Of a stretch of 64,000 nucleotides of DNA, positions 1 through 64,000 are shown one piece after another (position 1 is the first letter of the stretch; each line of letters begins with the position of its first letter). A program made the translations under genes and the position numbers. The notes under the pieces were generated by a model, which saw only the letters and a list, made by a program, of their open reading frames with translations, was not told the DNA's origin and did no database searches. This stretch comes from Dugong dugon (taxonomy: Eukaryota > Chordata > Mammalia > Sirenia > Dugongidae). The stretch spans positions 5,068,001 through 5,132,000 of the forward strand of contig CM057474.1 in NCBI GenBank assembly GCA_030035585.1, written 5' to 3'.

Positions 1-493
1 GTTCTCAGAGAAAGCAGGAACTTTCAGAAATGGAAAATGCAAAGCTTTTATCACAAGTGCAAAATGAAAAAAATATTATGTAAGATTCAAATTATTTTAT
101 GTCAGTTAATTGGCCAGTTGATTTTTCCCTAGAATTGACCAGTGTACTGAGGCTACAACTTAATGAATTTAGATGAAATCTTATATATCACTTCCAGATG
201 GGGATGACTGCCTTCAGATAATGGAATATGCTAATTTATATAGAACATTGAGAAGAAATGAATTAAATGAAGCAGGGACCCTGCCGCAAATTGTGCCACA
301 AGCCCTATTAGTTAATATCCTAATTTAATTCTTCTACCGATCTGGGAATTTGTTAAAAGTTCAAAGCATGTTTCTTGAAGAGTTTGCAAGTAAACTTCTA
401 CTCCCTTGAATTGCGTGAAGTTTCTGTGCGTTTGAAGAGCACCACATCCTTGTATTAGTTTTCAGTATAGCTTATAAAATTCATCTTTTATCC

Positions 494-709
494 AAAAAAA
501 ACCCCAAACCTATTGTCATTGATTCAACTTGGACTCATGGCGACCCCATGTGTTACAGAGTAGAAATGAGCTTCACAGGGTTTTCTGGGCTGTAATCTTT
601 TACAGAAGCAGATCACCAGGCCTTTTTTCCATGGAGCCACTGGGTGGGTTTGAACCACCAACCTTTTGATTAGTAGTTGAGTGCAAACCATTTGCACCAT
701 CCAGGGACC
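494..709 (-). repeat. AfroSINE (long form)
   Basis: Minus-oriented. The poly-A tail is represented by the run at 494-507, followed by the GTTACAGAGTAGAA core, the extra internal segment (CTGTAATCTTTTACAGAAGCAGATCACC) and the tRNA-like head near 700. Tail-to-tail neighbour of the next copy. Confidence 0.9.
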
Positions 710-710
710 T

Positions 711-868
711 TGCTGTTGTGTGTGCTGTCAAGTCGATTCCAACTCATAGGGACCCTATAGGACAGAGTAGAAAAGCCCCATAGGGTTTTCAAGGGGCAGC
801 TGGTGGATTCGACTGCTGACCTTTTGGTTAGCAGCCTGAGCTCTTAACCACTGCACCCCTAGGCCTCC
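711..868 (-). repeat. AfroSINE (short form)
   Basis: Minus-oriented copy abutting the preceding SINE. It carries AAGTCGATTCCAACTCATAG, then GGACAGAGTAG, then a head ending at CTGCACCCCTAGGC. It lacks the internal segment of the long form. Confidence 0.9.
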
Positions 869-1007
869 CCCTAGGGATGTTAGTAGTCATTAATATCAAT
901 ATTGAATAAATGAAGTATTTTAACTTGGGGTTATTGCCAAATAATATTTATCAAAGTTCCACAGAATAGAATTCTCATTTTGGTAATGTACAAATTGTAT
1001 TTATTAA

Positions 1008-1196
1008 AGAAAAAAAAAAAAAACCCAACCAAACAAACAAAAAAACCATTGCCATTGAGTCGATTCCAACTCATAGCGACCCTATAGGACAGAGGAGAAC
1101 CGCCCCACAGAGTTTCCAAGGAGCAGCTGGTAGATTCGAACTGCCAACCTTTAGGTCAGCAGCCGTAGCATTTAACCACTACACCACCAGGGTTTC
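1008..1196 (-). repeat. AfroSINE (short form)
   Basis: Minus-oriented, with an A-rich tail (1008-1046), then CATTGAGTCGATTCCAACTC, CTATAGGACAGAGGAG, and a head ending ACACCACCAGGGTTTCT. Confidence 0.9.
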
Positions 1197-1501
1197 TAAA
1201 CAGTCTCTCTAAATGTTTTCTTAGAAAATACAATGTGTATAAATAATTAATAGGTGAAAATTATTTCAGGCAAAAGCCATGAACGTCTCATGTACGAGCC
1301 AGCATTTTGCTTGCTTCCACAAAATCTAAGGAAAATTCCAGGGTCTCATTCAACCTAACTTTGTAAAATGCACAGTGTGCAACATTTACTCAGTAGTACC
1401 CTAAGAGTTGGATTTCCAAATCATATCTATTAGCATTTTCTTTCGGTCAGTCATTTAAAACCTGTGTATTGAATGCTTATGTAACTGGTGCAGTGAACAA
1501 C

Positions 1502-2020
1502 TGTCACGGATTGAATTGTGTCCCTCCAAATATGTGTATCAATTTGGCTGGGCCATGATTCCCAGTATTGTGTGATTGTCCACCATTTTGCTACCTGATG
1601 TGATTTTCCTATGTGTTGTAAGTCCTAGCTCTATGATGTTGATGAGATGGGATTAGCTGCAGTTATGTTAATGAGGCAGGACTCAATCTATAACATTGGA
1701 TTGTATCTTAAGCCCATCTCTCTTGAGATATAAAAGAAAGAAGCGAGCAGAGAGACATGGGGACCTCATGCCATCAAGAAACAAGAGCCAGGAGAAGAGT
1801 GCATCCTTTGGACCCGGGGTCCCTGTGCTGAGGAGCACCTCGACTGGGAAAGATTGATGACAAGGACCTTCCTCCAGAGCAGAGAGAGAAAGCCTTCCCC
1901 TGGAGCTGGCACCCTGAATTTGGACTTCTAGCCTACCAGACTACAAGGGAATACATTTCTTTTTGTTAAAGCCATTCACTTGTGGTATTTCTGTTATAGC
2001 AGCACCAGATAACTAAGACA
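1502..2020 (+). mobile_element. Solo LTR, MaLR/MLT1-like (family A)
   Basis: A 519-bp element begins TGTCACGG and ends CTAAGACA, with near-identical 5-bp flanks (ACAAC at 1497, ACAAT at 2021). The body (GATTGAATTGTGTCCCTCC, CTTTGGACCCGGGGTCCC, TTGTTAAAGCCATTCACTTG) is shared with the copies at 6942, 56718 and 59350. The layout and 3' end resemble ERVL-MaLR LTRs. No internal retroviral sequence accompanies it. Confidence 0.85.
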
Positions 2021-2025
2021 ACAAT

Positions 2026-4344
2026 TATTCAGTTAAGTAAGTTCTTTCCCCGAATGAAAACAAGCCCTGTGACTTTGCTAATCATGCTTAAGTAGTACGT
2101 CCTAAGGTCACTCTGAGTCAAAGCAAATAGAATGAGAAAATAAATAAATAAATATATTTTTTTAAAACAGGAAATAATCATATTGTCAAGGTTTAGAACT
2201 ACCTGATATTAAAAAAAAAAAATTGTCTTGATTTTATTTTTGAGTAACATTGGGAGAACGTGAGAGTGATGGAGCCTTTGCAAACAGTGTGAAGCATCTT
2301 TCTATTGCATCCACGGTGTAATTATCGTCAACATCCATTTCAGAGGCGGCCAAATGGCGTGAAAGAAATCTTTCTGGTCAACCTAGATATGCCACTAAAA
2401 ACTGCTTTTTTGTTTTGGAACTCAAATCATACTTCCTTAAGCTCTGCCATGTAAAGACTCATTTTCTAGGATTGATCAAATCATAGACTAGAACCTTAAT
2501 TAGTATGATTTTCTGCAAGAAGCGTGAAGTGACACACAAAGCAAGCAAAGTAATGTGACGGAAGCCTCTGCGATCCGCCATTGATTTTGCAGCCTCGCTG
2601 TTACTAACGGGATACACCTCTACAGCTTCATTTTTGTCACGTGCTTGCTTTTGTGTTTCTTTGGCTATTTTGAAATAAAAGGTCCTCTAAGAAACAGTCA
2701 TTTGGGGAGGCACAGAAGTTCTGCATGCTCATGTTATGATAAACGTAATCTTGTTAGGTTACTATTCTTTCCATGCCAAAACATCATTTTGCCTTTGGTT
2801 GTAATGGAGCAAATGTCCAGAGAAAGTACAGCAGCTGAAAACAGCTGAAATAAGCAATTACACAGGAGAGCAAAACTGGAAAGATTTAAAAATAGCTGCC
2901 TATTGCCTTGTAACGCACTTAACCTATATATTATATAATGTATACAATTTTTATCAAATAGAAATAAATAATGTGTATAATTTATATATACCATAAATAA
3001 ATCAGATGACATTAAGAATTTCTGTAAGATCATGATTTGAGGAAGTACATTCTGAAGGGTTTGTTTTATTACATTTTTGCTTTTCCTCTTTTCTGAGACG
3101 GCGTTGCCTTGGATGGGTGAACCTTATTTCTCAAGAGTGACCTTAAGTAGATATGCTTAGATGATTGATGAGTTTGTCTCATGCAATTAGAATCATGATT
3201 AGCCATAACGTCTTAGACTCGGAAAGAACAGTGGAAATCATCTAATGATATTCTATTTTATACATGAAGAAATCAGACCTAATAACCTTTCTCTCTCTAA
3301 AGCCCCCCTTCTCTTTGGGGGTGATAGGTGGTGGTGGAGGCAGGGAGAGAAAACAGAAGTGGGAAGGGAATGAATGAATGTGTGAGGAGCAGGTCCTTTT
3401 GGACAAGCCCGATGGACATGATGGCATCTTTAAGGCCTCAGAACACCCCCCACCCCAGGCCTAATGCTTTGTTAGCAGGGTTGAAAGGATACAAGTGGTC
3501 ACTTAGGCTGGGCTGGGAGAGGAAGTTTTCTGAGTCTCCTCTGCCATGGTGCAGATGGGGCACACATAGCCTAAGCTTACAGTCCACCCAAGTGGACCTA
3601 CCTGGCCAGGGGAGACCGCCAGTAGCTAGGGTCCCACATTTAAACACCTCGCCAATGGCAAAAAGTGTGTGTGGGGGGGGGTACGAGGAAAAGTCTTCAT
3701 CTCTGCCCACACAGCTTCTGAGGGAGGACACCTCGTGATTGAACTTTCCTGCTTATATGCTATCTGATTCTTTTTAAGTAGTAAAAGCTACTTCTACATG
3801 CTAACGTGTATTCAGGCTCTGATAGGAAGATGTGAAGTTTACAGGGCAATCCATGTTGGTTATGGTGCCTTTTTTTCTGATGGCCTCCTGGCTATGTAGA
3901 AATCGGGTACAACCTGTGAGCACCATGCAGATGTGGAGTGCTGTCCTACAGCTATGGCATGGTCAAGCAGGAAGTGTTGTCCAACAGAATGGAAGTGATA
4001 GTAAGCGCTTTCAAAAAAATAGTGTCTTTCTTTGATATTTAACTTCTACTCCTTTTTCTAAATCTGCTTGCATACTTTTGATGTTGGGTAATAAGAAAAA
4101 AACATATTTTGCATTATGCCAGGGATTTTTTTTCTCTTTCTGAGATCACTGAAATCTTCAGTCTCCTTGTCCACAGCACCTGGGACAGCCCAAGTACTTG
4201 TCTTTCAAAGGGACTCACATATTTTAGTCTTCCTTGGGAAGCAAATTCCTCTACACTGTGAAGACCAGTGCCTCGGGTGTGGATACAAAGTTCTCGGAGT
4301 GCATCCTGAAGTGTGGTACTTATTGCTGCTTCTTATGACTGATG
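2026..4344. other. Unassigned intronic sequence
   Basis: A/T-rich tract at 2130-2220 and a G-run at about 3670; the rest is unique-looking. Short open frames on both strands at 3240-3740 show no recognisable domains. No repeat family or gene could be assigned. Confidence 0.5.
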
Positions 4345-4356
4345 CAATATATGTGT

Positions 4357-4522
4357 GCAAAACAAAAACCCAACTCGTTGCCTTTGAGTCAATTCTGACT
4401 CATAGCGAGCCTACAGGACAGAGTAGAAATGCCCCATAGGATTTCCAAGGAGCTGCTGGTAGATTCGAACTGCCGACCTTTTAGTTAGCAGCTGAGCTTT
4501 AACCACTGCACCACCAAGGCTC
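4357..4522 (-). repeat. AfroSINE (short form) with 12-bp target duplication
   Basis: The element is bracketed by CAATATATGTGT at 4345-4356 and 4523-4534, a perfect duplication. It is minus-oriented, with the head at the right end (GCACCACCAAGGCTC). Confidence 0.93.
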
Positions 4523-4704
4523 CAATATATGTGTACTCTTATTTCCAGAATTCCTCCAGTTACAGAATTTTCAAGAAAAATGTCATTTCCTTTCTACTTT
4601 ATACAATTACAGAATGTGTTGCAACTCTTTCAAGTGATCCTATGCTCTCGGATAGTAGAACAAATCTGAATTAATTCCATTTTATAGACATGAAAGTAAG
4701 TATC

Positions 4705-5072
4705 AGATGCTGATGGGATTAAATGACAGAGTACTGAATGCACCACAGACTGCCAAAAGAAGGAACAAGTCAGTCTTAGAAGAAACAACCCAAATGCTCC
4801 TTAGAATCAAGGATGGGGAGTCTTCGACTCGCTTACTTTGGACACGTCACTGGGAAAGATCAATTACTAAAAAAGGACATCATGTTTGGTAAAGGGTCAG
4901 CGAAAACAAGGGAAATCCTCAGTGAGAGGGATTGACACAGTAGCCACAACAATGGACTTAAATATACCAAAGATCATGCAGATGGCACAGAACCTGGCAA
5001 TGCTTCCTTCTGTTATACGTAAATAAGGTCGCCAGGAGTTGGAGATGATTTGACGGCAGCTAACAACGAGGT
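4705..5072 (+). mobile_element. RTE-type LINE, 3' fragment
   Basis: Contains the RTE 3'-end blocks CTGCCAAAAGAAGGAACAA, ACTTTGGACACGTCACTGG and AGGGATTGACACAGTAG, and a tail GATTTGACGGCAGCTAACAAC. Diverged and non-coding. The same 3' end is seen in the copies at 6621, 29190, 34915 and 47785. Confidence 0.85.
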
Positions 5073-6480
5073 CTTTTAAGAACTTTGGGTTTTTTAAGAC
5101 CTTGAGCAAGTCATTTAACCTCTCTGGGTCTCTATTCTCATCTATAATTGGTCTCTCCAAGCTCTGGGATTCTATGATCCTATAAATTCAGCCAGTCTTG
5201 TCTTTAAATGGAGTAACTTGCCCATTGCCTACAGATTCATCTTTATAAAGTCTCTAAGTGAAGTGTTTTTTTCACTGAGGGTTTTCTTTACCTACCTTCA
5301 TCTAACAACATTATTTTATGATATGTTATTTTAAAGAAAAGGAAAATTTACTTTTCATGTCTGCTATGCAAATTTTTCCCTCTTTCTGAACGTTGGTATT
5401 TCATAATAAATATTTATATGGTATGCATAAAGTATTTTTAAAATCTTATAAATGCTGCTCAAACCAACTCATGTCTTGAATTTCATATTATCAGGGCAAA
5501 TTCCACACTTCCATCTACTACATATAAAATCTATTTTCGGCTTTGAATCTTCTTTTTTGTTTTTTTAGGCAGAGTAAGTGATGCATAAAATATAAGCTTT
5601 TTGGTTGCCATCTGGAACTCCCTTTGAATTCCTGGTACCCACTTAAGATGTGAGAAGGAGTACACTTTGGTATAACTGGCTAAGTGAGACTGGAATAACC
5701 TTTGAATTTTATTTTAGGTAGCACACAAATTTTTCATAAACATTCCCAATAAAAAACTGAAGGCAAAAATGGAATCATGTGTTTTATCTGCACAGATAAA
5801 TATGAATTGGAATTTGGCATAATAAGTTGCTGATATGATTCAAAAAAAGCACAACTTGGCTCTCTTTTATGTCCTATTTTCTCTAGACTTATTCAGTCTG
5901 ATTATTGTTCATGAAAAACATGGACCTCTGGTTTAAAATACTGCTCACATCTTCAATAAAGTGACAGGTAATAATAGGTAGGGCAGGTGAGAAGAGCTTT
6001 CCACTTGGACATGGTGACGATTGAGCAATGCCGCCAATGTTTGTGAGTTATGCAATCCCATAAGGCTGGGCTTGTGTCTCCCCAGACCCAGAAGTGAATC
6101 AAACTTAACGGTTTCTTCCCATCACAAAGGGCTCTGAGCTTCTTCTCCATTTCAAGGACATAGTCATTTTCCTGACTTGTTTCGCACAGGTTGGCCTTGA
6201 TTCCTCTACCATTTTGTTTTCTGCTGGCTGTTTCTTGCTAACTATGTTTAAGTTTTTGGGTGAGGGAAGATGTCTTATATGATTTTTTTTTTTGTACTTT
6301 TTCCAACATGTAGGATTGTGTGCAGCAGTTAGTGGGTGTTCTATAAACACTTATTGGTTTATAGGTGTCGTATAAATGCTCATATGGTTTATTTATTGAG
6401 GGTTGGGCTGGGCTGTCCATCAGCTGCAAATGATACCTGCTTTCTGTCTGTGGCCCAGCTGGCTTCCCCATGGAGACCAA
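5073..6480. other. Unassigned A/T-rich intronic sequence
   Basis: No gene or confidently named repeat. A few short open frames at 5950-6350 have no recognisable features. Confidence 0.5.
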
Positions 6481-6486
6481 GTGTAG

Positions 6487-6535
6487 GGTGGTAGTTAGGA
6501 GCACAGATGTTGGAGCCAGACTGAGTTCAAATCTT
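6487..6535 (+). repeat. MIR fragment
   Basis: GTGGTAGTTAGGAGCACAGA, TTGGAGCCAGACTG and AGTTCAAATC correspond to the tRNA-like head of MIR. Short and diverged. Confidence 0.55.
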
Positions 6536-6620
6536 CTTTCCAGGAAGTTCACTACCTTTATTTTGTGCTGCAGACTGTTATTTCTGTGTGTTTTGAAGTG
6601 GTCTGCTTCTCTTGCTGTTA

Positions 6621-7833
6621 GGTGCTGTTGAGTCATTTCTGACTCATAGCGACCCTGTGTACAACAGAACGAAACACTGTCTGGTCCTGCCCATCCTCAC
6701 AATCGTTGTTATGCTTGAGCTCATCATTACAGCCACTGTGTCAATCCATCTGATTGAGAGTCTTCTTCTTTTTTGCTGACCCTCTACTTTACCAAGCATG
6801 ATGTCCTTTTCCAGGGACCGATCCCTCCTGATAACATGTCCAAAGTATGTGAGACCAAGTCTTACCATCTTCACTTCCAAGGAGCATTCTGGCTGTACTT
6901 TTTCCAAGACAGATTTGCTCGTTCTTTTGGTAGTCTATGGTTGTCATGGACTGAATTATGCCCCCCCAAAAATGTGTATATCAATTTTGCTGGGCCACGA
7001 TTCCCAGTATTGTGTGGTTGTGCTCCATTCTGTGATTGTAATTTTATGTTAAAGAGGATTAGGGTGCGACTGTAACACCCTTACTAAAGTCACATCCCTG
7101 ATCCAGTGTAAAGGGAGTTTCCCTGGGGTGCGGTCTGCACCACCTTTCATCTTACAAGAGACAAAAGGAAAAGGAAGCAAGCAGATTTGGGGACCTCACA
7201 CCACCAAGAAAGCAGTGCTGGCAGCAGAGTGCGTCCTTTGGACCCGGGGTCCCTGGGCTAAGAAGCTCCTAGTCCAGGGGAAGATTGATGACAAGGACCT
7301 TCCACCAGGGCCAACACAGAGAGAAAGCCTTCCCCTGGAGCTGACGCTGGGAATTTGGACTTCTACCCTACCAGACTGTAAGAAAATAAATTTCTCTTTG
7401 TCAAAGCCATCCACTTGTGGCATTTCTGTTAGAGCAGCACTAGCTGACTAAGACAATGGTATATTCAATATTCTTCGCCAACACCACAATTCAAAGGCAT
7501 GGATTCTCTTCAGTCTTCCTTACTCATTGTCCAGCTTTTGCATGCATGAGGTGATTGAAAACACCATGGCTTGGGTCAGGTGCACCTTAAAGTCTTCAAG
7601 ATGACGTCTTTGCTTTTCAACACCTTTAAGAGGTCTTTTGTAGCAAATTTGGCCAGTGCAATGCGCCTTTTGATTTCTTGTCTGCTGCTTCCATGGGTGT
7701 TGACTGTGGATCCAAGGAAAATGAAATCCTTGACAACTTCAACTGCTTCTCTTACTCAGCCTTTAACTCCTAGCTGTAGCTTTGTTGATGGTTTGAAAAT
7801 TGCACTAGTGAGTTGCTTGGTTCCCAGGCAGAA
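6621..7833 (-). mobile_element. RTE-type LINE 3' portion, split by an LTR
   Basis: Minus-oriented RTE in two pieces, 6621-6941 and 7461-7833. The left piece carries the 3' end (GAGTCATTTCTGACTCATAG, CAATCCATCTGATTGAG). The right piece continues without loss into AACACCACAATTCAAAGGC and CATGGCTTGGGTCAGGTGC. The LTR at 6942-7455 separates them. No intact coding frame. Confidence 0.88.
6942..7455 (+). mobile_element. Solo LTR, MaLR/MLT1-like (family A), nested in RTE
   Basis: A 514-bp element TGTCATGG...CTAAGACA with perfect 5-bp target duplication ATGGT (6937-6941 and 7456-7460). It shares the CTTTGGACCCGGGGTCCC and GATTGATGACAAGGACCTTC blocks with the other family A copies. No internal region. 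Confidence 0.92.
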
Positions 7834-8389
7834 CTGAAGAAAACCCTCCCACCTGCACCCTTCACAAGATCAACAGCAAGACAGCAGGTGATGAACTCTC
7901 TCTATGCAAGGAGAAACAGGAGGTGGCTGCCTGTTTCCTCTGCGCTAATTCATATGTTCTACTACTTTGTTTTTGGAGCCAATAATGAACGACTAGACGT
8001 GAATAAACGTTGGAACATGGTAGAGTGGAAGAATGTGGATGGGAGCTGAAGACTAGCCTAGGATCTACTCAGCTTTAGACAGTCCGTTCAGCATCCTGAA
8101 CCTGAGTATATGTAAACACAAAATGGGGATAGGGTATTGTTGAAAGGACTGTATTACACAATGCATTCAAAACCTGAGGGGGTAATACTGATACCGTTAG
8201 AAATTAATCTTCTCCAAATTGATCTTTTTTCTTTGGGTGACCTTTTGAAAGTTTAAAGAGCTTGGCTACAGCAAAGCATTATGCAGCTTGTTTCTTATCA
8301 TTCTACCTGTTTCTCTTTGCCCTTATCTCATTCAATCATGAAACACAACCACAGCCCTGAGTATGTCCAAGGAAGACTGTGCGCACAGT
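7834..8389. other. Unassigned intronic sequence
   Basis: No gene or named repeat recognised between the RTE copy and the following MIR. Confidence 0.5.
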
Positions 8390-8560
8390 GGTGAGCCAAG
8401 TGGGCTCTGGAGTCACACTGACTTGTTTCAAATACCAGCCCTGCCACTTACTGGCTGCATGTGACCTTACCTCTCTCCTTTTCTCAGCTGTAAAATTGGG
8501 GATGATAATGCTTGCAGTAAATTTGGGATAGTCACAGGTTTTGCACTGTTTAAGTGCTCA
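8390..8560 (+). repeat. MIR
   Basis: Contains GGGCTCTGGAGTCACACTGA, CAGCCCTGCCACTTACTGGC, TGTGACCTTACCTCTC and CAGCTGTAAAATTGGGGATG, in MIR order. Confidence 0.85.
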
Positions 8561-9335
8561 ACACATGTTAGCCAATAGTGGTATTGCTGCATGTCACATA
8601 GGTGATGTACAGAGGGTGAAGTAAGTGAAACATGTCCTGGCTCAAAGGCCCACAGGACAGTTAGGTATAAGACACTAAAATGTCTGACTAGACAAAATAT
8701 AAAAATAGTACAAGATAAGGATGCTGGCTGGAGTATAGTGGAGAGAGTGTGAGATTTGAAACCCGGCTGTTTCCTGAGCAATGTGTAAATGGGAAAAAGC
8801 GCACAGGGCACTCGACTTGTAAGTGGCTGACACATAGTAGGTGAGCGAGAAATGACAAGGGAAGATGATAACAAAGTTGCCATAAGACCGTATATGGTTC
8901 ATTGCCAGACTTATTGTTAGACATTAAATCTGGAAGCTTCCCAGGAAGGAAAGATCAAGGAAAGGTAGAATGGAGGGTGACTCTGAAATCCTGCTACTAT
9001 GTTTCACAGTAGGTGGTACAACTGTAATTCTGAGAAGCTTTCTGAGAAAACCACTTTGACTTCTCAGCCGACTACCTACCCCTATGCATTCACCTTTCAC
9101 TTCTATAGTTTTTACCAAAAGTGATAAAAACATAGCTTTCTGGACAAAACTACTTCCTAGCTATTTGTTATTTGTCAGAAGTGACATCTTTGCTTTGAAA
9201 TTAGTTTAAACGGGTAGTTCTTCAATTCTTTTCAGCTATGCAAGCAGGACACAAAGTTGAGTGTGCTCTCCCAAGCTACACTTTCCTTCATTTCTTCCCT
9301 GGAGTAAGCTGTCATACAGCCTGCTGCGATTCGTC
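8561..9335. other. Unassigned intronic sequence
   Basis: Nothing recognised. Overlapping short open frames on the minus strand (8467-8924) lack any domain or signal and resemble chance frames. Confidence 0.5.
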
Positions 9336-9351
9336 ACCAATATAGACTGCA

Positions 9352-9551
9352 GCTGTGTTGTTGCTGCCTCCATTCTGACTCCTGGCGACCTCCTGTGTCA
9401 CAGAGTAGAACTGCTCCATAGGGTTTTCCTGGCTGTAATCTTCACAGAAGCAGATGGCCAGGCATTTTCTTCCGCAGCGATACTGGGAGGGTTTAAACGG
9501 CTAACCTTTAGATGAGCAGTTGAGCACAAACCTTACCACCTAGAGACCCTA
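9352..9551 (-). repeat. AfroSINE (long form) with 16-bp target duplication
   Basis: Flanked by ACCAATATAGACTGCA (9336-9351) and ACCAATATAGACCGCA (9552-9567), one mismatch. The internal CTGGCTGTAATCTTCACAGA segment marks the long subfamily. Confidence 0.93.
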
Positions 9552-9567
9552 ACCAATATAGACCGCA

Positions 9568-11310
9568 ATTATGTACAGAAATGTGGTTTTTTTTTTCAAT
9601 TTTATTAAAAAAAAATTCAACGGATGGAATCCAAATATTTGAAAGCTGCTTAATTGAGTATTTCTTCAATGTTGGCTCCTAACTTAGAAATTTTTTCATT
9701 CTAAATACTGAATTTCATTGGTTCCTACTACTAAATTTTAATCTTTCTTTCTTTTTTAAACTAAGTCTTTGGTTGACAGAAGAGATGCAATTCTTTTTTA
9801 TCTCCCTTAGTGTTTTGGCTAGGCATTTCAGAACCTCACTATATTTTTTTAAGCAAGAGAAATGCCTACATTTTCTTCCAAGCTGAACTCTCCCACCCAC
9901 TACACTATATTACGAGCTTGTAGGAATTTAAACCATGTTGGTGCTTTCATCTAAAACTCCTTCATCATTATTCCATATTTATGAGAAAGGAGGAGTATGT
10001 CTTATCATCTGTATTTTACGGCTTATAAATGTGAAAATAAATTGAGTACTCTTAATATGCAGATTGTGATAATCAACAGCATATAATTGGAAAAAGAGCT
10101 ATAACTGTCCTTGTAAATGGAAGCACATAATATTTCCAGTAATACATCTGCAGTTGTGTGATAAATGTAATTCCCAGTTTATGGACCATACACTTATATG
10201 AATTGACATTTTGGAGGCAAAATAAAATGCCTAAATGCTTTTTTATATTAGTTATCAATTATCCTCCCTTAAGCCTTTTTAGAGTCAGATGCCAAATGAA
10301 TGCTAATTTGATTTCTCAAGATACATTAATTACTCTAATAATTACATTCTGCTAACATGTTATAGATTTTTAGAATAGAGATAACTGATTATTGATTAGT
10401 ACCCGAAACACTGTTGATTGAAAAGGTGTTGCTTCCACGTATGACTGGGAGAAAAACACTAACTTCTAAGTATTCATACCAGTTTCTCAGAGTCATCTAA
10501 GGAATGTTCTGTTTGTGCTATTAGTCTCTAGTTTCTTTGTTGTGCTCATTTAGTGAGGGATGGAGAGGAGGAATACCTGGAGTTATCCCTTAAGGAAAAG
10601 GCCTAGCTAAAGGGAGGGTTTTAAAAAAGAAAGTGGGAGCATGAGAGCACCAGGTGGGGAGGAGAATTGAGAGACAATTATTACTAGGTTAGTAAGATTT
10701 TAAGGAAGAACAAGAGACTCTGTGTGTGGTGTGCATATGTAAGTATTCTGTGCTATAACTCCCCTCTCCTGCCTCGTCAAGCGGTCTCAACAGAGTTTTA
10801 TAATTTAATGTTTCTATAAGTTGTTTTCAGTTCTACTGAATGTGACACCTGATGTTGACGTGCCTTACCAGGTAGGCAAGAAGGCTGTTTTATTGAACTT
10901 ATGTATGAATTCAAAGATGAGATAGGAAACGTGAGATGAGAAATATATATGGGAAATGTTCTTTTACTTTATCCTTCTTGACTACTGTGTTTTGATCTAG
11001 ATAAAATGCTTAACTACTAAACTCTGGCGCTACCCAAAATGGATTTAATTGTCTTAAATAGATACCATATTGGCAGCTACGTCATAAGTACAACATTAGC
11101 TCTCTGTCTACCCGGAAGAATTACTGAGCAGTGATCATTTCCATAATTCCAAGTAATTTCTAGTGGATTTGTTATGTGATGTAGAAATTCACAAAGTATA
11201 AAAATTTAAATGTTTGCTTGAAGTGATTATTTTTTTATTTAAGAGTTCATCATCCGTCTCGGGGAGTCAGGGAAGGGGATTAATATTTCTGATTGGCAAT
11301 TCATTTTAGG
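9568..11310. other. Unassigned intronic sequence
   Basis: A/T-rich, including runs at 9580-9620. No gene, LTR or SINE recognised. Confidence 0.5.
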
Positions 11311-11405
11311 TTTACTTAAAGTGTGATTCTGGACCAGTGCCATCAGCATTATTTGAGAACTTGTAAGAAATACAGATTCAGTAGTTCCCCAAATGCTGCT
11401 GATGC
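11311..11405 (+). repeat. MER5A-like hAT-Charlie relic
   Basis: AAAGTGTGATTCTGGACCAG, CATCAGCATTATTTGAGAAC and TTGTAAGAAATACAGATTCA follow the MER5A consensus order. Confidence 0.7.
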
Positions 11406-11664
11406 TCAGTAAAGTCTGGGGAGGCATGTTTACTAAAGGACTCCCCGGATGGAATGGCCAATGATGAGGGTTAGTTCAATATTTATATTTTATAACCTTC
11501 TGGGGAATCTCAGTACTCATGGTCTTAGCATATCTTCATTCACTGTCCTGTAATATTAGAGAGTAGCATAAACCTGTCAACATTGTGAAACATTCTATTT
11601 ATACTTATGAATTACCATTATTCCTACTTATTTTTTTCCTACGTACAGGGTCTTATTTTCTTTG

Positions 11665-11760
11665 AAAGACTCAATTTTCCAAGGGTGAGGACTATGTTTA
11701 TTGATATTCTCATAACAATCCCTCACATAGGGTTAGGAACAGAGTTGGTGCTCAAAATCT
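11665..11760 (+). repeat. L2 3'-end fragment
   Basis: AGGGTGAGGACTATGTTTAT through AGAGTTGGTGCTCAA resembles the L2 terminal block. Confidence 0.5.
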
Positions 11761-11884
11761 GTTTTCCTTTAATGACATTAACTATTAATGACTTGCAAGT
11801 GAGGGCAAAGATGCCCACTGTGTGGCTTTCCTCTCTTGCCAGTGTTTGATCACCCTCTGTGAAGGAAGCTTTTATCCTGGCAGT

Positions 11885-12075
11885 GAAGTGGGTGCTAAGC
11901 TGAGTTCTCATCCTGGCCCTGGCTGGGAAGCTTACCACATGTAAACTTCAACCAGTAAATCATTTGAATTTAAATTTATTCATCTTTAAATAGAGCAACT
12001 AGCATACCATGCCCATCTCACAGGGATTATATGAGGATTAAAAGGGATAGAACAGGTGAATACTCTGCAAAAAAG
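11885..12075 (+). repeat. MIR
   Basis: Ends with the MIR-type AACTAGCATACC, CATCTCACAGGGATTATATG, AGGATTAAAAGGGATAGA. The head is diverged. Confidence 0.65.
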
Positions 12076-12079
12076 TCCC

Positions 12080-14060
12080 ATATAGATAGGTCATAATATT
12101 TAATTTTTCTTCTTAACACTTTTTCAATCTGTTATGTTTGCTTTTTTTTTTTTTTTTTTACTATAAAAGGGAAAAGTAGATTTGAAGTAAGATAAAAAAG
12201 ACTGTAATTTTAAAGTGACAGAAGTGCTGGATTATGTGATTTATGCATCAGAAGACTTGATTTACAAAGAATTGACTTTGACAATTTTTCTTGTGCTTGA
12301 ATGATTATTATGAGGATGCTAATTGGTATCTCTCAGATCGAGCTATAAGACTTAAATAACGACAACAGATATTTGTGCTGGGAATAAAAAAGAACTATAT
12401 GATAGTAAAGATAGCAATGTTCTGAAGCACAGTTCCAAGGGAGGCTGCAGTACCCTCTCCTCACAGTTCCTCGTTCACCTGCCCGAGATGGCTGGAGACC
12501 CTTCTCATTAGAGATTGGAAGAGATAACAAGTGACATCTTGATGGGATTTTCTGATCCCAGTTTTGCAATAGTCAGTTTACTATACATTAAGCACAGTCG
12601 TGTGGGTTAGTTTTCTACTCACTAGGAAGCCCAAACTGGAACACTATTATTAATTAGGTTTACCTTGAGCAGTTTCATTGAATGGAAATTAAATTTTATG
12701 GCTGCAGTTCATAGGAACAAAATCTTCCAAAAGAGGGAGCAGAATGCTAATAAAATTTTAATTTAAACATTTAAAAGCTCTCTTGTAGAAAATATTTGTG
12801 GTACTAGGTTTAGATAAACTTCATTTCATTCTTTTTATCCTAATATAAAGGCATAAAACTAAAAGATCGACTCACATTACTAAGAATCTATTGTTGTACT
12901 AAGTACTTGTACTAATGGATAATGTACACATTCTGACATTCAAATTGCAATTATTCCAGAAGAGTAACTGCTAAACAAGCAATTCATGAAGGCATTGCTT
13001 TACAATCTCAGCAGAAAAAAACAGTCTGTTGTAGACAATATCCTTGCTCTATAAAAATAAATTATTTCTAATGTACCTTATGAAAAATGTAATTAGCTAT
13101 TTCTGTTCACAAAAACAGATTTTGGAACCTATTAAGTTTTCAAAGTATTAAATATTTTAATCTGGAGGTCAACAAAATCACAAATGAGCAAAAACTTGAA
13201 ATATTTTTGTGACAGTTTTATAGTATAATATGTGGCTTCTTCACTTAAGTACAATTCCTAGAGAAGCTGTATTTCCAGATGACTAGCAAAATGATTGCTG
13301 AAATGCATTAATTAACCTTTACATTCACATAAAAGTGTTTTGTGAGAACAAATGTACACGAAATGTTATCTTTAATCACTACTAATAAAAATGGGTTATA
13401 TAAACACGGATTTTACTACAGCAAATGTCTCCTTGACAAATGGCAGGGCCCAATTCTTTTATTAAAAGATAATTGAAAATGTTCCACAGGGGATTTAGAG
13501 CCTTCCCACAGATCTCTCTTGCCTGCCTGCCTGCTTTTGAGGTAATAAGACGTAGAGAATCTTGAAGTAATACCTAATAGTTGTATTAAGTGTGGATGTC
13601 TGGGCGGTTATATTCCTTTTACTTTAAATTTACTTCTTAAAATAAAATATTAAAATTAAGTATCTAGAATCTATGGAAGGAGTCAAAGATCCATTTTGAA
13701 GTGCATTAATCAGGATGAGGCTGATTAGATGAAGTCAACATATTTTTTTCCCCAGAGCTAGTCATCATAGTGTGTCCACACCAGAAGTTGCTGCTATGTT
13801 CTTGGAAGTCACTGCTATGTTCTTAGCTGAGGTGTTAGAAAGCCAAGTGTTCCATACCTTAGAAACCCCAAGGTATCTTTACCCCCAAAGCCTAATTACA
13901 ACAATTATTTTAATAAGCCCCAGGATATTGATTAAAACCATTTATCAATTTGAAGCTGTTTCCTCTTCAAGGTTTGAGTTGGAGTTCAGAAAGGACTACA
14001 CCACCTCAAAAAGGCGGTATCACTGGATGAACATCCACAGTGGGATGAGAGCAGATAGAA
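12080..14060. other. Unassigned A/T-rich intronic sequence
   Basis: Poly-T run at 12140-12159. The remainder is not assignable; its low repeat content could reflect conserved non-coding intron sequence, which needs cross-species alignment. Confidence 0.5.
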
Positions 14061-14067
14061 GAGCAGC

Positions 14068-14285
14068 AGCTACTGCTTAAGGGCACAGATTCTGGAGTCA
14101 GATGGTCTGGGCCAAAATTCTAGATCTGACTAACTGTGTGACCTTGGGCAAGGCACTTTACCTCTCTGTGCCTCAGTTTCCTTACCTGTAATAGTACCTA
14201 CCTTTTAGAATTCCTGGATGATTAAAATAGTTAATATACGGAAAGTGCTTAGAATACTGCCTAGCCTGTTACATGTGCTGTATAA
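14068..14285 (+). repeat. MIR (near full length)
   Basis: TTAAGGGCACAGATTCTGGA, TGTGTGACCTTGGGCAAGGC, ACCTCTCTGTGCCTCAGTTT and GTAATAGTACCTACCTTTTA are classic MIR blocks in order. Confidence 0.92.
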
Positions 14286-15140
14286 GAATTAAAAGAGTTA
14301 AATCCATAAATAAAAATCACTTCTTACAGAGAGCCTAAAATTTGTGTCTCTGCCAGAAAAGTGATTCTTGAAAGGAAGCACCATCCCAATAGAGTTGTTT
14401 ATTAAAGGATCAGTCGGGAATACTTTCTGGCTTAGTCTTCAAGGTCCTCAACTTTAGATTCTGGCTACCTCCAAATGAAGTTACAGTATTTAATGTTTAA
14501 AACACACAGCACTTTTGCAATGCTTCCTTTTTAAAAAAAATGTACCAGGAATCGCAAAAATGCAAACTTTCCTAGTTTCTGAAAGATTCTGAAATGAACA
14601 GTTAAAGACCACCACCACCATCAAAGGAATGGAAAACTTCAAGGCTTAATCCACCTTCATGCTGAGTAACAGTGTATCCTTCCAGCTCTGTGATCAGTTT
14701 TATTTGGCACCATGCTTTAGAGCCCTCTTTGGGAGATGCTGTATTTCTAATTTGAGATATTTCATGTGTAGTACCATTTCTGCAGGATGGCATTTCCAGA
14801 AACGTGGTAACGTCTGTATGGTTAGAAACCCACAAGAAGCATAGTGGGAGGACTGACATTTGATGTCTCTGATGAGGCTCCTCAAAGACCCATTTTCCCC
14901 CTAGGCTGAGTTTCTTAGAAAGTTAGTATCAAGGTCCTTTCTTGGCTCAAGAAGCAGAAAAATACATGCATAATTTGTTCTTAAATATATTGCCATATTC
15001 AATAAATTCTTAGTAATTTTCTCATGCGGTATCCAGAAAGAAATACTATTAGAATAATTTGGGTATATAGTTGGATATATTAAGAGACAAAATAATAAAT
15101 AAAATAGGTATTGGGTATATAAAGAAACAACTTCAGTGCT
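14286..15140. other. Unassigned intronic sequence
   Basis: No repeat or gene recognised. Overlapping short frames at 14600-14890 on both strands have no recognisable features. Confidence 0.5.
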
Positions 15141-15153
15141 GTTCAAACCTCAT

Positions 15154-15399
15154 TTTAATTCCTTCAGTATGAGGAGTATTTGGGGGTGCATTAGCTTTTG
15201 TAGGCTTTTGCACATTATCCCACATCTGAAAGGTTCTGGGTTAAACTCCTTGTTCTGCAAATTGTTTTGTGAATAATGGTAAGCTAGCATTATTGATTTA
15301 TCACTCTTTTCGACAAATCATATTCAATTCTTCTTACACACACACACACACAGCCAAATTCTCATTTTCCACATCACTTTCAAAGGTCTTCTGCTGAGT
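15154..15399 (-). other. STMN2: Probable counterpart of STMN2 cryptic exon 2a (TDP-43-repressed)
   Basis: In human neurons lacking nuclear TDP-43, STMN2 exon 1 splices to a cryptic, prematurely polyadenylated exon 2a about 5 kb into intron 1, which abolishes the full-length protein. Here, 5.3 kb past the exon 1 donor on the same strand, the sequence shows in order: a TTGCAAG acceptor-like site (15404..15398 region); GCAGAAGACCTT; GAGAATTTGGCT; an uninterrupted (TG)8T tract at 15352..15336, the sequence type TDP-43 binds; AAGAAGAATTGAAT; GATAAATCAATAATGC with AGCTTAC just after; and ATACTGAAGGAATTAAAA carrying an ATTAAA hexamer at 15159..15154. These blocks match the human exon in the same order by memory. 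Whether it is ever spliced in this species is unknown. Confidence 0.75.
15336..15352 (-). repeat. (TG)8T microsatellite, candidate TDP-43 binding tract
   Basis: Minus-strand transcript would contain eight uninterrupted UG units. TDP-43 binds UG repeats. The tract sits inside the cryptic-exon counterpart at the place where human has a GUGUG-rich cluster. Confidence 0.85.
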
Positions 15400-15639
15400 C
15401 TTGCAATATGAATATATTTTTAAAAACCCAATTAACGAAGTGTAATGGCACAGAACACATCAATCCCAGAAGAACAAAACCCCTGAGTATATAAGTTTGA
15501 AAATGAAATAGTTGGTAAAGATTGACATGGAATTAAAAATGGTAAGACACAATGCTAGATCTTATTATCAGGGGTACACGCATATTACAATTTTCTATTT
15601 CTATACTTGATGGGTTTGGTGGTTAGCAGAAGCATCACA

Positions 15640-15740
15640 GAAACAGAATATCCTGCGTCAGCACAGCCCTCAGAATTTGCATTTTAATGAAAATCCCAGG
15701 GGATTCATATGCATATTAAAGCTTGAGGGACACTGTAATA
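15640..15740 (+). repeat. MER5A-like relic
   Basis: CAGAATTTGCATTTTAATGA, then ATTCATATGCATATTAAAGC and TTGAGGGACACTG match the second half of MER5A. Confidence 0.6.
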
Positions 15741-15744
15741 TGAC

Positions 15745-18589
15745 ACTGTTAAATATTCTATAGATGGAGTAAAGTCACATGAAATATGAGAGAAGAAATT
15801 ACCTTGCCAAAGCAAACATGAAAAAAATCCATTTTGATAATCCTAAAAATTAGTTCATGCTTATCTGTTTCCTCTTCATTAAAAAGAAAACCAATTTCCT
15901 ACAAACTACTAAAACTCTCACAAGGAGATGGTCAATAAATGCTGAAGGCTGTACAAATTAGATTTAATTGTCCAAGTTGAAATCACATTGAATTTGGTTG
16001 GAAAAGCGCCCTCTGTATGGAAAAGAAAATAAATGTAGATAATTGGAAAAACAGTACTAGCCCGTTTTTGGTACCCCTCCTCAGCATTACATGTATCCAC
16101 CTCTGTTTTACCTACTAGCCTGCAAGCTCCCTAAAGGCAAGGATTCCGACATTCAGGTGTGTCTCCAGTACACCAGGAAATGTCAAAAAAAATGAGTAAG
16201 CAAACAATTCATTTATTCCTTTAAATGTTAAGCATTTTGTCCCGAAGTAATTTTGCTATTACTACTGACCATTTTCTACCGTTTATCCATTATAAAACCC
16301 CCAAAATAACATAAATGGTAATATCATAACAATGTAATTAAACTAGAAAGTACAATCACAGGGAAATAATCAGGACCTAGACCTACTTCCCGATTACGGA
16401 AATCACTCATTTTGTCTGGTCTCCTTGAAAAGATGCTCAAACCCTTTTAGTCAACTACCGTAAATTATGACACTAACACATTGAATAAGCCATGGAATGT
16501 TCCAGATAAAAGATTTTTCAAAGTAGCTAATATTTAGAAGTGGGTTTATAATAATCATGCACTTCTTTAGAGAACTTGATTGCCCTCTAGTGGGGTGAAA
16601 CATTAATGCAGACTCCAAGGTTTTCCAGTATCAAGAACCAGGATGTTCTGGAAACATCTGGGTCACTAGCTAATTCAGTATTCACTTTTTGTCTGGCAAA
16701 TTTCTTGCCGTTTTCATACAAGGTCACAGATCCTGGGACAACAGGATAACCGGTCTTTTCCGAAGACCCAAGAAGGAATTGTGCCCTGGAGTTAGACAGC
16801 AGCTAGGGTGGCCACGCCCAGGTTTGTGTTGTGAGGGCTCACCTGCTCCAAGATCCATTTTATTCGGCCTTGTGTGAGCAATCTATCTAGTGAGGTGGCA
16901 TGGGGCAGATAGTCAGTTTTGAATGATTCGGAGCCAAAAGCATCGGTGATTGATAAATCACGACCTTTCCTTAAAATGGTCTGGATTTATCAATGACAGA
17001 AATCCTCAACTATGTTCATCTATTAATTGTACCTCAAAATTTAACTTAAAAATTCTGCTTGCTAGCTACTACTAACTACTCAGATTTAGGAAACTTTTTT
17101 TGATCCTTAATTATTGGTAGGGAAACCCTTTATTTTATTGTGTATCTGCTTCATAGCACTCTGGGAAATCACTTCCTGAATCTGAGTGAAACGTAGCCTC
17201 CTGCAGCATTTTTAGCACGGGGAATGAGCTATTTCACGCTGTCAAATGCTTATTCAATAACCTATCCATTAGTAATTTAAAAGTCTGAAAAAACTGAAAG
17301 TAATTAAAACTGTTTTTAAGGTAACAAAGAACATTTTGCTAAACATATCAATGACGAAGACAGAGGTAATTGCTTTAGCAATAAAAATGTTCCCTCCCTT
17401 TAAATAATAATTACACAAATCTGTAACTCATACCCCAAATACACTCTAAATTTTATTGATTAAATACAATGCTAGATTTTAATATCACAAACCATCCAAT
17501 CTTCATTATTTGCCATTAAACAAACAAAAACAAACCCTTCCTTCAGGAAATGTTAACATGCATAGGTGACCACCACCCGTGCAGTAACTTACACCACCAT
17601 GTCGGTTACTTGCACCTGGCTACAGTGAGTCCCGTAATGTTTAGTACAGTTTATGTACTAACCTGGTCTGAACTAAACATACGCGATTCATTGGTCAATT
17701 ACTGCTGTTTCTCTCTCAGTTTCATCCTGAAATGCTGCTCAAAACCTCAGCATTTTCGTCTAGTTGCTTCTATATCTACTCACGGGGTACCCAGTTCACT
17801 GGAGAAGATAATGGGAAATATCGTACGCAACTAGTACAATCATGCTGAATACAATATTGGTTTAATGAGTCACGAAAAAAATATCCTCCCTAGTGATTAA
17901 TTGCTTGTACTTTGTAACCGGAATGATGTTTAAAACCTATTATTTTAGGATGGCAGAAGTTGTGCTTCCCTTCATGATTTGCAACCGCGGCTTAACTGTG
18001 GCAGAAAGGATCCTCGTCTTCTGTCCTATTTTGGGTGGGATTTTTATTAATGCGATGGTGGCTACCATTTCTCTGTACACAGTGTTTCTGTGTACAATTG
18101 AGACCTTAACAAGAATCAGCAGTTGAAAGAACAGCCTCGAAAACAGCCACAAACAGTTCTCTGCGGAGAACTGTCCAGCAATCATTAGCACATACGCCCT
18201 GCCCTTAGCAAGCACCGGCACATACAGCTCACCCACAAGGGCACACATACTCCCAACAGGAACCTAAAATATACTTGCTGTACAATGTAAAATGCACAAC
18301 CTGAAATCATTGCTTTTTTTGGGGACGTGGGTAAGACATAGGTAAGTGACTGCAACAAGCGTTAATCCTTAACCAAATGCATTCAACGTTTCTTTTTGGT
18401 AAGAACAAGTAAGGTCACTGAGTAATGAAATAATAATGGCTTCAAATAATAATACTGATGATGACGGTGATGATGAGCTTGCATCCGCCCTCCTGCAGCA
18501 GAAATCTCTCCGTCGGGGTGCAGAGGACGGAGTGAGATCTCTCCGCAGCCCGATTCTCAGAACCTTTTCGCTCATGCGGGTAAACCGCG
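15745..18589. other. Mostly unassigned intronic sequence upstream of the CpG island
   Basis: Contains an L2 3' relic at 16108-16200 (GCCTGCAAGCTCCCTAAAGG through CCAGTACACCAGG). Otherwise no repeat is recognised over more than 2 kb, which is unusual for this repeat-rich window. Short frames at 17893-18248 on both strands show no family signature. Confidence 0.5.
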
Positions 18590-20170
18590 AATTGTGGGAA
18601 ATGGGGGTAGCTCAGGACACTGCGCAGAAACCCGTCTCCCCAGGCTGCACCCTCGGCGCGGGGGGGAGCGCCCGGCTCCGGGGAGGGAGCGCAGCGCGCG
18701 GCACTGCGGGTTTGGCCGCGCTCCACGCGCCCGCCCGCCCGCCCGCCACGTGCGCCGACCCCCGGGCGGCGGCTGCGGGTGTGGGTCCTAGCTGGGGAGG
18801 GGTGGGGCCCAGCCGCGCCCAGCTCTAGGAGGGACAGTTTTTTCCTAGGGAGACCCTCCGCGGGGTCTCCATCTCAGGGACTCAGAGAACAGAACGTCGG
18901 CCGAGGGCATCGGGGCGGGGGGTAATAGCCCCGCGGGCCGTGGGTGGGAGGCCCTCCCCGCACCCCTGAGAAGGGGTCACCTCTGCCACCTCGCGGCCGG
19001 CCGGGTGGGGGCCGCGCCTTTGTGTGGCCGGGCGGGGCTCCAGCCATCCTTTGCGCAGAGCCACCCACTTGGCTGGGAGGGGCTCGGTGCGGAACTGAGA
19101 GCAACGCCCCGGGGGTCTGCGCACGCCAAGGGGCGCCTGGGCGGTTCCGATCTGCGGGGCTGGAAGAAATGGGGCTCCAGGGACGCAGACCCTCCCCAGC
19201 CCTTTCCCAGCCCCCTTCCAGGTCAAGTCTCCCGGCTCGGCGAGAAGGGTGGGGCAGGGCGGAGCTGGCCAGAGCGCGCTCCGGGGCTGCTTCTCCCCTA
19301 CCCTGCAGCCCGCAGCCGGCTCCCGGGGGGCAGGGGGTGCTCCCAGCGGCCTCCGGGCCGGAACCGCAAGACAATCGAGGCGGACTGGTTGGGGACGGAC
19401 ACCCCGCACCCGGAATCTCGTTCTGTCTCTCCGATATAGGTTGAGCCTATGGAGTTGTCGATTTTGGGCACTTTCTGACCTCCAAGACCTGCATGTCATG
19501 TGGCTCAACTTAGTACGTGGACCTCTTTTGCTTTATATTACGTTGATCTATCTTTGTAGGATTACACTCGATCTAGGTTCCAGAAGCGATTCCCCCAAAC
19601 GATCATGAGTTCAAAGAAGCCTTCATATGCGTCTAGGTCTAATCACCAGGTAACGTGGTTCTGAAAGAAAAACGTTAACCTACTTTCCCCGCTCCCCAAA
19701 AAGGAACAAAGGGGCCGCGGTGGCGAGGGCGGGGCGGTGGTCAGATCCCGCTCGGAGGGAAGCCGCGGCGAGGAGTCCGGGGCGCGGGGCGTGGCGCCGC
19801 CGTCCCCGCAGGGCTGGGCCGCTGGGTGTCGCGCTCGGCTCCCCGCCCGGCCCCCTTTCGGCTGGAGACGCCGCACTGAGCTGGGGGGTGGGGGCGGGGG
19901 GCGGTGGCGCGGCTCGGCGAAGGGTGGGACCGCCCGCATTGTGCGCCCAGCGCTGCAGGTGGCCCCCCCCCAGACCGCCCGTCCGCACACAAAGAAACCC
20001 CACCCCAGCGCCTGCGAAACCGCGGCCCTCACCCCTCCCCACTGCGCGCCTCCCCGCCCCTGCAGCTGCCCACCCGCGCCCTCCACGCCCTCCCCGACTT
20101 CCTCCCTCCTTCCCCTCCACTTCCCTAAAACAAAGGAGCGGCGCCCCCGCCCCCGCCCCGCGCCCCAGGA
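18590..20170. promoter_or_regulatory. CpG island inside STMN2 intron 1
   Basis: Two CpG-dense lobes (about 18590-19430 and 19690-20170) flank a normal-composition gap at 19440-19690. They contain many GGGCGG and CCCCGCCC Sp1-type boxes, a CCCG tandem run at about 18727-18745, a CACGTG E-box at 18747 and G-rich runs at about 19882-19902. The island lies 0.5-2.1 kb downstream of the exon 1 donor rather than over the mapped start. It may be a second promoter, a Polycomb or methylation control region, or a bidirectional or lncRNA start. Long open frames inside it on both strands are by-products of GC content. Confidence 0.8.
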
Positions 20171-20702
20171 CTAGCGGTTTCTTCTCCGAGACAATAAGAT
20201 AAAATGTGCCCCGTTCTCCCCCTCTTCATCGTCTCCCCCCGTCTTTCCAACAGCCTGAACGGGGCCGCTTTGACTTTGCCTTCTCCTTCCTTTCTCCCTA
20301 GCCCCCAGCCTTCTCCCCCATTTTCTAAGTAGAGAAGAAATAAAGGACGCTACAAAGCACTTTTCAAAATGTCCCTTTAACCCCATTTAAGGCAAACGGT
20401 TAAGATCACCCCCTGCCCCCGATTGGGCCCTAATTTTAAACATGGAAACAGAATAAATCCCCTACACAGAGGAAGGTGACTTACCTGCTTCTACCTTTTA
20501 AAAGAAATTCTTGGCTTTGGATTTCCTGGGACCCCCTTTTTGCCCTCCCACCGCCCCCAGAGCTGCTTCTGTCCTTCTTGGCTCCTGTGTTACCATGAAC
20601 GTTTTTTTCTGTATAAAATAGATCTGAATGTCTTCTAAGCTAAGAAAGAAGGTGAGGTGGGCTCCAGGGAAGGCTAGAGGAGAACGAGGCGCGATGCCTT
20701 AC
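20171..20702 (-). other. Proximal intron 1 between exon 1 and CpG island
   Basis: Polypyrimidine-rich on the plus strand, free of recognised transposons. Contains the strong donor at 20487..20479. Confidence 0.55.
20479..20487 (-). other. Strong unused-looking splice donor in proximal intron 1
   Basis: The minus strand reads CAG|GTAAGT, a perfect 5' splice-site consensus, at 20487..20479. It lies 218 bases downstream of the exon 1 donor. It could terminate an alternative or extended first exon starting in or near exon 1. Read-through from exon 1 would stop in frame after MAKTAMGKASRLVLL, before reaching this donor. No matching acceptor or transcript evidence is available. Confidence 0.4.
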
Positions 20703-20721
20703 CCATTGCTGTTTTAGCCAT
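20703..20721 (-). CDS. STMN2: STMN2 (stathmin-2/SCG10) first coding exon
   Basis: STMN2 is a neuron-specific stathmin-family phosphoprotein that binds tubulin dimers, regulates microtubule dynamics in growth cones and supports axon growth and regeneration. Seen here: on the minus strand the 19 coding bases read ATG GCT AAA ACA GCA ATG G, giving MAKTAM plus the first base of the next codon, followed at once by a GTAAGG donor (20702..20697). MAKTAM is the known amino terminus of STMN2, and a phase-1 break fits the known continuation AYKEKMKEL in exon 2. The start has a strong Kozak context (A at -3, G at +4). The 5'UTR sequence around it also matches human STMN2 as I remember it. Exon 2 (palmitoylated Golgi-targeting segment) and the stathmin-like domain lie beyond the left edge of the window. 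The RE1 at 22360 supports the call independently. Confidence 0.93.
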
Positions 20722-20920
20722 TGTAGGGATGTGCAGATGCTGAGCGGCGGCGAAGGAGCGGGGTCCGGCTCCAGCAGCGGAGAGAGCGAGAGAGGAGACT
20801 GAATAAGGCACTGAGTCTGCAGAGTGGGACCGTGCGAGAGAAAGAGCAAGAGGCAGGAGCCCATGAATAATTATCACGCAGAAGCTGAAGCAGATTGGCT
20901 CCCAAGGTCCCCTGACATGA
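20703..20920 (-). other. STMN2: STMN2 exon 1 (5'UTR plus start codon)
   Basis: The 3' boundary is firm because of the GTAAGG donor. The 5' boundary is estimated as about 25-30 bases downstream of a TATA-like element at 20947-20956, so it could be off by tens of bases. The UTR contains pyrimidine-rich CTCTCTCGCTCTCTCC and GC-rich stretches next to the start codon. An upstream ATG at 20864..20862 opens a frame that overlaps the main start out of frame (see findings). The segment between about 20720 and 20830 resembles the human STMN2 5'UTR by memory. Confidence 0.8.
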
Positions 20921-20995
20921 CTCCCGCAGAGTCAGAATCTCCAAGCATTAAATATTGATCGGCCAATGGTGCTGGAGTACGAAGTACCAGAATGC
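20921..20995 (-). promoter_or_regulatory. STMN2: STMN2 proximal promoter (TATA-like and CCAAT boxes)
   Basis: Reading the minus strand, a CCAAT box in inverted form (CCATTGGCC, 20969..20961) is followed by a TATA-like AATATTTAAT (20956..20947), at the usual spacing upstream of the inferred start of exon 1. The region is not CpG-rich, which fits a tissue-restricted neuronal promoter with a focused start. The exact start site is inferred. Confidence 0.65.
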
Positions 20996-22359
20996 AGTTT
21001 GAAATGGAAATTAGTCCTTCCCTGGCGGCTCCCCCCATTTTGGGGGCCTGATAGTACAGTCCAAGGAGAGTGGAGTCTCAGCCCCGAAGCCTACTAGGAG
21101 CTAAGAATTGGGCTGTGCCTACCTGGGAGCCAGGAGGCTTGACTTTGTTCCCATATGTTCCATTGCACAAATAGATAAAAAAGAAGAATAAAAAGGGACT
21201 CAGGGGCCTGAGAAGTCCTCACGACATGCCGGCTGTTGAAAATATCTGTTTAAACACTGTGTTTTTACTTTTTCGTTTTCTCTTTCATCTTTGACTCTTG
21301 TCCTTGGTAAGTTCTAGTCTCCCAAGGCACCCCCACATCTGGCTATGGTGGCAGCTCAGAACGGGCCTGCATGATTGCCCTTTATCACCTAGCACACTTG
21401 GACTCAGTGTTTCTGGCCTCTTGAGGGTCTCTCACTCAGCAGAGGGAGGCCTGGTGTTTTCTCTTCTTGGCACAGAAGGAAGGGGCTGGCCGGGCTGCTT
21501 GGAAATAGGGACAAGGAATTATGGGTCACCCGGGGACTCGTTGGAAGAGGGTGAGAGTTAGCCTCCTGTGCCTGTTTCCTGCCATCTGCTAACAGCACAA
21601 AACCAGGTCCTCAGGCCAAGGTGGGCTTAGGCGTCTGGGGAGCCCGAGGTGGATGCCATGATGCCCGCGGGGTGTGAGATTACATAGATTGGCTCTTCAG
21701 GGACCGCTCCAGGCTCTGAGGAGAACTCTACACCACAAGCTTAGTGAAGATGGAAGGCGTGCTCTGGGGCATTATTCTTCTCAGATCCAGAGACTCCATT
21801 GCTCTCGGTGAAGGACAGATGTGTTCAAATTTCAGGTTGAGCAAAGTGGTATGTGAGGATCTCTGAGACCACTTGCAAAAGGTGACTTTTCATTTCAAAC
21901 AAGACATTCATTAGTGCATTCCTGCTCACTTAATGAATGCCATTCAGTAATTCATTCTTGCTGTCTTCGTGAATGCAAGTCATTACTTTATTCTTTCTCT
22001 CTTGACTTATATATTCACTGAGCATTTACCATGTGCCAGGCTCTGAGGATAAAACAGTGAGCAAGACACTGAACCCTTCCTATGCATAAACTGTGGTTTT
22101 GATGTTAAAAAAAAAAACAGGCGAAGAACAACTCATTCCAAAGTACTTAAAAGCTGAAAGAATAGCACTTTGTTGTAGTAACGGACAGGAACGAAATCCT
22201 TTCAACCTGGCCAGGTTTTATCTTTACAGAAGTGGTTAGGGTTTTTCTCATGAATGAAATATGTCCTTAGCAGCTTTCTATGAAACTACACTTCAAAATT
22301 TCTTTCTAGCCTCATGAATAATATGCCGTTTAGAATGTAAAACCATTTGCAAATAGTAG
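20996..22359 (-). promoter_or_regulatory. STMN2 5' flank between promoter and RE1
   Basis: No SINE, LTR or gene is recognised between the promoter and the RE1 apart from an ATTTACCATGTGCCAGGCTC common-repeat-like stretch at 22018-22080. The repeat-poor character fits a regulatory flank. Confidence 0.5.
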
Positions 22360-22380
22360 GGCACTCTCCTTGGTGCTGAA
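22360..22380 (-). promoter_or_regulatory. RE1/NRSE silencer bound by REST (NRSF)
   Basis: On the minus strand this 21-mer reads TTCAGCACCAA followed by GGAGAGTGCC. It matches the canonical RE1 consensus at 18 of 21 positions, with the two half-sites TTCAGCACC and GGAGAG in the canonical spacing. SCG10 (STMN2) is one of the two genes in which this silencer was first defined, with the element roughly 1.5 kb upstream of the promoter; here it is about 1.4 kb upstream. REST bound here would repress STMN2 in non-neuronal cells. It differs from the rat SCG10 element, as I recall it, at one central position. Confidence 0.9.
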
Positions 22381-24085
22381 ATCTTCTCACCTCTTGTTAA
22401 ATTGTCAAGAGTTTTTAACCCCAAGGACGTCTTGCTGACTGATAGGGAGCTACTGAAACCGGAGCGATTCTGACTTGCTGAATCGAGAAAATAAAAGATA
22501 AAGCGGGGATCAATAAAATTATTTCTTAAGCAGGAAGATTAGAAATTATGGCTCCAGTCATCGTACAGATCCGTGACTATGACACAGCAAGACAGCAATA
22601 TGGAAGTTGGCAGGGTCTGGGAATAAATAACCTTCTTCTGCCTTTCTATAGTCATTTCCACTTAAATGGGAGACTTAATTCCCTCTCAGTGGAGTGCTTA
22701 CCAGCCATGAGATGAGGGATCTGTATGACTAATATCTTTAAAGTATCTTCTCCACATCGCACCCTTCCCCTCAGGCTATGTGTCATCTCTACCCATTCTT
22801 CAGCTTCCCGGGAAAACAAGGGCCTTAAGTCATAGCATTAATGTCTTTAACAACTGCAATTGGCATGTGAACAAGATCTGTTGCACTTTTGATCACTATG
22901 AGAAAAACAAAACAATGCATGTACCTGTACTAATTTCTCCTTCTCTGGTGAACATTACTGACTGATGGGTAGGAGTGTGAAAGGAAGGTCTGTCTAAGAG
23001 AGCAAGTGTCAGATGTGTGAATCTTTTCTAATTCTGAGTTCTAGCCACTTAACCTCCATTATGTATGATTTTCAAATAATGTCAAGCAGAAGCGGGGGTA
23101 AGCTAATATGATTTACTATAAAACATCAAGTTAGCAAGCTATCATCAACTGGCAAGAAAAACCAAATAAGTTCAGAGAGCTGGGTTCCAATCAATTTTCG
23201 CTTTTTATTTCATTTTAACATTACAGTGTGCAATCATGCATCTCAGCCTGGAAGAACAGGGGCAAAACAGGGACAGAGATAATAGTTCGTATTCAATAGT
23301 TTACTCAGTTGTTCATTCAATTCTTTTATTTAGAATATTTATTTAATGCAATTTTAGACCTTTATATTATGAAACTAGACAAGCTTAATGGCTAAAATAT
23401 ATAAAATGGAGAAAAACATAACCCCTACCTCTTTAAGAAAATGCTATTAATTTTGGAGGATAAAAATTAGCCTGTGTATCAGAATGCTTTTGGTTGCAAG
23501 CAGTAGAAAAACTAACTCAAACTGGCTATGGTTAATACTGGGGCCTTACTGACTCATCTAATTACAGAGGCAGAATGGGCCCCAAAGGTACGGAGGGATG
23601 GAGGGATGGGTGGATACTCAAATGAACGAATAAGTACTAGAGCTGTAAAATATAAATAAGGACAACAATACCTGTCTTTTAGCGTTTCTGTAGACTGAAT
23701 GGTTTACCATGTATAAACTGCTTAAATCACCGTGGATGTTTAATAAATTGTGTTTATTATGATTATGTTTATTCCAGTACATTTAAACTTTTGAAGGTTA
23801 GGAACTGAGCAGCGTTTATCTTTATGCTCTTCTTAGTGCTTGGCTCGTGATTCATAGGTAGATACTCAATAAATGCCTGTGAAATAAAAACAATAATAAA
23901 ATAGCGTTGAACATGACTGAAAATCATTGAACCCAGTGAAGCCATACTGATGTTTTCAATCACCTTTCTTTGTTTCAGTTATGTTGGGAGTGGGTATTAG
24001 GCAGTTTCCTATTGGTTTGTTTATTTATTTATATCCTGCTCCATTCACAAAAGGACATAGGTAGATAGAGCTCACATTGGTAAGA
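22381..24085. other. Distal 5' flank, mostly unassigned
   Basis: Holds an unassigned ancient repeat at about 23480-23570 (TTTTGGTTGCAAGCAGTAGA, AACTCAAACTGGCTATGG) and an L2 3' end at 23795-23895 (GTGCTTGGCTCGTGATTC, ACTCAATAAATGCCTGTG). The rest is not recognised. Confidence 0.5.
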
Positions 24086-24297
24086 GTTTTATCTTTTTTA
24101 TTGTGGTAAAAATGTACATAAGAGAACATTTGCTAATTCAATAATCTTTACATGTATAATTCGGTGACATTGGTTACATTCATCATGTAGGGCAACCATC
24201 ACCACTATCCCAAATGATTGAACCACCATTAACAGAAGCTTAGTGCCCCCTAAGCCATGATGCCTCCTTTTCCCCTCCCTCCCACCCCGGTCACCAC

Positions 24298-24879
24298 TGT
24301 CTCAGGAAAAGGCAACGTGCAGTGCAGTCAGCGGACGGAAGCATAATATGCTGACCGTGCTATCTAATTTTGATCTGGATTTCTAGACTAACAGCTAGGT
24401 TTTTGAGAAAAACATGTTTTTCCTCAGTGGCCAAAACCAGGATGTGAAACCATATGCTCAGAGGGGTCTTGACCAAGTGACCACCTGCACCCTTCAAAAT
24501 ACACGTACTCAGGACGAGTGCTGTCTGGGTGCTGTTGCCAACAAGGTATTTTTGCAACTGGGACAAAGAAAACACATGTCAGCCTCTTGTGACCATGATC
24601 TAAGCATCCTGTGACACTATCTGTAATCACTAACTATGCTATTAATTACCAGTAGCCAAGCAGAGTGTGATCATTACAATAGCCATTGATTTTCCTGTAA
24701 ATGCCCTCCCTATGGTTTGGTTCCTCTTTACCCCATAAAAATACTTGTATGAAGAAACCATCTGGGACTACCTGGTTCCATTTTCAATGGGCTACGTAGT
24801 TCCCCAATTGCAATTGCTTCAAACCCTTAATTAACATCTGCTTTACCTTGAAACAGAGTTGAAGTTTTTCTCTACAACA
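24298..24879 (+). mobile_element. Solo LTR, class-I-ERV-like, nested in L1
   Basis: A 582-bp element TGTCTCAGG...CTCTACAACA with 4-bp target duplication CCAC (24294-24297 and 24880-24883). The L1 sequence resumes exactly at the junction. A CCCATAAAAATAC TATA-like box and AATTGCAATTGCTTCAAAC near the 3' part resemble gammaretrovirus-like LTRs. No internal sequence. Confidence 0.7.
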
Positions 24880-24971
24880 CCACTACTAAGGTTTGGTCTA
24901 TATACAATTGCCTGTTTTACATAAGTGGAATCATACAGTATTTGTCATTTTGTGACTGACTTATTTCACTC

Positions 24972-25175
24972 GAGGAGTCTTAGTGGCACAGTGGCTAAGC
25001 TCTTGGCTGCTAACTGAAAGGTGGGCGATTCATATCCATCAGCGTCTCCTCGGGAGAAGATGTGGCAGCCTGTTTGCGTAAAGATTACAGCCTTGGAAAT
25101 CCTACAGGCCAGTTCTACTCTGTCCTACAGGGTTGCTGTGAGTCGGAATCAGCTCCATGTTAGTAGGTTTTTGGG
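24972..25175 (+). repeat. AfroSINE (long form) nested in L1
   Basis: Perfect 11-bp duplication TTATTTCACTC (24961-24971 and 25176-25186). Head GAGGAGTCTTAGTGGCACAG, long-form segment GAGAAGATGTGGCAGCCTG, tail GTGAGTCGGAATCAGCTCC. Confidence 0.95.
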
Positions 25176-25388
25176 TTATTTCACTCAGCATAATGCTTTC
25201 AAGGTTCATCCATGTTGTGGCATATGTTAGAACTTCATTTCTCATTATGGCTGAGTAATATTCCATCGTATGTATGTATATGTCAGATTTTGTTTATCCA
25301 TTCGTCAGTTGATGGCTATTTAGGTTGTTTCCACCTTTTGGCAGTTGTGAGCAGTGCTGCAATGCATACTGGTGTACACATCTTTATT

Positions 25389-28020
25389 ATCTTTAGCAGC
25401 AGTAAGAGGAAGCAGTAGAAGTGAAAGAAGCAAAAACGGAGACATTAGTTGCTGTAGGTTTGAGCCTAGTGTGTATTAGCTCTGAGAAGTAGCTTCAGGT
25501 GTTGGGTTCTTTCCAAACTGGAGAGGAAGAGTTACTTGGGAGAATTAGTTGATTTCATCTAATATGGTCATATGATTTTCTGCTATTAATAACCAAGTGT
25601 CAGGGAAAGAAATCCTAAAGTAATTGCTAAAATTAGTGAGATATGAAAATATTGTTAGAATGGAATTAATTGCTTGGTTCTGAACCTCAGTTATTTCTGG
25701 AAAGGAAGTTAGAGAACTAAAAGGGTTTTTTTTAAGGTGGTTGAAATTTGGTCTGTAATGCGGTTACAGCTAAGGATATCTAGAGTTGTATCTAAAATAG
25801 TTACACGTGAAAAATGATGAATTGGCTAACATTTTGATTATTGTGCCATATGTAAACCTTTATAGATTAATGAAAAATAAAAAGGATTGGATGTCTACAA
25901 TGAAATCTATATCGTTCAGGAATTATACAATGTATTAAGATTATTTCTGAAGTAGTAAATGAACACATTTTATTGCTTTCCTCTTAAATCAGTTATTTAA
26001 AAACAAAGAATACTTAGTTAATTATTATCTTCCTTTCTGTACTTAGGATTTTCTTTATGTTCAAATGGGACTTGTACATATTGGTAATTTGTAGAATTCA
26101 TCCCTGAAGCAAAATGGCTTATTGAAGTTAGTAAATCCTATTGATGATTTCATAATTGAACTTTTCTGGAATGAACTTACTCAAATCATCAGAAGAGCTT
26201 GATAGAAATTTAATAAGCTGAATCTTTACATTAAATTGGTGATGTTGAAAAACTATTTGCTGCTTTGGTAGCAACTACTGAACCTTTTTCCTTTCTCTCT
26301 GCAAGCTTGATTTACAGCTTGAGTCCAGGGGGAACATTAGTTGGACCACACTGAAGCTGGGAAGCTGATTCCCCTTGGGGTTTCGCTCAGTATTTCAGCT
26401 TACACCGCTGGAGTGAGAAAATGGAGACAATACTGAAGTGCCTGGAAAAGAAATCTAGGACAAGTATGACTCACCATCTGTCCTGCAAGTTTGATTTTAC
26501 TTTTTAAACAGAAGCCCTACTATGAGCATTGCAGTATGTAGTTAATACTAGTTGCCTAAGAACCTTGTTTATTCTAAATCACAGCTGGAAGGAGGAGGAG
26601 GAATCAGAGAAGAAAAAGCAGGTGGGTGACTTTTTATACTGCCTTCCAGGGTGATTTTCCGGATACCCATTTATTAACTCATTCTCTGACCTTCTGAACT
26701 CTGCCCGCCCCCTTCCTCCTTTATTATCAAGGGGAATTGAATTAGTAGATGTGGGTAGTATGTTTTTAAAAGATATTTCATCAAAAATACAATTCTACAG
26801 TAGCGTTAGACTTAAACTCAACTATAGACAACAGAATCTCATTCCATTTTTTCCTCATCTCTCCACATCTTGAATGACTCCTATTTTTTTTCTATTGTGT
26901 CCTGAATCATAGGTTGGGAAACTACACCTAACTTTTCAGTAGTTCAGGTCAGCAAAAATGGAGCAATGCTCAGTTTGAGTAGCAAATGCAGCCTTTTGTG
27001 GCAGAAAACATATTGCCCACAGATTTGCATATGCCTTAGATGGATTTATTTAGAAAGTGGAGGAAATGCCCTCATTTGGAAAAAGGATCCCAAAACTCAT
27101 ACATACATAAATCTTGTATATTAAATATTTACATTAAAATATAAGAGTAACGTACTTAAATTTTTGTGATGAACTATTTCAAATAGACACAAAGAGAGAA
27201 GCATATAGTGAACTTGTATCAATCAAGTTAAAAAATTATTAAGATTTCATTGTTTTTGTTCCTTTTTCTTTGTTCATCTTTGCTAAAATCTCTAAGAGGC
27301 AATATTAGACATCATTTAAATTCATTCCTACATATGTAAGTAGGATTTCTAGAAAAAATGAAACTTTGCTCACATAAATACAATTATATTATCATAGTTA
27401 ACGATTTTAGCAATACTTCTTTGGTATCATCTAATACACAGTTCATAAATCACAATTTTTTGGTTGTTTCAAAAATGGGTTTTTATGGTTGCTTTGATTG
27501 AAACAAGACCCAGACAATATTTGATTTTATGTTTCTCAAACCTCTTTTCATCTGGAGTAGTCCCCCTTCATTTTTTAAATTCCTGCCATTGACTTATTTC
27601 AGAAATTGGGTCAATTGTCCTATGAACTGTCCTATATAGTAGTGTGACTGTCTACTTCCATGTGGTCACTAAACTCTTTCCTGCGTTTTCTGTAAGGGGA
27701 AGTCAAATTTTGAGGCTTGATTAGATTCTGAATCATCTTGTCGAAGAATAAGTCTGATGTATTTAGTTTAATTAAAAGTGTGGTTTATGTTTACTCACAT
27801 GTGATGAAGAGCAATCATGAAACCGAGGCAAGGAAGAGGTTATAAAAGCAAAAACCACAACGGTCTGTGGAACAGTGAAACTTAGTAGTTTTGGCCACGG
27901 GCAAGCTGATTTGTTAGAATATCAGGCAGAGGATTTTCCCCAAAGCAGACTGCCACAGTTATCAGGGAAAGCAACTTTGGTTATTGATGAGTTTTCTAAG
28001 AAATCTTATAGCTGAAAGGG
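25389..28020. other. Mostly unassigned intergenic sequence
   Basis: At 27440-27790, minus strand, a HAL1/L1M-like relic is suggested by TGGGTTTTTATGGTTGCTTT, GAAACAAGACCCAGACAATA and TGAGGCTTGATTAGATTCTG (low confidence). No gene recognised. Confidence 0.4.
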
Positions 28021-28371
28021 TGATGGTTAGTTGTATGTGTCAACATGACTAGGCAAATAGAACCCAGATGTTTAATCAAACACTAATCTAGATGTTGCTG
28101 TGAGATATTTTGTAGATGTGGTTAACATCTACAATCAGTTGACTTTAAGTAAAGGAGATTATCCTCAATAATGTGGGTGGGCCTCATCCAATCAATTGAA
28201 AGACCTTAAAATCAAAACTGAGATTTCCTTGAGGAAGAAGAAATTCTGCCTCAAGACTGCAGCATCAGCTCTGCTCAGTTTCCAGCCTGCAGGCCTGCCA
28301 TATAGGTTTCAGACTTGCTGGACTCCACAATTGCATAAGTCAATTCCTGGGAACCTCTTTACACACACTTG

Positions 28372-28402
<31 letters not shown>

Positions 28403-28458
28403 CACACCCACTCCCACACCTTACTGGTTCTGTTTCTCTGGAGAACCCTGACAGATAT
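28021..28458 (+). mobile_element. Solo LTR, MLT2-like (ERVL)
   Basis: Starts GATGGTTAGTTGTATGTGTC and contains GTGGGTGGGCCTCATCCAAT and GGAAGAAGAAATTCTGCCTC; ends CTCTGGAGAACCCTGACAGA. This follows MLT2-type LTR order. It includes a CA microsatellite near 28372-28400. Confidence 0.85.
28372..28410 (+). repeat. (CA)n microsatellite
   Basis: About fifteen CA units with flanking imperfect C/A sequence inside the MLT2-like LTR. Confidence 0.9.
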
Positions 28459-28627
28459 AGAATGTGACTGAAGGTGGTATGTTTTATTTCTGGGTACGGT
28501 TGTTGTTGAACTCCCCGCTGGACTTCTGGGGGGACTTAACCTTCATTAAGACTAACATTTCTCTGTTATGATAACTTAGTTCCCATTTTGGACAAACTCT
28601 GCTGAGTGGGCCATGACGGCTTCAGTC

Positions 28628-28880
28628 TCTCTCTCTTTTTAAAAAATTATTGTAAAGATTTGCATAACACAACGTTTGCCCATTCAAGATTCTTCAGTCT
28701 CTTTTTGATGCAGTATCATCAGCTAGCTGTTAGTCTGGGATAATGGCAGTACAGTGATTTTTTTTTTTCCTATTGTTGTATTTTAAGTGAAAATTTACAT
28801 TTTAAGTTAGTCTCTCATACAAAAATGTATACCTACATTGCTGTTTGACCCTAATTGCTCTCCCTATACTGTGACAGCAG
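28628..28880 (-). mobile_element. L1 3'-end fragments
   Basis: Two short minus-oriented pieces: 28640-28690 (TTATTGTAAAGATTTGCATA) and 28762-28878 (TTGTATTTTAAGTGAAAATT, TTAGTCTCTCATAC), similar to the elephant-type L1 3' end near 44555. Confidence 0.55.
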
Positions 28881-29189
28881 CAGTGTAGTGATTTTTAAGC
28901 ACCTGCATATCATTCAGTTAGAAGAAGGCAAAAAGAACGAGGATAATCATAGATAATCACAAGAAATATTTGGAATTCCACTTTGCGTCTAGTTTTTAAA
29001 TTGCCTGGAACCAACCAGTAGAATAATTCCTGTGAATCAGTTCAGCCAACCTTCAATAACTAAGTGGGTTTCCCCAAGTTAATGATTGTACTTTTCCTAC
29101 AATGTTTACCCAGATGTTAGTTATGGTATTGACTTAGTATGCGGTTGGCCCATAAATTGTCAGGGACAATTTTATTAGCTAGGACTATT

Positions 29190-30288
29190 CTAGCCAAAAA
29201 GCAAAGATGTCACCTTGAAGACTAAGGTGCACCTGGCTCAAGCCATGGTGTTTTCAGCCGCCTCAAATGCATGCTAATGCTGGACAGCAAATAAGGAAGA
29301 CTGTCTTAGGTTGGGTTCTCTAGAGAAGTAAAACCAGTAAAACATATAAATATATGTATATATATAGAGATTTATAGCAAGGAAACAGCTCACACGATTG
29401 TAGAGGTTAGAACGTCCCAAGTCCATGCATCAGGGTAGAGGCCTCTCCTAAGTTACGCAGCTGCAGAAGCTGGTGAGCCCAAGATTGGCAGGTCAGAGAG
29501 CAGGGCTGCCACTCACTGGCTGTGAAGGTTCACAAATTCCAAGATCGGCAGGCGAGACCACAAGGTTTCTCCTGATTCGCGTAGCTGCAGGGGCCGGCAA
29601 ACCCAAGATCAACAGGTCAGAGAGTAGGGCTCCGCTCACAGGCTGTGAAGACTGAGGAATCCCAAGTTCAGCAGATAAGCTGACAGCTCAAGTCCCAAGA
29701 ACTGGAGATGAGACGACAGGAGGCAGCTGCAGGATCCAGGGTGAGCAAAAAGCCACAACATCTGCTTATATTCAGATGCAGGCCACACCCCCAAGGAAAC
29801 TCCCTTTCATCTGATTGGCTACTCACGATATATTCAATCATGGACGTGATCATATTTAAACACGGAGAATCATGGCCCGGGCAAGCTGACACACAATCTT
29901 AACCATCACAAAGACTGAAGAAGAATTGATGCCTTTGAGTTATGGTGTTGGCAAAGAACACCATATTGAATATACAATGGACTGCCAAAAGAACAAACAA
30001 ACCTGTCTTGGAAGATGTACAGCTAGAATGCTTCTTAGAAGCAAGGATGGCGAGACTTCGTCTCACATACTTTGGACATGTTATTAGGAGATCCAATCCC
30101 TGGAGAAGGACATCATGCTTGGTAGAGGGTCCGCAAAAGAGAGGAAGACCCTCAACAAGACGGATTGACACAGTGGCTGCAACAATGGGCTGAAGCACAA
30201 CAATGATTGTGAGGATGGCTCAGGACCAGGCAGTGTTTTGCTCTGTTGTACATAGTGTTGCTATGAGTCGGAACCGACTTGAAGGCCT

Positions 30289-30325
<37 letters not shown>
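29190..30325 (+). mobile_element. RTE-type LINE 3' portion, split by an LTR
   Basis: Pieces 29190-29301 (AGCAAAGATGTCACCTTGAA, CATGGTGTTTTCAGCCGCCT) and 29911-30325 (GACTGCCAAAAGAACAAAC, ACTTTGGACATGTTATTAGG, TATGAGTCGGAACCGACTTG). The second ends in an (AAC)n tail (30289-30325), typical of RTE 3' termini. No intact frame. Confidence 0.92.
29302..29910 (-). mobile_element. Solo LTR, ERVL/MLT2-like, nested in RTE
   Basis: A 609-bp element bounded by TGTCTTAGG and CCATCACA with perfect 5-bp duplication AAGAC (29297-29301 and 29911-29915). Read on the minus strand it begins TGTGATGGTTAA, as in MLT2 LTRs. It contains three internal direct repeats of the CCCAAGAT(C/T)GGCAGG(T/C) type. Confidence 0.9.
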
Positions 30326-30327
<2 letters not shown>

Positions 30328-30540
30328 TCTAGCCAACAAATTTATGCTGATTGGGTGAACTTCTAAAGCTTGAGCATCTTATTTGTTATTTGGGTCAGAG
30401 TCAGTGGTAAATTGAGGATCATACAGTTCAGACAGAAGATGAAATCCTAATGATATCCTGTGTCTTGGATCCTTTCTGGTAAGTTGCAATTTTAGGCTCC
30501 TCCTAAAACATGAGAAACGGAGAGATTTGTTTGGAATCCT

Positions 30541-30782
30541 TAGAAAGGCAAGATGACCTTGTTACAGCATTGGCCACATTTTGACGCAGTTAACATGGGA
30601 GGGCCATCTAATTACACAGGAAAAGATAGTCCCTCGGTTCCATATTGAGGCAACATAAAGATAATAGGTTTGATACCCATTACTTTCTGAATTTAACTGG
30701 CCTAATTGTGGAAGGCAAACACTCTGGGTAGATTTAAACACATCATGTGGTGGTTCTGAATAGCTTTATGAGAAAATAGTTG
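30541..30782 (+). repeat. Unassigned dispersed repeat, copy A
   Basis: Shares blocks with 32068-32276: GGCCACATTTTGA, CATGGGAGGGCCATCTAATT and AAACACTCTGGGTAGATT, in the same order and orientation. I do not recognise the family. Confidence 0.6.
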
Positions 30783-32067
30783 AATCATAATTTGCATTAT
30801 TAGTCACCTGTTCTTTTCCATCCCTAATATCTGGTGGGTGACTTTGAGTCTTTGGAATGTAAGTAACTGCGAGAGAGCTATGGGGGTGATTAGTGTTTTC
30901 AATTGAGGCGTGTGAATTAGATATGTTTGGGTTAGTACTTTTTAGAGGGTTCTGAGCCAGGTGAGAAATTCCACAACTGGAAATGTTGGCAACTGTTTCA
31001 ATTGTGTTTATTTCTGTAAATTACTCCTTCTGAAGGCCTTTAGGGAGTTCGGGATTAAATCTCCAGTGGAAATGTGTAGTCAGATTGTAAATTATTTAGT
31101 ACATTTGCATTGGGAAACACATATGCATCAGTTGTATGTTCTGGAGTTTAAGAGCAGCTTTAGTGGTTAAAACACCTGAAATGACCCTTTTCAATATAGC
31201 TCTAAGACTGACTTTCATTGGTGTCTTTCCCAATACAACCGGTCTCCTGACTGTATATTACGTAAGGGTATACCCACTGGTATCTTTTCCTGGAAATGCA
31301 GTTTGTACTTATTGGGTACGACTGTGTATGCAACATTAATGCTTGAAAATATCCAACCAGATGAGAATATAACAAGACAATGTTGGTCAGCAAAGAAATG
31401 TATCTGAGCTTTCTAGGTCTTCCTCTCACAATTTTATAAGGTGAGGGTTAATGGGGATTTTGTGATGTAGATTGTATTGTCATCAAGGTTAGGGTAAAAC
31501 TTTAGGACAAGGGGGATTAAATACTTCTGTAAATATTAACAGTTCTGATTTTAAATACCATTCAGTCATAACTTTTGAACACAGTGCTTTGACCATGTAT
31601 CCTCAGTTTAAGGACCAAAAAAAAAAAAAAAAAAAAAAAAAAGGAAAGGAAGCAAACAAACCTTGATAGTTTTTTGTTTGTAAAGTATATGGATATGGAA
31701 ATTCTGAAACCATTTTGTGTGTATGGTAGGGTAGAGAAAATGAGTAACTATAATCAAATTGTTGGGAGCCAGGGTTCTCACTGTGGGAGAAGGGAGATAC
31801 AAATTTGGAATTAGGGAAGGTAGGAAAGAATTTTGTGGTGTTGGACTGGAGTTAGAGGTGTAAGAATTCATAATATAAACTATGTATGTACTTCTTAATC
31901 TGTGGTTTAAAATTTATCATATTTATGATGAAAGTATTTTTCTAAGCTCTATTCACGGCATGGGCTTAGAAACAATTACACCCTGATACGATGAACTCAT
32001 CTAGCACACAGATCTTGGCCTCTAAGTACCATTCTCCACTAAAAGGGACTAGGGCTGGATGAGATCC
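30783..32067. other. Unassigned sequence between repeat copies A and B
   Basis: Includes a poly-A run at 31617-31642, a possible retroposon tail. No coding motif recognised. Confidence 0.45.
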
Positions 32068-32276
32068 TAGAAAGGCAGGATGACCATATCAAAGTATAGG
32101 CCACATTTTGATGTGATCAGCATGGGAGGGCCATCTAATTACATAGGAAAATTAGTCCTTTGTGCATATTGAGGGTCATAAATTTATTAGTCTAATCATG
32201 GAGAACAAACACTCTGGGTAGATTAAAACAAACCACGTAATGGTTTCTAAATCGGCTAGAGAAAAAAGAGAAAATT
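32068..32276 (+). repeat. Unassigned dispersed repeat, copy B
   Basis: Diverged direct copy of 30541-30782, 1.3 kb downstream. About three quarters of the positions look shared by eye. Confidence 0.6.
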
Positions 32277-33039
32277 CAAGATGAGTCTAACCATCTTAAT
32301 TGTACAAAAAAGTAAGGAATTGCTAAAAAGTGATGGGGATATGTAAAAAGGACACATAAGCCAACTGGAAGGGGTCTTAATGGCCAAATCTGGGACAAGC
32401 CAACCACCAACACAAATATAACTGTAATGGATGATAACTCATTGAATAAAATAAGAATTCTTGGGTCTTTACCGGTGCTAAATAAATAAATGACTGCGAA
32501 GAAAAAGCTCTTTTTTTTTTTTTTTTTTTACCACAGATTGTTAGCTAATAAATGTAAAAGGAAAGAAAAGAGTTGGAAAAAAATCACCATTATGGAAGTA
32601 TCATAGTAGTAATTTACTCAGGCAAGAATTACCAATGAATGCTAAAACTACTGGGTGAAAGTTTGATGGGAAACAGATAACTACGCTGTCTCAGAGTTTT
32701 TCTTCACAGTTAATTTATAAATTACAAAGGGCATATTGCTATTTTACAAGGAGAAAACTGTGGAAGACATCTGTAGTGAAATGGGTTCCTTTATGTGGCC
32801 TTTTTGCCTTGGTTCTTTGGAAAGACAGCTTGAGAGATTTTTCCCCTTGGCCCCAAAGAATTACCTTTGCCCTGGTTTGTTACTTTTGTCCAGGTTGATT
32901 GACATTTCCTGGGCAAGCTGTAAACAACTTGATGATTTGATACTTTTTGGCTGGCCCTGGGCTGCTGCCTGCCCTGTGATTGGTCTATTTTATGCACCTT
33001 GCAGGGATTGGTCAATATATTTATGCAAATGAATGCCTA

Positions 33040-33540
33040 TAGCCTATGTCACAAAGTGTTCATATTCTTAGGAGAGAAACTCTGACATATGTATGAATAA
33101 GTGGTCATGATATTTTGGCTGGCTGGTAAAATTTGAATACAAACTGCACATTAGATTATGATATATCTGTACTAGATTTTCTGAATTTGATAACTGTGCT
33201 GTGGTTATGTCAGAGAATGTGCTCATTCTTAGGAGCTAAGCTGTGAAGTATTTATGAATAAATGGTCATGATGTCTACAACTAACTTTCAAATGGTTCAG
33301 CACTGGTAATAATAATATTACTTTTACTATTTATATGCATGTATTTATAATATGTATATACATATATATGTGTATATATGTATATATATATAGAAAGAGA
33401 GAGAGAAGGAGATAGAAATCAAATGTGGCAAAACGTTAATAATCAGTGAATGTAGGTGAAGAGTAAACAGGAGTTCATTGAACTATTCTTATAACTTTCC
33501 TGTAGGTTTGGATTTTTTCAAAATAAAAACAATAAACAGT
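33040..33540 (+). mobile_element. L1M-type 3'UTR
   Basis: TTTGATAACTGTGCTGTGGT, AGAATGTGCTCATTCTTAGG, TCATGATGTCTACAACTAAC, then an AT and AG simple repeat (33340-33410), then TTTTCAAAATAAAAACAATA. Blocks at 33050-33110 and 33205-33275 are similar to each other. Confidence 0.7.
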
Positions 33541-34904
33541 TAAAAATATTAATTCACTTTACCTTTCCAAGTATCATGGGTCAGTGAAGTTTCTGTCTCA
33601 AAGGAAGAACCTTGTGTAACTTCTTAAAAATTTTATCTACAAATAAGTTACCAAGGAAAGTACACAACTTTTTCACCCCCAAAATGTACAGTATTAGACT
33701 TTTAGCAAGGTGAAGCATCAATCTAACCAGAAAATTAAAAAAAAAAAATATATATATATAATTACAAAACATATTAAAGATTTGTGATTTGGGCAACCAA
33801 ATTGAATTCATTTATAAATGCTCAAATTATCCTTGAGTTGGGGCTCTGAGTCATGTCCTACCTTTATAGGTTTTCCTGGGTTATGATAATTACAGAAAAG
33901 ACAAGATTTGGTCACCTTAGGATCTAAGAGAAAATTTCCTGCCAATATTTTTGAAAAGTGTGGACTAATTTGCCCTTGACATTGTGTGTGTCTTATGGAA
34001 CACATAGACTAAAGTTCTGGAAGTTCACTTGGATGCCCCAGAGTGAATCTCTTGGGTCCAAATCCATCCTGCATGAGACAGTCTGAGGTATCTTTTATTT
34101 CCTACAGAGACATATTGTTGTATTTGAATTAGTACTTCTGGATTCATGAAATCAGAGGGGCACTTTCTTTATCACGTTAAGAGTAACAAAAATAGTAAAG
34201 GGTGCTTTTTTGCATAGTAGTTTATGAATAGAACATCCCCCTTAAGCTTCAGAAGTATGGTCTTTAATCACATAACTAAAATTTCTTCGGGACTGCCTCA
34301 AAAAAAACTTGTATTTCTTCTTCATGTTTGACTGGCTTGTCCCAGGAAATTAGAAAACCTCTTTGTTTCCACACAATGCCTGTAGTAGGTGTGATATGCT
34401 GACTGTGCCCCCTTCTGGAATGAAGGACCTAGTCCTCCAGCTGTCAAACTCTTCCTGGAAATTGTTCTCTCCAGCTGTCTCTCCCAAAGTCAGGCTCTCT
34501 TCCCAAGGGCAGCTTGAAATCCAATGGCTGATTGATTTGGAGTAAAATGCCTTACTCAGGGAAAAATTCTAAAGGGCAATTCCAGTTTTAGAGCTCCTCT
34601 CTGGGGTCTGCTGAGGTCTTGGTTGAGACTGTGTGACAGTCCAACCTTATCCTTCGCCCAATACTACATCCTCTCTGTTCTCTTCCACGGATGTTGAACT
34701 AATGTGCACTCCCTAATAAATGTCCTACACTAACTAATCTCCGTCTCAAATTCTGCTTCAGGGAACCCAACCAGCAGCAAAGCTGCAATCTCAAACAACT
34801 TCTAAGGCCTATCTATTATCAGCAAAATGCTGACATACAACTTAAAATAAGGTAGCTTCTGTAACAGTGTCCAGCACAAAATATACACCGATTATTTTTA
34901 AGAT
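33541..34904. other. Unassigned repeat-like sequence
   Basis: The 34560-34795 part (CTCCCTAATAAATGTCCTAC, TCAAATTCTGCTTCAGGGAA) resembles a 3' end of an old retroelement, but I cannot name the family. The rest is unassigned. Confidence 0.35.
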
Positions 34905-34914
34905 GTAGAGCTTC

Positions 34915-36229
34915 TAGAAGATGCACCATTCCAAAGAAAGGTGATCCAACAGAATGTGCAAATTATCAAACAATATCATTAATATCATTAAAATTTTCTT
35001 GAAGATTATTCAAAAATGGTTGCAGCAGTACATTGACAAGGAACTGCCAGAAATTCAAGACAGATTCAGAAGAGGACATGGAACAAGGGATATTGCTGAT
35101 GTCAGATGGATCTTGGATGAAAGCAGAGACTGCCAGAAAGATGTTTACTTGTGTTTTATTGACTATGCAAAGGCATTTGACTGTGTGGGTCATAACAAAT
35201 TATGGATAACATTTTGAAGACTGGAAATTGCCAAACACTTAATGGTGCTCATGCGGAAACTGTACATAGACCAAGAGGCAGTCTTTTGAACAGAACAAGG
35301 GGATACTGAGTGGTTTTAAAATCAGGACAGGTGTGCATCAGGGTTGTATCCTTTCACCATATTTATTCTATCTGTATGCTGAACAAATAAACCGAGAGGT
35401 CAGACTATATGAAGAAGAACGAGGCATCAGGATTGGAGGAAGACTCATTAACAACCTGCGTTATGCAGATGACACAAGCTTGCTTGCTGAAAGCGAAGAG
35501 GACTTGAAGCACTTACTGATGAAGATCAAAGACTACAGCTTTTTGTATGGATTACATCTCAACTTAAAGAAAACAAAAAATTCTCACAACTGGACCAATA
35601 AGGAACATTATGATAAACAGAGAAAATGTGGACGTTGTCAAGGATTTCAAACTTGAATCCACAATCAATGCCCATGGAAGCAGCAGTCAAAAAATAGAAC
35701 AACGTTTTGTATTAGGCGAATCTACTGTAAAAGACCTCTTTACAAGTGTTAAAAAGCAAAGATGTCACTTTGAGGACTAAGGTATGCCTGACCCAAGCCA
35801 TGGTGTTTTCAGTCTCCTCATATGCATTGGAAAGAAAGCTGGACAAAGAATAAGGAAGACCAAAGAAGAAGTGATGCCTTTGTTGGTGAAGAATATTGAA
35901 TATACATACCATGGACTGCTAGAAGAATGAACAAATCTGTCTTGAAAGAAGTACAGCCAAAATGATTCTTGGAAGTGAGGATGGTGAGACTTTTTCTCAG
36001 GTACTTTGGACATGTTGTCAGGAGAGAACAGTCCCTGGAGAAGGACGTTATGCTTGGTAAAGTAGAAGGTCAGTGAGAGGAAAACCTCCAACGAGATGGA
36101 TTGACACAGTGGCTGCAATAATGGGCTCAAACATAGCAATGATTATGAGGATGGTGCAAGACCGGGCAGTGTTTCATTCTGTTGTCCATAGAATGGCTGT
36201 GTGTTGGAACCGACTTAACAGCACCTAAC
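34915..36229 (+). mobile_element. RTE-type LINE, reverse-transcriptase and 3' region (decayed)
   Basis: Frame 34954-35217 encodes the RT block CFIDYAKAFDCVGHNKL. After a break, frame 35333-35656 encodes MHQGCILSPYLFYLY and NNLRYADDTSLLAES with the YADD catalytic motif. It runs on to the 3' end GACTTAACAGCACCTAACAA at about 36225. Multiple frame breaks mean it is inactive. RTE LINEs are the likely partner for AfroSINE mobilisation. Confidence 0.93.
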
Positions 36230-36425
36230 AAAAACAGGTGGTGCAAACATTTAATGCGCTCAGCATTAGAAAGGTTGGCTGTTTGAACCCAGCAAGAGGA
36301 TCCTGGGAAGAAAGATCTGGTGATGTACTTCCAAAATGTCAGTTATTGAAAACCCTATAGAACACAGTTCTACTCTGACACTCATGGGGTCACAGTGAGT
36401 TAGAGTGGACTCCACAACAACTGTT
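36230..36425 (+). repeat. AfroSINE (long form, diverged)
   Basis: Abuts the RTE tail. Contains GGTTGGCTGTTTGAACCCA, GAAGAAAGATCTGGTGATG, ACAGTTCTACTCTGACA and a tail GAGTTAGAGTGGACTCC. Confidence 0.8.
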
Positions 36426-36652
36426 TTTCCTTCTTTTTTTTGTATTTTTTAAGGGATGGGTCATCAACAAATAATACATGCGAGCTTCTCGGAAAGCATG
36501 AGTCAAACCAGGATGCAGTATGTTGAACTGCTAAATAGTTTACCTTTACTGGCAAGGAAAATTAAGGTAGGTGGGCTGAGATTGGAACAGTGTGTGACTA
36601 CTACATGAAAATGAGACAAAAGTAGAGTTTTTTAGGTGCTCATAAGGCTGCC

Positions 36653-36890
36653 TGGGAGCCCTGGTTGGCTGGGAGCCCTGGTTGGCTGGGAGCCCTGGTG
36701 GCATAGCGGTTAAGTGCTTGTCCGCCAACCGAAAGGTCAGCTATTCAAACCCACCAGCCACTCTGTGGGAGAAAGATTCGGCAGTCTGTCTCCATAAAGA
36801 TTTACAGCCTTTGAAACCCTATGGGGTAGTTCTACTCTGTCCTACAGGGTCAGTATGAGTTGGAATCGACTCAGTGGCAGTGGGTTTGTG
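36653..36890 (+). repeat. AfroSINE (long form) with triplicated head
   Basis: The first 17 bases of the SINE (TGGGAGCCCTGGTTGGC) occur at 36653-36669 and again at 36670-36686, followed by the true head TGGGAGCCCTGGTGGC at 36687. The remainder is a typical long-form AfroSINE. Confidence 0.93.
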
Positions 36891-37654
36891 GGAATAAGGC
36901 CCACTGAGAAGTGCTGGGGATTGTTTTGGAGTAACGAGGCTTGTATTCTGTTGGGGAGTCATAGACTGAGAGAATCTCTGTTGACCTCAGCTAGTTAATG
37001 AAGCAGCTGCCACCACAATACGCAAACATGATGGCTGAGTTGTAGCTTCGGGTTCAAGAGAAATGCCAAGGAAAGCAATGGGCTTATGGCAAGGTCCCAG
37101 TTTCAGGGTAAGCACCATAAAGCACGACTTTTTCTTTGACCTAAAACAATGAGAGTGTTTTATATTGTTAGGGTGCCTGAATTCAGGAGTTGTTGTAATG
37201 CGTGCTTAAGAAAGGAAAAGGACTCTTTAGATTCTGGATCCCACGGGAAGGTCTATGGGTCATTTATTTGAGTTTTCATGGTGGTCGAGCTAGTTACTAT
37301 ATGGAGAATGTCATATTTCAATGATTTCCAGCATCCATCCCTTATAAGGTGAGGGAGAAAACGCAGCTGCTTATTTGAGGAACATCAAGGATTGTCTGAA
37401 TGAAAAAGACATCTTAAGAGTTTTATCATTCTGAATTTGAGGCCTACCTTGAGAAAGACAGTATCAAAAAGGTTTTTCAGTGGAAACTGGTCATCACATC
37501 AATATATCAGCATAAGTCATACGTTCCTAAAGCCAGGAAATTATCACGTAGTTTAGAGTGACAACATTTAAAATAAACACAATAGCAAGTACCGATAGAT
37601 ATTCTAAACCCAGCCTCTTCCAATTTTTATATTTTTATTGTCTAGATTTACTAC

Positions 37655-37820
37655 GGAGCCCTGGTGGCATAGTGGTTAAGAGCTAGGCTGCTAACCAAAA
37701 GGTCAGCAGTTCAAATCCACCAGCTGCTGTCTGGAAAACCTATGGGGCAGTTCTACTCTGTCCTATAGTGTTGCTATGAGTTGGAATCGACTCTATGGCA
37801 ATGGATTTGTTTGTTTTTTT
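37655..37820 (+). repeat. AfroSINE (short form)
   Basis: GGAGCCCTGGTGGCATAGTG head, TTCTACTCTGTCCTATAG, TATGAGTTGGAATCGACTC tail followed by T-rich sequence. Confidence 0.95.
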
Positions 37821-38419
37821 AAACTAAGTCCTTAAAAGGCCAACATTCTAAAAGCATTTGTACTTTCTTCTCTTGGAATTTTTGTTATCCTAGGCGAGTT
37901 TACATAGGGCTTATGAGTTTCTGTAAGCCAATCATAATAGGAGCCCCTGTAAATTTGAGAGAATTCCTAATTTAACTTATTAAAACCTCTGGAAAGGACA
38001 AAATTAAGCGATATGTTTGTTTAGAACATAACTCATACTCAGTAGAATCTTATCGCATTCCTGGAAAAAAAATGGGAATTTTCTCCTATTTTGTTTGTGC
38101 TGTTTTCTGCAGTGCTTTTCTAGTAGTACCCACCCCCCCAGGTTGAGCTAGAGATGACACTTTAAATTTTATTACTTCCTCATTGTTTGCATTTACAGCT
38201 TATCTTGATTTGGCTCATTTTGTTTATTTCTATTGGAATCCTTATTTCTCCTCTGAGAGAAAAGAAATATCCAGAGTTATGCAGATTTCTCGGGAGGTCA
38301 CGAAGCTTCAGAGAAGCCAGAAGCAACTAGTCCCATTCTATCTGCATTCCTTTTCGGCATATTCAAACAGTTGTCGTTCTTATAGAGCTCTTTGTTTGTC
38401 AAGTCATGCAAATGCTTAT

Positions 38420-38625
38420 ATTACTCCCCTATTATCCTTGTAATGTCTGTAGGACTTCTGTATATCTTTTCTCCTCCATTCCTAACGCCGGTAACTTGTG
38501 TCTTGCGTCTTTTATTCATTGATCATTCTGGCTTTTGGTTTTTATTGACTTACTGTTTTTTCTGTTTCGTATTTTATTGACTTTTTCGCTTCTTTATACT
38601 ATTTCCTTCCTTCTGCTTGGCTGAA
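38420..38625 (-). mobile_element. L1 internal fragment (minus)
   Basis: TATCTTTTCTCCTCC through TCCTTCCTTCTGCTTGGC resembles L1 second-ORF sequence in antisense. Diverged. Confidence 0.4.
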
Positions 38626-38809
38626 AATCTCAGGAGTTGTCTGTCCTGGAGCAGGAACTGACAAGAAAGGCATTTTCAGTTATTTATGAAATTTTCAAGG
38701 AACTTCGTGGCCGGACTGTATGCAGTATGTGCATTTCTGGGTAATGGCTGCTGGACTGATATTTTCGGTGTGTGTGTCTTAGGTAAGCCAGGAATGCAAC
38801 CTTCCCTTT

Positions 38810-38965
38810 CTTATAATTTTTAAAAGTTTTTGGCAAGAATCCTTCCTAGGTGGTGTGATATTCTTTATATCACAACACATTGGGAAGCACAGATTGTCCC
38901 AATATTTTTGATGCTAAGATTGATCAGTGGGTTTCTGGGGGTGATTGTCCGATCCCTCTTCTGTA
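38810..38965 (-). repeat. HAL1/L1M-like relic
   Basis: TTTTGGCAAGAATCCTTCCT, GGTGGTGTGATATTC and AAGATTGATCAGTGGGTTTC match the block that would follow the 27440-27790 relic. Family name uncertain. Confidence 0.35.
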
Positions 38966-40105
38966 AGGTTCCCTGCGTTCTAATGATTTCATCTCTTGAT
39001 GATGATTGAATCAGTTATTTCATTTGCGGTTATAAAATGTGATTTGTAAATTGTATTATTTCCTCTACATTACTCTGTAAAGGACAATATTCTCATCAAA
39101 CAGAATGATTTTGTTACTTTGAAATATAGTTAATAGAGTAAAGGAAGGATGGATACTTAAAAATCCATCCTTTTAATTGCTGTGTTTTGAAATAAGGATT
39201 GAGTGCCCTCGTTATTTATAATGCTGTCTGTTAAATAAATTTCATTTTTTTGCTTTCCTTTTCTTTTTTATTATGATTATTTAATGTCTATCTATATTCA
39301 ATACATTTTAGCTATTACATTTATTATTATATTTGATGTTCAAATAATTTGATATTTGGTTAATAGGCACCCCTTCACAGTAGCTACTGTGACCTTTGGA
39401 GATGATGCTTTGACTTTGATAACTTCCTAGCTTCGTGGCACAACAAAATGTTCACCTTGTATATTTCTAGATCTGTACCTAGAATCGGCTACACTCTAAA
39501 GTCTCTGAATCTGTTAATAGGAAAGGTGTTTAGAGACCAAAATTTAGGCACTCTGTGTGTTCTATCACAATAAAGTACTATTTCACTGTCATTGCTTCTG
39601 GTCCTCTTCAGTAGACAGAACTAAGAAATCTGCGTTTTCCAAACCAGAAAAAATTATGAGTTTATAGTGATATTTTGAATTCAAATTTAACATTAAAATA
39701 TTTTAACTTAACTTCGTTTATTCTTGTACTGATTTTCTCTTATATGAAGTATTTTACTACTTAATAGTTACATATTTGCATTATCTGCTGTAATTAAAAT
39801 AGTTTCAAAATAAAATTACCAATATTGTTACTAACAGTTTGACTACTCTTAGGATTTCTTTCCAATTTTATTTGTTCATGGAACAAAATACTGTGTGTAA
39901 AAATGATTTTTTTTGTGATTGTCTATGCCTCCAATTTTATAGTATGCAATTAGGTTTTTTTTTTTTTTAATTTGTTTACAATTTTTAGGGCTCTTGCTTC
40001 AATTCTAATTCCTTCCATTCTCTCCCCTCCCTCCTTCCATAGCTAATCATTTACCTTTTTTTTTTTTTAACACATTTTTGGTTAATATAAAAAATTATTT
40101 TTCTA
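38966..40105. other. Unassigned A/T-rich sequence
   Basis: Very A/T-rich with poly-T at 39956-39969 and 40058-40070. No gene recognised. Confidence 0.45.
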
Positions 40106-41095
40106 AGTGTAATATGCCAAATAAATGTAATTTTTTACACAAAAGATAGCTTGTCACATATACTATTCTGCGGTTTTGTTTTTTCACTTAATATGTTATC
40201 TTGGATATCATTTCATATCAGTGTCCAACAATCTTCATTTCTTTTTATGGTCTTGTAATACTTCATTTACCATAATGTATTTAACCAATTCCTATTGATG
40301 GACATTTGAGTTGCTTTCAATTTTTGGTGTTAAAATAATTCTGCAATGAATAACCTTGTGCATAAAACATTTCATAATTTTACCAATTTCTTGAAGTAGG
40401 ATTGCTGAGTCAAAGGTAAATGCATATACACTTTTTCTAGATATTGTCAAATTCCCCTCTATTAGAGTTATGTACTTTTGCATTCCCATCCCCAGTGTGG
40501 TTGCTCCATCACAATAAAAAAAAAATATATTGTCAAATGTTTGTATTTTTGCCCATCTTGTAGGTGAGAAGTGGTATCTTAATTTGTGAGTTACGGTGAT
40601 GATCTTTTGCGTTTCATTTTTTCCCCATGAACTATTGGTTCATATCTTTTGCCTGCATTTCTATCATGTTGTTATTGTTCTCCTTCTTTTTTTTTTGGTC
40701 TGAATTTTTACAATATCTTTGTACCATAAAAATTTTATCCCTTGTCTATGACATAAGTTATAAATATCTTTTCTCAGTTTGTCATTTGTCTTTGTTTATG
40801 GTATTTCTGGATATATGAAAGTATTTATTTTAAAAGTTTGTACTTTCTTTTTTGCTTCTGGATTTTGAATCAAGGATATTTTCCAATTCCCAGATTACAA
40901 AGGAATGCACCTTTATTTTATTCTATTGTATGCTTTCTTTATTTTTTTTTAAATTTTATTTTAAAACTCTGATTTGGTGTCAGCGTGAAATGAAGATTCA
41001 ATTTTATCTTTTTTACAGATCACTACCTTTTGTTCCAACTCCATTTTAAAAAGTCCATCTTTTCCTTACTGATTTACAATGCTACCTTTGTCATA
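40106..41095 (-). mobile_element. L1M 3' region (minus)
   Basis: CCTATTGATGGACATTTGAG, TTCTGCAATGAATAACCTTG, AGGATTGCTGAGTCAAAGGT and GATATTGTCAAATTCCCCTC are the well-known antisense L1M 3' blocks. The second half (40550-41095) continues into diverged L1 sequence. Confidence 0.8.
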
Positions 41096-41109
41096 TAAAA
41101 TAATGGACT

Positions 41110-41408
41110 TTTCATGGCCCCCAGACACCCTTTTAGCTCAGTAATGAAGTCACTCCCGAGGTTCGCCGTTCAGCCAAAGATTGGACAGCCCCATAAAACA
41201 AAACGAGACTAATGGGGCACGACAGTCCAGGGACGAGAACTAGAAGGCAGGCGGGGACAGGAAAGCTGGTAATAGGGAACCCAAGGTTGAGAAGGGACAG
41301 TGTTGACATGTCATGGGGTTGTTAACCAATGTCATAAAACAGTATGTGTACTAACTGTTTAATGAGAAATTAGTTTGTTCTGTAAATCTTCATGTAAAAA
41401 AAAAAAAG
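41110..41408 (+). mobile_element. Elephant-type L1 3' end
   Basis: GAAGTCACTCCCGAGGTTCG, CAGCCCCATAAAACAAAACG, GTTGACATGTCATGGGGTTG, then AATCTTCATGTAAAA and a poly-A. The antisense counterpart is at 44800-45100. Confidence 0.8.
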
Positions 41409-41724
41409 CACTTTTGAAGGTGAAAGTTTATACAAACTTTTCTGTCCTCAGAGCTAGATGTTGTTTTTAATATTTGACAGATACAGACTACCTGCATTTC
41501 AAATAATGCCGACTCAAACTCATCCTTGAATTTGGTCATAGATATTTCATGCTAGATCTTGTCTAAATGCAAATAGATTAAACTTACAAGACACTATCTG
41601 ATGTCAGCCTATATGAAGATGTATAAAATATATACCCTGTAATTAGGAGTTTAGATCCTAACGAGACAGATATACCAAGAGATTATTTCAACGTATTTTT
41701 CAATATATGTTATTATGAAATCTC

Positions 41725-42240
41725 GATACATGCTGCAATATGGATGGCGCTTGAAGACATTATGCTTAGCGAAGCAAATCAATCACAAAAGGACACATAT
41801 TGTATGCCGTTACTTATAACCCTGGTGGCGTAGTGGTTAAGTGCTATGGCCTCTAACCAAAAGGTCAACAGTTCGAATGCACCAAGCGCTCCTTGGAAAC
41901 TTTATAGGGCGGTTCTACTCTGTCCTGTAGGGTTGCTATGAGTCAGAATCAACTTGACAGCAACGGGTTTGGTTTGGTGTTTTTATGTAAAAAGATAAGA
42001 ACAGGCAAATGTATAGAGATCAAAGTTTATTAGTGGGTACCAGGGGTGAGAAAGACAGAGAAATGGAAGGTTATTGCTTATGGAGCACTGAATTTTGGTT
42101 TCGGTGATGGAAAAATCACACTGATCAAGTTTGTAGGGTTGCACAGTTGATTAATGTAATTGCTGTCAATAAGTTGTACACCTGTAAAAAGTTGATTGAC
42201 ACAAATTGTATAATAGATATATTTACAACAACAACAACAA
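41725..42240 (+). mobile_element. L1 3'UTR split by an AfroSINE
   Basis: GGACACATATTGTATGCCGT before, and GGCAAATGTATAGAGATCAA plus TAGTGGGTACCAGGGGTGAG after, the SINE at 41818-41978. Ends in an (AAC)n-like run. Confidence 0.8.
41818..41978 (+). repeat. AfroSINE (short form) nested in L1
   Basis: AACCCTGGTGGCGTAGTGG head, CTACTCTGTCCTGTAGGG, AGTCAGAATCAACTTGACAG tail. Confidence 0.93.
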
Positions 42241-42244
42241 AGAG

Positions 42245-43090
42245 CAGCTACTGAGGCTGCTTACGCCCAACGAAATGCCTTATGGGATTTGGTTTTCTGG
42301 TTTGGAGGTTTAGGGTCATGGTTTCATGGGATATTCCAGTTAATTGGCCTTACATTTTTGTGTTTAGTGCTTCTGTTCTGTCTCCTAGTTTGTTGCATAG
42401 TGCCTGGGGTCTTAGAAGCTTGCAAGTGGCCATCCAAATTTCAACAATTGGTCTCCATTTGCCGGGAGCAACAGAGGAAGAAGGAGAGTCAGGAATAGGA
42501 AGAGGAATGGAATGTTTGGCTAACGGCCTCCATGAACAACTGCCTCCTTTGCCATGAGACCAGAAGAACTGGATGGTGCCCAGCTACCATTACTGAATGT
42601 TTTGATCAAAGAGTCTGTAGGAGAATTCTGATCAAAAAGGAGAAAATGCAGAACAGAATTTCAAATTCTCATGGACTCCAGACTTTCTGGAGCCATTGAG
42701 GCTGAATGAACCTCTGAAACTACTACCCTGAGGTAATCTTTAAATCTTAAACCAAAAATTTCCCCTGAAGTCTGCTTAAAACCAAACAATAATAGTTAGC
42801 TTAACTAGCAAAAAATGTCTGCCTTGAGCATTATTCTCTTTTAACATCTATCTATATGGGATCAAATTGACAATAGCAACTGAAAAGATTAGATAGGAAA
42901 CTTAGGGGGCAGTGAGTTTATGTTAATGGAGGAGGAACAACTCAGAAAAGGAGGGTGAAAATGGCTGTATAATTTGAAGAACCTAATCAGTGTCATTGAA
43001 TTGTACATGTAGACTTTGTTGAATTGGTGTATGTTCTGCTGTGTATATTCTCAATGACAACAAAAATGTAAAATAAATTATTAAAAAAGT
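42245..43090 (+). mobile_element. Elephant-type L1 3'UTR
   Basis: CTGAGGCTGCTTACGCCCAA, GGAAGAGGAATGG, CTCATGGACTCCAGACTTTC, GGAGGAGGAACAACTCAGAA, then ATGTAAAATAAATTATTAAA. Open frames at its left end are non-coding. Confidence 0.65.
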
Positions 43091-43238
43091 CATTATGAAT
43101 CTATGCACAGCATCTGCAAAGATACATATGTGAACTTGAGTTTTTAAAAACAAGGTATAAAGAAGCTATAAAGGCAAAAAGAGTTATATTTATTTAATGT
43201 CTACTGCTTGATTTTTATTAGTCATGTTTACCCTATGT

Positions 43239-43465
43239 CAGCCTCTGACAGATAGAAAAGTTCTCCCAATCACTCAAATGCCAAGACAGAATAAAAACTG
43301 TTGTTTAATTAAATTTCTTGGAGGAAAATTTAAACCAACCTTTTCTCAATGATGAAAATCCTTCTGAACCCTAAGAAAGGGAAAAACAGAAGTTAATTAA
43401 AAGTTAAAACCTCGGGCAAAAAGCAAGTACACCTGACCACGTAGTTAAAAGGCATTCTACCTAAT
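43239..43465 (+). repeat. Large inverted repeat, left arm
   Basis: A 227-base arm whose reverse complement recurs at 43741-43966 at roughly 90 percent identity by eye. Matching blocks include TTGGAGGAAAATTTAAAC, CTTCTGAACCCTAAGAAAGG and GCAAAAAGCAAGTACACCTG. Not a repeat family I recognise. Confidence 0.93.
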
Positions 43466-43740
43466 TTTTATTTTCAGTGTGGTCCTAGAAGACCAGAAAA
43501 TCAAGCTAAGTAGATTGCAGACAATAAGCAAATGAGAAAATCACTTATGTGGAAGACAGAGCACAAGGTTAATGGATTCTCTGGGCTCTGGTGGGGAAGG
43601 AACTCTGTGTTACATACTAAAGGTCAGGTACTGTATGAAATTATTCTGGCCAGAGAATTCTTTCTGTATTTAGTACCTTAAAGTTTTCCCACTTAGGCAG
43701 AGATTTCCTCCCCATGGTGACTTCTCATTGCCAGAGCTGG

Positions 43741-43966
43741 ATTAGATAAGAATGCCTTTTAACTATGTGGTCAGGTGTACTTGCTTTTTGCCTGAGGTTT
43801 TAACTTTTAATTAACTTTTTTCCCCCTTTCTTAGGGTTCAGAAGGACTTTCATTATTGGGAAAAGGATAGTTTAAATTTTCCTCCAAGAAAGTTAATTAA
43901 ACATCAATTTCTATTCTGGCTTGGCATTTGAGTGACTGGGAGAACGTTTCTATCTGTCAGATGCTG
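43741..43966 (-). repeat. Large inverted repeat, right arm
   Basis: Reverse-complement partner of 43239-43465, separated by a 275-bp spacer (43466-43740) that is not itself obviously inverted. The transcript would fold into a long hairpin. Confidence 0.93.
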
Positions 43967-44540
43967 GGAAACTAACTGGAGGATGGACTCCTGGGACAAA
44001 GACATATAAGCCTGTTTCCTAACCATCGAAGCTTCTGGGGGAAGAACTGCAGGTAAATGCATTTCTACTTCAGAACGAATCTGCATTTCAGACTCATGAG
44101 GTATACTGAAATGCTGCCCTGGAGAGAGAGGAGAAAGAAAGAGATGTCTTAGCTAACCACCTATGTGAGAATAGCATGTCATTCCTCAATCAATGTCATT
44201 TCCAAATCCTGCAAGGAAATTATTTATGGGGAGTGGTTATCTGACAATTCATATATCATTCTGATTGGTATCTGCTGTCTAGGTTTGGCCAAATGGATTT
44301 AGAGATTTAATTTAGAAAAGATTCCACTTTCAGCTGCTCTTCTGGAATTTGATTGAATGTTCATATGACCTCTCAGGCTGAGGTCATATTTGTATTCTGG
44401 GAATTATTTGCTTCCTTAAAGCCTGGTAGAAGGGAATGTTTGAACACATATCATGTGGCATGATAAAATCATAAGAATCAGAGATGGAAAAAAAGAAAAT
44501 TGACCACCTAGCTACAAAAATTAGACTTGCCTACTTTGTT
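43967..44540. other. Unassigned sequence
   Basis: No recognised gene or repeat between the inverted repeat and the L1 stack. Confidence 0.45.
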
Positions 44541-44544
44541 TTCT

Positions 44545-45105
44545 TTTAGTTTATTTATTTTTTTATTGTACTTTAGGTGAAGGTTTACAGAACAAATAGT
44601 TTCTCATGAAACAGTAGTACACATATTGTGTTATGACATTGGTTAACAACCCCACGACATGTCAACCCTCTCCCTTCTCGATCTCCTTTTTTTTTTTTGG
44701 TGAAAATATACATAGCCAAAGATACACCAATTCAAAAATTTCTACGTGCACAGTTCAGTGACATCTATTACGTTCTTCCAGTTGTGCTGCTATTCTCACT
44801 TTAGATGAAGGTTTACAGAACAAAATAGTTTCTCATTAAACAGTACACATGTTGCCCTATAACACAGGTTAACAACCCCACTACATGTCAACACTATCCT
44901 TACTCAACCTTGAGTTCCCTATCACCAGCTTTCCTGTCCCCTTCTGCCTTCTAGTCCTTGTCCCTGGACTGCTGTGCCTCATTAGTCCCGTTTTGTTTTA
45001 TGGGGCTGTCCAATCCCCAAAGACGTTTATCTTCTAATGTACTCTCATCAGAGGGGGGCATAGGGGCCTATTGTTGCTCAAGAGCCTCCAAGTCAACTAA
45101 TTCTT
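44545..45105 (-). mobile_element. Stack of three L1 3' ends (minus)
   Basis: 44560-44688 and 44796-45100 are two copies of the same elephant-type L1 3' end (GGTGAAGGTTTACAGAACAA / GATGAAGGTTTACAGAACAA). A different L1-type 3' end with its own poly-T (44689-44795, GGTGAAAATATACATAGCC) lies between them. Confidence 0.8.
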
Positions 45106-45199
45106 TCTTTTTATATTTATCTCATATAGATGAAGTATAACCATTTCATATTAATAATCATAATTTCTGGAGTACTTACCTTGTAGTAGGCATAGAGAG

Positions 45200-45395
45200 T
45201 TTAATATACACATTACTCAATTTAATTTAATTCTCATACCAACCTTGTAAGAGAAGTACTATTATTCTCTTTTTACAGACGTAGAATCTAAGGACTAAGA
45301 GAGTTTAATGACTTTTGCACAGTATCAAAACTAAGATTTGACCCCACATCAGTCAGATTTCAAAGCACATGTCCTTAGTAACCATGCTTTATCTG
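45200..45395 (-). repeat. MIR (minus)
   Basis: GAGAAGTACTATTATTCTCT, TTTTTACAGACGTAGAATCT and TTTGACCCCACATCAG are antisense MIR blocks in order. Confidence 0.75.
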
Positions 45396-45399
45396 TATG

Positions 45400-47189
45400 G
45401 AAATCTAAAAAAATGTTTTGGATTTGGAACTTTATTTTAGACTTAAAATATATGTTAGAAATTTGGTGTATCTTGGAGAAGAATGAGAAGCGGTCACGGC
45501 CAATGATTTGAGGTCTGGATGCCAGTTTTTTGGTATAGTATATGGATACTAAGGATGTATATTTAGCTACTTATAAATGAATAAATGGACTATTAAGCTT
45601 TTTACTAAGAAATTAGCATTTATACTTACGCAGATCTAGACAGGTATGGAAATTCCTCAACTTATTGATGGTATTGTCACATGCTGTAAGTTAGTTATCA
45701 GGAACTCAGTAATTTCCTGTAGGAAAATACATCATGCTTACATATTAAGACCAGTCCCCTAAAAGTTCACAGTTTTGATCTGTTTGTTCACAATTATAGC
45801 CCCAGACTCATGAATGGTGCCTGGAACATAGTAAACAATCAAAAATATTTTGTTGAATAGGTAACTGAATAAATGAGTAAAAAAACTGCAAGTATAATCT
45901 TAATTGCATCAAAGGTATAATTGCTATTTATATTATTGCTTCTATTGGAAAATACTTTCATAATTCTAACTCAGGTGGTCAGTAACTTGTCTCTCCTCCT
46001 TCCTTCCCTGAGTACACAAATGAGTGGGTCCGTGCATCAGGCCACTACTTTCTTTTCCATAGTTTGGGAAGAGTTCTCCAGCAGGCTTGGAATCATTGCC
46101 TTGGGAGGTAGAGTTGAAAAGGGGACGAGTGCAGACTCTAGGAAGAGGCTCATGGACAGGTGCAGAGGTGTGATTGTGGCAGTATGAGAATAGGTTAGTG
46201 TGTGGAAGAAAGGAAGGAAGGAGGAAAAGTCTTCATTGATGGTGGGATGGAGAGAAGAACCTCTCCTGCAAGCTGGTGAGGTGGCCATCAACACATAAAA
46301 ATTGTATGTAAATCAGGGAGTAAATTGTGTATGTGTGTGTAATAACAAAGACTTCTTTTTTGTAGATTCATAATAAAAATCACTCACCATTTTACACCCA
46401 CAGCACAAACATGCACTCTCAAACTTCACAACCCAAACTATTCATAGAGACAGGGGATTCAGCTACACTGGACTAACAGGATTTGTGCATCAGGCAGTTG
46501 TATTTAACATAAAACTGAGGGAAATTATAGATCTTAGTTCACTTTATATAGTTCACTCTATATAGGCAAATGATGGTTTGTGAGGCCAGGGAAGTCCAAG
46601 GAAACACAATACTTGCATAGGAGAGTCTTGAGAGGTAGGCTCAGATTTCTTACATTATCAGTATTGATACTAGAAACTATTAGAAACTCAGGAAGAAGTG
46701 GAAGCTATTTTATTTCTTTCCGGGTTCACATATGCTTCCCAGAAGACCTGAGCTCCCTAAAATTTGTATTACTACTCCCCGCTATTTCACCGGCAATATC
46801 CAGGCACTGCAGTCTTTGTTGGTATCCTCTCTTTCAGCCAATACCAACTCATTTCTTGGTAGGAAGCTTGTTAAAAAAGGAAGGTCATTAATCTTTTAAG
46901 TCCTCCAAGATACAGTTGGGTGCAATAAAGCAGCACTAGTTACAAAAAATGTTCCAGAAAGCCTTCCAGGAGGGGTACAGGTCTGTATCTCAAACGACTG
47001 AAGTGTATTCAATGGTTCTCGAAGTAGAATCATTCCTTCCTGGAGTATTGTAAGAACAGCTTCAATCTAAAGTTGCCCTCAGGAGTTCTTCTCAAGTAAA
47101 TGAATTAGAACATGGGTCTTTGAGTTTTTCACAAGTTTTCTTAGCCATCTTTTTTAAGGAACATATTTCTGTTTTATTCATTTGATTGT
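45400..47189. other. Mostly unassigned sequence
   Basis: Holds an L2 3' relic at 45770-45865 (GTGCCTGGAACATAGTAAAC). Short frames at 45921-46294 and 46580-46891 have no recognisable family signature. Confidence 0.45.
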
Positions 47190-47640
47190 CACTTACTGAA
47201 ACCCACTTAAGCTAGTTTAAGCAAAAAACGGAAATATGTTGGAAGGATACAGGGACATAAGGAGAGGAAGTGAAGTGAAGTCAGACTTCACAGAGAGCTG
47301 GAACCGGAAGTGGAAAGTCATTCTGATCCACTACAGCCTCCTCCGGGTCCAACAGGTGTCTTGTCTCTCCTACTGTCGCCTTCATTTCCCTCCTCTCAGC
47401 AGGCCGACTTACTTGAGTGCTCTGTGCATAGAGTAGAAAATGATCTTCCCAGGTCCCTAATTATCCACTCATTCTGATGCTAACACAGAAAATCTGGAAT
47501 CACCAAATCCCAATTTTAAATTCCTGGAAGAGAAAATCTTATTGGCCTGGTTTGAGTCAGGTTTTCATTCCTGGCTCAGTCATCTACGGCCAAGGAGGAG
47601 GCAGAGTGATGGCGGCAAGGGTCCATTACTGAAGATTGCA
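47190..47640 (+). repeat. Ancient interspersed repeat, family not assigned
   Basis: ACTTACTGAAACCCACTTAA and GCTAGTTTAAGCAAAAAACG, then CTTATTGGCCTGGTTTGAGT near the end. It resembles the piece at 23480. I cannot name the family. Confidence 0.4.
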
Positions 47641-47784
47641 GTGAGGCAATTTTCAGACAATAGGAAAAAAAAAAAAAAAAAAAGCAACCACCACCACCAC
47701 CATTTATATAGCATTTACATGATTCCAGGCTATTCTCAGTGTCTTGCGTTTATTACCTCATGTAATAGAAATTCAAGCCTCAAG

Positions 47785-49428
47785 TTGCAACATTGAAGAA
47801 TTCTACAGGGAGAATACTGAACGATACAGGAAACATCAAAAGAAGATGGAAGGAATACCCAGAGTCACAGTACCAAAAAGAACTGGTCGACGTTCAGCCA
47901 TTTCAGGATGTAGCATATGATCAAGAACCAATGGTACTGAAGGAAGAGGTCCAAGCTGCACTGAAGGCTTTGGTGAAAAACAAGTTTCCAGGAATGGATG
48001 GAATACCAACTGAGATGTTTCAACAAACGGATGCAGCGCTGAAAGTGCTCATGTGTCTATGCCAAGAAATTTGGAAGACAGCTACCTGGCCAACCTACTG
48101 GAAGAAATCCATATTTGTACCCATTCCAAAGAAAGATGATCCAACAATACAGGAATTATTGACCAATATCATAAGTATCACACACAAGTAAAATTTTGCT
48201 GAAGATCGTTCAAAAGAGGCTGCAGCAATACGTCAACAGTGAACTGCCAGAAATTCAAACTGGCTTCAGAAGACAACATGGAACAAGGGATATCATTGCT
48301 GATGTCAGATGGATCATGGCTGAAAGCAGAGACTACCAGAAAGATGTTTACCTGTGTTTTATTGACTATGCAAAGGCTTTCGACTGTGTGGGTCGTAACA
48401 AATTACAGATAGCCTTGCGAAGAATGGGAATTACAGAACACTTAATTGTTCTCATTTGGAACCTGTACATAGACCAAGAGGCAGTCGTTCAAACAGAATA
48501 AAGGGTACTGTGTAGTTTAAAGTCAGTAAAGGTGTGCGTTGGGATTGTATCCTTTCACCATACTTATTCAATTTGCATGCTGAACAAATAGTCCGAGAAG
48601 CTGGACTATACGAAGAACATGGCATCAGGATTGGCGGAAGATTCATTAACAATCTGTGATATGCAGATGACACAACCTTGCTTGCTGAAAGTGAGGAGCA
48701 CTTGAAGCACTTACTGATGAAGATCGACGATCACAGCCTTCAGTATGGATTACATGCAATAAAAATAATCACAGCTGGACCAATAAGCAACATCATGATA
48801 AATGAAGAAAAGACTGAAATCGTCAAGGATTTCCTTTTACTTGGATTCACAATCAACTCCCATGGAAGCCACAGTCGAGAAATCAAATGACCATTGCATT
48901 GGGCAAATCTTCTGCAGAAGATCTCTTTAAAGTGTTATAAAGCAAAGACGTCACTTTAAGGACTAAGGTGCACCTGACCCAAGCCATGGTGTTTTCAATT
49001 GCCTAGTATGCGTGCGAAAGCTGGACAATGAATAAGGAAGACCGAAGAAGAATTGATGCCTTTGAATTATGGTGTTGGTGAGGAATACTGAATATACCAT
49101 TGAGTTCCAGAAGAAGAAACAAATCTGTCTTGGAAGAAGTACAGCCAGGATGCTCATTAAAAGTGAGGATGGTGAAACTTTGTCTTACAAACTTTGGACT
49201 TATTATCAGGAGGGATTAGTCTGGAGAAGGATATCATGCTTGGTAGAGTAGACGGTCAGCAAAAAAGAGGAAGACCCTCAAAGAGATGAATTGGCACAGT
49301 GGCTGCAACAATGGGCTCAAGCATAACAATGATTGTGAGGACGGCTCAGGACCGGGCAGTGTTTTGCTCTTTTGTACGTAGGGTCGCTGTGAGTCGAACT
49401 GACTCGACGGCACCTAACAACAACGACA
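47785..49428 (+). mobile_element. RTE-type LINE, reverse-transcriptase and 3' region (decayed)
   Basis: Frame 47793-48191 encodes the pre-RT block (VKNKFPGMDGIPTEMF, TYWKKSIFVPIPKKDDP). Frame 48196-48501 encodes TGFRRQHGTRDI and CFIDYAKAFDCVGRNKL. YADD follows at 48659-48670, directly after an in-frame TGA. The 3' end carries GTCGAACTGACTCGACGGCA and CCTAACAACAACGAC. It is the longest RTE copy here and is inactive. Confidence 0.94.
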
Positions 49429-49761
49429 GCACTAGAAGTGGTTTGGTGGTTCTCCGTCTCAGAACATGTCGCTGCATTTTAGTACTTCTCAGAGTCTGTG
49501 TAGGCCTTGTGTCAATTCAAAAGGTGTCCTAACATAACTTGGTTGTGATCTATGTTTAAAGAAAAAAATATCTCTTAAAGATTAATGTCTTGGGGAGCCT
49601 GCGTTTTTATGTTTATACTCTGTCCAATTCTAAGTAAGTTTTAGCATTCTTCGTCATTTTGTGTTACTTTTTTTCCTAGTCACAAAAATTCCTCAAGGGA
49701 TTGTGGGCTCACTTTTGTGGAGTCTCATGAACTGACAAGACAAAATGGTATTATAGAAAGA

Positions 49762-49965
49762 ATGGTCTTTGGTTTTAGGCAGAAGACGGTTTAAACCCAG
49801 CTCTGTCACTTCTAGCTCTGAGGCCTTGGTAATGTCTTCTAACTTTGTTGATCCTTGGTTTCCTCAGGTTAAAAATGCAGAAATATGAATGTTACACGTA
49901 AGGTTAGTGACGATATTTGTAGAAGGCCCAGAACATAATAGGCTTTCAATAAATTGCACATGGTA
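49762..49965 (+). repeat. MIR
   Basis: AACCCAGCTCTGTCACTTCT, TCTGAGGCCTTGGTAATG and ATAATAGGCTTTCAATAAAT follow MIR order. Confidence 0.8.
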
Positions 49966-50571
49966 ATATTTCTCACTATATATTTATTTTTGTGTATGTG
50001 AGTCTGGTATAATGACACCTTTTAAAAGAAGATTTTTGACATAGTTACACTAAACCAAATGAAGGTTGATAACTTACCTGACTTCTTTAGTGACCCCAAG
50101 GCCCTGGGCCAGTGTAAATAGAGAAGGGAGTAGAAACAAAGCAGGAGAAGTGGTGGGACAGGCATCTGGCCATTTGCCAGGTTATGAATATTGCCAGTTT
50201 AAGGAAAGAAACCCAAATTGCACTGTGTGTGTGTGTGAGAGAGAGACAGAATACCGACGTTTTACAATTATCCTTCAAAATTATCAGGCTGACGCTGCCA
50301 TGTATAATCACTCATCATCTGAGGTTGTCTATATCTGACTTTTTAATAGAAATTCAGCAATCTTGTTCTTCCAAATATTCATGCTTTAGAGCATGAAAAA
50401 TGAAATTATTTATTGCTTCACTTTCCCTGCAGCTCCTGTCAGAGACGTTTGTAGGGCTGTCCGTCTACTCCTTAATCTACTATTAGAAGCTGCTGCCATA
50501 GTTTCATTTTTCCAGGGTTTCGAATGACTCTCATCCAGATACTGACTTTAGAATGTACAAGTTTCTTTATA

Positions 50572-50731
50572 AAACAAACTCAAGGCCATCAAGTTTATTC
50601 TGACTCAGAGCGACCCTGTAGGACAGAGTAGGACTGCCTCATAGGGTTTCCAAAGCTGTGAATATTTACGGAAGCAGACTGCTGCATGGTTAGCAGCCAA
50701 GGGCTGAACAACTGTGCCACCTGGGTTCCTC
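50572..50731 (-). repeat. AfroSINE (diverged)
   Basis: AAGGCCATCAAGTTTATTCTG, GACCCTGTAGGACAGAGTAG, GCCACCTGGGTTCCT head. Confidence 0.88.
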
Positions 50732-50955
50732 AGTTTCTTTATAGCGAAGTGTATACGCTCATCCATCTTCTTCCTTTGGGCAATTTCAATTTCAACTCTT
50801 TAGAAATGCCCCATTATTTCCTCTATAGTCCATCTCATCTATTAACAGAGCAGGAGTTACATTTCAAAATTGTGTCTCTGAAATGAAGCAATGTTAACAC
50901 AGAAATAAAACAGAACAAGGTCATCACGATATTATGCCTTGTTAATAAAGGTGGA

Positions 50956-51163
50956 AGAAGCCCTGGTGGCACAACGGTTAAGCGCTTGGCTGCTAACCGA
51001 AAGGCTGGTGGTTTGAACCCAACTAGCACCTCCACAGGCGTAGACCTGATGATCTGCTCTCATAAAGATCACAGCCAAGAAAACCCAATGGGGCAGTTCT
51101 ATGCTGTCACATGGGGTTGTTATGAGTCGGAAATCGACTTGACAGCACCTGACAACAACAATA
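50956..51163 (+). repeat. AfroSINE (long form) with RTE-like tail
   Basis: AAGCCCTGGTGGCACAACGG head, and the tail TATGAGTCGGAAATCGACTT followed by GACAGCACCTGACAACAACA, which is nearly identical to the RTE 3' terminus. Confidence 0.95.
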
Positions 51164-51279
51164 AAGGTGACCCTGTGAAATAACATGAAAATTTTTACCG
51201 TGATGCCTGGCACGTGGAAAGCACACTTTGCATGGTGGTGTCTCTGTGTGTGTGTTTACTCATACAGTGAGAGGCCGGA

Positions 51280-51490
51280 TGGTCTGGTGGTTTGGAGGCT
51301 GATCTCTGGAACTACACTGCTTGGGGTTCAAATCCAGGCAACATAGTTTATTAGTTGTGTGACTTTGTGCAACTTGCTTAACCACTTTGTGTTCTAGCTT
51401 TCTCCTCTCCAAAATTGGGCTGATAATACCTACCTCAACAGTGTTACAAGGATTAAATAGAATCATACAGAGTACAATCCTTAGACTAGT
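51280..51490 (+). repeat. MIR
   Basis: TTGGGGTTCAAATCCAGGCA, TGTGTGACTTTGTGCAACTT, CTGATAATACCTACCTCAAC and AAGGATTAAATAGAATCATA. Confidence 0.9.
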
Positions 51491-52574
51491 AGTATCTCAC
51501 ATGCCCTCAAGGTATAGTAAAGGAAGCAGTGAAATTGGTGGTTGTTTCTCCCATAATATCCCACCCCTACACACACACACAGATACAGACAGACACATGC
51601 ACGCATGCACGCATGCAAGCTTGTGCACCCATGCTATACAATTCTTCACTAGCTTTATATTCATCTGGTCATCTTCTTGGGAAGAAGTCCCTGGCTGAGT
51701 TCTCCCCAATCTGAAGGACTTTAGGAACTCTAGATGGGTAAAGGAAAACAACCAACCAAAAACAAGCCTACTTTTGGGGGTCCTTGGGGATCTATTTTGA
51801 TGTAAAAGCTTCTGTCTTTCCTAAGGACAGTTGAGCATTCTTAGAAAGGACCCAATATTTCAGGGTCTGCTGGGTCAGGATTTTGTCCAGAGATACCCTC
51901 AACTTTTTCAGCCACTCTAAGGATGACGATAGTCTACCTGACTCTCATGCTCTGTTTTACTATAGGTAACTTCTCACACTAAGATGCAGCCTTACCCGTA
52001 TCTGTAAGTCTGGATTTCTCTGAAATTCTCTTACGGTAGTAATGAGGTCCACATATAAAAATATTTAAAAAAGAACCCAGCCAGAAAATTGCAAAGGACT
52101 ATAAATTATATCTTCACTGGTAAGCATGTCATGAAAAGTGATGACTAGTCTACCACTTGGAAGTTGGCTCTTCTTTTTTGAATAAATCTTTCAGATGGAA
52201 AGATTTTTAAAAATGCAGAATACAGCATAGTTTCCTTTCTAGGACAGAACATTTTGAAAAATATAGCAGGTATCAGCTTTTGAGCATGGTGCACTAGTGA
52301 GAGGAAAATTGAATTTGGGGTCAGTAGAAGATCTAGGTTACAGTCAGGACCCACATGTGCAAACGTGAGCAAACCGCTGCCAAATGGAAATCACAACTCT
52401 GCTGTTTGGAGGATGAAATAATACCATTTATATGAAAGAATGCTGCAGTCTGTTAAAAGTGTGCAGAAATGTAAGTTATTGGTTAAATCATCAGGTGGTG
52501 TGGAGACAATTGTGATGCTTGACTATTACCCTATGCTCACAAAGGAGTCAGTTAGCTTTTTTGGTATATACATA

Positions 52575-53077
52575 CAGGCAGCCCCCAGGTTATGAATGAG
52601 ATTCTATTCCTAAGTCTGTCTTTAAGTCGAATTTGTAGGTAAGTCGGAACGGGTACATACGGTTCTTATTTGGCATCAGTCAAATATTTATCTTAGTATA
52701 TAGTATATAGTTTACCTTTCTATGCATATAAAGGAGACCTGGGGGCACAGTGGTTAAGAGCTCGGCTGCTAATCAAAAGATCGGCAGTTCAAATCCACCA
52801 GCCGCTCCTTGGAAACCCTGTGAGGCAGTTTTACTCTGACCTATAGGGTTACTATGAGTCGGAATCCACTCGGCAGCAATGGGCTATGCATAAAAAACAC
52901 TTAAAAAACACTTTGAAACGGTGCAATGTTTCCATGAACGTCACAAAGTAGTACGTGTGTTCCTTATTATGAACCATTGTATTCAACTGAAAATTTTAAT
53001 ATAATAGACTTTATGGCAGTCCATTCTTAAGTATCAATTGTCAGTAAGTCAGACGTTTGTAACCCAGGGACAACCTG
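52575..53077 (+). mobile_element. Mariner/Tigger-like non-autonomous element with nested SINE
   Basis: Bounded by TA duplications (52573-52574, 53078-53079), with inverted termini CAGGCAGCCCCCAGGTTATG and, at the right end in reverse complement, CAGGTTGTCCCTGGGTTACA. Subterminal TAAGTC motifs occur at both ends. About 350 bp without the SINE; no transposase frame. Confidence 0.8.
52733..52886 (+). repeat. AfroSINE (short form) nested in Tigger-like element
   Basis: GGAGACCTGGGGGCACAGTG head; tail GAGTCGGAATCCACTCGGCA. Flanking CTATGCATA occurs on both sides (52720-52728 and 52884-52892). Confidence 0.93.
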
Positions 53078-53466
53078 TATCTTAAATGGAAATACTTATA
53101 AATACTTATTGTAAAATATTTGACTGTTTTGGCAACATATAGGTTCCATCTTAGATGCACATGAGTTTCTAGTTTATACTTATTCTCTTGAGAAGAAATG
53201 TCCTTAAAGAAAATGGGGTAAATGACACCTGAAACATCCTGTTTTAAAATCTTATCCTTTGGGAAAATACTGTGTCTTTCTGAAAAAGACAGTTGTTCTA
53301 ATTAGTTTGATCAAATACAAGCAATTTGTACCTTTCACTATAGAGGGTTATAGCCTACAGACATATGCGCAGCATCACTGAAGAAAAATATCTGCCTCAT
53401 TAAGTCCCGACAAACTAATGAGAGTAAGTCAAAAGCAAAGAAAAGCCATTGCCTTGTGCAGTGTAA

Positions 53467-53713
53467 AACAAGTTCCTGTCGAGTTAATTCCCACTTATGG
53501 TGACCCCATGTGTGCCAGAAGAGAACTCTCCCCACGTGTGCCAGAAGAGAATGCTCCCCACGTGTGCCAGAAGAGAACTCTGCTCCACAGGGTTTTCGGT
53601 GGCTGACTTGTTGGAAATAGATAACAGGTGTTTCTCCAAGGTGTCCTTGGGTGGACTCCAACTTTCAACCTTGTGGTTAGCAGCTGAGCGCTTTAACCCT
53701 TGGCACCACCCAG
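53467..53713 (-). repeat. AfroSINE (long form) with 26-bp internal triplication
   Basis: Three tandem 26-bp units (CCCCACGTGTGCCAGAAGAG core) at 53504-53529, 53530-53555 and 53556-53581, within an otherwise ordinary minus-oriented SINE. Confidence 0.93.
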
Positions 53714-53732
53714 GGACTGCTCTGCAGTATAC

Positions 53733-53932
53733 CAAACAAAATCCACTGCCATGGATTTCATTCCGACTCATGGAGACTCCATGTGTTACAGAGTAGAACT
53801 GCTTTGTAGGGTTTTCTTAGCTGTAGTCTTTACAGAAGTAGACTGCCAGTCCTTTCTTTCACAGTGCCACTGGGTGAGTTCAAACTGCCAACATTTAGGT
53901 TAGTAGTCAAGTGCACACTGTTTGTGCCACCC
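53733..53932 (-). repeat. AfroSINE (long form)
   Basis: TTTCATTCCGACTCATGGAG, GTTACAGAGTAGAACTGC, CTGTAGTCTTTACAGAAGTA; head near 53925. Confidence 0.93.
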
Positions 53933-53937
53933 AGTAT

Positions 53938-54097
53938 ACAAAAAACAAAAACAAAACAAACACAAACCCATTGCTGTTGAGTTGATTCCGACTCATAGAG
54001 CCCCTATAAGACAGAGTAGAACTGCCCCATAGGGCTTCCAAGGAGCAGCTGGTGGATTCGAACTGCTGATCTTTCGGTTAACATCACCAGGGCTCCT
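53938..54097 (-). repeat. AfroSINE (short form)
   Basis: A-rich tail with CAAAACAAACACAAACCC, then GAGTTGATTCCGACTCATAG; head ATCACCAGGGCTCCT. Third of three minus copies in tandem. Confidence 0.93.
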
Positions 54098-55602
54098 CCA
54101 GCCAGTACAAGGGAGGATTAATCACAGAGTTAGAAGGGAATGAAACTGGACCATTGAAGAAACCGACTCTCAGACAAGAATGAGAGTCGGAGGCACTGAA
54201 GCAGGTCACGGAAGCTCCATGCAATCCAAGACAGCAAAGAGGTGGGTGCTCTGGGCTGGCTGAGGCTGGGCCACTTCCTGAGTCATCACCTTCGCTGAGA
54301 TTTGCCTCCATTTTAAAAGCGAGTTTCCCACATCGTTCAAAGATGAGAGCTCCTCTTCCAGAAAAGAAAGCAGCCATTGATCCGAAGTGGAATGGCTAGG
54401 CAAGAAAACTTGGGCGATACCTTTCTAATCTGTGTTCCGGGGGAAAAGATCTCTTTTTGTAGAGATGGGGAAAAGCCCTACGTGAGACTAAAATGTGGGC
54501 AACTCCCGGTTTGGGACCCAAGTTGGTGGCATCACCTCTCATTATAAGTACATACATGTTGTGAGGCATCTCAGCGAGAAAACTTAGTCGGGGAAAGTGA
54601 AATGACTCATCTGGCTTGTTGGCTTCAAAACACTCCAGTCCTCAGAGCAGCAGCTAGTCTACCCGCAAGCCTAGGCTCACGGTGCCTCACCTCCAGGGTA
54701 CCCCATTTCCAGTGGGAGGAGGGTTGAGACTGAAAAAATTCTACTGAAGATGGCCAGGCCCTGTTTCCAGTCACCAAGCTCTTGCCCACTTCCTGTGGGC
54801 AAGTCGCTGCTTTAATCCATTAGTTGAATCCCTGCCGTATCCCCACCTGCTTTTGTCCTACCTATTCTTTTCTCATACTGTAGTCCTGCTGTGCTCCATC
54901 TCAGCCTTCCCAGGGACTGGAACGCAGGCCTTGAATCCCAGTCTCCATAGTCACCTACTTGGTTTCTACTAGTCTGGCTGAGTCTGCGAGACGGCCAGCA
55001 TTGTGCTTCACTGTGCTGGGGTAGCCTCTAGTTTAGACTGTAAGGTCCAGGAGCATAGAGACTGTGTCTTGTACAGTGCTGTGTTTCTAGGTTCCCCACT
55101 GTGCCGGGCATATACTAGGTGTTAAATAAGTAGTTTTTTTTGCTGCTAATCTGTTCTAGTTATGGATGCTGCCATGACTAATCCATTTTATCTGGTTCTG
55201 GTCTTCAGAGGTCTGAACCTCCCTCTGCTGATTCTCAATACTGACGTACGTAATTTAGTTGGAGTACCATGCTAATTACTATTCATAGGAATAGTTAGCA
55301 CTTCTCATCATCAAAATGTCTTTCAATTTTAGTTAAGTAATCAACCAAAGATTTGTGTGGAGGTGACTATAAAATCTGATGTGTGATGATAAATCATTAC
55401 AAAGTAGCATGCCAGTTTTAGATAGGAGAAAGAGAGAAATGTGCAGATAATTTCACATTAAGTGTTGCAAGAAAATCAATCTGAGGAGTGTGTGGTCTCC
55501 CCCGTAGTTCTTCAAGTTAATTTTGCAGAGAGTCAAGGATACTTAGGTTCAATCTTTAATCCACTGATTATCACCTGAGTACCAGAGGCAGGTTTATTAA
55601 CC
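54098..55602. other. Mostly unassigned sequence
   Basis: Contains an L2 3' relic at 55035-55135 (GACTGTAAGGTCCAGGAGCA, CTGTGCCGGGCATATACTAG). No gene recognised. Confidence 0.45.
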
Positions 55603-55604
55603 TA

Positions 55605-55803
55605 ACCAGTTGCCTTCAAGTCAGTTCCGATTCATGGCCGCCCCATGTGTGCTAAAGTAGAACTGTTCTCCATAGTTTTCTATGGGTATTCTTTTGGAAA
55701 TAGATCACCAGGCCTTTCTTCTGAGGTGCTTCTGAGTGGACTTGAACTTATAGTCTTTAGGTTAACAGCTGAGCATGTTAATCGTTGCAGTACCCAGGGA
55801 CTC
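55605..55803 (-). repeat. AfroSINE (long form, diverged)
   Basis: TTCAAGTCAGTTCCGATTCA, AATAGATCACCAGGCCTTTC, GTACCCAGGGACTCC head. Confidence 0.9.
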
Positions 55804-56084
55804 CTTATTAATCGAAGTTGTCTGGATTTCCTTGTATGTGAAATACAGGGCTAACGATATCCCCACCTGCCTTTGTCCTGGTTCACTATCCCCTATTGCA
55901 TGTGAAATAAGGCTGACAATAGTATACACATCAGAAAGCTGTGAAAATTCAAGGAAATAATATGTAGAACAGATAGCATAGTGTTTGGCACATAATAATG
56001 GCCCAATAAATAGGTTATAGACATATAATTCTATAAAACTGCAATACATATCAGAAATTTGAAATTTCCTGGCATTTTTTTCCC

Positions 56085-56515
56085 ATTAAAAAGACCAGAC
56101 TTAATAGTCTGACAGAGACTGGAGGAATCCCTGAAACTATGGCCCTCCGGATGCTCTGTTAACCCAGAACTGAAACCAGTCATGAAGCCCACTCTTCAGA
56201 CGAAGACTAGACGGACCTATAAAACAAAAAATAATACATGTGAGGAACATGCGTCTTACTTCAATCAAATATATGAGACCCAATGGGCAACTTCTATCCA
56301 AAAATAAGATAAGAAGGTAGGAAGGGACAGGAACTGGTTAAATGGACCCAGGGAACCTGGAATGGAAAGGGGAATGGTGCTGTCACATTGTGGGGATTGC
56401 AACTAATGTCACAAAACAATATGTGTAGAAATTTTTGTATGAGAAATTAACTTGAGGTGTAAACTTTTACTTAAAGCACAATAAAAAAAAAAATGGATCA
56501 TTAAAAAAAAAAAAG
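56085..56515 (+). mobile_element. Elephant-type L1 3' end
   Basis: AATCCCTGAAACTATGGCCC, GAAGACTAGACGGACCTATA, GGAAGGGACAGGAACTGG, CACATTGTGGGGATTGCAAC and a poly-A. Confidence 0.8.
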
Positions 56516-56717
56516 AGTAAAAACCAAAATAAAACCTGGTAGATACATGTTGCTAATATTATTATAGTTTCATTTTACTTCTTTTAAAATAGGGATACTA
56601 TATTTTGCAACTGTAAATTTAGAAATAATGCAGTATAGCTAATAAAATACTTCGACATAAAAAAGAAAAAAAAGTTCCTGGAATTTTGAAACAATGGAAA
56701 TTTGCTTTTTTGGTGAG

Positions 56718-57223
56718 TGTTATGGATTGAATTGTGCTCCCTCAAAATGTGTGTCAACTTAGCTAGGCCATGATTCCCAGTATTGTGTGAATGTCCACCA
56801 TTTTGTCATCTGATGTGATTTTCATATACATTGTAAATCTTATCTCTATGATGTTAATGCAGCAGGATTAGAAGCAATTATATTAATGAGGCAGGACTCA
56901 ATCTACAAAACTGAGTTAATCTCTTTGGAGACGTAAAAGAGAGAAGCAGGCAGAGAGACAGAAGGACTCATACCACCAAGAAAGTAGAGCCAGGAGCAGA
57001 GCGTGTCCTTTGGACTCAGGGTCCCTGCCACAGAGAAGCTCTTAGACCAAGGGAAGATTGATGACAAGGACCTTCCTTCAGAGTTGACAGAGAGAGAAAG
57101 CCTTTCCCTGGAGCTGGTGCCCAGAATTTGGACTTCTAGCTTACTAGACTGGCAGAGAATAAATTTCTGTTTGTTAAAGCCATCCACTTGTGGTATTTCT
57201 GTTATAACTAGATGATTAGGACA
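56718..57223 (+). mobile_element. Solo LTR, MaLR/MLT1-like (family A)
   Basis: A 506-bp element TGTTATGG...TTAGGACA with perfect 5-bp duplication GTGAG (56713-56717 and 57224-57228). Same body blocks as the copies at 1502, 6942 and 59350. Confidence 0.92.
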
Positions 57224-57244
57224 GTGAGGTAAAAAGGGCGGAAA

Positions 57245-57430
57245 TGTTTTAGAGCCAGAGGACCTTGGCTTTCTCTTCTGGTTAGATGGGTGGGCCTGGG
57301 CAAGTCACTCGGATGATCAAGTTGTACGACACATGGGAGCCATGAATCACATGGAATACAACGGGAATGGAGGCCCCTGGAGTTTGACCTAATATCCTGG
57401 CATCTCAATTTCCTCATCTGTAAAACAAGA
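57245..57430 (+). repeat. MIR (interrupted)
   Basis: CCTGGGCAAGTCACT and CTCAATTTCCTCATCTGTAA are the two MIR core blocks, with unrelated sequence between. Confidence 0.6.
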
Positions 57431-57479
57431 GCTTGTAAGAGGACCCTGAGGTCCACATGAGAAGGCAGCCTGACCAGTA

Positions 57480-57615
57480 TCTGGATTTTGCCCTTATAAG
57501 ACCTTAATCAGAAGACCCAGCTAAACTGATGTCGGACTTCTGACCCGCAGAAACTGTGAGATAATAAATGAGCGTTGAAAGCTGCTCAATTTGTGGTGAT
57601 TTGTTACCCAGCAAT
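57480..57615 (+). mobile_element. MaLR LTR 3' fragment (MST/MLT1 type)
   Basis: TCTGACCCGCAGAAACTGTG, AGATAATAAATGAGCG and TTTGTGGTGATTTGTTACCC match the conserved 3' part of MST/MLT1 LTRs. Confidence 0.8.
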
Positions 57616-58724
57616 AGAAAACTAGTATGCACAGTTCATTGGGCATAGCACAGAAAGAAGTCCTTGCCTGTCCTCATAGCATGCTATAATGTTATTATTT
57701 AATGATATAACCTATTATTACAGAGTCTATTAAGACTATAGTGTTGCTGTTATCCTGTCTGTTTATTGCAGAGGATTCAGGTGTGTAAAGCAGTACATAT
57801 GGGTAGAAACATCTCAGAAGGCAAGAAAACCACTTGCCCAGACCACACTTCAAACCTCGGTCTTTTCCAAGTCAGAAGAGCTGGGCAATACTATCGGGTG
57901 TCTTTTCCTAGAGTTCTAACTGCATCACACAGTAAAAGAAATATGAGCCACGGGTCCGCTGTAGGAAAGGAATATTTTAAAAGCGTATAGGGTGGAGGAA
58001 TATATGGAGAAAAAATACAGCTTCATGACATTAGCAAACCATTTTTCATTTATTTGTATTAACAAATATAGAGGAATTCTCAGGTTTTCCCCAGATCAAC
58101 ATTTTCAATCCTTGTACGGAAACCAAGTGCAGAGGATTCGCCTTCACATAACATTTTTGAAAGCTTGAATTGAGAAAAGTATTACTTTTACTGTTTAGAA
58201 TTTTAAATATTCAAACTCTTTTTCTTCTAGTGCATGAGCCCATCGTTTTTCAAGTTTTCATTTTGATCATTACGACCTCAGTAAATGAGCCTATTTTATT
58301 GCCCTGAAAAGGAAAAAAAGAACTTATTCTACTCCAGAATCAAAAAGATCATGAATAATAATTCATATAAGGTAGGTCTGCTAGGCAATTAGAAAAGCAC
58401 TTCATTTCCATTTCTACTGTATCTGCAAAATTTCTCCTCTTACTCTGCTTTTATACGTCTATACTTTCAAAAGAGAGAAACAGAAATAACCTGATTTGCA
58501 AATATACAATCATAAAGAAATGAGCCGCCAACAAAAATCAAAGTCTCTAATCAAGTTTGTTATTCCAAGGTACATCATTTTTTAAATTTTTATTCTTTCT
58601 CTCTCTAACCTGTTCCATTCTTTAAGAATAAAATGAACCCATTGGAATCTAAGCCATTTTGATTTGGGGCCGTTTGTCAAGCTTATCCTGGGTTAAATTG
58701 AGAAGCAGGAAATGCTTGGGTCTA
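57616..58724. other. Mostly unassigned A/T-rich sequence
   Basis: 57676-57711 resembles the tandem unit at 60644. No gene recognised. Confidence 0.45.
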
Positions 58725-58732
58725 TCATCCTT

Positions 58733-58898
58733 TCCGGGCCCTGGTGGCACAGCGATTAAGTGTTTGGCTGCTAACCAAAAGGTCAGCAGTTCTAATCCAC
58801 CAGCTGCTGCTTGGAAACTCTATGGGGCAGCTCTACTCTGTCCTATAGAGTTGCTATGAGTCAGAATTGACTCGACGATGATGGGTTTTTTCTTCCTG
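58733..58898 (+). repeat. AfroSINE (short form) with 8-bp target duplication
   Basis: TCATCCTT flanks both sides (58725-58732, 58899-58906). Head GGGCCCTGGTGGCACAGCG; tail ATGAGTCAGAATTGACTCG. Confidence 0.94.
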
Positions 58899-59189
58899 TC
58901 ATCCTTGTGGGGCCACCTTTTTCTGTTCCATTATCCATTTCTCTCTCTTGCCCTCATGCTACATGAGGTCCCCCACTGAGGTGAAACACCTGGTTCTACC
59001 TTCTCAGATATTTTCCCATTCAGAGGTTTCGTCCCTCTTGATCCAAAATTATCTGTGTCTGGTCTCATTTTCTTGGCATTTGATTAGATAATAGGTTAGC
59101 AATGCGAATACGTAAGTTTGGGTTAAGAAGTAAATGGCTTTTTCCTACTGAAAAGTGGCGATTCCTTATTTGAGATGACGTTTCAGGGT

Positions 59190-59344
59190 TTGCAAGTGTT
59201 ATCCCGTGCAGCTCTTTGGTCACTGACAGTAATCCCATGAGAACATATTTCTTTCTTTATCATACAGTGAAAGAAACTGAGAGATTACACGACTCCACCA
59301 AGGTTATGTAAGTAACAATGAGGGAATCTAGGTCTTTTGATTCC
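59190..59344 (-). repeat. MIR (minus)
   Basis: AGTGAAAGAAACTGAGAGAT, CAAGGTTATGTAAGTAACAA and TCTTTTGATTCCAGG are antisense MIR blocks. Confidence 0.65.
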
Positions 59345-59349
59345 AGGCC

Positions 59350-59864
59350 TGTCTTAGTCATCTAGCACTTCTATAACAGAAACACCACAAGTGAATGGCT
59401 TCAACATAGAGAAATTTATTCTCTCACAGTCCAGCAGGCTACGAGTCCAAATTCAGGGAGTCAGCTCCAGGGGAAGGCTCTCTCTCTGTTGGCTCTGGAG
59501 GAAGTTCCTTGTGATACATCAGTCTTCCCTTGGTCTGGGAGCTTCTCTGCACAGGAACCTCAGGTCCAAAGGATGCACTTTGCTCCCAGGATTGCTTTCT
59601 TGGTGGTATGAAGTCCCCAACTCTGCTTGCTTCCCTTTCCTTTTATCTCTTGTAAGATAAAAGGTGGTGCAGGCCACACCCCAAGGAAACTCCCTTTACA
59701 GTTCAGGGATGGGACCTTAGTAAGGGTGTTAAACAATCCCAGCCTAATCCTCTTTAGCATAAAATTACAATCACAAAATGGAGGACAACCACATAATACT
59801 GGGAATCACGGCCCAGCCAAATCGATACACACATTTTTGGGGGGACATAATTCAATCCATGACG
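59350..59864 (-). mobile_element. Solo LTR, MaLR/MLT1-like (family A, minus)
   Basis: A 515-bp element, TGTCTTAG at its left end, with 5-bp duplication AGGCC (59345-59349 and 59865-59869). It is the reverse complement of the copy at 6942. The last base of the expected CATGACA terminus is G. Confidence 0.92.
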
Positions 59865-60067
59865 AGGCCTTTCTCTTATAACCGCCTTGGTCATGGAGAA
59901 TATTTCCTCAGCCAAAGGAGAGACAACTGTCTCAGGCATTCTGCTAGTCCTCTTCTTACCCCTCAAAACCATATCACGTTGTTCATGTCCTGTTTAGCTT
60001 TACTCATGATTCTTATTTCGCAACGTGCACGGCAATGCCCTGTGGTGTTAAAATGAGACGGATGGTT

Positions 60068-60160
60068 GTGTCTTGTCTCAGACCAGATGAATCAAAATTT
60101 CTGGTAAATGGGGGCAAAAACAGGTGGTTTTAAAAAGTTCGCCAATGACAAATACCCCAA
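60068..60160 (+). repeat. MER5-like hAT-Charlie relic
   Basis: GACCAGATGAATCAAAATTT, CTGGTAAATGGGGGCAAAAA and GGTTTTAAAAAGTTCGCC align with the MER5A middle. Confidence 0.5.
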
Positions 60161-60643
60161 GAACAAAGACTATGCCCTGCTATAGTTAAAAGCCATGAGC
60201 ACAGATCCTGACCAATAATTTTTCCCTCATCTGTGGCTCAGAGGTAAGTGACAATCCTGGCTTAACCTCCCTCAAACTCGGGGAGGAGCCATCTGCCCCA
60301 GCAGCCTTTCTCATACATGATATAAAGTGAATGACAGTGGGGCAGATTTCTTGTCGTGTTCAGTTTGGACAGGTAATAACGTACTAGTGGAACATTGAGA
60401 CTGCTTCCAAGCATTCCACTGTTAACTAAATGGAGGACAGAGTTTACTACGTGGATTTCTAGGACAGTATATTGGTTTAAATTGAAACCCTTTGGAAGTC
60501 ATTTATTTCTACAGTTGTGGAACACTGAGCTAATTTAGGAGCCTAAGTTAGACAGGCTATTAGTAATATAAATTACGATTGGATGAGATTGAGAGTTAGA
60601 ATTAATACTCTTCCTTTTTTTTTCCCCTCAATTAAGGCTTTAC

Positions 60644-60762
60644 TTTGTTGACCATGTGATTATCATAGCATGCTATAATAATATTATTTAATAATATGTT
60701 AAGACACTATTTTGTTGACCATGTGATTATCATACCACACTATAATGATATTATTTAATAAT
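60644..60762 (+). repeat. Tandem duplication, 67-bp period
   Basis: TTTGTTGACCATGTGATTAT begins at 60644 and again at 60711. Both copies continue to ATTATTTAATAAT. Confidence 0.92.
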
Positions 60763-60836
60763 CGACCTATTTCAGAAAACAGTTCTTGTTTAAGTAAACA
60801 AATGCTACTTATTTCCGAGGACGGTGGTGTATCAGC

Positions 60837-61379
60837 ATATCAGTTATTTCTTGCTGTGTAACAAGTTGTCTGTGATTCAGTGGCTTAAAACGAAAATTTT
60901 GTATGCTCATGATTTTGTGAGCCAGCAATTTGGTCTGAATTCAGCTAGGCAGTTCTTCTGATGTTCTTTTCCGGGTCATTCATATGGATGCAGTCTCCTG
61001 GTGGGTTGACTGGGACTGGAAGGTTTAATACAGCCTCACAAGTGAGATGGTTAGCAGCATGTCAGCCAGGGTGCCTCTGCTCTACTCCGCATGGTCTCTC
61101 CAGCAGGCTAGCTCAGACTCATCCACATTGTGCTTTCAAGTATGACTGGAGTCAGAGGAGGGCAAATCCTAACGTATAAGTGCTTTTCAAACCTTTGCTC
61201 ATCTCCTACTTGCTAATATCTTACTGGCCAAAGCAAGTCAGATGGTCAAGCCATTTCAAAGCGTGGAGGCACACCATCTCACCTCTGGATGAGAGGAGAA
61301 GCAAAGTCATATTGCAAGGGGGTGTGTGTGCAGGAATGGGTGGGATTATTGAGTTTATCTTTGCAAACAACCTACCACA
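60837..61379 (-). mobile_element. MaLR LTR (MLT1 type, minus)
   Basis: TATCAGTTATTTCTTGCTGT, CAGTGGCTTAAAACG and a right end AACAACCTACCACA are antisense MLT1 termini. The body is diverged. Confidence 0.75.
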
Positions 61380-62698
61380 GAGAGGGAAAATCAACACATG
61401 GTTATTTAACTACCAAAAATTCAAATGAGAAATATCCCAAGAATAACAACTTGTACAGAGGAACAGAGTAGAAAGTTCTAAATTAATTGAAGCATTTATT
61501 CTAAGCATTGAGCAAATATAAATTTAAGAAAACATTTTCTTTATATTGAGCATTGCTATATTCAAATCTTGTTTTTTTTTTCCAAAATAGTTTTATCCAG
61601 TGGGGATGATTATATTAAACATCATTTAAATATTTAAGCTCTGAGGCATACCACGCCATGGATTGTATTAATTTGCACAAAATGAAAGTTTGTATAAATG
61701 GCCAAACATAATTTCCATCCTAGAATATTTTATCGTAATTACAAAATATCATATTAAAATATGAGTAGATTGCTTGAGTGAACGGGAACCATGTCACAAG
61801 TTCAGTGGTCTGGCAGCGAAATGAGCGGTATTTACTCTCAGAAACTTCACTCGAGTAATGAGGCGCATGGATTCTGAGCAGGGATTCAGTTATTGCTCTG
61901 AACTCAAGCTGATCTTTTAATTCTCCTCTGCCAATAAAAAAATTCATGGACTAGGGTTTGACGTATCCCATGTTTCTGGTAAGCACATACCTTGCTTCTA
62001 ATTTAAGATCTATTTGAGAACAAAACAGGCAAGGGAAATACTTGATCTTGATATAAAGTACAAAGTACATGACCAAAGAGAGCTCATTAAAATCAGAAAA
62101 ATGTGAAATTGTATGGTAGGCCTCTGCCTAACTCTACTCCTGCAGTAGTCTGCTTACTTTAAAATTAAAATACTACAAAAGTACTCCTTTCTTCCCTGGT
62201 ACCATCCAAACATCATCCATTTCTTTCTCTCTGGTTTGACCTCTGTCCAGCGGCCTCCACACCAAAACCTCATTCTCGTCCAGCTTATCCATGACTTCCA
62301 CCTATGGACCCCGGCAGGCATGACCTTTTACTAAGCCTGCCCATAATTTCCTGTGTAACGTCTAGTTCATTGTGGAAACTTTCCTTCATCTTCAGGCTTT
62401 TCTTCACTCCATCAGTGGAGGCACGGCTTCCTCCAACACATTGATCAATATTGTTTTGTGATTCATGTGAACTCAGAAACGCTCAGCCTGTTCTCTGCCT
62501 CTCAATGCCTCTTCCCTTTCAGTTATTTCCTGTCCTCACCTCTCTTGGACCTTGTGTCTGTGCTTCCTGCTCACATTACCCACTTCATACGTTCTGTCTT
62601 TCTCCCACTGAATCATTGGTGACTTTAACATCTGTGTTTAACAAGAGATGCTACATCAGAGTTCCTTATTCTACACACCATCAGTGACTTTTAACTCC
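61380..62698. other. Unassigned sequence
   Basis: A/T-rich to 62100, then C/T-rich to 62640. No gene or repeat named. Confidence 0.45.
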
Positions 62699-62709
62699 CA
62701 CTCCCTAAT

Positions 62710-62875
62710 AAACCAAAAACCAAACCGTTGCTATCAAGTCAGTTCTGACTCACGGCAACCCTGTAAGACAGAGTAGAACTACCCTATAGGGTTTCCAAGG
62801 AGCTGCTGGTGGATTCAAACTGCCGACCTTTTGGTTAGCAGCTGAGTGCTTAACCACTGTGCCACCAGGGCTCCT
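62710..62875 (-). repeat. AfroSINE (short form) with 11-bp target duplication
   Basis: CACTCCCTAAT (62699-62709) and CACTCCCTATT (62876-62886) flank it. Tail AAGTCAGTTCTGACTCACGG; head TGCCACCAGGGCTCCT. Confidence 0.95.
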
Positions 62876-63084
62876 CACTCCCTATTATCAGCCGTCATAG
62901 TCTGTATCCTGAATTTTGCTGTTGTTTATAACTCAGCTCCACCTCACAGATAGCTCATTTGTTTTTAACTCTCTTCAATCACAGTCTCCTTACCTGACAC
63001 TTTTTTTTTTTTACATCTGCTGAACCTTATTTTCACCTTTTTCATGAACTTCTCCCTCCTACTGGGCCTCCTTTGGGCAGCATG

Positions 63085-63260
63085 GTGCAATGACAAAAGC
63101 AAGAGACTTCGATTCAGAAGCTTCGAGTCCCCGTCTTCCACCTCCACATGGTAGCTGAATGAACTTAGGTAAGTCATCTAACTTCCTAGGGTCTCAGATT
63201 CCTTTTATGTACAATGGAAATAAAATAAATAACCTATTTCACAAGGTGAAGTAAATTCCC
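63085..63260 (+). repeat. MIR
   Basis: CAAGAGACTTCGATTCAGAA, TGAACTTAGGTAAGTCATCT and CTTTTATGTACAATGGAAAT match MIR order. Confidence 0.75.
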
Positions 63261-63331
63261 AAAGGACTGAGTTGAAGTCTTACGGCAATTATTACACATA
63301 AATATTGTTTATAGTTTACTGTTATAAGAAG

Positions 63332-63493
63332 GGAGCCCCGGTGGTGCAGTGGTTAAGAGCTCGGCTGCTCACCAAAAGGTTGGCAGTTCAAATCCACCAG
63401 CCGTTCCTTGGAAACCCTATGGGGCAGCTCTTCTCTGTCCCATAGGGTCGCTATGAATTGGAATTGACTTAACAGTAACAGCTTTAGTTTGGG
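63332..63493 (+). repeat. AfroSINE (short form) with 10-bp target duplication
   Basis: Perfect TTATAAGAAG at 63322-63331 and 63494-63503. Head GGAGCCCCGGTGGTGCAGTG. The clean duplication suggests a relatively recent insertion. Confidence 0.96.
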
Positions 63494-63660
63494 TTATAAG
63501 AAGAAAAGAAATATGTATTCTAAAACAAAGTGTCATAATGACTAGTTTCCACACGTCCAGACATATTGCAACTCTAAGATGATGGCCTGTTTGCGGGCAT
63601 ATGAACCAGTTCTAGGAGTCTGTACCCATACTGGCCTGGCCAGAGTCTACTGCCTATACA

Positions 63661-63740
63661 GGTATATAATATAACATAACATCATAACATACATAGCACA
63701 GCACAGCATAGCAGAACACAACAGCATAACATAGTGTTGT
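63661..63740 (+). repeat. Degenerate ACATA/AGCAC pentanucleotide tract
   Basis: ATAACATAACATCATAACAT followed by AGCACAGCACAGCATAGC: interrupted 5-bp units. Confidence 0.75.
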
Positions 63741-64000
63741 GATGCAGTGAATCACTTTTATATGGCCTTTCCAGCAATAGTCTTATAACTTCCACAAAAT
63801 GATTGGCTGGGACTGTGCAAATCGAGTAATTTATGAACCACCAAAGGGAGCAGTCAGTTGACCACGCAAACTGAGTGACTTACAGTTCAAGAGGAGTTTG
63901 ATCAGTTCATGGCCCTGGTGGGAGGGCCAGGCCTTGAAATTGACAAGAAATTTCCTTACATGAGGACCAAACACACAGAGGTTTGGGAGGCTTCTCTACC

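Follow-up and report, generated by a model that had tools for sequence, protein, structure and literature searches.

An orthologue of the human STMN2 cryptic exon 2a in a probably afrotherian genome: UG tract, early stops and ATTAAA retained, acceptor apparently different

Exon 2a of human STMN2 is an ALS drug target, and a reading made from the letters of the window, i.e., the whole stretch of 64,000 nucleotides analysed here, had proposed that a counterpart of this cryptic exon is recognisable in a non-primate genome. The locus raises the question whether the resemblance is due to common descent and, if so, which parts of the exon are old and whether an acceptor is among them. The following features of the window, listed in the direction of STMN2 transcription, are needed for the argument.

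20703 to 20721, minus strand: STMN2 exon 1 coding start ATGGCTAAAACAGCAATGG, then donor gtaagg; ATG at 20721, last exonic base 20703 (read directly)
15399 to 15404, minus strand: place of the human acceptor; the human ..AG/GACTCGG (junction assumed) reads ..AA/GACTCAG here (window letters read directly)
15390 to 15398, minus strand: substitute acceptors ctcag/CAG (first exonic base 15393) and agcag/AAG (15390), from acceptor scoring
15352 to 15400, minus strand: 5' block, 41 of 49 bases identical to the published letters of human exon 2a, its orthologue
15336 to 15352, minus strand: pure UG tract (UG)8U, candidate TDP-43 site, at the place of the interrupted GU-rich motif of human
15272 to 15336, minus strand: middle block, collinear with human exon 2a (letters assumed), 28 of 31 bases identical in 15302-15272
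15172 to 15271, minus strand: spacer of 100 bases from the middle block to the poly(A) block; the assumed human exon has 10
15153 to 15171, minus strand: block CATACTGAAGGAATTAAAA containing the poly(A) signal ATTAAA (15159-15154), 17 of 19 bases identical to the assumed human block
15112 to 15152, minus strand: sequence after ATTAAA, presumed cleavage region, with T/GT-rich GTTGTTTCTTT at 15131-15121 (read directly)

For the identification of the locus, the human STMN2 protein was used as query and gave nine matches in all. Two of them correspond to exons 4 (97%) and 3 (92%) of STMN2, downstream of exon 1 on its contig and strand, and therefore the window represents the STMN2 locus. The remaining seven of the nine are distributed over three further contigs and resemble other stathmin genes, presumably paralogues. 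The spacing of 5.3 kb between the exon 1 donor and the segment given in the sequence-only reading proved accurate (5,304 bases, 20703 to 15399), and we take the human distance from exon 1 to exon 2a to be about equal.

The comparison with human could be based on published letters for the 5' half of the exon. A primer printed in PMC10441763 and a NanoString probe from PMC9310392 were joined to a human exon 2a query of 102 nt. On both strands of the window its best alignment was 15400-15337 with a score of 70, followed by a TG/GA repeat with a score of 42, while the maxima from shuffled sequences were 31 (100 shuffles, 10.7 kb) and 29 (200 shuffles, 700 bases). In blastn, the published human letters matched 15400-15336 with an E-value of 1.6e-11 in 84 kb, corresponding to 3.0e-7 when scaled to a genome of 3.16 Gb; the second match was again a TG/GA repeat (E 8.8e-4 in 84 kb). 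The human exon is partly of low complexity and the runner-up in the window is a repeat of exactly this kind, which would speak for a chance resemblance or a wrong intron position. Against this, the non-repetitive first 49 bases alone reached an E-value of 1.7e-9 in 84 kb (2.1e-5 scaled to the genome) and two more blocks follow in order, so that we consider such an explanation practically negligible; chance was rejected on the shuffles as well as on blastn. An origin from a repeat was also rejected, since the segment is single-copy in its own genome (one match, itself). A pattern of 24 letters intended for the copies of other mammals gave no matches among viral contigs.

The seven blocks listed in the sequence-only reading were all recovered in the stated order between 15394 and 15153 of the minus strand. 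Some of the blocks which it had listed as human are, however, the window's own letters: the published human sequence reads AAGAATTTGGCT, and the human counterparts of other listed blocks are presumably AAGAAGAAATGAAT and GAAGAAATTAAAA. The orthology itself stood up to the alignment with human letters, as a significant collinear match was obtained in the same intron and at the same position. At the level of sequence comparison, the assignment of window 15400-15153 (minus strand) as the orthologue of human STMN2 cryptic exon 2a thus holds.

For the 3' half of human exon 2a we used assumed and not published letters, and the matches described here depend on that assumption. We take the human exon to comprise 227 bases counted from GACTCGG, or 228 with the first G of the primer. 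Positions 15314-15272 align in order with the assumed 3' half (blastn E 4.4e-7 in 84 kb, 0.010 scaled to the genome). The poly(A) block alone yields an E-value of 0.17; elsewhere in 31.8 kb of intron, no place agrees at more than 14 of 19 bases. The difference in spacer length may equally be due to an insertion here or to a deletion in the human line.

Of the elements by which the human exon is recognised, a GU-rich tract is located at the corresponding place. Within the 20.7 kb of intron 1 that the window covers, the (UG)8U tract at 15352-15336 is the only pure (TG) tract of at least six units on the sense strand. The 40-mer around it is the richest in TG/GT over 40.7 kb downstream of exon 1 (21, the next reaching 19). 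The tract is presumably bindable by TDP-43, and the simpler TDP-43 site that had been announced for this genome can be retained as a candidate site: a pure UG tract here versus an interrupted motif in human. The tract might alternatively be a young microsatellite with an origin separate from the human GU-rich motif, in which case the flanks would be ancestral and the TDP-43 site would not. Its purity, as young tracts tend to have, is in line with this idea, as is the GA/CA stretch which follows the interrupted motif in human and is absent here. In both species, however, the GU-rich sequence lies between the same two matching blocks, for which common origin and subsequent turnover is the simpler account, and we regard a separate origin as possible but doubtful. 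A longer pure (TG)14 tract is present upstream of STMN2 exon 1 (28372-28399, minus strand).

Translation from exon 1 runs into in-frame stops after 9, 10 or 12 residues with the three candidate acceptors tried, and the premature poly(A) signal ATTAAA is present with a T/GT-rich stretch downstream, whose role in cleavage is presumptive. Poly(A) hexamers are frequent in this intron (24 ATTAAA and 30 AATAAA), and it is therefore the homology and not the motif that argues for the poly(A) signal.

The acceptor appears to differ. In the human junction assumed here (..TTGCAG/GACTCGG, with 20 flanking bases likewise assumed), an AG directly precedes GACTCGG. The window letters at this place are ..TTGCAAGACTCAGCAG, with AA directly before GACTC, so that on the assumed junction AA stands where human has the AG of the acceptor. 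Acceptors were scored with an approximate, rounded frequency table instead of MaxEnt, and ranks refer to the 2,198 AGs of intron 1. On this scale the AAG one base further on, with 15399 as first exonic base, scores -4.22 (rank 1267). The best acceptor nearby is ctcag/CAG (15393) with -0.21 (rank 648), and agcag/AAG (15390) reaches -1.00 (rank 761). The true acceptor of STMN2 exon 3 scores 6.56. For the human site a value of 4.53 was calculated on the assumed flank, which 178 of the 2,198 AGs of this intron attain.

The published primer GGACTCGG could also be compatible with an exon that starts at ACTCGG behind an AAG acceptor, its leading GG then being derived from exon 1. If the human exon starts there, the window's acceptor would be the same as the human one. 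Words spanning the human junction were not found in the text of PMC10766724, PMC13228445, PMC11948778, PMC12697360, PMC8891019, PMC9310392 and PMC12225689.

At 15395 the window carries an A where human has a G (CTCAG for CTCGG), and this difference creates a CAG acceptor six bases past the AAG. The human base is part of a CpG, and CpG decay may have made the substitute acceptor.

The acceptor deserves particular weight. According to the summary of Baughn et al. in PMC10336091, TDP-43 acts by steric hindrance at the 3' acceptor, and it is this acceptor, and not the poly(A) signal, that gives rise to cryptic splicing. If, following this summary, the acceptor drives inclusion, the most important element is the one that is not kept. 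The proposal of a pre-formed cryptic exon can accordingly be upheld only in part: the (UG)8 tract, ATTAAA and the in-frame stops shortly after exon 1 agree with it, whereas the AG at the assumed human place reads AA and the substitutes are weak. Provided that the assumed human junction is right, a pre-formed exon is contradicted at the acceptor.

It is nevertheless conceivable that a working TDP-43-repressed cryptic terminal exon exists in Afrotheria, with exon 1 spliced to 15393 or 15399 in the absence of TDP-43 and the RNA ending after ATTAAA. In favour of this are the retained early stops, UG tract and ATTAAA; splicing to the acceptors 15393 and 15399 would yield peptides of 10 and 12 residues (MAKTAMAEDL and MAKTAMDSAEDL, each followed by a stop). 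Splicing does at times make use of weak acceptors such as AAG, and the human acceptor itself is not strong (4.53 on the assumed flank). The best local acceptor, however, ranks only 648th of 2,198, and the assumed place of the human AG is occupied by AA, which makes a working exon rather unlikely.

A physiological role, either as a regulated short STMN2 RNA or as another intronic element, might also have kept the sequence in placental mammals. Identity within the blocks, which is 84% with the published letters and reaches 90% with the assumed ones, would be in favour of such a role; Afrotheria and primates were separated about 100 million years ago. Between the blocks, though, the two species differ greatly in length, and the acceptor was not kept. 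Furthermore, the RNA fold is no better than that of shuffled sequences (z -0.65, with 51 of 200 shuffles equally good) and the window contains no Rfam match at gathering score, so that a structured RNA was rejected. With moderate identity, differing lengths (100 versus 10, the latter in the assumed human exon) and ordinary RNA structure, selection for function finds no support here, and we judge this explanation very unlikely.

The age of the sequence depends on the host lineage. Using an approximate AfroSINE consensus, blastn gave 13 matches in the window at E<=1e-3, some of them in one element, and none with three shuffles. All 13 lie within consensus positions 188-368, i.e., in the 3' part only; for its tRNA-like head the window gave no match. 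The pattern of the AfroSINE tail occurred once with one mismatch, while shuffles expect zero. AfroSINEs are specific for Afrotheria according to PMC11292518. Because of these AfroSINE-like remnants, recognised by an approximate consensus whose tRNA-like head is missing here, the host is probably an afrotherian. Afrotheria and the group containing the primates belong to different principal lineages of the placentals (PMC9223172), and with a probably afrotherian host the sequence would therefore have been present in their common ancestor. The suggestion that it predates the primates is thus supported by the orthology together with the probable lineage of the genome.

The statement that exon 2a is absent from mouse agrees with PMC10336091, PMC12697360, PMC8891019 and PMC11948778, which describe it as unconserved there. 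Poor conservation beyond primates is given for such cryptic exons in PMC12289307, a view that is qualified by the match described here. Within the titles and abstract openings of the literature searched, no report of exon 2a outside primates was found. Public genome alignments probably already contain the match, which limits the surprise.

Several further repeats were observed in the window. An AfroSINE-like tail (30210-30304) merges with 12.7 perfect copies of AAC in tandem (30289-30326), together 30210-30326 on the plus strand. At 48175-48501 (plus strand), within about 47769-48890, a degraded reverse transcriptase of a retrotransposon was recognised (Pfam RVT_1, E 6.8e-9), which we take to be RTE-like. 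It is surrounded by broken open frames, and some 450-850 bases beyond it a further AfroSINE-like tail is found (49336-49428). A 17-base unit forms a perfect tandem array of 2.8 copies at 36652-36699.

Taken together, we consider it probable that the segment is an exon 2a orthologue derived from the placental ancestor, which keeps the UG tract, the stops and ATTAAA, lacks an AG at the human position and is silent or only weakly used without TDP-43. The alignments and letters described above establish its orthology and position as well as the UG tract, the stops and ATTAAA in this species, for which all findings come from one assembly. According to this proposal, an intronic stretch whose UG tract can be bound by TDP-43 and whose terminator is usable, yet which has no good acceptor, would have been inherited from the common ancestor of placentals. 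The exon would be skipped or rarely used, with or without TDP-43; we infer this from the fact that only AAG or CTCAG/CAG is available, behind a poor pyrimidine tract. Weak use of CTCAG/CAG upon loss of TDP-43 is the next likely state after a silent proto-exon. The main switch from inert intron to disease-prone exon would be the single A/G difference at the acceptor, which could have been gained toward human or lost toward the present species.

Such a segment may be a mostly neutral proto-exon, one base away from the human state. An identity of 84% in the ungapped block, combined with large length differences, could be about what an unconstrained intron retains, and TDP-43 cryptic exons as a class are conserved no better than matched intron according to PMC5446763. 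A more far-reaching version, which we put forward as speculative and improbable, would be that UG tract, stop and poly(A) signal were assembled in the placental ancestor and have been guarded by TDP-43 since, with one or two acceptor bases toggling the susceptibility to STMN2 loss among mammals and CTCAG/CAG being used in Afrotheria.

What this comparison adds is the age of the parts, with the acceptor as the point of difference. If the parts are indeed as old as the placentals, the disease exon was completed or uncovered by a small change at the acceptor and is not an invention of the primates. Non-primates could then carry the exon, and a screen among them for natural models or naturally resistant species would be possible.

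The segment resembles human STMN2 exon 2a in being homologous and located in the same gene and intron, with a GU-rich tract at the same place, an early in-frame stop and ATTAAA. It differs in the acceptor, where the AG of the assumed human place reads AA, in a UG tract that is pure and shorter, in the missing GA/CA stretch and in 90 extra bases before the poly(A) block (relative to the assumed human exon). Moreover, human exon 2a is a case of TDP-43-repressed cryptic splice-polyadenylation, whereas inclusion of the present segment is hypothetical.

A further TDP-43-repressed cryptic exon in a neuronal gene is that of UNC13A, for which PMC8891019 gives conservation in primates only, based on a UCSC alignment of 30 mammals including 27 primates. 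Unlike this exon, the STMN2 sequence reaches into a probably afrotherian genome. With the class of TDP-43 cryptic exons described in PMC5446763, the segment shares UG repeats as TDP-43 sites, here a candidate one, and a low conservation similar to that of random intron. The members of that class have demonstrated inclusion and splice sites near the strength of those of neighbouring exons, whereas the acceptor read from the sequence here is weak.
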